Positions 1-40,285 of a DNA stretch of 40,285 nucleotides are shown here, one piece after another (position 1 is the stretch's first letter; every line of letters starts with the position of its first letter). Both the position numbers and the translations under genes were made by a program. The notes beneath the pieces were generated by a model. It saw nothing but the letters and a program-made list of their open reading frames with translations, was not told the DNA's origin and searched no databases. This stretch comes from Gammaproteobacteria bacterium (GTDB lineage: Bacteria; Pseudomonadota; Gammaproteobacteria; Pseudomonadales; Azotimanducaceae): contig JABGVY010000058.1 of the NCBI GenBank assembly GCA_018645845.1, forward strand, positions 1 to 40,285, read 5' to 3'.

Positions 1-192
1 AAGCCGCCCGAAAGTGAGAATTGAAAGCAACTCCCAAGGATGACGATACTTTTCTGTATGATGAAAAAGGGTGTTTATTCTTACTAACCGCAAGGCTGAT
101 GAAGCAGAAATATGGTTAATTCTTCTTATACCCGAACCAATACGCTCTGAGACTCATCCGGATCTTCATTCTTAGCCTAAACCGCTTCCCTC

Positions 193-1569
193 TTAAAGAG
201 TATTTTTGTAAACAACGCCGTTTTTCATGACCAATCGAATTGATGGAACACTCGGTGTATCTCTCGGAATCGTTTTGAACATTGACGGAACTGCACCGAT
301 CACCGCAAGATCCTCAAGCGGATTCCCATCCACGAGTATCAGGTCGGCATAGGCACCCGGCTCAATGACGCCGAGTTTGTTCGGATACGGATTTTTGGTA
401 CCGGTCAACGCCATAAGTTTGCCATTATCACTGGTCATCGCCTTGAGCGTTCTAAGGTTTCCAAATGATTCGCCCCATTGTGTGATCTGGTAGTCACGGA
501 GGTTCCGACTGCTTCTCTTACCGACAACAACAATGTCTGTGCCAAAACCCATGTTGATCTGATAAAGGTTAGCGAGTTTGACCCAGTTGGTTCCATTATC
601 ATTGACGCGTTTGGCCTTAAAGTGAGCCGGATTCGCGGGGTTCCCGTAGTATGGATGATCCATCAATTCTTTGGCAAAACCACCGAGTGCAGGAACCAAC
701 CAGACATCGGCGTCAGCAACCATCTTGAAGGATTCTGGCTCAACCATCAGGTTGCCATGCTCAATCGAACGGATGCCGGCGTTAACAGCACGTTGAACTG
801 ACCTGTCGTGGTAGGCATGCATGGCTCCGTACGTTCCATAGTGACCAGTAGCCAAGACCATCGCGCCGATTTCCTCCAAGGTACCCTGTACAGACTCGAT
901 TGGGTCACGGTCGGAGCTGACGCCACCACCGCCCATCATTTTGGTGAAATCAGCACCTCTTGCCAGGTTGTTTCGGGTTGCCTTGAGAACCTCATCGACA
1001 CCATCAGCCAGAATCGTGATACCTAGTCTCTCCAACGTCGAATCACCAAAATTGGGCGTTACTGCCTCCGAATCCATGCGAAAGTCAGCGTGACCGGATG
1101 TTTGACTAATACAGGCACCTGAAATGTACATTCGGGGCCCACTTATGAATCCACTATCTATCAGATTTCGCAATCCCGGTCCTGTCCCGCATAGGTCCCG
1201 CACCGTCGTAAAACCTGAAGGCAGGAACTCAGCAATCGCATCTCGGGCCCGGGCGCCAATTTCTTCCCAGGTCATTTGATTAGCACCAGGAACACCCACA
1301 GAACTGTCAAGAAATTGCAGGTTAATATGGACGTGGGCGTCAATCAGGCCCGGCATCAAAGTCCTGCCACCACCATCAATCCTCACCGCACTCTTCGGCG
1401 CGTCCACCCCTATACCTTTTATCTGATCACCAATCACCAGAACATTCGTTGACTCACTAAGCATCTCAGATAGGCCATCCCAGACACGAACATTATCAAT
1501 CAGAGTCGCTTCATCCGCCTGGACTTCACTCAGAATAAAGCACAATAGCAACGCGCACAGTTTTCTCAT
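193..1569 (-). CDS. Secreted metal-dependent amidohydrolase (imidazolonepropionase/Xaa-Pro dipeptidase-like)
   Basis: 458 aa ORF; N-terminal signal peptide; 'GLIDAHVHINL' HxH metal motif; C-terminal 'GVIEPGAYADLILVDGNPLEDL' typical of the family; start codon overlaps the upstream stop (ATGA). Confidence 0.92.
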   Translation of the reverse strand: MRKLCALLLCFILSEVQADEATLIDNVRVWDGLSEMLSESTNVLVIGDQIKGIGVDAPKSAVRIDGGGRTLMPGLIDAHVHINLQFLDSSVGVPGANQMTWEEIGARARDAIAEFLPSGFTTVRDLCGTGPGLRNLIDSGFISGPRMYISGACISQTSGHADFRMDSEAVTPNFGDSTLERLGITILADGVDEVLKATRNNLARGADFTKMMGGGGVSSDRDPIESVQGTLEEIGAMVLATGHYGTYGAMHAYHDRSVQRAVNAGIRSIEHGNLMVEPESFKMVADADVWLVPALGGFAKELMDHPYYGNPANPAHFKAKRVNDNGTNWVKLANLYQINMGFGTDIVVVGKRSSRNLRDYQITQWGESFGNLRTLKAMTSDNGKLMALTGTKNPYPNKLGVIEPGAYADLILVDGNPLEDLAVIGAVPSMFKTIPRDTPSVPSIRLVMKNGVVYKNTL

Positions 1570-1982
1570 CGATTACTCCTTTTTTGTTCCGCCATGTCTT
1601 GCTCCAGTTTTATAAACTGGTTGCTCTTCTTCATTGCCTCAACCATCTCTGCATTGGATAACAGTTCGATGATTTCATAAGACTCAAGCAGACCGGTAGG
1701 CATTCGCATGAGATACACCGCCTGAATCACTTCGTTATCGTCAGGTAGCTTGACCGTTATATAGCTCTTGCCATTGCCGAGACCGTAATAGTAACTCAGT
1801 ATCTCACCACCAAGTTCCGCAAAGGCTTCATCCACAACATCGAGACGGTCAGCCGGTTTACTCATCAGCATCTTCCAGCCCTGCGCCGCTGGCTCAGCGA
1901 CAAACATAAATGTACGTCTCTTTTCATCAGCCTGCAGAGCCGCAGTCACTAGCAACAAAAATACGCCAATCAATAGTTTCAC
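1566..1982 (-). CDS. Small secreted GYD-domain-like protein
   Basis: ORF open to 2036; GTG start at 1982 preceded by AGGAAA gives a clean signal peptide (VKLLIGVFLLLVTAALQADE); body 'RLDVVDEAFAELGGEILSYYYGLGNGKSYITVKLPDD' resembles GYD proteins. Confidence 0.65.
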   Translation of the reverse strand: MKLLIGVFLLLVTAALQADEKRRTFMFVAEPAAQGWKMLMSKPADRLDVVDEAFAELGGEILSYYYGLGNGKSYITVKLPDDNEVIQAVYLMRMPTGLLESYEIIELLSNAEMVEAMKKSNQFIKLEQDMAEQKRSNR

Positions 1983-2206
1983 AAAAGCTTTCCTCGAAAA
2001 AGTGGTGCCACAATAAACATACGAGTCTTCACGCAAAAACGCCGAAGGTCTTGTCCATCAGCGCTTAATATCATTCAAATTGAGTACGAAGCTCTGCAAC
2101 CACAAATTTCGTCGCGTATGTTCCATTTGACTTCCGACACACCGGAATTGACAAGTTTCCCGTCGGCTCTCAGTGCAATAATGCCCAGGCTATTTAGGAG
2201 ACAAAC

Positions 2207-3058
2207 GTGTTCAAAATCAGTTTTTTCATTAAAAAGGGCGATGACGTTTCCAGCGAGGACTTTCGTAGCTATTGGCTGAACAAACACGCAGACCTCAATA
2301 TGGCCTACGCAAAGGACATTGGCGTTAAGCAATACATCAAATGCGAGGTCTTGCCTGATCATCCTATGACTATAGCGGGGATGCGCAACTACCAGACCGG
2401 GCCAATACGATTTGATTTCGTTGATCACTGGATCTTCAATGATATACAAGATCTCCGTCAGGGCGCCGCAGACCCGAAAATAAAAGCTCTCATGCAAAAA
2501 GCATATGACAGCGAAGACAAATGGCTTGATATACCTGCATCCAGCGTCCACATGTCGACAGATCTAGTGCAATTTTTTCCCACAGATGCCAACTCAGTCA
2601 GGGCAACAGAAAACGACCCTTACTTGAAAATCTACTACCACGTCCGTGTTTTCCCGCATATTCCTCGCCAGGGTGCCCAACTGCACTGGAACGCATGTCA
2701 CGGCGGTGAATCCCGGCAACACATTAAATATTCAAAACAGAAGAAATATCTTCAGGCACACAAGATCGATTCAACCTTTGTTGATGAACTCACCGCTTTG
2801 CGTGGCTATGAAGATGATCCAACCATCATCGGTCATGCCGAGGGCTGGGTTGGATTAGATCCAGCACCTTCGAGCTTCTCAGAAGAGGAAGAAGCCGCGA
2901 TCGTCAACATGACGATGGATGATATTGATCTTTTCGCCGACAAGAACCGGGGCAACGTCTTTTTCGCAACCGAGCACTACGTCATGGATGAAACGGTAAT
3001 CACACGTCCAACGAAAGGCGATAAACCCATGCCGGAGTTCTTTTCAGCGGTTTACTGA
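2207..3058 (+). CDS. EthD-domain protein (ferredoxin-like fold), probably two EthD-like repeats
   Basis: 283 aa; GTG start with AGGAG upstream; 'FKISFFIKKGDDVSSEDFRSYWLNKHADL' is an EthD signature. Confidence 0.8.
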   Translation: MFKISFFIKKGDDVSSEDFRSYWLNKHADLNMAYAKDIGVKQYIKCEVLPDHPMTIAGMRNYQTGPIRFDFVDHWIFNDIQDLRQGAADPKIKALMQKAYDSEDKWLDIPASSVHMSTDLVQFFPTDANSVRATENDPYLKIYYHVRVFPHIPRQGAQLHWNACHGGESRQHIKYSKQKKYLQAHKIDSTFVDELTALRGYEDDPTIIGHAEGWVGLDPAPSSFSEEEEAAIVNMTMDDIDLFADKNRGNVFFATEHYVMDETVITRPTKGDKPMPEFFSAVY

Positions 3059-3076
3059 TCAGCCGTCGTAAAAGTA

Positions 3077-4408
3077 CTAAATCGCCGGACCCGGTCGCAT
3101 CTTCGACCCATCCGAGAACCTCGAGAATCTAAATCGACTCAAGTCGTAACCCGTCTCGTCGCCCGTAATCAAGTCAGCCATCACCTTCCCTGCACCTGGA
3201 CCTATGCCGAATCCATGACCGCTGAAACCAGTTGCCAGGAACAACCCCGGACATGATTCGATCGCATCCATTACCGGAACCACATCCGGTGTCGCATCAA
3301 TCATACCGGCCCAGGTTTCAATGAAAGATACATCAGCCAGTTGCGGGGCATATTTTGCCAGGCATTTGCGGAAACCTGAAAGTGCAATAGTCGAAGCCCT
3401 GGGATTGTTGACTCGCCTTCTCTCAAATGGAGAAACGTCATCGCCACTCCAGTGTTTTTTGATAAAGCCCTGTTGAGTCGGATCCCACCCCGGCCAAATG
3501 ATCAGCCCACTGGCACTTGCCATCGACGGAACAAAATCAAACAAGAACCGGAAGCTGTTGGCGCCCACATGGTGCTGGCAGAAACCGGTTGCAACGGTAT
3601 AGCCACCATCGTGTCTTCTACGAATACAAACATCATCCAGCGCCCCCGCACCGTCAAAGAAAGATTCAACCGGTTCCGTTCGGGCAACGGTGCCCTTCAC
3701 CGCTAACTGTGGGGGGCGGACGCCCAAGTTAGAAAGGAACAATGATGACCAGGCACCAGCAGCACAAACCACCACATCAGCTTTCACCCTGCCATGCTCT
3801 GTCACTACCGCACTCACCTGCCCTGCCTTGGTCTCAATGACGCGAACGGCACAGTTTTCTAGGATGGTACAACCCTTGCTATGTAACGCTTTGGCAATGG
3901 TTGGTACTGCAGTGAACGGCTCAGCTCTGCCATCGCTTGCTGTGTACATGCCGCCAAGCCAGGTTCCTGGTTCTGCCCCGACAAGTTGATTAGCTTCATC
4001 GGATGCCATGATCCGAGTATCGAGGTTGTACTTTTTCGCAACGTCCTCTATCCAGTCTTGATAACCCGCCATTTCCTTTTCAGATTTGGTAAGCGCCGTG
4101 ATGCCTTCTCGGCGAAACCCAATGCCATCGCCCAACTCTGCTTGAAAGTTCTCCCAGGCAGTCGTCGCATCCATCGCAATAGGTACCTCATCAGGGTCCC
4201 GCCCCATAGAACGAACCCAACCCCAGTTTCGAGACGACTGTTCACCTGCGACACGACCTTTGTCACAGACAAGCACCCTTAAGCCCCGTTGCACCAAATT
4301 CCAGGCGGTACAGATGCCAATAACGCCACCGCCGATGATCGCAACGTCAACGCTGTCAGGCAGGGGATCTTGGAAAGTAACGGGCGAGTTTTCGTGAAAC
4401 TTGAACAT
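3077..4408 (-). CDS. FAD-dependent oxidoreductase, DAO/glycine oxidase family
   Basis: 443 aa; N-terminal Rossmann 'DVAIIGGGVIGICTAWNLVQRGLRVLVCDKG'; C-terminal 'GLFLATGFSGHGFGIGPGAGKVMADLI'. Confidence 0.92.
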   Translation of the reverse strand: MFKFHENSPVTFQDPLPDSVDVAIIGGGVIGICTAWNLVQRGLRVLVCDKGRVAGEQSSRNWGWVRSMGRDPDEVPIAMDATTAWENFQAELGDGIGFRREGITALTKSEKEMAGYQDWIEDVAKKYNLDTRIMASDEANQLVGAEPGTWLGGMYTASDGRAEPFTAVPTIAKALHSKGCTILENCAVRVIETKAGQVSAVVTEHGRVKADVVVCAAGAWSSLFLSNLGVRPPQLAVKGTVARTEPVESFFDGAGALDDVCIRRRHDGGYTVATGFCQHHVGANSFRFLFDFVPSMASASGLIIWPGWDPTQQGFIKKHWSGDDVSPFERRRVNNPRASTIALSGFRKCLAKYAPQLADVSFIETWAGMIDATPDVVPVMDAIESCPGLFLATGFSGHGFGIGPGAGKVMADLITGDETGYDLSRFRFSRFSDGSKMRPGPAI

Positions 4409-4606
4409 GATTGAGCTTTTCGACGTGATAGTGACTGCGATACTACGCCAGAAATCGCATCTCTTCTTTGCCGTTCAATGCACCAAATTGTCATTTAGCG
4501 TATTTCCGCTGTACGCCAATTGCGTAACTTGTAACTGAAAAAGACAAGTCTCGCCGAGCAGGATTGTGAGACTATCTAATGTAAGCTCAGGAACTCGGCA
4601 ACATCC

Positions 4607-5395
4607 ATGACACTTACAATCGATTTCGGCGGTAAGGTCGCCATCGTCACCGGCGCTGCCCAGGGTATTGGCTTTGCCAGTGCTGAGGCGTTCGCTAAAG
4701 CGGGTGCCAGCGTTATTCTGGCTGACCTGCAATCGGAAGTAGCAGATTCGGCCGATAAAATTCGGCAAGCAGGAGGTGATGCACAACACGTTATATGTGA
4801 CGTCAGCGACAGTGAACATTGTCGTCGAATGGTTGAAGAAACACTAGCGACCTACGGAAGGCTGGATTTCGCGTTCAATAACGCCGGTATTGGTAGCCAT
4901 GTCCGGCCGGTTGGTGAGGTTGATGACAAAGACTGGCAAAGAGTTATCAATGTTAATCTTTCCGGAGTTTTCTACTGCATCAAGCATCAGGTTCCTGCAA
5001 TGATGCAGTCCGGCGGCGGCGTTATCGTTAACAATTCATCGGTTCTTGGCATTCGTGCATTGCCGGATAGCAGTGTCGAATACACAGCAGCTAAGCATGG
5101 GGTTATCGGCTTAACCCGGCAAATCGCTGTCAATCATGGCGCTGACGACATTCGTTGTGTTGCGGTCTGCCCCGGTCTGATTGAGACATCGCTAGTCGAC
5201 CCTGATTCTCCCGGCGGCATCAAAGGCGGTGGTATTCCGCCTGACCTAAAGAATTGGTTTCTAGCGAGAACCTCCATGGGTCGGGCCGGCAAACCGGAAG
5301 ACGTAGCACGTGCCGTCACGATGCTCTGCTGTGAAGAGTCGTCTTTTGTTAACGGAAGTCATCTGATCGTCGATGGCGGCTTGATTCAGGGATAG
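4607..5395 (+). CDS. SDR family oxidoreductase
   Basis: 262 aa; 'VTGAAQGIG' nucleotide motif, 'NNAG', 'YTAAKHG' YxxxK, C-terminal 'VNGSHLIVDGG'. Confidence 0.95.
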   Translation: MTLTIDFGGKVAIVTGAAQGIGFASAEAFAKAGASVILADLQSEVADSADKIRQAGGDAQHVICDVSDSEHCRRMVEETLATYGRLDFAFNNAGIGSHVRPVGEVDDKDWQRVINVNLSGVFYCIKHQVPAMMQSGGGVIVNNSSVLGIRALPDSSVEYTAAKHGVIGLTRQIAVNHGADDIRCVAVCPGLIETSLVDPDSPGGIKGGGIPPDLKNWFLARTSMGRAGKPEDVARAVTMLCCEESSFVNGSHLIVDGGLIQG

Positions 5396-5397
5396 TC

Positions 5398-6480
5398 ATG
5401 ACCAATTGGTATTCTGTCTTGAAAATCTCGGGTGCTTATCTGGCATTTTTGATCGGTTCAGGCTTTGCCACCGGCCAGGAGGCCATTCAGTTTTTCGCAG
5501 CTCATGGCTGGCATGGGTACATCGCCATTTTTATCATGCTGTTACTACTAAGCTATACCGCGCATTCACTGATGCGCGCCGGAAGACAACAATCGTTGGA
5601 TACCAATGAGGATGTCTTCCGACATTTTTGTGGACCATACCTGGGTGTTGCCCTGACCTGGTACACGATGATTATGATTATCGCCGTCGCCGCCGTCATG
5701 TTGGCAGGTGCAGCTGCCACGCTGGATCAGGCCTACGGGATCCCCGCATACGTGGGCGCTGGTCTTATGGCAGTTCTTGCAATGGCGACCCTGATGTTGG
5801 GTTTGAGAAAAATGCTGGATGTCCTGGGTCTCGTCGGGCCGTTCCTGATTTTGCTGACGATTATCGTGGCATCCATGTCCATCTCCGCAAATCTTACATA
5901 CCTTACAGCCGGTGCCGCGAAATCCAAAGAACTTGAAATTCTTACCGCAACACCCCACTGGCTCTTCGCCGGTTTTGTTTATGTCGGCCTGACTCTACCT
6001 GGCGTGGCAAGCCTATTGCCACAGGTCGGTGCAACCATGGAAACCGAAAAGGATATTCGCTATGTAGCCATCGTCGGTCCAGTGTTAATCGGTATAGCAA
6101 TGCTGATAGTCCTTACCGCTTTGCTTGCGAGTATCGAGTCTGTGTACCAGGCAGAGATACCGATCATGGCATTGGCTAACGGTGTCATGCCGGTTTACGG
6201 CTCAATATTCGCTATTGTCATATTTCTTGGCATCTTCACGACCGTGACGCCACTTTTGTGGACCGTTTGCTCCAGATTCGCCGAGGAAGATACAAAAAAC
6301 TATCGATGGCTGGTTCTTGGGCTAATCCTAACGGCCTTTCTCGGCGCTACAGCCCTGCCCTTTGGCCAGTTGCTCAACCTTATCTATCCCAGTATTGGCT
6401 ATGTTGGCTTGACGATACTCGCCAGCATCATTATCAAGGACATCAGAGCCCTCATTGCACGCAGCAGGACCATCCCCTAA
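5398..6480 (+). CDS. YkvI-like multi-pass membrane protein (putative LeuT-fold transporter)
   Basis: 360 aa hydrophobic; N-terminal 'AYLAFLIGSGFATGQEAIQFFAAHG' characteristic of YkvI proteins; starts 2 nt after the SDR stop. Confidence 0.8.
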   Translation: MTNWYSVLKISGAYLAFLIGSGFATGQEAIQFFAAHGWHGYIAIFIMLLLLSYTAHSLMRAGRQQSLDTNEDVFRHFCGPYLGVALTWYTMIMIIAVAAVMLAGAAATLDQAYGIPAYVGAGLMAVLAMATLMLGLRKMLDVLGLVGPFLILLTIIVASMSISANLTYLTAGAAKSKELEILTATPHWLFAGFVYVGLTLPGVASLLPQVGATMETEKDIRYVAIVGPVLIGIAMLIVLTALLASIESVYQAEIPIMALANGVMPVYGSIFAIVIFLGIFTTVTPLLWTVCSRFAEEDTKNYRWLVLGLILTAFLGATALPFGQLLNLIYPSIGYVGLTILASIIIKDIRALIARSRTIP

Positions 6481-6518
6481 ACTTAAAATTTATTTACTTT
6501 TCAGAAAGCTGCGGAGAT

Positions 6519-7535
6519 ATGCAAAGCACTCCCACCAGTTTCTACGCCAATCTCGTTGTTGTCAGTGAAGCGCTGAAGCGACAGTACGATCTTGATACCG
6601 ATGCGATGTTGGCTGAAACAGGGGTTGATCTCAAGGCTGCTGCCCGGGGTGATCAGCGTATTCCTTTCGAGCTGGTCGACCGATTTTGGGCGATGGCGGT
6701 TGAAGCAACAGGTAACCCTTCTATCGGTCTTGACGTCGTCGAAGACATGAATCCGGTTGTCTATCGATCATTGGGTGTTGCTCTCATGTGCAGCAGCACA
6801 CTGCGGGATTTCTTCAATCGATTTGAACGATTTTTCGCGGTCATCTCTACGCTGGAAACCACACATTTTGAAGAAACAGATCTACATGCCGTGTTCACTG
6901 ATCACAGCCACGTAGACTACTCAAAAGCCACAGTCGGGTGTCATTCAGATGCCTTTGCTGCGTTCGTTATTAAATTTATCCGCCTTGTCTATGAACCGGC
7001 TTATGCACCCCTGAAAATAGAACTCGCCTGGACCCCACCGGAGGAATATCACCAGCGCTATCGTGACTGGTTCGGCTGCCCGATTGAATTCGGATTCGAT
7101 GATTCGAGAATATATATCGATCGAAATGATCTCGACACTGAACTGTTGGGTTCTAACCCAGACATCGCGATGCAGAATGACCAGCTGGCCATGAGTGTCC
7201 TTGAGAAAATGCGAAAGCTCGATTTGCCAGAACAGGTCTATGCTCGTCTGATTGACTTCCTACCTGCTGGGGATTGCAGCAGAGAGAAGGTCGCAAGATC
7301 TCTGGCGATGAGCGAAAGCGCCTTCCAGAAGAAGCTGAAGGCAGCCGGTACCAGCTACCAGGAGTTGCTTGATGAAACTCGCACTGAGCTCGCAAAGCTT
7401 CACCTGTCAGACCCTGACATGTCAGTTGATGAAGTCGCCTACATGCTGGGGTTTTCAGACTGCAGCAATTTTACACGTGCGTTCAAACGCTGGCTGGGTG
7501 TTTCACCTCGCGAGTTCCGGAACACAACTTCATAG
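6519..7535 (+). CDS. AraC-family regulator with AraC_binding_2-like N-terminus (paralog 1)
   Basis: ORF open from 6258, but homology begins at ATG 6519 (MQSTPTSFYANLVVV); C-terminal HTH 'VDEVAYMLGFSDCSNFTRAFKRWLGVSPREFR'. Confidence 0.92.
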   Translation: MQSTPTSFYANLVVVSEALKRQYDLDTDAMLAETGVDLKAAARGDQRIPFELVDRFWAMAVEATGNPSIGLDVVEDMNPVVYRSLGVALMCSSTLRDFFNRFERFFAVISTLETTHFEETDLHAVFTDHSHVDYSKATVGCHSDAFAAFVIKFIRLVYEPAYAPLKIELAWTPPEEYHQRYRDWFGCPIEFGFDDSRIYIDRNDLDTELLGSNPDIAMQNDQLAMSVLEKMRKLDLPEQVYARLIDFLPAGDCSREKVARSLAMSESAFQKKLKAAGTSYQELLDETRTELAKLHLSDPDMSVDEVAYMLGFSDCSNFTRAFKRWLGVSPREFRNTTS

Positions 7536-7540
7536 CCCTA

Positions 7541-9136
7541 TCAATTACCAACGATTTCGCGGTAATGGCTTTTCTCAGTTGGTTCGTAACGAATGGGTTG
7601 ACCGGGGTATACCTGCTGCACAACTGAGTTATCGACAATGACTTCTCCGCTGACAATCACATAGGGTATCCCTGTCGACGGCGATCCATTCTTGCCCAAT
7701 GTATATTCGGCATTGTCGGTCACAGCATTGGGGTCGAAAATCGTGATATCAGCGATCAGACCTTCCTGCAGGCGACCCCGATCCTGCATCGATTCGATGC
7801 CTGCCTCACCCAGATGTAGAGCCGCCCAAAAGCTAAGCTGTCTGATTGACTGTTCAAGAGGTACACCCTCTTCTCTCCCGAGCCTCAAGACTCTTGCATG
7901 GCTACCGGCTGTCCGTGGATGGCCAACAAAATCTTCATAAGGAGAATTCCAGGAAAGATCATTGCCATCGACATCTGTCGTCGGCATACCGTCACTACCA
8001 ACGATCGCATGCTGTCGCATCAGCCATTGTCTGAGCCAGGCTTTCCTCGGATGCAGAAAAACAACAACGATATAACCAGGATTTTCCGCGCGCTTCTCCT
8101 GATAGGTCTGTTCGGTATAAAACTCTCCAGTGGCGGGGTCCATCATCCATGTCTCATATTCTGCCCGCCATTCCTTGAGAAACACTTCTGGTCTTAGAAA
8201 CTCAGAGCCGATAGGACCTGACCCTGCAACGTACGGATAATACTCAGACCAGACATTGAACCCTTGCTGCCTCGCAGCTGCCAATTTATCTTCGTTTTCC
8301 CACCAGCCTTGGTTGTTGTCATGAACCGCCATGAATGGCGCATTCAATGCTAACGCATTGGCTAAGGCTTCAGCCAAACCCAACGTTCCTTCGCTAGGGG
8401 GCAAGTTGTTACCAAGGAACCTGACATGGCTGTATGTGCCCCTGCCAAATGCAGCCGCAAGTTTTTGTAGCTCCCACATTTCCTCGGTTGTCACGCCTTC
8501 GATCATATATCCAATGGTAGAGCCCAAGCCCAGCCCGCCCTGTTGCAGCTCTTCGTCGAGGCGCCGGACGATATCATTGAGTTGTTCGAGATCAGGCCTG
8601 GTCACTGCAAAATCAGGTACACCATTGTTTCTTTCCGCCTCTGCTCTGATCGGGCCGATTCGTTGTGCGTCCAGAGGCTCTTCAAGCTCTAAGCCATCGA
8701 GCACGACCATACGCAAATACTCATGAGAGACGGTTATGCCGTAGTTGGTTTGCCACTTTCCTTTCCGTTTGACATACCAATCGTTGATGTTGATGCCTCC
8801 GACTTCCAGATCCAGGGTGGTTGTAACACCATCACGCAACATCAACTTACTGCCAAACTGAGTCTGTCCATGGGTGTGGGTATCTATGAACCCTGGGGCT
8901 ACAACGAGGCCGGTCGCGTCAATGACTCGATTGCCTTTAAGTTGCTTCTTGCTGATCCTGCTGATTTTATCTTCAGAGACGCCAATATTTCGTTCAGCAT
9001 CCAGCCCTGATTCCGGATCGATGACGCGACCACCCGAAATAACCAGGTCATAAGTCTTGGCACTCACATAAGGCGATATCAAAATCGCCAGGGCTAATAG
9101 CGCTATTCGGGACACACAGATCTCCAGACTCATCAA
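7541..9136 (-). CDS. Secreted N-acyl-D-amino-acid deacylase family amidohydrolase
   Basis: 531 aa; signal peptide; 'DLVISGGRVIDPESGLDAERNIGV', 'VVAPGFIDTHTHGQ', C-terminal 'GRLQEGLIADITIFDP'. Confidence 0.9.
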   Translation of the reverse strand: MMSLEICVSRIALLALAILISPYVSAKTYDLVISGGRVIDPESGLDAERNIGVSEDKISRISKKQLKGNRVIDATGLVVAPGFIDTHTHGQTQFGSKLMLRDGVTTTLDLEVGGININDWYVKRKGKWQTNYGITVSHEYLRMVVLDGLELEEPLDAQRIGPIRAEAERNNGVPDFAVTRPDLEQLNDIVRRLDEELQQGGLGLGSTIGYMIEGVTTEEMWELQKLAAAFGRGTYSHVRFLGNNLPPSEGTLGLAEALANALALNAPFMAVHDNNQGWWENEDKLAAARQQGFNVWSEYYPYVAGSGPIGSEFLRPEVFLKEWRAEYETWMMDPATGEFYTEQTYQEKRAENPGYIVVVFLHPRKAWLRQWLMRQHAIVGSDGMPTTDVDGNDLSWNSPYEDFVGHPRTAGSHARVLRLGREEGVPLEQSIRQLSFWAALHLGEAGIESMQDRGRLQEGLIADITIFDPNAVTDNAEYTLGKNGSPSTGIPYVIVSGEVIVDNSVVQQVYPGQPIRYEPTEKSHYREIVGN

Positions 9137-9206
9137 CTACGATACCAGCCTAGCAACAGAGAATTACTGGGAACAGGTATTTTCGGCAAATCGATGGACC
9201 TGAAAC

Positions 9207-9230
9207 AAAAAAAGGCGCCGAACCCTTTTT
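9207..9230 (-). terminator. Candidate Rho-independent terminator downstream of the TonB-dependent receptor
   Basis: On minus strand AAAAAGG-GTTCGGCG-CCTTTTTTT: 7-bp stem followed by a T tract, 33 nt past the TBDR stop. Confidence 0.5.
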
Positions 9231-9262
9231 CGCATCCAGAGCAAACTCTAGATTTGGGGGGA

Positions 9263-11596
9263 CTATTCTCCTCCGAGGCGGAATCTCGCCTGAACCATAA
9301 TAGTTCGTGGTGGCTCGAGATAACCAAGATAGGTTGGCACCAGGAATGAATTGAAAAACGACTGTGACTGAGACAGTACTCTTTCATCACCCAGGTTTCT
9401 ACCAACCACCGCGAGGCTCCAGCGGCCATCTGCTGCTTGAATACCCAGGCGCGCATCAACCTTGGTCCAGGAATCCTGCTTACCTGCTGGCTCAAGTGCT
9501 CCATCAGTGTAGTATTCGTCGCTCAAGGAGACGCTCAGGTTCGCAACAAAGTTAATGGTACCGGTCATTGGCATCACAAGATCCGCATAAAGACGACCTG
9601 ACCAGTCAGGTGCCAGGTGCAGAGTCTTTCCAGACTGATCACAAGGGCTCGTGAGTCCGCTGGTAATGTTACAGGTGCCATTGTCGAAAGAATCGTACTC
9701 TGCATTCTGGAATGCCCAGGAGCCGCCGAGTTCGAGATTTTCGGTCGCCGCAAATCGAAGATCCAATTCAAGACCCGTCGAAGTTGCTGTTGCTGCGTTC
9801 GTGACATTCTGCACGATGACACCATCTACCGGCGTAAATGTATTGACCTGTAGGTCATCAAACTCTGTGTCATACAGCGCTGCGTTTAATTCCAATCGAT
9901 CGTCCATCCATCGAGACTTCAGACCAATCTCGAAACCTGTCGTCGTCTCGTCATCGTATTCCTGATCAGAAGGACTCCACGTGGTTGGCGGGTTTCGCTG
10001 GGCAGAAGTGAAACCACCACTTTTTGCACTTCGACCACCCTTGAAGTAAATCATCGCGTTGTCATTGACTTCCCAATGAACGGCCAGCTCGGGCAGGAGG
10101 TTGTCGCTGCTGCGATCAACTTCGAGCCCAACAGATGCTGGGTTTGTGGAACATAGACCCAGAGTACCTGGCAATGGTGTGTCTACAATCGTTTGTGTCG
10201 CAATATAACCCAGAGCACATTCAGTGTCGTACTTTGAGTCTTTGTCTTCATCAGTATATCGCAGACCAGCAGTCACACTCACCGAATCGCTTACATTAAA
10301 TGTCGCCTGACCGAATACAGAACGAAGCTCAGAGCTTTGATCAAACAAGGATGAAGTATGAATCAGAAGATCCGCACCAAAAGGTCCGAAAGAACTCAAC
10401 AGCCCGCCGAACAAGGCAGGACCGTATTGAGCCGGTTGATCGTTAGTGGTGTTGTAGTCGTGATAATAGATACCGACCATATAATCGATCTTATTACCCT
10501 TGCTACTCGTCAAACGTATTTCGATGGCATCCGATTCGAAGTCTTCATCAACAGACGCGTCAATAAACGCGTCTGAGTTGGTATCCAGATCAACCGTGAA
10601 ATCAAATTCAAACTCAGAATGCCCAATCATCGCCGTCAAAACATGGTTTTCAAGCTGAATTTCCAGGTTGGCAATGATCGTTTCGAGATCTGTCGTCTGC
10701 GTCGGGCACGTATCAGGATTGATACCCGGAACTGTCATTGGCGCGGGGAATCCGCTCCTATCGTTATGACAACCGTTAGAAGATCGCACGTAATTCAAGC
10801 GGTTATCATTTGGCTCCGTCACAAGTCCTCCAGCAAAATCAAACATTTCGCCGACATTGCCATCTAGTGTGCGCTCAGCAGATTCGTATTTAACAGTCAG
10901 CGCAGCGCTATCTGAAATGTTCCATACCGCACTGATTCGGAAGAGCTCATCTTCGAGGTCGCCTTCATCTTCGCCAGTAAATGAGTTTTCATAGTAGCCA
11001 TCTCGATCGCTGGTCTTGATCGCCGCTCGAAGACCCAGTCTCTCGCCCAGTGAACCGCCTAATACCAATTGAGCAGATTCGCCACCATACTCGGTTTCAG
11101 TATCGATCATAATATCAGCAAAAAACGGATCACCCGGTTGGGTCCTGTTCGTCACAATGCTGATTGCACCTGCGGTTGAGTTCAGCCCATGAACCACTGA
11201 CTGAGGGCCTCTGGCTACCTCAACACGTGCGACATCGAAGAATGGAGACAGATACATTCTGTTGCGAGGCATATACATGCCATCAATGAACATACCGACT
11301 GATTGTTCAAAAGAACGTTCCTGCCCAGAACCCAGACCTCTAATCACAACGGAATTCGACGTGATACCACCGCCAACATTCAGATTTGGTACCGTAGACT
11401 GGAGCTCAGCGAAATCTGTGATCCCCATAGCCTCCATGGTTTCACCAGATACGGTCTCAATTGAAAGCGCAATATCCTGCGTGCTTTCCGAGCGTTTGGT
11501 TGCAGTTACAATAAGTTCTTCCAGTACAACATCGGCCGATGCTGCAGTTGAAAGACTTAGCAGTAGAGACACTACGAGCAACTTTCTTAAAGCCAT
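9263..11596 (-). CDS. TonB-dependent receptor
   Basis: 777 aa; signal peptide; TonB-box-like 'LEELIVTATKR'; plug domain 'VNGLNSTAGAISIVTNRT'-type region; beta-barrel C-terminus. Confidence 0.93.
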   Translation of the reverse strand: MALRKLLVVSLLLSLSTAASADVVLEELIVTATKRSESTQDIALSIETVSGETMEAMGITDFAELQSTVPNLNVGGGITSNSVVIRGLGSGQERSFEQSVGMFIDGMYMPRNRMYLSPFFDVARVEVARGPQSVVHGLNSTAGAISIVTNRTQPGDPFFADIMIDTETEYGGESAQLVLGGSLGERLGLRAAIKTSDRDGYYENSFTGEDEGDLEDELFRISAVWNISDSAALTVKYESAERTLDGNVGEMFDFAGGLVTEPNDNRLNYVRSSNGCHNDRSGFPAPMTVPGINPDTCPTQTTDLETIIANLEIQLENHVLTAMIGHSEFEFDFTVDLDTNSDAFIDASVDEDFESDAIEIRLTSSKGNKIDYMVGIYYHDYNTTNDQPAQYGPALFGGLLSSFGPFGADLLIHTSSLFDQSSELRSVFGQATFNVSDSVSVTAGLRYTDEDKDSKYDTECALGYIATQTIVDTPLPGTLGLCSTNPASVGLEVDRSSDNLLPELAVHWEVNDNAMIYFKGGRSAKSGGFTSAQRNPPTTWSPSDQEYDDETTTGFEIGLKSRWMDDRLELNAALYDTEFDDLQVNTFTPVDGVIVQNVTNAATATSTGLELDLRFAATENLELGGSWAFQNAEYDSFDNGTCNITSGLTSPCDQSGKTLHLAPDWSGRLYADLVMPMTGTINFVANLSVSLSDEYYTDGALEPAGKQDSWTKVDARLGIQAADGRWSLAVVGRNLGDERVLSQSQSFFNSFLVPTYLGYLEPPRTIMVQARFRLGGE

Positions 11597-11812
11597 AATT
11601 CCCCCTTGGGTGTTATTTCTACAAAGTCTAAATGATGACGACTATTCTGATTTGTCATTTAGGTCACGAATTTTATCTAATCGTGTATTAACTAGTTGAC
11701 CATTTCCGCGTCATCTACAGGACATCAAAACAGGCAAATGACTGGTTTCGAAGACTTCGCGCGATCAGCAAACGACACGCGCGCCATAACCAATTGATTT
11801 GCAGGTCTTTTA

Positions 11813-14140
11813 TTAAGCCAAACTCGGCAATGAGTGCACAGTGATATCGGGAAGCTCACCTTCGAACAACTCAACCTCAACAAGACAGCTGTGTGCAGAA
11901 CAACCCTGGGCAATCGTTGAGGTGCCGACATCTTTTGTTACCGCATTGGGATTACCATGAACATCAACTTCCTGGTTGCCGACCATCTGAGGGTCGTACC
12001 AGGCACCGGTAGGTATCTCTATGACGCCTTGTCGGATGTGTTTACTGATCTCTACTCCAACGAGGGTGGCGCCACGATTGTTGAACACTCGCACCACGTC
12101 ACCACCTGAAACACCGCGTGCCTCCGCATCGCTCGAGTTCATACGCGCCCGCTCTCTACCCTTAATTTTCCGATCAGTACTGGTCCGGGCGTGATCGTAC
12201 TGACTGTGCAATCTTGTTCTTGGCTGATTCGAAATCAGATGCAGCGGATAATCATGCGCCCTGTCCCCGCCCAACCATTCAGTATGTTCATACCAACTCG
12301 GGTGACCGGCGCAGTTGGTATCGTTAAAAGAAGCGATCGTTTCCGAGAAAATCTCAATCTTCCCTGATGGGGTTTGCAGTGGATAGGCCACAGGGTCACG
12401 CCTAAACTTCTCAAGCGCGTACTCCGCATCAGGAAGTTGAGAACTCAGATCAATCTGCTCACCGGACCAGAACTCATTGAATTCCGGCAGCTCGATATCA
12501 ACCCCGGCAGCATTATTCCGGGTATCTTCATAGAGCTGGCGGACCCATTCGGTGGCATTTTTGCCTTGTGTGAACCCCTCTTCAAAACCGAGCCTGGCCG
12601 CCAACCCCGCAAATACCTCATAGTCATCCCGAGACTCACCAAAAGGACTGACCGCTTTGCGCATTGGCGTTAGATAGGTGTCATAACTGCTGCCGCCGAA
12701 GTCCTCTCTCTCAAGTGTCGTCGTTATGGGGAAGATAATGTCCGCATGACGGGCAGTCGCCGTCCAGAAGGCTTCATTGATGATGATGGTTTCCGGCTTC
12801 TGCCAGGCAGAGCGGAGTTCAGACAGGTCCTGATGATGATGAAACGGATTGCCGCCTGCCCAGTAAATGACCTTGATGTCTGGATAGGTCAACGTCTGCC
12901 CATTGTACCGATAGGATTTTCCAGGGTTTCTCAGCATGTCTGTATGCCGAGCTACCGGGATATAGGCATTGGCCGGTTTGCCTCGCTGGCCGATTTCCAT
13001 ACCGAGGGCGCCCAGCCTGAAATTCGGAATTTTTCTGCCGCCAAAGCCCATGTTGTGAATACAGCCATAGCCGTAGCCAAGTCCACCACCCGGCTGGCCG
13101 ATATGTCCCAGCATTGCCGTCAGTGTCGTAATCATCCACCAGGTTTGCTCACCGTACTCCTGACGCTGCAGGGACCAGCTGATGCCCAAAAGACTTCTGT
13201 GCTCAGCCGCCTGCCGTGCAAGTTCTTTAATCGTATCTGCTGGGATCTCCGATATTTCACTAGCCCACTCCGCCGATTTTGGGACACCATCGTTGTCGCC
13301 CATGAGATAAGGCAGGAATTTCTCGAATCCGACGGTATAACGATCCAGAAACTCTAGATCATGTCGGTCTTCAGCGACGAGCGTGTGAGCCATACCCAAC
13401 ATAATTGCAACGTCAGTGCCTGGTCTGCAGGCGAGCCAGTCGGCATCCAGTTCCAGCAATAAATCGTCCTGGATAGGACTAATGTTTACGACCCTGACAC
13501 CAGCTTGCTTCAGCTTCATCAGCTGCTCGCGCGGATTATGGCAGCCAATGCCACCGGCATTTACCTGGGTATTTTTTAACGCTGCACCACCAAAAAAAAT
13601 TGCTGTTCGGCAATGCTCAGCAATCTCTTCAGGACTCGGCGCTTCCCGAACTAATTGCAGCACAGGCATCGCCAGAACGTGCTGAACAATGACTTCAGCC
13701 GCAGCGGTTGAGTAACTGTTTACCGAGGTAACGTATCCCCCAAGCAAATCCAGAAACCGATGGACCTGACTTTGAGCATGGTGGAACCTGCCTGCACTCG
13801 CCCAACCATACGAACCACCAAAGATACTGTCAGGACCGTTCGAATCGAAAGTTTTTCTTAAGGCCGCTGCCGCGAGATCCAATGCCTGATCCCAGCTAAC
13901 GGCAACAAACGGTTCCTTGCCCCTGCCCGTACGATCTTCAGAATCAGGGTTGTCAAAAAAACCCTGGCGCACCATCGGCTGAGAAATACGGACCCTCGGG
14001 TCCATCGCATCGAGCAACGACTGGCCAATGGCTGTCGGTTCTTTGTCAGCGTCATAGGTTTTTACCGATATCAGCCGCTCACCATCAGTCTCGACAAGAT
14101 AATTACCCCAGTGAGTACTGGTCGGGTGCGTGTCAGTCAT
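11813..14140 (-). CDS. Molybdopterin-dependent oxidoreductase, BisC/S- and N-oxide reductase-type (DMSO reductase superfamily)
   Basis: 775 aa; 'IFGGSYGWASAGRFHHAQSQVHRFLDLLGGYVTSVNSYSTAAAEVI' (BisC/TorA-like, Ser-ligand region); no Tat signal; C-terminal molydop-binding region 'RLHSQYDHA'. Confidence 0.88.
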   Translation of the reverse strand: MTDTHPTSTHWGNYLVETDGERLISVKTYDADKEPTAIGQSLLDAMDPRVRISQPMVRQGFFDNPDSEDRTGRGKEPFVAVSWDQALDLAAAALRKTFDSNGPDSIFGGSYGWASAGRFHHAQSQVHRFLDLLGGYVTSVNSYSTAAAEVIVQHVLAMPVLQLVREAPSPEEIAEHCRTAIFFGGAALKNTQVNAGGIGCHNPREQLMKLKQAGVRVVNISPIQDDLLLELDADWLACRPGTDVAIMLGMAHTLVAEDRHDLEFLDRYTVGFEKFLPYLMGDNDGVPKSAEWASEISEIPADTIKELARQAAEHRSLLGISWSLQRQEYGEQTWWMITTLTAMLGHIGQPGGGLGYGYGCIHNMGFGGRKIPNFRLGALGMEIGQRGKPANAYIPVARHTDMLRNPGKSYRYNGQTLTYPDIKVIYWAGGNPFHHHQDLSELRSAWQKPETIIINEAFWTATARHADIIFPITTTLEREDFGGSSYDTYLTPMRKAVSPFGESRDDYEVFAGLAARLGFEEGFTQGKNATEWVRQLYEDTRNNAAGVDIELPEFNEFWSGEQIDLSSQLPDAEYALEKFRRDPVAYPLQTPSGKIEIFSETIASFNDTNCAGHPSWYEHTEWLGGDRAHDYPLHLISNQPRTRLHSQYDHARTSTDRKIKGRERARMNSSDAEARGVSGGDVVRVFNNRGATLVGVEISKHIRQGVIEIPTGAWYDPQMVGNQEVDVHGNPNAVTKDVGTSTIAQGCSAHSCLVEVELFEGELPDITVHSLPSLA

Positions 14141-14154
14141 GTTTTCCCGTCTGG

Positions 14155-14634
14155 CTACTTGAGTTCGAGTTCTGCCTCGACCTCAACTGGAATATTAAAT
14201 GGCAGACCTGCCATGCCGACCGCAGATCGCGCAGCCAAACCGACCTCTTCACCAAATACTTCGATAATGGTTTGAGAGAAGCCATTGATCACAGGCGTCT
14301 GGCCTGTAAAACCAGGCGCAGAGTTCACCATGCCAAACACTTTTACCCAGCTCTTGATTTCATCAAGGCTGCCAAGCTCTCGTTGCAGCGTTCCCATCAT
14401 GGTCAGTGCAACCCTCTTCGCAGCCTCAACACCTTCTTCAAGTGTGACGTCACCGCCAACCTGACCGAGCGGTTCCGCGATGGAACCGTCATCATTCTGA
14501 GGGCCATGTCCGGAGACTATTACTCGTTTATCGATGACTTTCACCATCACAAGCGGTACCGCCACTCCCGGTGGCAGTTGCAGTGGTGGTGGTAACACCA
14601 GTCCAAGTTCCCTAACTTTCTGATCCGCTGACAT
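14155..14634 (-). CDS. RidA (YjgF/YER057c/UK114) family protein
   Basis: 159 aa; 'VSGHGPQNDDG...GQVGGDVTLEEGVEAAKRVALTMMGTLQRELGSLDEIKSWVKVFGMVNSAPGF' and 'RSAVGMAGLPFNIPVEVEAELEL'. Confidence 0.9.
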   Translation of the reverse strand: MSADQKVRELGLVLPPPLQLPPGVAVPLVMVKVIDKRVIVSGHGPQNDDGSIAEPLGQVGGDVTLEEGVEAAKRVALTMMGTLQRELGSLDEIKSWVKVFGMVNSAPGFTGQTPVINGFSQTIIEVFGEEVGLAARSAVGMAGLPFNIPVEVEAELELK

Positions 14635-14643
14635 GTTTCCTCC

Positions 14644-17600
14644 CTATGCTGCTTTGACAAATACCCGATAGTGCCAGTTATCCAACAAGACTCGTCGACG
14701 CTGTTCTGCCTCCGACACGTTGATATCTTTGACGTGGCCGTAGCCTTTTATCATTTGTGGAATGCTGGCGATGTCAACCGCTGCGTCAAGGTTGTCTACC
14801 CCAAGCTTCTCAATGAGATCTTCGAGTGTCGTCAGATATTCTTCGATAAGACGACGCTCCGTTCTTCGTTCATCTGTGCGGCCGAAAAAGTCGAATGCTG
14901 TGGCGCGCAGAAATTTGAATTTCGCCAACAGCCCAAATGCAGGCAGCATCCAGCTACCGAGCGTAATTTTCTTCGGCAGCCCTGTAACTTTATCCCTAGG
15001 TGCAATAGCAGGAGGGGACAGATTAAACTCGAGCCGAAAATCACCTTCGAACTGCGCCGCAAGTTTGGCTTTAAATGCAGGGTCACTGTATAGCCGAGCC
15101 ACCTCGTATTCGTCCTTGTATGCCATCAGCTTGTAGAGGTTTTTAGCGACTGCCCGCGCTAACCGCTCCGAGGCCGGTTCAATCTCCAGCTCTTTCGTCC
15201 TGATCCGTTGCACAGCATCGTGAAACTTTTTCGCATAGGCGTCGTTCTGATAGCTGACCAGTTCATTACTGAAAAAGCTCAAAAGTTCATCGAGCGTTTC
15301 CGCCGTTTGCTCTTCAGGCATGACCTCGTCATTGGCAACTTCAAGGACTGCATTGAGGTTATGTGCAGCGCGTCTACCCCAGTCAAAGGCCTCGATGTTC
15401 CATTCGACTTTGACACCATTCAACTCAATCGCCTTGTGTATGGCGGCCTTTGAGACAGGAATCAAACCTTTTTGCCAGGCGTAACCCACCAGGAACAGAT
15501 TACTGCCGATGGAGTCCCCAAGGAGCCGGGTTGCGAGACTGGATGCGTCCAGGAACGTTGCATTCGAATTACCCAATCCATCAAGCAGCCTCGCCTCGAT
15601 CGAATCACTCGGATACTCAAGGTCGGGGTTCAATACAAAATCGCCCGTTATGGCTTTGTGTGTATTCAACACGGCATGAGTATGTTGTGACAGGGTATTC
15701 AATGCCTCATCGCCGCTGACCACCATGGCATCGCAGCCAATCAGGAGATCAGCGCCGCCAGCATTCAGCCGCGCAGAGTTAATATTTTCCGGTGATGTGG
15801 CGATACGAATATGCGTCATGACTGCGCCGCCCTTTTGAGCGAAGCCCAACTGATCAACAATCGATACACCCAGTTCGTCTATGTGAGAGGCCATTCCAAG
15901 CAACGCACCGATTGTGACAACACCGGTCCCGCCAACACCGCCAATCAGAATGCCGTAGCTCTCACCATCTGACAGGTCCGGTAATGTCGGCTCGGGTAAC
16001 AGCCGAAGCGCGTCAGGGACGTCGCCGATACCACGACCTTTCTTCAACGCTCCGCCATAAACCGTGACAAAACTAGGGCAGAACCCCTCGTTGCATGAAA
16101 AGTCCTTGTTACAGGACGACTGATCGATACTGCGTTTCTTGCCGAACGCAGTATCGATGGGCAGAACAGAAACACAGTTGGATTTAACACTGCAGTCGCC
16201 ACAACCTTCACAGACCCGATCGTTAATAAACATCCTTTTCGCCGGATCGGGAAACGTCCCGCGTTTGCGACGTCGGCGTTTCTCGGCGGCGCAGGTCTGG
16301 TCGTAAATGAGAATCGTCGTACCTGTTATCTGCCGAAGCTCACGTTGAACATAATCCAGATCAGAACGATGGCTGATGGTTACGCCCGGCGCGAACTGGC
16401 TCCGGTCATATTTGTCGGGCTCATCGGTCACTATGGCGATCCGTTTGACACCCTCGTTGTGAACCTGGTGGGATATCTGGGGGACCGTTAACGGACCGTC
16501 GACCGGCTGACCACCAGTCATCGCCACCGCATCGTTGAATAGGATTTTATAAGTGATATTGACACCCGCCGCCACTGCGGCACGGATCGCAATCGAGCCT
16601 GAATGATAGTAGGTACCATCACCCAACTGCTGAAAAATGTGATCAGTTTCGACAAAGGGTGCCTGACCAACCCAGGGAATACCTTCTCCGCCCATTTGGG
16701 TGGCATAACCAACATCCCGGTCCATCCAGTAGGCCATGAAGTGACAGCCAACACCGCCATTTGCCCGACTGCCTTCCGGAACCCTGGTCGATGTGTTGTG
16801 CGGACAACCAGAGCAGAAGTAAGGCATCCGGTTGATTTCCGCAGGTGGCCGATCAATCGCCTGCTGCTCTTTTTCCGCAAGGAATCGAAGACGCTGATCC
16901 ATGTCTTCTGACTGATGAAAGTAACCTATCCGCTTCGCAATGACCCTGGCGATCTTGTCAGCATGCAGGTCGCCAACATCATCAACGAGTAGTTCCCCTG
17001 TCTCATCATGACGACCGACGACTCTGGGTCTGCTCTCCATCGTATAACAGGTCCTTCGAATCGCATTCTCGATCTGCTCTCTTTTGTCCTCGATGACAAG
17101 AATCTCTTCCAGGCCTTCGGCAAACTCCCTGTAAGTTTCGTTATCAACGGGAAAAGGCATCGCGACTTTTAAAATTCTGACACCTAGCTGCTGCAGGCGA
17201 TTTTCATCAAGACCGAGTTCATTTAGAGCCTGCAGCGTATCGCGCCAGGTCTTACCCATTGCAGCAATGCCGAACCGTGCATTACCTGAATCATGGGTCA
17301 CGCGATTAAGCTTGTTGGCCCGCGCAAAGGCCACAGCTGCTGGAAGTTTGAATCGCCTGATGCGGTTTTCCTGATTGAACCACATGTCGCCATTTCGAGA
17401 ATTCACGCCATCTGCGGGAAACTCAAATTCCGGTATTTCAATTTTCAGGTCATCGTATCCGGCTCGAATTGATGCCGCGGTTTCGATAGTTTCGGGTAAG
17501 AGCTTGTACCCCAACCATGCCCCTGAAAATCTCGACATGGCAATCCCGTACAGCCCCATGTCCAGCACTTCCTGGATATCTGCCGGGTACAGAACAGGCA

Positions 17601-18102
17601 TTAACAGGTCTTCGAACAGTAGTTCCGAATGGTAGGCATCGACAGTCGATCGCATGGCGGGATCATCTCCTGCCAGCACGAGCACGCCACCATTTTTCGC
17701 GGTACCGTGATAGTTCGCCTGTCTGACGGCATCAAGACTTTGATCCAACCCAGGGCCTTTGCCATACCACATACCAAAGACACCGTCGTACCTGGCATCA
17801 TTGTGATAATGAACCTGTTGGGTACCCCATACTGCCGTTGCCGCCATATGTTCATTAACAGCTGGCCAGAAATTGATATGGTGAGATTCGAGGTGATCCT
17901 TGGCACGCCAGAGTTCTTGGTCGATTGTTGTCATCGGGGAGCCCCGATAACCTGAGACGAAACCTGCAGTATTGAGCCCCTGCGCCTCATCACGTCGCCG
18001 CTGAACCAACATCAGCCGGACCAGTGCCTGCGTACCCGTGACATAGATACGACCGTCATCAAATGTATAGCGATCGTCGAGTGTAACTGCCAGGTTGGTC
18101 AT
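14644..18102 (-). CDS. Fused indolepyruvate-type 2-oxoacid:ferredoxin oxidoreductase (IorAB-like)
   Basis: 1152 aa; TPP-region 'QQLGDGTYYHSG', Fe-S cysteine cluster 'NDRVCEGCGDCSVKSNC', gamma-domain 'GILIGGVGGTGVVTIGALLGMASH'. Confidence 0.92.
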   Translation of the reverse strand: MTNLAVTLDDRYTFDDGRIYVTGTQALVRLMLVQRRRDEAQGLNTAGFVSGYRGSPMTTIDQELWRAKDHLESHHINFWPAVNEHMAATAVWGTQQVHYHNDARYDGVFGMWYGKGPGLDQSLDAVRQANYHGTAKNGGVLVLAGDDPAMRSTVDAYHSELLFEDLLMPVLYPADIQEVLDMGLYGIAMSRFSGAWLGYKLLPETIETAASIRAGYDDLKIEIPEFEFPADGVNSRNGDMWFNQENRIRRFKLPAAVAFARANKLNRVTHDSGNARFGIAAMGKTWRDTLQALNELGLDENRLQQLGVRILKVAMPFPVDNETYREFAEGLEEILVIEDKREQIENAIRRTCYTMESRPRVVGRHDETGELLVDDVGDLHADKIARVIAKRIGYFHQSEDMDQRLRFLAEKEQQAIDRPPAEINRMPYFCSGCPHNTSTRVPEGSRANGGVGCHFMAYWMDRDVGYATQMGGEGIPWVGQAPFVETDHIFQQLGDGTYYHSGSIAIRAAVAAGVNITYKILFNDAVAMTGGQPVDGPLTVPQISHQVHNEGVKRIAIVTDEPDKYDRSQFAPGVTISHRSDLDYVQRELRQITGTTILIYDQTCAAEKRRRRKRGTFPDPAKRMFINDRVCEGCGDCSVKSNCVSVLPIDTAFGKKRSIDQSSCNKDFSCNEGFCPSFVTVYGGALKKGRGIGDVPDALRLLPEPTLPDLSDGESYGILIGGVGGTGVVTIGALLGMASHIDELGVSIVDQLGFAQKGGAVMTHIRIATSPENINSARLNAGGADLLIGCDAMVVSGDEALNTLSQHTHAVLNTHKAITGDFVLNPDLEYPSDSIEARLLDGLGNSNATFLDASSLATRLLGDSIGSNLFLVGYAWQKGLIPVSKAAIHKAIELNGVKVEWNIEAFDWGRRAAHNLNAVLEVANDEVMPEEQTAETLDELLSFFSNELVSYQNDAYAKKFHDAVQRIRTKELEIEPASERLARAVAKNLYKLMAYKDEYEVARLYSDPAFKAKLAAQFEGDFRLEFNLSPPAIAPRDKVTGLPKKITLGSWMLPAFGLLAKFKFLRATAFDFFGRTDERRTERRLIEEYLTTLEDLIEKLGVDNLDAAVDIASIPQMIKGYGHVKDINVSEAEQRRRVLLDNWHYRVFVKAA

Positions 18103-18197
18103 AAGGTTGATCCTGTCGGTTCAGTTTTCCCAGATCAGATACTAGAGCTATTAGCGCTGAAAAAACTTGTCAATTCGTGCACCCCGTGAGTCAGAGA

Positions 18198-18647
18198 TCA
18201 CATGGGCCAGTAACGGACGATTGTGGTGCCGACCGAAACTTCATCACCGGACGCATTATCTCTCCAGGTAAAATCATAATAGACAGCGAACCCCTCGCTC
18301 CTTACCTCGGCTTTCTGAACCACGAATTCGAGAACAATTTCCGCACCTGCCCTGAGCGGGCCAATAACGCGGAATCGATCAAGGCCAAGGAACAACGCCC
18401 TCAGCCCTTCAAGCTGGACTTCCCGGAAGTAAGCCGGGTGTATCAGCGTGATAGTCATTGTTCCAGGGGCAATGATGCCACCAAAGGCTTCTGTCGCCTG
18501 CTCCTCATCGAAATGGAACCAGTCCATCTGATCGATCGACGTGCAAAACGCGTGGATCATTTCTTTCGTGATGGCAATGGGGTCAGATTTAAAAAGCAGT
18601 TCGCCTTCTCGGGCAACAAAATCATCGTAACTGGAGATGCTAATCAT
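18198..18647 (-). CDS. MaoC-family (hot-dog) dehydratase-like protein
   Basis: Likely start ATG 18647 (MISISSYDDF) inside a longer ORF; 'WFHFDEEQATEAFGGIIAPGTMTITL' MaoC pattern; overlaps the upstream gene by 8 bp. Confidence 0.82.
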   Translation of the reverse strand: MISISSYDDFVAREGELLFKSDPIAITKEMIHAFCTSIDQMDWFHFDEEQATEAFGGIIAPGTMTITLIHPAYFREVQLEGLRALFLGLDRFRVIGPLRAGAEIVLEFVVQKAEVRSEGFAVYYDFTWRDNASGDEVSVGTTIVRYWPM

Positions 18648-19809
18648 GACTGGCTGCACGTCTGATACGCGTATGATCAACATCAGATAAAGTTGCTGCA
18701 CCGAGAAACACCATGTCCCGCTCGACCTCCGATCGCAACAATGACAGTGCCCTTTCAACTCCGCGCTGACCACCAGCCGCCAGTGCATAACAATTGGTCC
18801 TGGCACCTGTGCAGGCTGTCGCACCGAGTGCGACTGCCTTCAATATGTCGGTGCCGCGCCTGATACCACTATCCAGAATGACTTCAATTTTGTCGCCGAC
18901 TGCATCAACAACCTCGGGCAACATTTCAATCGTCGCTGGTGCCGTATCGAAGTGGCGAGCACCTTGATTGGATAAAATGACCGCGCTGACCCCGCAATCG
19001 ACCGCTCGCCGGTTGTCCTGAACACCGACCAGCCCTTTGACTGCGAAAGGTCCATCCCACTGACTTCTGATCCACGCCAGGTCCTCGAACGTGATGTTGG
19101 TGACAAGCTGTTCACCCAACCAGTTAAGGTCACCAGGCTGATCCATGTACTTGTCGTAGAGACCGAATCCGGGAAGAGGCAAAGTTCGAATAGCCCACCA
19201 GGGGTGACTCATAATCGACAGCCAGCCTTTAAGAGAAAAATTGGAAGGCAGGCCAAACCCGCTTCTTGCATCGCGTTCACGGTTTCCATGTATAGGGTTA
19301 TCAACTGTGACGATAAGCGCTTTGTAGCCACAATCCTTAGCCAACTGAATCATATCTGCCATGACTTCACGTGATCGGCAGGGTTGCATCTGAAAAAACC
19401 GAGGCCCCTCATTTGCTGAAGCTGCTATATCTTCAGGCTGAGTGGTGGTGAATCCGGACATACTATAGGCAGTGCCAAGATTATGCGCGGCGCGGGCCAT
19501 ACCAATTTCACCAGCCGGATGCAGGTACTTCAAACCACCGGCCGGGCCTACAAAAAAGGGCCATTCAAGTTTTTGACCGAGAACTGTAGTCGAGGCATCA
19601 ACCGCGTCGACACCGCTGCAATAGTGCGGTATCAAATGGTATCGGCCGAATTCCTTCTGGTTAGCCGCAAGTGTTACCTCATCATCACAACCACCATCGA
19701 TATGATCGAAAATGGGAAACGGCAGCCGTTTCTTCGCCAATGACCGCAAATCCGAAGGATTCACGCATTTTCGTAGGGCCCTGGGCCAATCGTCACCTGC
19801 TGCGCTCAA
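18640..19809 (-). CDS. FMN-dependent alpha-hydroxy-acid oxidizing protein (LldD/mandelate dehydrogenase-like)
   Basis: 389 aa; 'PIFDHIDGGCDDEVT', 'LIVTVDNPIHGNRERDARSGF', 'AVILSNQGARHFD', 'VILDSGIRRGTDILKAVALGA'. Confidence 0.92.
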   Translation of the reverse strand: MSAAGDDWPRALRKCVNPSDLRSLAKKRLPFPIFDHIDGGCDDEVTLAANQKEFGRYHLIPHYCSGVDAVDASTTVLGQKLEWPFFVGPAGGLKYLHPAGEIGMARAAHNLGTAYSMSGFTTTQPEDIAASANEGPRFFQMQPCRSREVMADMIQLAKDCGYKALIVTVDNPIHGNRERDARSGFGLPSNFSLKGWLSIMSHPWWAIRTLPLPGFGLYDKYMDQPGDLNWLGEQLVTNITFEDLAWIRSQWDGPFAVKGLVGVQDNRRAVDCGVSAVILSNQGARHFDTAPATIEMLPEVVDAVGDKIEVILDSGIRRGTDILKAVALGATACTGARTNCYALAAGGQRGVERALSLLRSEVERDMVFLGAATLSDVDHTRIRRAASHD

Positions 19810-19963
19810 ACTGTCTTCTCCTATCTAATGCCACGCAGTATCCAGTAAAAACCACTTATTATCCGTTATCAATTCAAGAAGATCACAAGTCCTGACGGGC
19901 AGATATATCTTTGCCTTGCAGCGCCCGGATATGGTCAAATCCCCAATGAGAGAGCATGAATCT

Positions 19964-20989
19964 ATGATTGCCCCGGAATATTCAACAATCGGCCCCATCG
20001 GCACCGTCATTGCACAGACGTTGCAGGCTGAAGGTATTGATCCAGCGCCTTTGTTCAGCAAAGCCGGGATTGATGTCACAGGCCTTAGCGATCCCAGGGT
20101 AAGAATGCCTGCGGATTCCTTTAAAAAGCTGCTGGAGCTTATTGAAGAGACGAGTTCTGACCCGGCCATAGGGCTCACCATTGCCCGTTTCATCCACCCG
20201 ACCACGTTTTACTCCTTAGGTATTGCGATGTACTGCAGCGATACGCTTGGTCAGTACCTTGACCGATTCATCAAGTACTACCGGGTAGTAACCACCAATA
20301 ATCGCCTTGAGGGTAAAGTCGATGCTGATGGGATCTACCACCTAAGAGCTATCAGTTCGACCAATCAGACGTTCCCAGGATCACGCGAAGACGGTATCGC
20401 TTCATTTGTAACCACCATACTGCGACTTGCTTTGCATCACGAACTACCCCTCATCAGCGTCAAGCTTGCCAGACCAACACCGACGGGTGTCGAGGGCCTT
20501 TACGAGAAATTTTTTAGATGTAGCATTGAATTCAATGCTGAACACACTGAACTCGCCTTCCAAGCAGACATGCTCGAGGAAGAACTGACAAGCGCCAATC
20601 CGGAATTGGCGGAAATGTATGAACAACTCACCATCGAGTATCTCGACAAGATCGACCGGCTTGATTTTCCATCCCGGGTTACCAACGAACTCATCAGACT
20701 TTTGCCAACAGGAGTTTCTGCCAAAGAAAAAGTGGCCGAGGCGCTAAACATCAGCACACGCACGCTTTACAACAAGCTCGAAGCCAGCGGTACAACCTAT
20801 CGTCAGGTACTCGACACCACCAGACAACAGCTCGCCGAACAATATATTCATCAGGGCATTCCAATTTACGAGATCGCCTACCTGATTGGTTTTTCAGACA
20901 CCGCCAACTTTTCTCGAGCTTTTAAGAAATGGGCTGGTGTTTCACCGATGGGATATCGCAATTCGATTCTGTCCGAGACACAAGACTAG
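19964..20989 (+). CDS. AraC-family regulator (paralog 2)
   Basis: ORF open from 19916 (TTG), with ATGs at 19931/19946/19964; C-terminal HTH 'IYEIAYLIGFSDTANFSRAFKKWAGVSPMGYR'; exact start uncertain. Confidence 0.9.
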   Translation: MIAPEYSTIGPIGTVIAQTLQAEGIDPAPLFSKAGIDVTGLSDPRVRMPADSFKKLLELIEETSSDPAIGLTIARFIHPTTFYSLGIAMYCSDTLGQYLDRFIKYYRVVTTNNRLEGKVDADGIYHLRAISSTNQTFPGSREDGIASFVTTILRLALHHELPLISVKLARPTPTGVEGLYEKFFRCSIEFNAEHTELAFQADMLEEELTSANPELAEMYEQLTIEYLDKIDRLDFPSRVTNELIRLLPTGVSAKEKVAEALNISTRTLYNKLEASGTTYRQVLDTTRQQLAEQYIHQGIPIYEIAYLIGFSDTANFSRAFKKWAGVSPMGYRNSILSETQD

Positions 20990-21040
20990 CAACTTGCCGT
21001 TTTTGACATAGGCTCGTTTTTTCACGAGGTTTAACCTGTC

Positions 21041-21064
21041 TCAATCTCAATCTCAATCTCAATC
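21041..21064 (+). repeat. Hexanucleotide tandem repeat (TCAATC)x4
   Basis: Direct reading: tcaatc tcaatc tcaatc tcaatc, 12 nt upstream of the acyl-CoA ligase ATG at 21077. Confidence 0.95.
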
Positions 21065-21076
21065 TTAAAATAAGTT

Positions 21077-22654
21077 ATGCCGCGCCCAACCGACGTATCA
21101 ATACATGATCCGCTCCACCAGAGCCCCGGCTATGCTGACCTTGTAATGCAAGGCTTGCGTCGTTGGCCTGATCGAGTGGCCGTAGTCGATGCAACAGGCT
21201 TAACTCTGACCTACGAGGCACTGGAGCAACGAATTTGGCAGTTTGCAGACGTTCTCGCTACCAACGGTTTACGAAAGGGGCAAGGACTGGCTCAGCTGGC
21301 CTCCAATCGAATCGATGGATTTGTCACCATGATCGCTGCCATGGTACTGGGAGCCAGATACACTCCGCTCCATCCCATGGGGTCTCTGGATGATCAAAGA
21401 TTCATCTTGAAGGACGCGGAGATCGCAATATTGGTTGTCGACACAATTGGTTTTGAGACAAGAGGTCGTGACCTGGTCGACAGTGCCCGGACCGTACTCA
21501 GTCTTGGCACGTGCGATTACGCTGCCGATTTAGTCGATATCGCAACGTCGGTGACTAACCCCGCACGATTGAACGCCTCCAGTCCAACTGATATTTGCTG
21601 GTTGACCTACACAGGTGGAACCACAGGTCAGCCAAAGGGTGTCATCCTGACCCAGGCCAATATGGCAGCGTCCTGCCTGATATCTGCTGCAGAATGGGAA
21701 TGGCCGGAGCAGATCAACTATCTAGCTTGTTCACCCATCAGCCATGCTGCCGGTTTTCTGGTCGCACCGACATTGTTGAAAGGCGGCACGATTACTTTGC
21801 TACCGGGATTTAACCCCGATAGAATCATCGAGCTGATCGAGGGCGGTATCAATACGCTGTTTCTAGTGCCAACGATGATTTATGCATTGCTGGATCATCC
21901 TGGAACGCAGGACGCTGATCTCTCAAATCTGGAGTTACTGGTCTATGCATCGGCGCCGATGTCGCCGCCGCGACTGCGAGATGCCTTACATCTTTTTGGC
22001 CCTGTGATGATGCAATGCTACGGCCAGACCGAGAATATTCACCTGACCGTGATGCGAAAATCTGAACACGATATTCTAAAGCAAGAGCGCTTCCTCTCAT
22101 GTGGTCGTGCACCTGCTGGTATGCAGACAGAAATCCTTAACGAAGATAACCTACCTGTTCCCGTCGGAGAAATCGCCGAGGTTTGCGCTCGCGGCCCTTC
22201 GGTCATGTCGGGCTATTGGAAACAGCCAGAGGCTACGCAACAGACACTAGATAACGGATGGTTACGTACCGGGGACCTCGGACGAAAGGATGAAGAAGGT
22301 TTCATCTACCTTGTCGACCGGGCCAAGGACATGATCATCTCTGGTGGTTTCAACGTTTATCCGAAAGAAGTTGAAAACGTACTCCACAGCCACCCTGCGG
22401 TCTCAAACAGTGCCGTCATTGGGGCTCCCGATGAAAAATGGGGTGAACGCGTTGTCGCCTTCGTCGTACGAAAAACCGGCGAAACTGGCAGCAGCGATGA
22501 TCTGATGGAACTGGTCAAGGACAAAAAGGGATCGGTACAGGTACCCAAAGAAATCCACTTTGTAAATGAACTACCTTTAACATCACTAGGTAAAATCGAT
22601 AAACAAGCCCTTCGTACCGGCTTTTGGCACAACCAGGAACGAATGGTAAATTGA
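21077..22654 (+). CDS. AMP-forming acyl/aryl-CoA synthetase
   Basis: 525 aa; 'LTYTGGTTGQPKGVILTQANM' P-loop; 'GWLRTGDLGRKDEEGFIYLVDRAKDMIISGGFNVYPKEVE'; C-terminal 'LPLTSLGKIDKQAL'. Confidence 0.95.
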   Translation: MPRPTDVSIHDPLHQSPGYADLVMQGLRRWPDRVAVVDATGLTLTYEALEQRIWQFADVLATNGLRKGQGLAQLASNRIDGFVTMIAAMVLGARYTPLHPMGSLDDQRFILKDAEIAILVVDTIGFETRGRDLVDSARTVLSLGTCDYAADLVDIATSVTNPARLNASSPTDICWLTYTGGTTGQPKGVILTQANMAASCLISAAEWEWPEQINYLACSPISHAAGFLVAPTLLKGGTITLLPGFNPDRIIELIEGGINTLFLVPTMIYALLDHPGTQDADLSNLELLVYASAPMSPPRLRDALHLFGPVMMQCYGQTENIHLTVMRKSEHDILKQERFLSCGRAPAGMQTEILNEDNLPVPVGEIAEVCARGPSVMSGYWKQPEATQQTLDNGWLRTGDLGRKDEEGFIYLVDRAKDMIISGGFNVYPKEVENVLHSHPAVSNSAVIGAPDEKWGERVVAFVVRKTGETGSSDDLMELVKDKKGSVQVPKEIHFVNELPLTSLGKIDKQALRTGFWHNQERMVN

Positions 22655-22680
22655 CAACTGAAATTGAAAGCGAGAAGACA

Positions 22681-23631
22681 ATGAGCGATACAACGGTAAG
22701 CGAGGAAGAACAGGCAGAAATTGACCTGCTGGCTCGATTGGAGGCTGGAGAACTTATCGAGGATATGAATGAGTTAACACCTCGATATCGAGCAATCCTG
22801 CAACGCACTCTTGAGATCGCGGCTCAGAGCGAAGTAACCGTCTTGACCTGGGCCTACACCGCCTTCAGGGTTGCCCCGGATATCGGTGCCAAGGTCGCGT
22901 TATGTGGCACGATTCAGGACGAAGTTGGCCACGCCCACCAACAGGGCATGTTGTACGAACGATTCGGCGTCGATATGCAGAAGCTGGCATTTGAAGCGGA
23001 CCCACAAAAATACTGGTCCTTGCCTATCATGGAATTCCCCGTCAGAAACTACGCGGAGTTCGTTGTTGCCCAGGCATTCCTCGATCGTGCCGGTAGATTC
23101 ACCACCTGGGATCTGGAACTAAACTGCAGTTTTGCCCCCTACCGCCGTACGCTAAAGAAAATTAATTTCGAAGAGGCTTACCATTTTAGACATGGCGCCA
23201 TGTGGACTGAGTATTACCTCAACCAGACCGAGGAAACTAAAAAGCTCGTCAACGATGCGGTCCGATGGATCTTTCCCTGGGGTTATCACTGGTACGGCCG
23301 CCCCGATCACCTCAAAGGACACCCGGATCAATTGACCTATAAGGTACGCGCCTGGACCAACGACACCATGCGAGAGAAGTGGCTGAAATCAGCCGTCATA
23401 TTTGCCGATCGAATTGGTCTAAATGTACCTGCCCGATTTAATGAAGAGTCAGGTGACTACGAAATTACCGATATGCCCTACCCAATGACATTCGACTCAG
23501 ATGCCCACGACTGGGAATGGGAAGAAACCACCTGGGATCGTGCTATTGGCAACTTCAAGACCGGTGGCCCTATGCGACCAGCCTGCTATGAACGGCTGCA
23601 GCGCGAAGAGTGGGGTGCCAACCTGTGGTAA
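22681..23631 (+). CDS. paaA: PaaA-like catalytic subunit of a phenylacetyl-CoA epoxidase-type diiron oxygenase
   Basis: ATG 22681 preceded by GAGAAG; two ExxH motifs 'QDEVGHAHQQ' and 'NFEEAYHFRHG'; overall PaaA/PaaC four-helix pattern. Confidence 0.85.
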   Translation: MSDTTVSEEEQAEIDLLARLEAGELIEDMNELTPRYRAILQRTLEIAAQSEVTVLTWAYTAFRVAPDIGAKVALCGTIQDEVGHAHQQGMLYERFGVDMQKLAFEADPQKYWSLPIMEFPVRNYAEFVVAQAFLDRAGRFTTWDLELNCSFAPYRRTLKKINFEEAYHFRHGAMWTEYYLNQTEETKKLVNDAVRWIFPWGYHWYGRPDHLKGHPDQLTYKVRAWTNDTMREKWLKSAVIFADRIGLNVPARFNEESGDYEITDMPYPMTFDSDAHDWEWEETTWDRAIGNFKTGGPMRPACYERLQREEWGANLW

Positions 23632-23939
23632 CCATTGAAGAGGTCAAAGCTGCACTCGAAGAGGTCTACGACCCTCACATGAACGTCAGTCTGCTAGATA
23701 TGGGTATGGTTCGACGCGTGGAGGTCTCCGACCAAGGTAAGGTCGATATTGGTCTCGTCTTCCCCTGCGTCGGATGTCCAGCATGGGACCTGATTCAAAA
23801 TGATATCAAACAAACACTATCACCCATGGAAGGAGTAACACGGGTCAAGGTAAGTGTCGAATGGCATCACGCCTGGAATCGCGACGACATTAAACCGGAA
23901 GCACGATTGATCGCCAAGGAACATGGATATGTTATCTAA
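23625..23939 (+). CDS. paaD: PaaD N-terminal-like DUF59/MIP18 Fe-S assembly protein (no zinc ribbon)
   Basis: ORF from 23610; GTG 23625 overlaps the paaA stop; 'VKAALEEVYDPHMNVSLLDMGMVRRVEV...FPCVGCPAWDLIQNDIKQTL...WNRDDIKPEARLIAKEHGYVI' matches the PaaD N-domain up to the point where the zinc ribbon normally begins. Confidence 0.82.
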   Translation: MVTIEEVKAALEEVYDPHMNVSLLDMGMVRRVEVSDQGKVDIGLVFPCVGCPAWDLIQNDIKQTLSPMEGVTRVKVSVEWHHAWNRDDIKPEARLIAKEHGYVI

Positions 23940-23951
23940 GGAAATGCACGA

Positions 23952-24197
23952 ATGAGCATAGTAAGACGTAAAACAGCATTGCCAACAACCGAATACGACT
24001 ACTACGAGGTTTTTGCAAGAGAGAAGCTGGATGGTCCTCTGGCTCATATTGGTTGCTTAAGCGCACCGAATGCCGAAATGGCGACTTCCCAGGCTCGGTT
24101 GGTGTATTCCGAAAAACCATGGGTTGAAATGTGCATGGTCAGAAGGGATCAGGTCGTTCAGATTATTTCCGTCAATGAAATTCCTGGCGTTGCCTGA
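23952..24197 (+). CDS. paaB: PaaB-like small subunit
   Basis: 81 aa; 'YYEVFAREKLDGPLAHIGCLSAPNAEMATSQARLVYSEKPWVEMCMVRRDQV' PaaB-like. Confidence 0.78.
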   Translation: MSIVRRKTALPTTEYDYYEVFAREKLDGPLAHIGCLSAPNAEMATSQARLVYSEKPWVEMCMVRRDQVVQIISVNEIPGVA

Positions 24198-24200
24198 CCG

Positions 24201-24404
24201 ATGATCAGACCAGATATCGAAAATCAGAATCCATTTAATGAACGCTACGATGGTGAAATTGAATGTCCCTGGTGCAAATCGCGCAACACCCATGTCATCA
24301 GCCCATTCGGTGGAACCGTGTCTGAGGTTTCTATGCAATGTGGCGATTGTAAGAGCACATTTGGTTGGATGAAATGGCAGGGCAAGTTGCCTGACAGCGA
24401 ATAG
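24201..24404 (+). CDS. Stand-alone zinc-ribbon protein resembling the PaaD C-terminal domain
   Basis: 67 aa; 'CPWCKSRNTHVISPFGGTVSEVSMQCGDCKSTFGWMKW' parallels the PaaD tail pattern CPxC..T..S.FG.T.C....C..C...F.YFK. Confidence 0.75.
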   Translation: MIRPDIENQNPFNERYDGEIECPWCKSRNTHVISPFGGTVSEVSMQCGDCKSTFGWMKWQGKLPDSE

Positions 24405-24412
24405 GAGAGAAA

Positions 24413-25258
24413 ATGCTGGAACAGAACAGAGATAAATTTATCGCGGAGATGTTGTGCATAGCAGACACTGACTGGGTCCTCGGCCACTGGTACATAAAAG
24501 TCATGTTAAACGGCCGATCACTGACCGATTGCACGGCATTCGCCGGGATGGCACAGGACACCTTGGGTCACGCGCGCGCGTTATTCAGGTTTCTTGAAGA
24601 CGAAATGGACCTCCCAGAACATCAGCTAGAGTTCGGTCGAGGACCTAGCCAGATTCACGACATGGAAATGCTTTCGGCCCCACCCGAGAACTGGGGTGAT
24701 TTTCTTATAACTACCTTTATTGCCGAAGGTGCAATCTGGCAGATGTTGAACACATTTAGAGCCAGCGCACACCCAGGCGTAGCGGGTATGGTGACTCACT
24801 TTGGGAAAGAGCTCTATTTTCACAGGCTCGGCCTTGAAGGTTGGCTAAAATCGGCCACCGATGAAGCCAAACAGGATATGCGAGACGCAATGCAGACTCG
24901 TCTACCTACCGCACTACGCTGGTTTGACGATCAAGCTCGCTCTGACAGTGACGATCTGCGTTCCTCTGGGATTCGCTCATCCTCGGTCGCAGAGGCAAAA
25001 ATGGCTTTCATTGAGACTACGATATCAAAGCTTATGGCCGCTCTTGATATGGATGATACATCTAGCATCACACCCATCGAGCAGGTTGATTGGGATGCTT
25101 TAAGGCGCAAGACACGAGGCAGTGAGCTGCCTGCAACGCTTTGGGAGTTCATGATTCCTACGGATGAAGATACCGTCATTCTCAGGCGACCTCTCGCTGT
25201 CAGCGTCGACGACAATCTGGATCTGTTCGATCGCGAAGAATACTCTCAGGACGACTAA
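24413..25258 (+). CDS. paaC: PaaC-like subunit of the multicomponent oxygenase
   Basis: 281 aa; 'DTDWVLGHWYIKVMLNGRSLTDCTAFAGMAQDTLGHARALFRFLE', 'GKELYFHRLGLEGWL', follows PaaA/B/D-like genes. Confidence 0.82.
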   Translation: MLEQNRDKFIAEMLCIADTDWVLGHWYIKVMLNGRSLTDCTAFAGMAQDTLGHARALFRFLEDEMDLPEHQLEFGRGPSQIHDMEMLSAPPENWGDFLITTFIAEGAIWQMLNTFRASAHPGVAGMVTHFGKELYFHRLGLEGWLKSATDEAKQDMRDAMQTRLPTALRWFDDQARSDSDDLRSSGIRSSSVAEAKMAFIETTISKLMAALDMDDTSSITPIEQVDWDALRRKTRGSELPATLWEFMIPTDEDTVILRRPLAVSVDDNLDLFDREEYSQDD

Positions 25259-25315
25259 GTACCGTTACTTTCCATTCATGGGAGATCGGTGTAGATTTCT
25301 TTCACTGAATGCTAC

Positions 25316-26365
25316 TTGAAACCCATGCTTCCTCAGAATTCTGGAACGTCAATCTCTTCAGCATCACTGCAAGGTGTCATCGACACCCTGCGTTCACTAA
25401 ATCTGAATATCGACGAGTTGCTGAGCGCAGCCAATATTGACCGTTCAAGCGGCCTGCAGGATCGTAGAATCCCGCAATCCACATTTAACAATCTGATTAA
25501 GAAAATCGCCCAAACGGACCAAGGCATGATGTTCGGCATCAAGTTCGCTGAAAATATTCACGCCACGACCTATGACTCGTTTGGTGTGCTGTTGGTTTCG
25601 TCAAAAAACCTGCGCGCTTTTTGTCACAACTCTGCCCGCTACTTTGCATTCGCAAATACGGGTCGGAAGTTGATCTTCGACGAATCCAAAGGGCTCGCAT
25701 CCCTCAGCTATACCGTAACCGATGGCGTAAGTCGCGACGAAAGGCATAACTTCGTTAATGCCTCCGGCTGGTTGGCGACCTGGCTCAAACTCATGAGAAT
25801 GGCAAGCCGTCCGAATTACACACCGGCCAAAGTGACTTTTAGGTCGGTGGAACCGGAGTGCGCCAATGAAATAGGTCACTACGTCAATTGCCCCGTTGAG
25901 TGGCAATCAGAATCTGATTCAATGTTCTTCAATCTAGATTTAGATTTCGAGACGCTCCTACCGGGTGGTAATGCGGAACTGGCGAGACGGAGCGAGAGTC
26001 TTGTGTTTAACCAAGTCAGGGAGCTCGGCGTTATTGACCCTGTTAACTCAGTCCGCATCGCGTTGTTCGAATTGCTGCCCAAAGGTGACACTTCATCCAA
26101 ATCAATTGCAGAGTATCTGGATATCAAAGAATCGACGCTGCAGCTAGGCTTAAAAAAATGCGGCACGAATCTCACAAGAGCAATCAGTGACACCCGACGA
26201 GAACTGGCTGAAGACTACATACCGCGCGTTGACCTAACAATCAATGAAGTGGCTTATATGCTGGGTTTCAGCGATTGCAGCAACTTCGCCCGAAGTTTTC
26301 GCCGTTGGACGGGCAAGTCGCCAACGGAATACCGCCAGCAGTTTCACAAAACCTTTAGGCACTAG
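25316..26365 (+). CDS. AraC-family regulator (paralog 3)
   Basis: 349 aa; C-terminal HTH 'INEVAYMLGFSDCSNFARSFRRWTGKSPTEYR'; same architecture as the other two. Confidence 0.9.
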   Translation: MKPMLPQNSGTSISSASLQGVIDTLRSLNLNIDELLSAANIDRSSGLQDRRIPQSTFNNLIKKIAQTDQGMMFGIKFAENIHATTYDSFGVLLVSSKNLRAFCHNSARYFAFANTGRKLIFDESKGLASLSYTVTDGVSRDERHNFVNASGWLATWLKLMRMASRPNYTPAKVTFRSVEPECANEIGHYVNCPVEWQSESDSMFFNLDLDFETLLPGGNAELARRSESLVFNQVRELGVIDPVNSVRIALFELLPKGDTSSKSIAEYLDIKESTLQLGLKKCGTNLTRAISDTRRELAEDYIPRVDLTINEVAYMLGFSDCSNFARSFRRWTGKSPTEYRQQFHKTFRH

Positions 26366-26440
26366 GCAATTGCCGGTTTTGCCATGGGAATAACCCGAAC
26401 CATAAATGAACATGGCCCAACACATTCGAGGATATTCTCC

Positions 26441-27802
26441 ATGACAAGATCGATGGTTCTTCGCGCACTCTGCCTGATCACGCTCACAGTATCGTTCGCT
26501 GTTCAGGGCGACATGCTGATTAAAAATGTTCACGTATTCGATGGGCGATCAGACACATTGTCAGAAAACGTCGATGTGCTGATCACCGGTACTACCATTT
26601 CCCGGATTGCCAAAGACATCTCAGGAACCGAGGATATTGTAACGATCCAGGGTAAAGGCATGACTCTGATGCCTGGTTTGATCGACAACCATGTCCACCT
26701 CAGCCTGACAGGTGCAGGTCTTCACGATATGGAAACTAACCAAACATGGGAGGATATTGCGATTGCCAGTGTGGCCATGGCAGAAATGTATTTGAACTTT
26801 GGTTTTACCACGGTCCGAGACATGGGGGGTGCCAATGCCGGGTTACAACGTGCAATCGATAAAGGTCTTATCAGCGGGCCAAGAGTCTACCCTTCAGCAG
26901 CAATTATCGGCGCTCGAGGTGGGCACTCGGACTGGGCCGTTTTTTCATCACCGCCGGGACAGAAAAGCCAGGTTGAACGACTAAACATGACAGCGGAAGT
27001 TGCCGGCGCTGACCAGGTTCTGGCTGCGGCCCGCAACAACTTCCGGATGGGAGCTTCGCAATTAAAGCTTATGCAGACCGGGGGGGTCGCATCTCATTTC
27101 GACCCATGGCAATTGAATGGATTGACTAAAGCCGAGATCGCGGCTGCCGTTCAGATCGCCAACGATTATCAGAGCTATGTTGGTGTGCACTCATACTCCA
27201 AGGAAGCAATGTTAAGAGCGCTTCGAATTGGTGTAAAAACCATAGAACACGGATTCATGTTTGATAAAGAGATTGGACAGGTGATGAGGAAGAAAGGTGC
27301 CTACCTCGTCACCAACCTCACGGCTTTCTCACCTCTTCTGGCGAACGTCGCTGCAGTGCAAAACCCAAAATCAGCCAGGAAACTCAAGACCGCCCAGGCA
27401 TCTTTCGCCGGTTACATCGAAAACGTCATCAAGCATCAACCAAAACGTGGCTTCAACACCGACTGTGTCGGTGATGCTTTTTCCTGCCCTAGACAGATCA
27501 CTTACGAAATCTATTTGAATGGTCACTTTTTTGGCAATCATCGGGCATTGGTTGCGCTGACGTCCATAGGTGGCGAAATCGCCGCTCTTAGCGGCCCACT
27601 CGTTAACCCCTACCCTGACACTAAGCTTGGCGTCATTGAAGAAGGTGCAACGGCAGACCTGCTACTGGTTGATGGTAATCCTCTGGAAGATCTAGGCGTC
27701 ATTGGCGCGGACGAGAAATGGTTTACCGCCCCGGAAAAGGACGGCGTCGAGACCATCCGCATCATCATGAAAGACGGCGTCATTCATAAGAATAGTTTGT
27801 AA
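26441..27802 (+). CDS. Secreted metal-dependent amidohydrolase (paralog of 193..1569)
   Basis: Signal peptide from ATG 26441; 'GMTLMPGLIDNHVHLSL'; C-terminus 'GVIEEGATADLLLVDGNPLEDLGVIGA...IIMKDGVIHKNSL' parallels the first amidohydrolase. Confidence 0.92.
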   Translation: MTRSMVLRALCLITLTVSFAVQGDMLIKNVHVFDGRSDTLSENVDVLITGTTISRIAKDISGTEDIVTIQGKGMTLMPGLIDNHVHLSLTGAGLHDMETNQTWEDIAIASVAMAEMYLNFGFTTVRDMGGANAGLQRAIDKGLISGPRVYPSAAIIGARGGHSDWAVFSSPPGQKSQVERLNMTAEVAGADQVLAAARNNFRMGASQLKLMQTGGVASHFDPWQLNGLTKAEIAAAVQIANDYQSYVGVHSYSKEAMLRALRIGVKTIEHGFMFDKEIGQVMRKKGAYLVTNLTAFSPLLANVAAVQNPKSARKLKTAQASFAGYIENVIKHQPKRGFNTDCVGDAFSCPRQITYEIYLNGHFFGNHRALVALTSIGGEIAALSGPLVNPYPDTKLGVIEEGATADLLLVDGNPLEDLGVIGADEKWFTAPEKDGVETIRIIMKDGVIHKNSL

Positions 27803-28938
27803 TGGGTCCACTCGAAGGCATCAAGGTTGTCGAATTTGCCGGGCTCGGTGCGGCTCCGATGTGCGGCATGATACTGGCGGATATGGGTGCTGAAGTTTTC
27901 CTCATTGATCGAAAATCCGAGAAAAGCGCTGAAGCCAGTATGCATATCAAAGACCGGGATATGCTGAATCGGGGCAAATACCAATTGGCTGCCGATCTAA
28001 AGCAATCGAAAGATTTGACGTTCGTTCTTGATCTGATCGCAAAATGTAACGTCGTTCTTGAGTCATTCAGGCCCGGTGTCATGGAACGACTCGGCCTAGG
28101 ACCCGATATCTGCCTTGAGAAAAATCCATCACTCGTTTTCGCCCGCATGTCCGGCTGGGGTCAGGATGGACCACTGGCGATGGCAGCTGGGCACGACCCG
28201 AACTATGTCGCATTAACAGGCGCGCTTTACCACACAGGTGGTGCTGATGGTGTGCCTCAATCACCTGCCACCCTGCTCGGCGATGCTGCCGGTGGTGCAG
28301 GTATGACGGCGATGGGCATCTGCGCAGCGTTAATACCTGCGATCCAGAAAGGTACCGGACAGGTTATTGATGCGGCCATCGGTGAAGGCACCAGCTACCT
28401 GACAACACTTGCCCGAAGCCTTTATTACGTGGGCCAGATGACCAATGATCGAGGCAACAGCTGGATGGAAGGCGCCGCGGCCTGGGGCCGAGCCTATCGC
28501 TGCAGCGACGATAAGTTCATCACGCTTCTGCCTGTTGAAGGCAGGTTCTACAAAACTTTCCTGGAACTAATGAACCTGAACCAGGACCCCCTCTTCTCAG
28601 TGAGTCATCAATACGATGCCAGCCAATGGCCGGCTCAGATAGCTAAATTGGATTCAGTTTTTGCAACCAGATCACGTCAGCAGTGGTGTGACTTACTCGA
28701 GGGCACCGATGCCTGCTTTGCACCTGTTCTGAGTTATGACGAAGCACCTCAGCACCCTCACAACCAGGCAAGAAACAATTTTGTCCAGGCTGGAGAAGAC
28801 TGGTATCCCGTACCCGCACCAAAGTTCGGCGTTACTCAACCAGAACCAGATTGGGATTGCGATGCAACAGCAAACGCTCGTGAGGCACTCGATCGACTGG
28901 GTTTTGATGATTGCGCAGTCAATACCGTTGTAGATTAA
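27802..28938 (+). CDS. CaiB/BaiF family (class III) CoA-transferase
   Basis: 378 aa; 'MGPLEGIKVVEFAGLGAAPMCGMILADMGAEVFLIDR', 'VVLESFRPGVMERLGLG', 'ARMSGWGQDGP..MAAGHDPNYVALTG'; TAATG overlap with the upstream gene. Confidence 0.95.
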   Translation: MGPLEGIKVVEFAGLGAAPMCGMILADMGAEVFLIDRKSEKSAEASMHIKDRDMLNRGKYQLAADLKQSKDLTFVLDLIAKCNVVLESFRPGVMERLGLGPDICLEKNPSLVFARMSGWGQDGPLAMAAGHDPNYVALTGALYHTGGADGVPQSPATLLGDAAGGAGMTAMGICAALIPAIQKGTGQVIDAAIGEGTSYLTTLARSLYYVGQMTNDRGNSWMEGAAAWGRAYRCSDDKFITLLPVEGRFYKTFLELMNLNQDPLFSVSHQYDASQWPAQIAKLDSVFATRSRQQWCDLLEGTDACFAPVLSYDEAPQHPHNQARNNFVQAGEDWYPVPAPKFGVTQPEPDWDCDATANAREALDRLGFDDCAVNTVVD

Positions 28939-28947
28939 GGCAAATTT

Positions 28948-30093
28948 ATGGATTTCTCCCTGACTGAAGAACAACAGATGATCGTCGATACGTTCTCCAA
29001 ATACGCCGAGAACGAGATCAAGCCATTAGCCGAAAAATATAGAGACGAGCTGATCCCCAAAGATATTGCACTCAGTATTCAGAAGGATCTTCTGCAGTTC
29101 GGTGTGGGTGTTGGCGTTGCCGCTGAAGAGTTTGGTGGTATGGGGCTGGATACGAAAACCATGGGTCTTCTGCAGTTCGAGCTGGCAAAAGTATCACCCG
29201 ATATAGCCATCACCTCCCTTATTCAAATGACAGTCAGCAAACTCTTCTCCTGCGTGCCGGAACATCTGCGAGCCGACTACATCGATCCTGTCCTCGCTGC
29301 AGAGAAGATTGGCTGCGTCGCGATGTCCGAAGCTGGCGCCGGTTCACAAGTTACCGCTGTCAGTTGCCGAGCGAGAGAAGATGGCGATGACTATGTCATT
29401 AACGGAGAAAAGCTCTGGATTTCGAGCGGCGACTACTCGGACTTTATATTTCTGCTGGCGCGATTTAACGACGACCCAGTCGGCGGCCTTGGCCTCATCC
29501 TGGTGGATCGATCCCACGGCTATGAGACAACCAATATCAAGAAGATGGGTCTCAACAGCCAGTCGACGGCACAGGTCTTTTTTGATGACGTCCGGGTGCC
29601 CAAAACCAATTTGATGCTAGCACCGGGAAAGGCCATGAAACGTCTGCTGATCCTGCTCGCAAGTTCGAGGCCGATCGTCGGTCTTATGTCTCTTGGTATC
29701 GCAGAAGCCGCCTTAAACGAAGCCGTGAAATACTCATTGCAGCGACACCAGTTCGACAAGCCCATTGCCGGTCATCAGTTAATCTCGGCAAAACTCGGAG
29801 AGATGGCGACCAAGCTTGATGCGGGTAAGCTCATGGCATTCAGGGCACTGGACACCATTGACCGGGGGCAACGATCAGACGTTGAATCCGCTATGGCAAA
29901 ATGGTTTGCGACAGAACTCGCCTGCGAGATAGTCAACGATGCAGTCCAGATCCATGGCGCTAATGGCATCACAAAAGAATTTCCCGTCGAGTACATGTAT
30001 CGCTCCGTCAGGATCTTTCCCTTCACAGAAGGTACTACTGAAATTCAGAAACTGTCCGTCGGCCGATCACTCACCGGCGTAGATACCTTTTAG
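28948..30093 (+). CDS. Acyl-CoA dehydrogenase (copy 1)
   Basis: 381 aa; 'MSEAGAGSQVTAVSCRAREDGDDYVINGEKLWISSG', 'QFDKPIAGHQLI', 'QIHGANGITKEFPVEYMYRSVRIFPFTEGTTEIQ'. Confidence 0.95.
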   Translation: MDFSLTEEQQMIVDTFSKYAENEIKPLAEKYRDELIPKDIALSIQKDLLQFGVGVGVAAEEFGGMGLDTKTMGLLQFELAKVSPDIAITSLIQMTVSKLFSCVPEHLRADYIDPVLAAEKIGCVAMSEAGAGSQVTAVSCRAREDGDDYVINGEKLWISSGDYSDFIFLLARFNDDPVGGLGLILVDRSHGYETTNIKKMGLNSQSTAQVFFDDVRVPKTNLMLAPGKAMKRLLILLASSRPIVGLMSLGIAEAALNEAVKYSLQRHQFDKPIAGHQLISAKLGEMATKLDAGKLMAFRALDTIDRGQRSDVESAMAKWFATELACEIVNDAVQIHGANGITKEFPVEYMYRSVRIFPFTEGTTEIQKLSVGRSLTGVDTF

Positions 30094-30102
30094 GAGAAGA
30101 CC

Positions 30103-31278
30103 ATGGATTTCAGCCTGACAGAAGACCAACAAATGATGGTGAACACTGCCGAGCAGATTGCTGAAAAGTTCGGCCCTGAATACTGGCGGGAGAAAGATGA
30201 AGCCGAAGAATATCCCGCTGACTTTCTCGAAGAGATCGGCAACCAGGGTTTTTTTGGTTTACCTGCACCTGAACAGTTCGGTGGACTCAATCTGGGGCTA
30301 ACAGAAGTTGCTGTAGTTATGGAAGCCCTCTGCCGCGGCGGCGGTGGTGGTGGCCCTGCTCTTGGTTACCTCTTCGGACTCCTCGGCAACCTGTCAATTC
30401 AGCATCACGGTAACGAACAACAAAAGGCGCACTACCTGCCAGACATGGCGGCGGGAAAGAAGATGTGCGCCTTCGCTTTGTCAGAACCCGACGCGGGCAC
30501 AAACTCACTTAACATCAAAACTTTTGCTCGAAAAGAAGGTTCGAACTATATCATCAATGGCGGCAAATGGTTTATTACCAATATTCAAAACTGCCATGCA
30601 CTGCTTCTGGTTGCCCGAACAGAGAAGCCAGGTGAGTCTAAAAGCCGGGCTGGCGGTATTTCACTTTTCCTTATCGACCTGCCCCAGGAAGCGATCACCT
30701 ATACGCCAATCCCGAAACACGGCTTCAACTACTACAAATCAAATCAGGTGTTCATAGACGACCTGAGTGTGGACGAGAGTTGCTTACTCGGCCAGGAAGG
30801 CAAGGGTTTTCAAAGTCTCATGGGGACTTTGAATCCGGAACGCATACTTGTCGCCGCAGGTGCCATCGGTACTGCCCGACTCGCCCTTTCCCATGCCGTC
30901 GAATACGCCAAGAATCGAAACGTTTTCAACGCAGCTATCGGCACCCACCAAGGTATTCAGCATCCACTCGCTGCCGCGCATGCAAAACTGGAAGCCGCAT
31001 GGCTTTCGGTACTGAACGCGGCCAGCCTGAACGACAAGGAACCCGGTAGCAAAGTCTCTGGAGACGCAGCCAATATGGCCAAGTATGTCGCTGTCGAAGC
31101 TGCCATCGAGGCTGGGTACCACGCCATGCAGACTTTTGGCGGTTCAGGATTCGCCAGAGAATTTCATCAGGAGCGCTGGTGGCGAGAACTTCAGCTATTC
31201 AGACTCGCGCCCCTGACACAGCAGATGACCCTGAACTATATTGGCGAGCACGTCCTCGGTTTGCCAAAGTCTTACTGA
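30103..31278 (+). CDS. Acyl-CoA dehydrogenase (copy 2)
   Basis: 391 aa; 'FALSEPDAGTNSLNIKTFARKEGSNYIINGGKWFITNI', 'MQTFGGSGFAREFHQERWWRELQLFRLAPLTQQM'. Confidence 0.94.
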   Translation: MDFSLTEDQQMMVNTAEQIAEKFGPEYWREKDEAEEYPADFLEEIGNQGFFGLPAPEQFGGLNLGLTEVAVVMEALCRGGGGGGPALGYLFGLLGNLSIQHHGNEQQKAHYLPDMAAGKKMCAFALSEPDAGTNSLNIKTFARKEGSNYIINGGKWFITNIQNCHALLLVARTEKPGESKSRAGGISLFLIDLPQEAITYTPIPKHGFNYYKSNQVFIDDLSVDESCLLGQEGKGFQSLMGTLNPERILVAAGAIGTARLALSHAVEYAKNRNVFNAAIGTHQGIQHPLAAAHAKLEAAWLSVLNAASLNDKEPGSKVSGDAANMAKYVAVEAAIEAGYHAMQTFGGSGFAREFHQERWWRELQLFRLAPLTQQMTLNYIGEHVLGLPKSY

Positions 31279-31310
31279 ATCAAAACAAACACTAGAAAAA
31301 GGAAACATAC

Positions 31311-32105
31311 ATGAATTTCGATGATTACGAGACGATCCTATTTGAACGCAACGACAAAGTCCTGACTGTCACCCTTGATGGTGTCGGCCCTTTTAACGGT
31401 GTCAACGAGCAGATGCACATCGAGCTGGGTCGAGTCTTCCACGATCTGAACAATGACCTCGACAGTGACGTCATCATTCTCACCGGCAAGGGCAAGGCTT
31501 TTTGCGCGGGTGCAGATATGCGCTTTTTCGAAGAAATGGTTGAGGACCCAAAAAAGTTTCGCAACATTCTGCCAGATGCAAAGCGAATCATTAACGGCAT
31601 TCTGGAATTAGAAAAGCCGCTGGTCTGTCGAATGAACGGTGCCGCCGCTGGTTTCGGCGCATCTATTGCGCTTATGTCCGATATCATCATCGCAGATGAG
31701 CGAGCAAAAATCGGCGACCCTCATGTCAAGGCTGGACTCGTTGCAGGTGATGGCGGCGCGATCATTTGGCCGCAACTGATCGGCTATGCCAGAGCCAAGG
31801 AGTATTTACTGACAGGTAAGTTACTTTCTGCAACCGACGCTGCAACCATGGGGCTCATCAACTACGCTGTGCCGGCAGAACAACTGGATGAGAAAGTGAA
31901 CGAGATCGTCCAGGAACTCTTGTTTAGCCCACGCTGGGCGGTTCGCTATACAAAGACAGTCATGAATCTGCCGTTGCGTGAACTTGCAACCAAGATCACT
32001 GATGCTGCAGTCGCCTACGAAATGTATACGAATCTCATGGTTGATCGCAAGGAATCAGTCGCCGCGTTTCAGGAGAAGCGGGCGCCGAATCTTACGGGAG
32101 AATAA
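31311..32105 (+). CDS. Enoyl-CoA hydratase/isomerase family protein
   Basis: 264 aa; 'VIILTGKGKAFCAGADMRFFEEM', 'KPLVCRMNGAAAGFGASIALMSDIIIADERAKIGDPHVKAGLVAGDGG'. Confidence 0.95.
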   Translation: MNFDDYETILFERNDKVLTVTLDGVGPFNGVNEQMHIELGRVFHDLNNDLDSDVIILTGKGKAFCAGADMRFFEEMVEDPKKFRNILPDAKRIINGILELEKPLVCRMNGAAAGFGASIALMSDIIIADERAKIGDPHVKAGLVAGDGGAIIWPQLIGYARAKEYLLTGKLLSATDAATMGLINYAVPAEQLDEKVNEIVQELLFSPRWAVRYTKTVMNLPLRELATKITDAAVAYEMYTNLMVDRKESVAAFQEKRAPNLTGE

Positions 32106-33207
32106 CCTGCTCATGGAGCATGTGCAGGCCTTCGACATTCAGAATCTGAAGATCGAGTTCTACTGACCCCGATTCCAACCAGCGCAGATCCAGCATGCCG
32201 AAATGGCGCTCTATCACAGGACCTGCTGTTCTGAAACGGTTGGACTCCTCTGCATAAGCTTCATTGGTATGGGTCAAGCCTGACGACGTTAACTCCCATA
32301 TGGCCGTTCCCTCGTCAAACACCTTCGCTGACAACTCACCGAAATGAACATTGCCTGAGACAAGAATGGTGCGCCCACCACCCTTCGTTCGAATCAACTG
32401 GAGCAAACTATCCCTCTCAACGGGATAGTTACCCCATTCATCCATACCCTTTTCATTCGGGATGACCTGGGTACTCGAAGCGATGATTCTAAGATCCGCT
32501 GTTTCGTCGAACCTGTCTTCCAACCATCTCCACTGGGCTTTTCCAAGCAACGTACCCCGCCTGTCTTGCACGAACTTCCCAAGGCTACCGGCAGCTTCAG
32601 CCCCAGCCTCTGCAAGCCAACCTTCGGCAAGCACTGGAGTAGATTTAAAACTACGGGTATCAAGCATCACAATTTGTACGCGTCGACTTTCTGGTCCAAT
32701 AACCATTGATCGATAAATACCCGGTCGAGACCAGACGATGGAATCGAGCGGTTCGTTAAAAAACTTCAGAAAAAGCGCTTTCGACCGACTGCCCAATTCA
32801 AAATCAGCACCAAGCTCATAGTGACCATAGTCGTGGTTATCCCAGATAGCCAGAATCGGAATATTCTTTTGTAGACTCTGCCAGTGTTTATTCGTGCCAA
32901 GGATCTGCCAATCCCTCGCCAAGGTCGCGCTCGTTGCTTCAAACCTCTTTCCGGTCGCAACGTCGTAATCGCCATAGATGGCATCCCCCAATGACAGATA
33001 GATGTCTGGCCTGGCTGATTGAATTGTCTTGAAAACTGACAGGTCCAGGCTCTGAATGGCACATGAGCCAAAAGCGATGCGCGAGAGTGACTTATCAACA
33101 TCGATGCCCGCTGCATTGGTCGAGAGACTGAACAGCAGCCAACATGCAACAGCAGCTCGCTTAACCGCCAAAGCACGGCAGTCTTTGAGATTTTCTGCGT
33201 CATACAC
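32092..33207 (-). CDS. Secreted alkaline phosphatase D (PhoD)-like phosphodiesterase
   Basis: 371 aa; 'IAFGSCAIQS', 'DIYLSLGDAIYGDYD', 'ILAIWDNHDYGHYELGADF', 'TILVSGNVHFGELS'. Confidence 0.88.
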   Translation of the reverse strand: MYDAENLKDCRALAVKRAAVACWLLFSLSTNAAGIDVDKSLSRIAFGSCAIQSLDLSVFKTIQSARPDIYLSLGDAIYGDYDVATGKRFEATSATLARDWQILGTNKHWQSLQKNIPILAIWDNHDYGHYELGADFELGSRSKALFLKFFNEPLDSIVWSRPGIYRSMVIGPESRRVQIVMLDTRSFKSTPVLAEGWLAEAGAEAAGSLGKFVQDRRGTLLGKAQWRWLEDRFDETADLRIIASSTQVIPNEKGMDEWGNYPVERDSLLQLIRTKGGGRTILVSGNVHFGELSAKVFDEGTAIWELTSSGLTHTNEAYAEESNRFRTAGPVIERHFGMLDLRWLESGSVELDLQILNVEGLHMLHEQVILP

Positions 33208-33322
33208 TGAAACCGCGCCAGTCAGCTAGGCATGGTCTGCAGACAGTTGTTTGCCCACATACCAGCTCGCGCGCCGCAGCTACCAGCTGCTGATAAAGCG
33301 CAAAAGAAAATCAACTCCACCA

Positions 33323-34432
33323 TCAGTTTTGTTCCTGCTTAGAGTCGACTTTTGAATAGACAAGATAAGCGCCATGGGTAATCAGAGGGATGATAAACAC
33401 CACGATGAATCCGCCGAACATCACCGTATATCCTCGCAGGATCAGCGCCGTGATCCCCATGGTGCCGAACGCTGTGCAAACCAGAAACACGCCTCCGGCA
33501 AGACCACTGTGGCCGAGTGCGGGCATAGGTTGGCCCCTGCGCGCCTGGTACCAGTTATCTACTCGCTCAATTAAACCCTGCAGGACACCTACCCCGGTCT
33601 GAGCAACCAGCACAAACATGACGAGCACATAGAAGTTCAACATCATGGGTGAGCTGAGATTCTCGAGCATCCAATACGCGGGAATTTCTTCCTCAACAAT
33701 CGCCGGGAAGTTCGCCATAAAAGCCAGATGAAATATCAGTGCAGGTATTGCAGCAATAGTTGCCGCAGCCAGTGCCGCCGTCCAGACTTCCGCTCGGGTT
33801 CGTAACCCCATCGCACAGTAGAGCAATAGCGGCAGATAACCACTACCACCGATTGCATACATCAATCCTGTTGAAAGACCGCTCCACTCATGGGGATGTT
33901 CACGAAAGGAGGCAGCAATCGCCGCCGTTTCTGATTGGAAAATTTGCCAAATAAGTACCGCAAGCACCACGAATAGCGCAACTACCGAAAGCATCATCGA
34001 CTTCGCAACGATTTCTCTACCGAAGTAGGTTAGGAGGACAACCAGAATGAAGATCGCCGCTGTTCCAAGCCGTGCATCAAAATCAAACTTATCCCCAACA
34101 ATCGTACCCCCCACCGTCGCCGTGATAGACAGGGCAATCACCAAGCCGACGATGATAACGATCTCGTAGGCAAACCAGCCTTTCTTCAACAACACTTTAA
34201 AGAAGCTAACGTAGTCATAAACCTTGTAAAGTCGAGTCAGCTCAAAACTAAGCCCAAGAACCACAACATGGGTAGTAATCAGCACCAGCAACGCGACCAG
34301 ACCGCCTGACGGACCGTTGCTGCTGACAAACTCCATCACCTCTCGACCTGAACCGTAAGACGCACCGAACAGAACAGACAAAAAAACTGCCGTCGGCATA
34401 AGGATGACGCGGTAAAGAAAACTTTCCTGCAT
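33323..34432 (-). CDS. YkvI-like membrane protein (second copy)
   Basis: 369 aa hydrophobic; 'FLSVLFGASYGSGREVMEFVSSNGPSGG' matches the same N-terminal pattern as 5398..6480. Confidence 0.72.
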   Translation of the reverse strand: MQESFLYRVILMPTAVFLSVLFGASYGSGREVMEFVSSNGPSGGLVALLVLITTHVVVLGLSFELTRLYKVYDYVSFFKVLLKKGWFAYEIVIIVGLVIALSITATVGGTIVGDKFDFDARLGTAAIFILVVLLTYFGREIVAKSMMLSVVALFVVLAVLIWQIFQSETAAIAASFREHPHEWSGLSTGLMYAIGGSGYLPLLLYCAMGLRTRAEVWTAALAAATIAAIPALIFHLAFMANFPAIVEEEIPAYWMLENLSSPMMLNFYVLVMFVLVAQTGVGVLQGLIERVDNWYQARRGQPMPALGHSGLAGGVFLVCTAFGTMGITALILRGYTVMFGGFIVVFIIPLITHGAYLVYSKVDSKQEQN

Positions 34433-34479
34433 AAGATGCTCTCTTCTTTCTGTTTTTCTTATTTTTCGTCACAAGCTTA

Positions 34480-34500
34480 GTGCCACAACCTGATTGGCAC
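34480..34500. promoter_or_regulatory. Candidate operator: inverted repeat GTGCCA-N9-TGGCAC in a divergent promoter region
   Basis: gtgcca caacctgat tggcac, between the divergent starts at 34432(-) and 34625(+). Confidence 0.4.
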
Positions 34501-34624
34501 TTATCAATATAGGCAAATGAGTGACCAGGCTGACGAATCGCTAACCGTATGACTGCCTTAATTGACCAAAGATTGCGTTCTGTATTCGTTACTATAGAAC
34601 CATCAACATCAGGAAAAAGCACCC

Positions 34625-35752
34625 ATGTACTCTGAACTCTGCGAAAAACTCGGCATTGATGTGCCAATCTTTGCTTTTTCTCACTGCCGTGACGTAGTCG
34701 TCGAAGTTTCGAAAGCAGGCGGACTTGGCGTTCTAGGTGCCGGTTGGTTCTCTGCCGAGCAATTTAGCCAGGAACTTGACTGGATCGACACCCACATTGG
34801 CGACAAGCCATATGGCATTGATATCGTTGTACCGCAAAAATATGAAGGCATGGAAGAACCTGACGCTAAGACCCTGGAGGCACAGCTGATGCAGCAGGTG
34901 CCAGAAGAACATATCAATTTCGCGACAGCATTGCTGGAAAAGCACGGCGTTCCAGAACTGGACCAGGAACAGGCTAACCAGCCTAAGCTCGCTGGCTGGA
35001 CCTACGCCACTGCACTACCCCTCTTCGAGCAAAGCCTGAATCGGCCAAACTGTAAACTGCTCGCTAATGCGCTTGGCACGCCACCGGCGGATATCATCGA
35101 CAGAGCCCACGCAGACGGCATGCTAGTTGGCGCACTCTGCGGCAAGTTAAAGCAAGCGATTCAACATAAGGAAGCCGGGCTCGACTTTATTGTCGCGGTC
35201 GGCGGCGAAGGCGGCGGTCATGCAGGTGAAATTAGCAGTATTGTCCTCTGGCCACAGGCAATAGATGCCGTTGCGCCTCTACCGGTTCTTGCGGCTGGGG
35301 GTATCTCTTCAGGCAGACAAATGCTGGCAGCAATGGCAACGGGTGCTGCCGGGGTATGGATGGGTACACAGTGGCTCACCGTCGCTGAAGCCGAAACGCA
35401 ACCAGCGCAGAAAGACAGCTACCTGAAAGCTTCCAGCGAGGATACAGTACGTAGCCGCGCCTGGACCGGTAAACCTGCGAGACTGATTCGCAATCGATGG
35501 ACCGACGCCTGGGACGCGCCGGATACGCCCGACCCTCTTGGCATGCCACTTCAGGGCCTCGTTACACACGATGCTATGTTGCGAACTGAATTATATGCGG
35601 GGTCTGGAGATGCACAGGCCGTGGCGATGAACCCATGTGGTCAGGCAATTGGCATGATCAATGAAGTGGAAACTTGCCGTGATGTGATGTTTCGACTGCT
35701 AAGCGAATATGCCGACGCACTTGAAAAGGTAAATCAGGTTCCAGGGAGCTAA
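34625..35752 (+). CDS. Nitronate monooxygenase (2-nitropropane dioxygenase) family flavoprotein
   Basis: 375 aa; 'VEVSKAGGLGVLGAGWFS', 'DFIVAVGGEGGGHAGEISSIVLWPQAID', 'PVLAAGGISSGRQMLAAMATGAAGVWMGTQWL'. Confidence 0.92.
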   Translation: MYSELCEKLGIDVPIFAFSHCRDVVVEVSKAGGLGVLGAGWFSAEQFSQELDWIDTHIGDKPYGIDIVVPQKYEGMEEPDAKTLEAQLMQQVPEEHINFATALLEKHGVPELDQEQANQPKLAGWTYATALPLFEQSLNRPNCKLLANALGTPPADIIDRAHADGMLVGALCGKLKQAIQHKEAGLDFIVAVGGEGGGHAGEISSIVLWPQAIDAVAPLPVLAAGGISSGRQMLAAMATGAAGVWMGTQWLTVAEAETQPAQKDSYLKASSEDTVRSRAWTGKPARLIRNRWTDAWDAPDTPDPLGMPLQGLVTHDAMLRTELYAGSGDAQAVAMNPCGQAIGMINEVETCRDVMFRLLSEYADALEKVNQVPGS

Positions 35753-35774
35753 CAAATCTGGTTCGATATTGTGC

Positions 35775-37058
35775 TCAGCGGATTCTCAATGCTGCGTAGT
35801 CGGACAGATCAAACTCCGGGGGCACACCTGCAATCTCATCTGCAAGCGCTTTCCCAGACCCCGCTCCTTGAGTCCAACCGAGGCCCCCGTGACCTGTATT
35901 CAGATAGATATTACTGACTCTCGTCTTACCGATGTAAGGGATACCATCGGTGCTAAGTGGCCGAAAACCTCCCCACGGATCAATCGTTTTTCGATCAATC
36001 GTATCTACAAACGATGGGAATAGCTCTCGCACCAAACCGATGAGGTAGTCGACACGCGCCTCATTAATCCCGGTATTATGATGACCACAGAACTCCGCTG
36101 TACCGGCTAACCGCAACGTGTCACCCAGGGGGTTAACTCCGGCGTGTGTACCCATGTCGGCAATGATATGACGTGGTCGATTATTCCAGTTACCCATTGG
36201 GATCGATAGAGAATAACCTTTGGCCGGTGCAACTGGCACACGAACTCCAGCACAGCGCCCGAGCTGTCTGGACCAGGTACCAGCTGCAATGACGGCAGCA
36301 TCAGCGATTAGCTCTTCACCATCATCGAGACGCACTTTGACATGAGAGTTCCTGGAAGCGATTTGCGAGACGGATACTCCGAACCTGTATGCCATACCGC
36401 GCGCACGGGTCAGTTCACACAATTGTTCGCAATAAATTCTGGAATTTCCGCCATGGTCATCGGGAAACAGAACTGCTCCTGTCAACTCATCCGCCGCCTC
36501 AATAAGCGAGGGCTCGACCTGCAGCAACTCATCTCGATTGAGTAAAGACAGATTCGTCCCATGACCCAAAGTCAGATTTGCGATAGCGGCATAGTCATCC
36601 ATCGATGCCTGATCTCGGAAAATAATGAGGCTACCACTTTGACTCTGATCGTAAGACAAGGCTTCGGCCACGTTCAAATCATCTAAAACACTGCGCGTAT
36701 ATTGGGCAAGATTTCGATTTTTTATCAGGGAATCGAGAAAGGTTTTCTCGTTGGCGTTACTGAGAAAATCAAGCCCCCAACTCGCAAATCCCGGCAGGGA
36801 GCTTGTTGGCGCAGAGAAAGCAGATTGATCACCCTTACCCGTTAGGCTGTTCTTCCAGGCACTCAAAAACATCGAGAAAATACCTGGGGCATTCCAAGGG
36901 TCAGGCACACTCGATTGAAAATACCCGCCATTCCCATAGCTCGCGCCCCGGGCGGGTAACGCCTCCTTGTCAAGGACCGTCACCTCGACACCGTGTTTCT
37001 GCAGAAAATACGCGGTGGAGATTCCGAGAATTCCCGCGCCGATAACGATAATTTTCAT
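35775..37058 (-). CDS. D-amino-acid dehydrogenase (DadA-like) FAD-dependent oxidoreductase
   Basis: 427 aa; 'KIIVIGAGILGISTAYFLQKHGVEVTVLDKEALPARGASYGNGGYF', 'PWGGFRPLSTDGIPYIGKTRVSNIYLNTGHGGLGWTQGAGSGKALADEI'. Confidence 0.93.
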   Translation of the reverse strand: MKIIVIGAGILGISTAYFLQKHGVEVTVLDKEALPARGASYGNGGYFQSSVPDPWNAPGIFSMFLSAWKNSLTGKGDQSAFSAPTSSLPGFASWGLDFLSNANEKTFLDSLIKNRNLAQYTRSVLDDLNVAEALSYDQSQSGSLIIFRDQASMDDYAAIANLTLGHGTNLSLLNRDELLQVEPSLIEAADELTGAVLFPDDHGGNSRIYCEQLCELTRARGMAYRFGVSVSQIASRNSHVKVRLDDGEELIADAAVIAAGTWSRQLGRCAGVRVPVAPAKGYSLSIPMGNWNNRPRHIIADMGTHAGVNPLGDTLRLAGTAEFCGHHNTGINEARVDYLIGLVRELFPSFVDTIDRKTIDPWGGFRPLSTDGIPYIGKTRVSNIYLNTGHGGLGWTQGAGSGKALADEIAGVPPEFDLSDYAALRIR

Positions 37059-37122
37059 AGCTAAACCGAGAAGCCTATTTCAAGCAGCATATAACCACCT
37101 ACGTCGATGATCCATCAGGGAT

Positions 37123-39030
37123 TTACTTGATCGGCAGGGATAAATTTGATCGATAATCCCCCCCCATGTGGATAATGATTTTTTTATCTTCTGTTGACTC
37201 AAGCGGTACGCCACTTTTCGCGTCATATCCGGCTATCGTCAGCCTGATCCTATTGCCTTTCTCAAACAGGTTAGCGATTGGTTTCAGAGCAAGACTGATC
37301 AGGGCCGGCTCTGGTCCAAGGTCAGTAAGGTCTGGTGAAAAATTGCCATGCCAGGGCAAACCAAAATTATCGAAAGACGGTTTGTTCAACGACCTGTGAG
37401 ACGCTCTGATAGCGCCATCCGAAACAAATTGGCTGACACCCTCAGGCGTCACTTCGGTCAGGACAAAAAACAGATCCGCATCTTCACGATTCGATGAAAC
37501 AAAAACTTTGACCTCGGGGAATCCCGCTACCACGACGTCTACGCGCAATTCCGCTGACGTATAAGTAATCGCTTTTGCGTCATAAGTGTCAGAAAGATCA
37601 GGATAGCCGGAGGACAGGTAACAGACCTCGCCAACATCAGCGATGTTTTTACTGACAGGACATGCATCACGCCTGAAGGCACCTGTATTTCTGGTGATTA
37701 AGTCGCCAAGTGATAGTGTTTCGTCAACCAGGTACACATCCTTACCGTCCGAACTGCCCTGTGGTTCCTCGTAGCTCAGAGTGCCGTCGTTGAACGACCT
37801 GGCTGAACCGCTCTTCTCTCCACTCAGATGCAGCACGAGTTCATCCAAATCAGGTTCGGGCCACTGAGACGAATGGTGCCAGCCCTCTAAGGGTTTCTGA
37901 CCAACTACGTAATAGGTTACGCGCGGCTCATCCATAATCCCGTTGTCTTTGCCTTTTAACCAGTAGTCGAACCAGCGACGAGTTTCGGTTAAATAGTCGA
38001 AGCCAAAATTGTCCTGATGAAAATACGGGCCAATGTGAATTTTCTGAGGGTTGTTAAGATTTCTGAGCAGGGTCAAATGATCTCGAATTGAATCATCGTA
38101 CCATCCGGACAGGTGGTAGATAGCTACGCCTGATTGTTCCAATTGCGGTAATTTAAACAGGACGCTCGATTCAATATGGTGTTTGGTTCCCGTTGCGGGA
38201 TCAGTGCTATCTCGAACAGGCATTTGCAAGATGCTGTCCGCCAGTCTGGTATTGAGCTTGTGTTCATCTGATGCTGTCAATAAATCAGCCCGACTGGTGT
38301 CTGCCATCACGGGCGCCACCGAAAAAGGTTTCGGTACTATAGCCGCGACATCCATAGCTGACCTCATCTTGTCCCAGCTCACTACCAAATCATTTCTTAA
38401 GACTCCGTTTCTGGAAAAAAGTGAAAAATGATCAATCTGCGCCATTTCAGGAACGATGGCCTTAAGGTGCGGCGAAGCATAGCTTGCGGCCATTAATTGA
38501 ACGCTGCCAAGATAAGATCTTCCGAGCATCCCGACATTCTCAGTCCCCCAATGTTGAGCTGAAAACCATTCGGTCAGATCAAATGCATCGTGCCCCTGCT
38601 GGGGACCCAGCCATATCTCACTAATACCAAATGACGCGTTGTAACCTCTTATGTCGGCCTGGGCGACCACATAACCCTGCTGCAATAGATGTTCAAAAAT
38701 CGCCTTTCCGTTACTGCCGCTAGAAACGTCGAGGATCGCATTTTGGTCCGACACCTTACCGTCTGCACCCGTCTGATATCGTCCATAGGGTGTAAAACGC
38801 CAGACAACCGGCAGTGGTTTTGAATGAAGCGCACCTTCTTTGGTTGGCCGATAGTAGTCGACAGCCAGCTTAACCCCGTCGCGCATCGCAACGTATTCTG
38901 AATGGCGGACCCAGCCATCGAAGATACTTTGAGCGGCCATGCTCGTCGAAGACGACGTCAAGGATAATGCAACAATGAAGACGTGAACTCCTGCGCTCAG
39001 TAGGCCACGAGTCAACGGCCACCCAGCCAC
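37123..39030 (-). CDS. CocE/NonD family hydrolase (S15-type serine esterase), signal peptide
   Basis: ORF open to 39120; plausible GTG start 39030 (VAGWPLTRGLLSAGVHVFIVALSLTSSSTSMAAQ); 'HSEYVAMRDGVKLAVDYYRP', nucleophile motif 'GMLGRSYLGSVQ', C-terminal jelly-roll domain. Confidence 0.85.
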   Translation of the reverse strand: MAGWPLTRGLLSAGVHVFIVALSLTSSSTSMAAQSIFDGWVRHSEYVAMRDGVKLAVDYYRPTKEGALHSKPLPVVWRFTPYGRYQTGADGKVSDQNAILDVSSGSNGKAIFEHLLQQGYVVAQADIRGYNASFGISEIWLGPQQGHDAFDLTEWFSAQHWGTENVGMLGRSYLGSVQLMAASYASPHLKAIVPEMAQIDHFSLFSRNGVLRNDLVVSWDKMRSAMDVAAIVPKPFSVAPVMADTSRADLLTASDEHKLNTRLADSILQMPVRDSTDPATGTKHHIESSVLFKLPQLEQSGVAIYHLSGWYDDSIRDHLTLLRNLNNPQKIHIGPYFHQDNFGFDYLTETRRWFDYWLKGKDNGIMDEPRVTYYVVGQKPLEGWHHSSQWPEPDLDELVLHLSGEKSGSARSFNDGTLSYEEPQGSSDGKDVYLVDETLSLGDLITRNTGAFRRDACPVSKNIADVGEVCYLSSGYPDLSDTYDAKAITYTSAELRVDVVVAGFPEVKVFVSSNREDADLFFVLTEVTPEGVSQFVSDGAIRASHRSLNKPSFDNFGLPWHGNFSPDLTDLGPEPALISLALKPIANLFEKGNRIRLTIAGYDAKSGVPLESTEDKKIIIHMGGDYRSNLSLPIK

Positions 39031-39031
39031 C

Positions 39032-39397
39032 TTAACGGGCCATGCTTTTATGAGCTGCAGCGGCGCCCATAACGGCCATATAGTCCCAGCGTGAAGCCTC
39101 CATCGCCGGACGACCACCATCCATGGCCAGATTGAAGTGCACGTGTGAGTCGATCAAGCCCGGCATCAACGTCATCCCGTTGCCATCAATAACCCGCGCG
39201 CCATTACCAGCAGCCAGATCCTTGCCGATTTCACTGATCAGATTCCCACTGACCAACACATCCTGGTCAAGTAGCCTGTCCTCAGTGCCGTTGAAAACTT
39301 TGACATTTTTGAACAAAACCAGATTGGTTTTATCGGCCATGGAAAATGGCGCAGAGCAGAAAACAAACAAGGATAAACCAATGATGAGGTTCTTCAT
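39032..39397 (-). pseudogene. Truncated amidohydrolase N-terminus (remnant A)
   Basis: ORF from 39430, signal peptide from ATG 39397; 'VLFKNVKVFNGTEDRLLDQDVLVSG...GMTLMPGLIDSHVHFNLAMDGGRP', then homology stops after about 110 residues at the CocE start; intact paralogs here are about 455 aa. Confidence 0.75.
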
Positions 39398-39699
39398 GGG
39401 ATGTACCGCTTTCTCAGTTTGTTCATTCATAAATCAACAGATACCGAATGATTTGTCTTAATCGTTCAATCTGCACGACTATCACATACTGAGACGAATC
39501 ATATCGCAGACCTGAACCAAAACGCGCCATTAGCCCCACTTCGTAACCGAAAAGACAAGAGAACATGAGATGCTTCCCGGGTCATTCACGCCCCCCCTTG
39601 TTAAAGATGGTGAAAAGTATGTCCCGGAAATGAAAGGCGGTGCCCGGTTGTCTGAGAGCTACCACGATAAATTCGGCAATTAACGATCTGTTACCGCAA

Positions 39700-39881
39700 A
39701 CCCGAGTAGAAGTATAATTAAGCCCGTTTTTGTGTCGATAGCCAAACAGGTCTGTCCCTAATTTGCTGGTGCCGTCCCAGACCGGCACATTTTTGAATAC
39801 GGTAGGCTCCTAGGCTTGCGTAACCCTGACGAGGGTAAAGGCCATCGCCGGGCATATGGCAATAGTCAAAATGTTTTTCAC
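39700..39881 (-). pseudogene. Amidohydrolase N-terminal remnant with in-frame TAG (remnant B)
   Basis: From GTG 39881: VKNILTIAICPAMAFTLVRVTQA*EPTVFKNVPVWDGTSKLGTD, i.e. signal peptide, stop, then the family 'FKNVxVWDG' opening before homology is lost; downstream boundary approximate. Confidence 0.55.
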
Positions 39882-40285
39882 AAGGTCTCTCCCAAAAGTT
39901 CATTTGCATATTCACGTACATTCACGTGTGGACTTGATTCTATAAGTGTCGTGATTTTCAACCGATGCTCATCACTGGCAATGGGATTACTTTCTTCACC
40001 TTTAGGCACCAGTACTTCCTGTTCCAGAACTGTGCCGTCAGTCAGCGTTATCACCACCTTGGCGGGGAGCATTTTCTTGACGAACAGACCCTGGTAACGG
40101 TCATCTTTGTGGAGAGTCACTTTTTCAGCGAGTGACAGAGCAGCAGCATTGTTGATCTGAGCCTCGGGCATGGCAATCAAGGACTCACCCGCCAACGCCA
40201 GGCCAAACACATGCGGCAGGCTGAACTGCAATTCCAGCAAACTGTCTGGGTTGGGCTTGGACAGAAAATCAATTGCGATGTCATA
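39878..40285 (-). CDS. MmgE/PrpD family protein, C-terminal part (truncated by window edge)
   Basis: Frame open to window end; 'DFLSKPNPDSLLELQFSLPHVFGLALAGESL...MLPAKVVITLTDGTVLEQEVLVPKGEESNP' resembles MmgE/PrpD C-termini. Confidence 0.75.
   Translation of the reverse strand, partial: YDIAIDFLSKPNPDSLLELQFSLPHVFGLALAGESLIAMPEAQINNAAALSLAEKVTLHKDDRYQGLFVKKMLPAKVVITLTDGTVLEQEVLVPKGEESNPIASDEHRLKITTLIESSPHVNVREYANELLGETL

Follow-up and report, generated by a model that had tools for sequence, protein, structure and literature searches.

The analysed stretch of DNA (hereinafter the window; 40,285 nucleotides from a gammaproteobacterium) encodes the two domains of PaaD as separate proteins, a stand-alone DUF59/MIP18-like protein (hereinafter DN) and a stand-alone zinc ribbon (ZR), the genes of which flank the gene for a PaaB-like subunit. 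They belong to a cluster of tightly spaced genes on the plus strand in the order acyl-CoA ligase–A–DN–B–ZR–C, where A, B and C are homologs of PaaA, PaaB and PaaC (Table 1). The two PaaD-like ORFs and their unusual placement were pointed out in the initial annotation and are confirmed here. The interpretation that we prefer, with a probability of roughly 0.7, is that the cluster encodes a diiron oxygenase of CoA thioesters together with DN and ZR as its maturation factor, and that these two proteins are ancestrally unfused and were fused once.

Table 1. Genes of the cluster and the adjacent regulators (positions in the window)
Feature	Coordinates	Strand	Profile matches and remarks
AraC-type regulator, upstream	19916..20989	+	PF12625, PF12833; conserved upstream in Halieaceae loci
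Acyl-CoA ligase (AMP-binding), cluster head	21077..22654	+	PF00501 E 7e-71; PF13193 E 3e-22
A, PaaA-like predicted catalytic diiron subunit	22681..23631	+	PF05138 E 5e-36
DN, stand-alone DUF59/MIP18-like protein, PaaD N-domain	23625..23939	+	PF01883 E 4e-19
B, PaaB-like predicted bridging subunit	23952..24197	+	PF06243 E 1e-8, 35 bits vs cut-off 27
ZR, stand-alone zinc ribbon, PaaD C-domain, CPWC...CGDC	24201..24404	+	PF23451 E 5e-14
C, PaaC-like predicted structural subunit	24413..25258	+	PF05138 E 1e-18
Second AraC-type regulator, directly downstream	25316..26365	+	PF12625, PF12833

Separate genes for the two domains of PaaD

Among the Pfam families, DN scores above the cut-off with PF01883 only and ZR (67 aa) with PF23451 only (Zn_ribbon_PaaD, 52 bits against a cut-off of 27), next to the two PF05138 proteins and one PF06243 protein of a PaaABC-type oxygenase. 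A profile–profile comparison aligns the window-type DUF59 family with columns 12-114 of fused PaaD (E 3e-25) and the ribbon family with columns 119-170 (E 3e-14), the two alignments jointly covering nearly the entire PaaD chain. These results bear out the proposed homology of the two ORFs with the halves of PaaD, including a clear profile similarity of the ribbon to the PaaD C-terminus. The four cysteines of the ribbon are invariant in 23 of 23 unfused sequences and also in fused PaaD. In a structural model computed for the fused PaaD of another genome, a DUF59 domain that matches 3lno and 3cq2 is connected to a three-stranded ribbon by a low-confidence linker (approximately residues 111-128). 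The fold predicted for the window ZR likewise consists of three strands, with a modest pLDDT of 72; comparison with solved structures yields no relevant match by sequence and no significant match by fold, and the weak fold matches include the zinc ribbons of NrdR and RNA polymerase II subunit 9.

The pair resembles PaaD (TIGR02159; PF01883 + PF23451) in the two domains themselves, the CPxC...CxxC pattern of the ribbon, the conserved Cys-Pro of DUF59 and the association with genes for A, B and C. Unlike the single chain of PaaD, DUF59 and the ribbon are encoded by two ORFs with B in between; furthermore, the window ribbon lacks the extra cysteine of the FGSTxCK motif, and the window DUF59 protein contains PCxGCP and DPH where PaaD has SGCP and DPE. 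Against the PaaD equivalog TIGR02159, the cut-off of which is 108 bits, DN reaches 57 and ZR 28 bits. The haloarchaeal models NF041868 and NF041869 are not reached either (62.7 vs 180 and 22.4 vs 100 bits, respectively), with locus L081 serving as the positive control (187.9 and 112.5 bits). By fold, DN belongs with SufT and other SUF-associated DUF59 proteins and with CIAO2/MIP18 (3lno, 1uwd, 2cu6). Those proteins function in general Fe-S assembly and are stand-alone, without a ribbon partner.

DN comprises 104 aa when translated from the GTG at 23625 and 109 aa from an alternative GTG at 23610. The former start overlaps the stop codon of A (GTGGTAA); given that the same overlap motif, TGTGGT(A/G)(A/G), is found at the A/DN junction in the 11 related loci examined as well as in the window, translational coupling of the two genes is suggested. 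C pairs with A in the mirrored A/C tree (see below) and has a residue other than Glu at the position of the ligand E72 (AQDTLGH). The ligase keeps its position in 10 Halieaceae loci, and the AraC-type regulator encoded upstream of it probably controls the cluster.

A scan of species genomes identified 12 loci with A proteins 82-85% identical to that of the window, in Luminiphilus, HTCC2080, Haliea, Halioglobus and other Halieaceae, all with the order A-DN-B-ZR-C. Four more genomes, from the window's own family (A 55-67% identical), have the identical order, and in a fifth, where the locus ends at a contig edge, ZR-C is visible; altogether, the window order is present in every complete locus of 16 related genomes. 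Synteny in relatives, on which the initial annotation had made its reading depend, is thus retained. Searches of 58 relatives of the genome and 369 genomes of the class detected canonical PaaA at 25-29% identity at best, or nothing. Where dS is measurable (not saturated), dN/dS lies at 0.016-0.060 in ZR and at 0.026-0.135 in DN, i.e., both genes are under purifying selection. Because of these low values and the recurrence of both the split and the gene order in complete loci of independent genomes, a chance ORF or an assembly error is ruled out as the source of the split. A full-length PaaD acting as a replacement elsewhere in the genome was considered as well and rejected: no other PaaD was found in the window genome (76% complete), and in six of the nine Halieaceae genomes with the split system, HTCC2080 included, a separate fused PaaD coexists with it.

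Distribution and origin of unfused PaaD

Across 399 genomes of the phylum, the PaaD ribbon has 70 matches, 68 of which reside in frames of 169-535 aa, a length that fits fused PaaD, and stand-alone ribbons are encoded only in the window (about 67-68 aa) and in one alphaproteobacterium (75 aa). Among 150 genomes of the family of G621, an alphaproteobacterium by inferred class, the only short stand-alone ribbon frame is the second ribbon of G621 itself. Stand-alone ribbons are uncommon in this phylum and recurrent elsewhere. One recurrent arrangement, A-DN-B-C-ZR, is found on six haloarchaeal plasmids (Haloterrigena, Haloarcula and Halalkalicoccus), on Agrobacterium plasmids, on a Thermus plasmid and in G621, which additionally has an ordinary fused paa locus. 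The ribbons of these clusters score above the Pfam cut-off where tested; several of the plasmid records list no ribbon gene, the gene tables being incomplete. The A-DN-B-C-ZR clusters belong to the clade of the window in the A, C and DN trees (with the exception of Thermus in the DN tree) and share with the window a separate DN between A and B and the lack of the lysine bridge discussed below, but their ribbon gene follows C. In five haloarchaeal loci of this type (L077:6112-6881, L078, L079, L088 and L089), the oxygenase genes additionally adjoin a gene for a stand-alone 2Fe-2S ferredoxin that resembles the C-terminal ferredoxin domain of PaaE, next to an acetyltransferase-like (GNAT) gene.

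The precedent for an unfused PaaD comes from family models of the second arrangement, A-B-C-DN-ZR, in haloarchaeal paa clusters (e.g., in Haloferax mediterranei), for which NCBIfam has separate models of PaaD and of a ribbon named 'PaaE' (NF041868 and NF041869). Like the window, these clusters combine an unfused DUF59 protein and ribbon with a PaaABC-type oxygenase and contain no PaaE-type reductase. They differ from it in gene order and in the presence of paaK nearby in Haloferax, keep the extra ribbon cysteine, DPE and the lysine bridge, and are sister to the fused clade, not to the window. In H. mediterranei, the DN and ZR genes lie side by side with an overlap of a single base, an arrangement from which a fusion could readily arise. 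DN and ZR occur together in 30 of the 30 complete unfused loci, several of which are from close relatives, and this co-occurrence establishes the two as a pair. In the literature searched, we found no description of a split PaaD in bacteria, nor of the bacterial gene order, the paralogous oxygenase clade or a single fusion; a 2026 survey describes the PAA configurations of archaea as incomplete, and the passages of it that we consulted do not discuss unfused PaaD (PMC13186573).

Two maximum-likelihood trees of A and C were constructed, one with 85 and one with 82 rows. A and C are paralogs, so that each serves as the root for the other, a rooting that relies on a distant paralog with long branches. 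The A and C halves mirror each other, with the haloarchaeal paa and fused systems on one side and the A-DN-B-C-ZR and window types on the other. All fused systems form a single clade (support 100/100), joined by the haloarchaeal A-B-C-DN-ZR systems, and the window-order clade is nested within the A-DN-B-C-ZR group (support 100/99-100/100). Constraining the unfused systems to a single clade is rejected, with p 0.0003 for PaaA and p 0.03 for PaaC. The DN tree, rooted with DUF59 proteins of the SUF type, reproduces this topology and leaves Thermus unplaced at the base; for DN alone, unfused proteins as one clade are not rejected (p 0.08). Sequence signatures show the same division: the extra ribbon cysteine (FGSTxC) is common only to fused and haloarchaeal paa ribbons, and the PCxxCP/DPH pattern of DN is confined to the A-DN-B-... 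clade, Thermus excepted.

With unfused pairs present elsewhere and all fused systems in one derived clade, the split is old, not the result of a recent fission, and the unfused state is probably ancestral, with a single fusion and with the placement of the ribbon gene before C as a later rearrangement. Of the two possibilities that the initial annotation left side by side, fission and an ancestral unfused state, the latter is thereby favored. Fission would mean that an ancestral fused PaaD was split at least twice, in the haloarchaeal paa clusters and in the window-containing clade, a scenario that we consider unlikely. Its appeal is that fused PaaD is the commonest form among the sampled bacteria and that two events suffice, against one for fusion, which is the entire parsimony margin as far as the splits are concerned. 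In addition, window-type ribbons retain a short LFG-like segment resembling the interdomain linker of PaaD, but such a segment is equally expected if the linker was derived from the N-terminus of the ribbon protein. What turns the argument is that the fused systems comprise one clade with unfused ones both as sister and as outgroup, that the DUF59 proteins of the outgroup come without a ribbon, and that fission would additionally require moving DN to its place between A and B; one fusion explains the same data.

Nature of the oxygenase

A retains all six diiron ligands, i.e., the equivalents of E42, E72, H75, D126, E155 and H158 of PaaA (ligand list from PMC4498308). The lysine bridge K68/E49, however, is missing (K68->T and E49->A), and it is absent across the window clade and present in fused and haloarchaeal paa systems. 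All five proteins, A, B, C, DN and ZR, score far below the cut-offs of the phenylacetyl-CoA epoxidase equivalogs (86 bits against 280 in the case of A). The PaaE reductase is encoded adjacently in 37 fused-type loci (three of them typed by frame length only) and in 0 of 30 unfused loci, a count that refers to the locus, as reductases may be encoded elsewhere in the genome. In the window genome, at 76% completeness, no protein passes the PaaE cut-off (best score 53 bits vs 421).

Given the missing lysine bridge, the lack of PaaE and the fused PaaD encoded elsewhere in the majority of the Halieaceae genomes with the split system, the window cluster appears to encode a second oxygenase of CoA esters, PaaA-like and equipped with a maturation pair of its own, as opposed to a phenylacetate epoxidase. 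The initial annotation was right about the halves of PaaD, with two amendments: the cluster should not be labeled a phenylacetyl-CoA epoxidase, and the additional fused PaaD of relatives such as HTCC2080 makes it a paralogous system. It is quite improbable that the cluster is nevertheless a genuine phenylacetyl-CoA epoxidase that differs only by a reshuffling of its accessory genes: the complete set of diiron ligands and the indolepyruvate-oxidoreductase-like protein encoded nearby in the window and its family would suit such an enzyme, but low scores of B and C as well as A, together with the three differences just listed, argue otherwise. The absence of a PaaE-type reductase from every unfused locus also invites the idea that the ribbon, with a four-cysteine CPxC...CxxC layout that could bind iron, is a rubredoxin-like electron carrier in place of PaaE and not a maturation factor. 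We regard this as very improbable. The same domain is present in PaaD of fused systems that have a complete PaaE, so the ribbon cannot be there to replace that reductase; moreover, the five haloarchaeal loci mentioned above already encode a separate 2Fe-2S ferredoxin, and the weak matches of the predicted three-stranded fold include zinc ribbons.

Genomic context provides some clues to the substrate of the proposed second oxygenase. In the window, a protein similar to indolepyruvate ferredoxin oxidoreductase (PF01558, DUF6537) is encoded near the cluster (14644-18102, minus strand), and its gene is conserved near split clusters in five genomes of the window's family, where a CoA-transferase and acyl-CoA dehydrogenases are also among the neighbors. 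The indolepyruvate-oxidoreductase-like protein presumably makes arylacetyl-CoA, and its proximity hints at an arylacetyl-CoA substrate. In the typed Halieaceae loci, the neighbors include a thiolase, dehydratase-like proteins and an OB protein of the ChsH2 type, which hints at further side-chain or beta-oxidation-like breakdown. In HTCC2080 and Halioglobus (L019:10646-13205), the genes after C encode the thiolase, the ChsH2-type OB/zinc protein and two more proteins, of which one is dehydratase-like; this gene set, of which the window contains none, recalls steroid side-chain aldolase modules.

Proposed maturation role and related loci

PaaD of the E. coli type is required in vivo and dispensable in vitro, and the insertion of iron into PaaE or PaaA has been proposed as its role, both of which are thus named as possible clients (PMC4498308, PMC9493321). 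The unfused loci keep DN and ZR while encoding no PaaE, so that the diiron subunit A appears to be the likelier client. Under the mechanism that we propose, A would be the catalytic subunit, B the bridge and C the structural subunit of an oxygenase that acts on CoA thioesters and, although related to phenylacetyl-CoA epoxidase, is different from it, and DN and ZR would constitute a two-protein maturation factor, the unfused equivalent of PaaD, the role of which is putative even in E. coli. DN would handle iron or an iron-sulfur precursor, in the manner of other DUF59 proteins, and ZR, as a zinc-bound structural element, would dock DN onto the A-C core, allowing the diiron site of A to be loaded or to stay assembled. 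Beyond the observed homology, gene order, conservation and tree, the binding of DN to ZR, their action on A and the maturation of iron are what we infer. In evolutionary terms, the bacterial paa lineage would have joined the DN and ZR genes once, giving rise to PaaD, and in the lineage of the window the ribbon gene would have moved from behind C to the front of it.

A broader version of this proposal, which we find doubtful in its full extent, holds that bacteria and archaea could share a large unnamed family of CoA-ester diiron oxygenases that do without PaaE and the lysine bridge and have substrates other than phenylacetyl-CoA, that DN and ZR could be the original iron chaperone dedicated to this family, and that the PCxGCP cysteines and the DPH histidine would form an iron transfer site absent from fused PaaD. 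Separate genes for the halves of PaaD make it possible to delete or mutate one half without the other. The tree, furthermore, provides a concrete case of a gene fusion yielding a textbook protein. The observations suggest that surveys expecting a fused PaaD and PaaE would call such systems incomplete or miss the ribbon.

In G025, a genome of the window's family, the ORF directly after a fused-clade A-B-C cluster is PaaE-like and contains a 2Fe-2S domain (L070:2637-5413). No PaaD was detected in the 12 kb of sequence that include this locus, and the single DUF59 match of G025 is a 182-aa frame on another contig; this is a system in which PaaD is missing or displaced. On an Alteromonas plasmid (L084:4926-7281), a PF05138-like protein occurs singly, with a radical SAM protein and a MaoC protein encoded after it, and similar lone proteins are encoded on plasmids of Tistrella and Rhodococcus jostii (L090 and L091); these represent another PF05138 type, which branches deeply. 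In the cluster of the Thermus plasmid (L074:9229-9608), two short ORFs between DN and C, 64 and 60 aa long, match the PaaB profile of the window clade (60 and 28 bits, respectively) and no Pfam family, suggesting that PaaB may be duplicated in this cluster.
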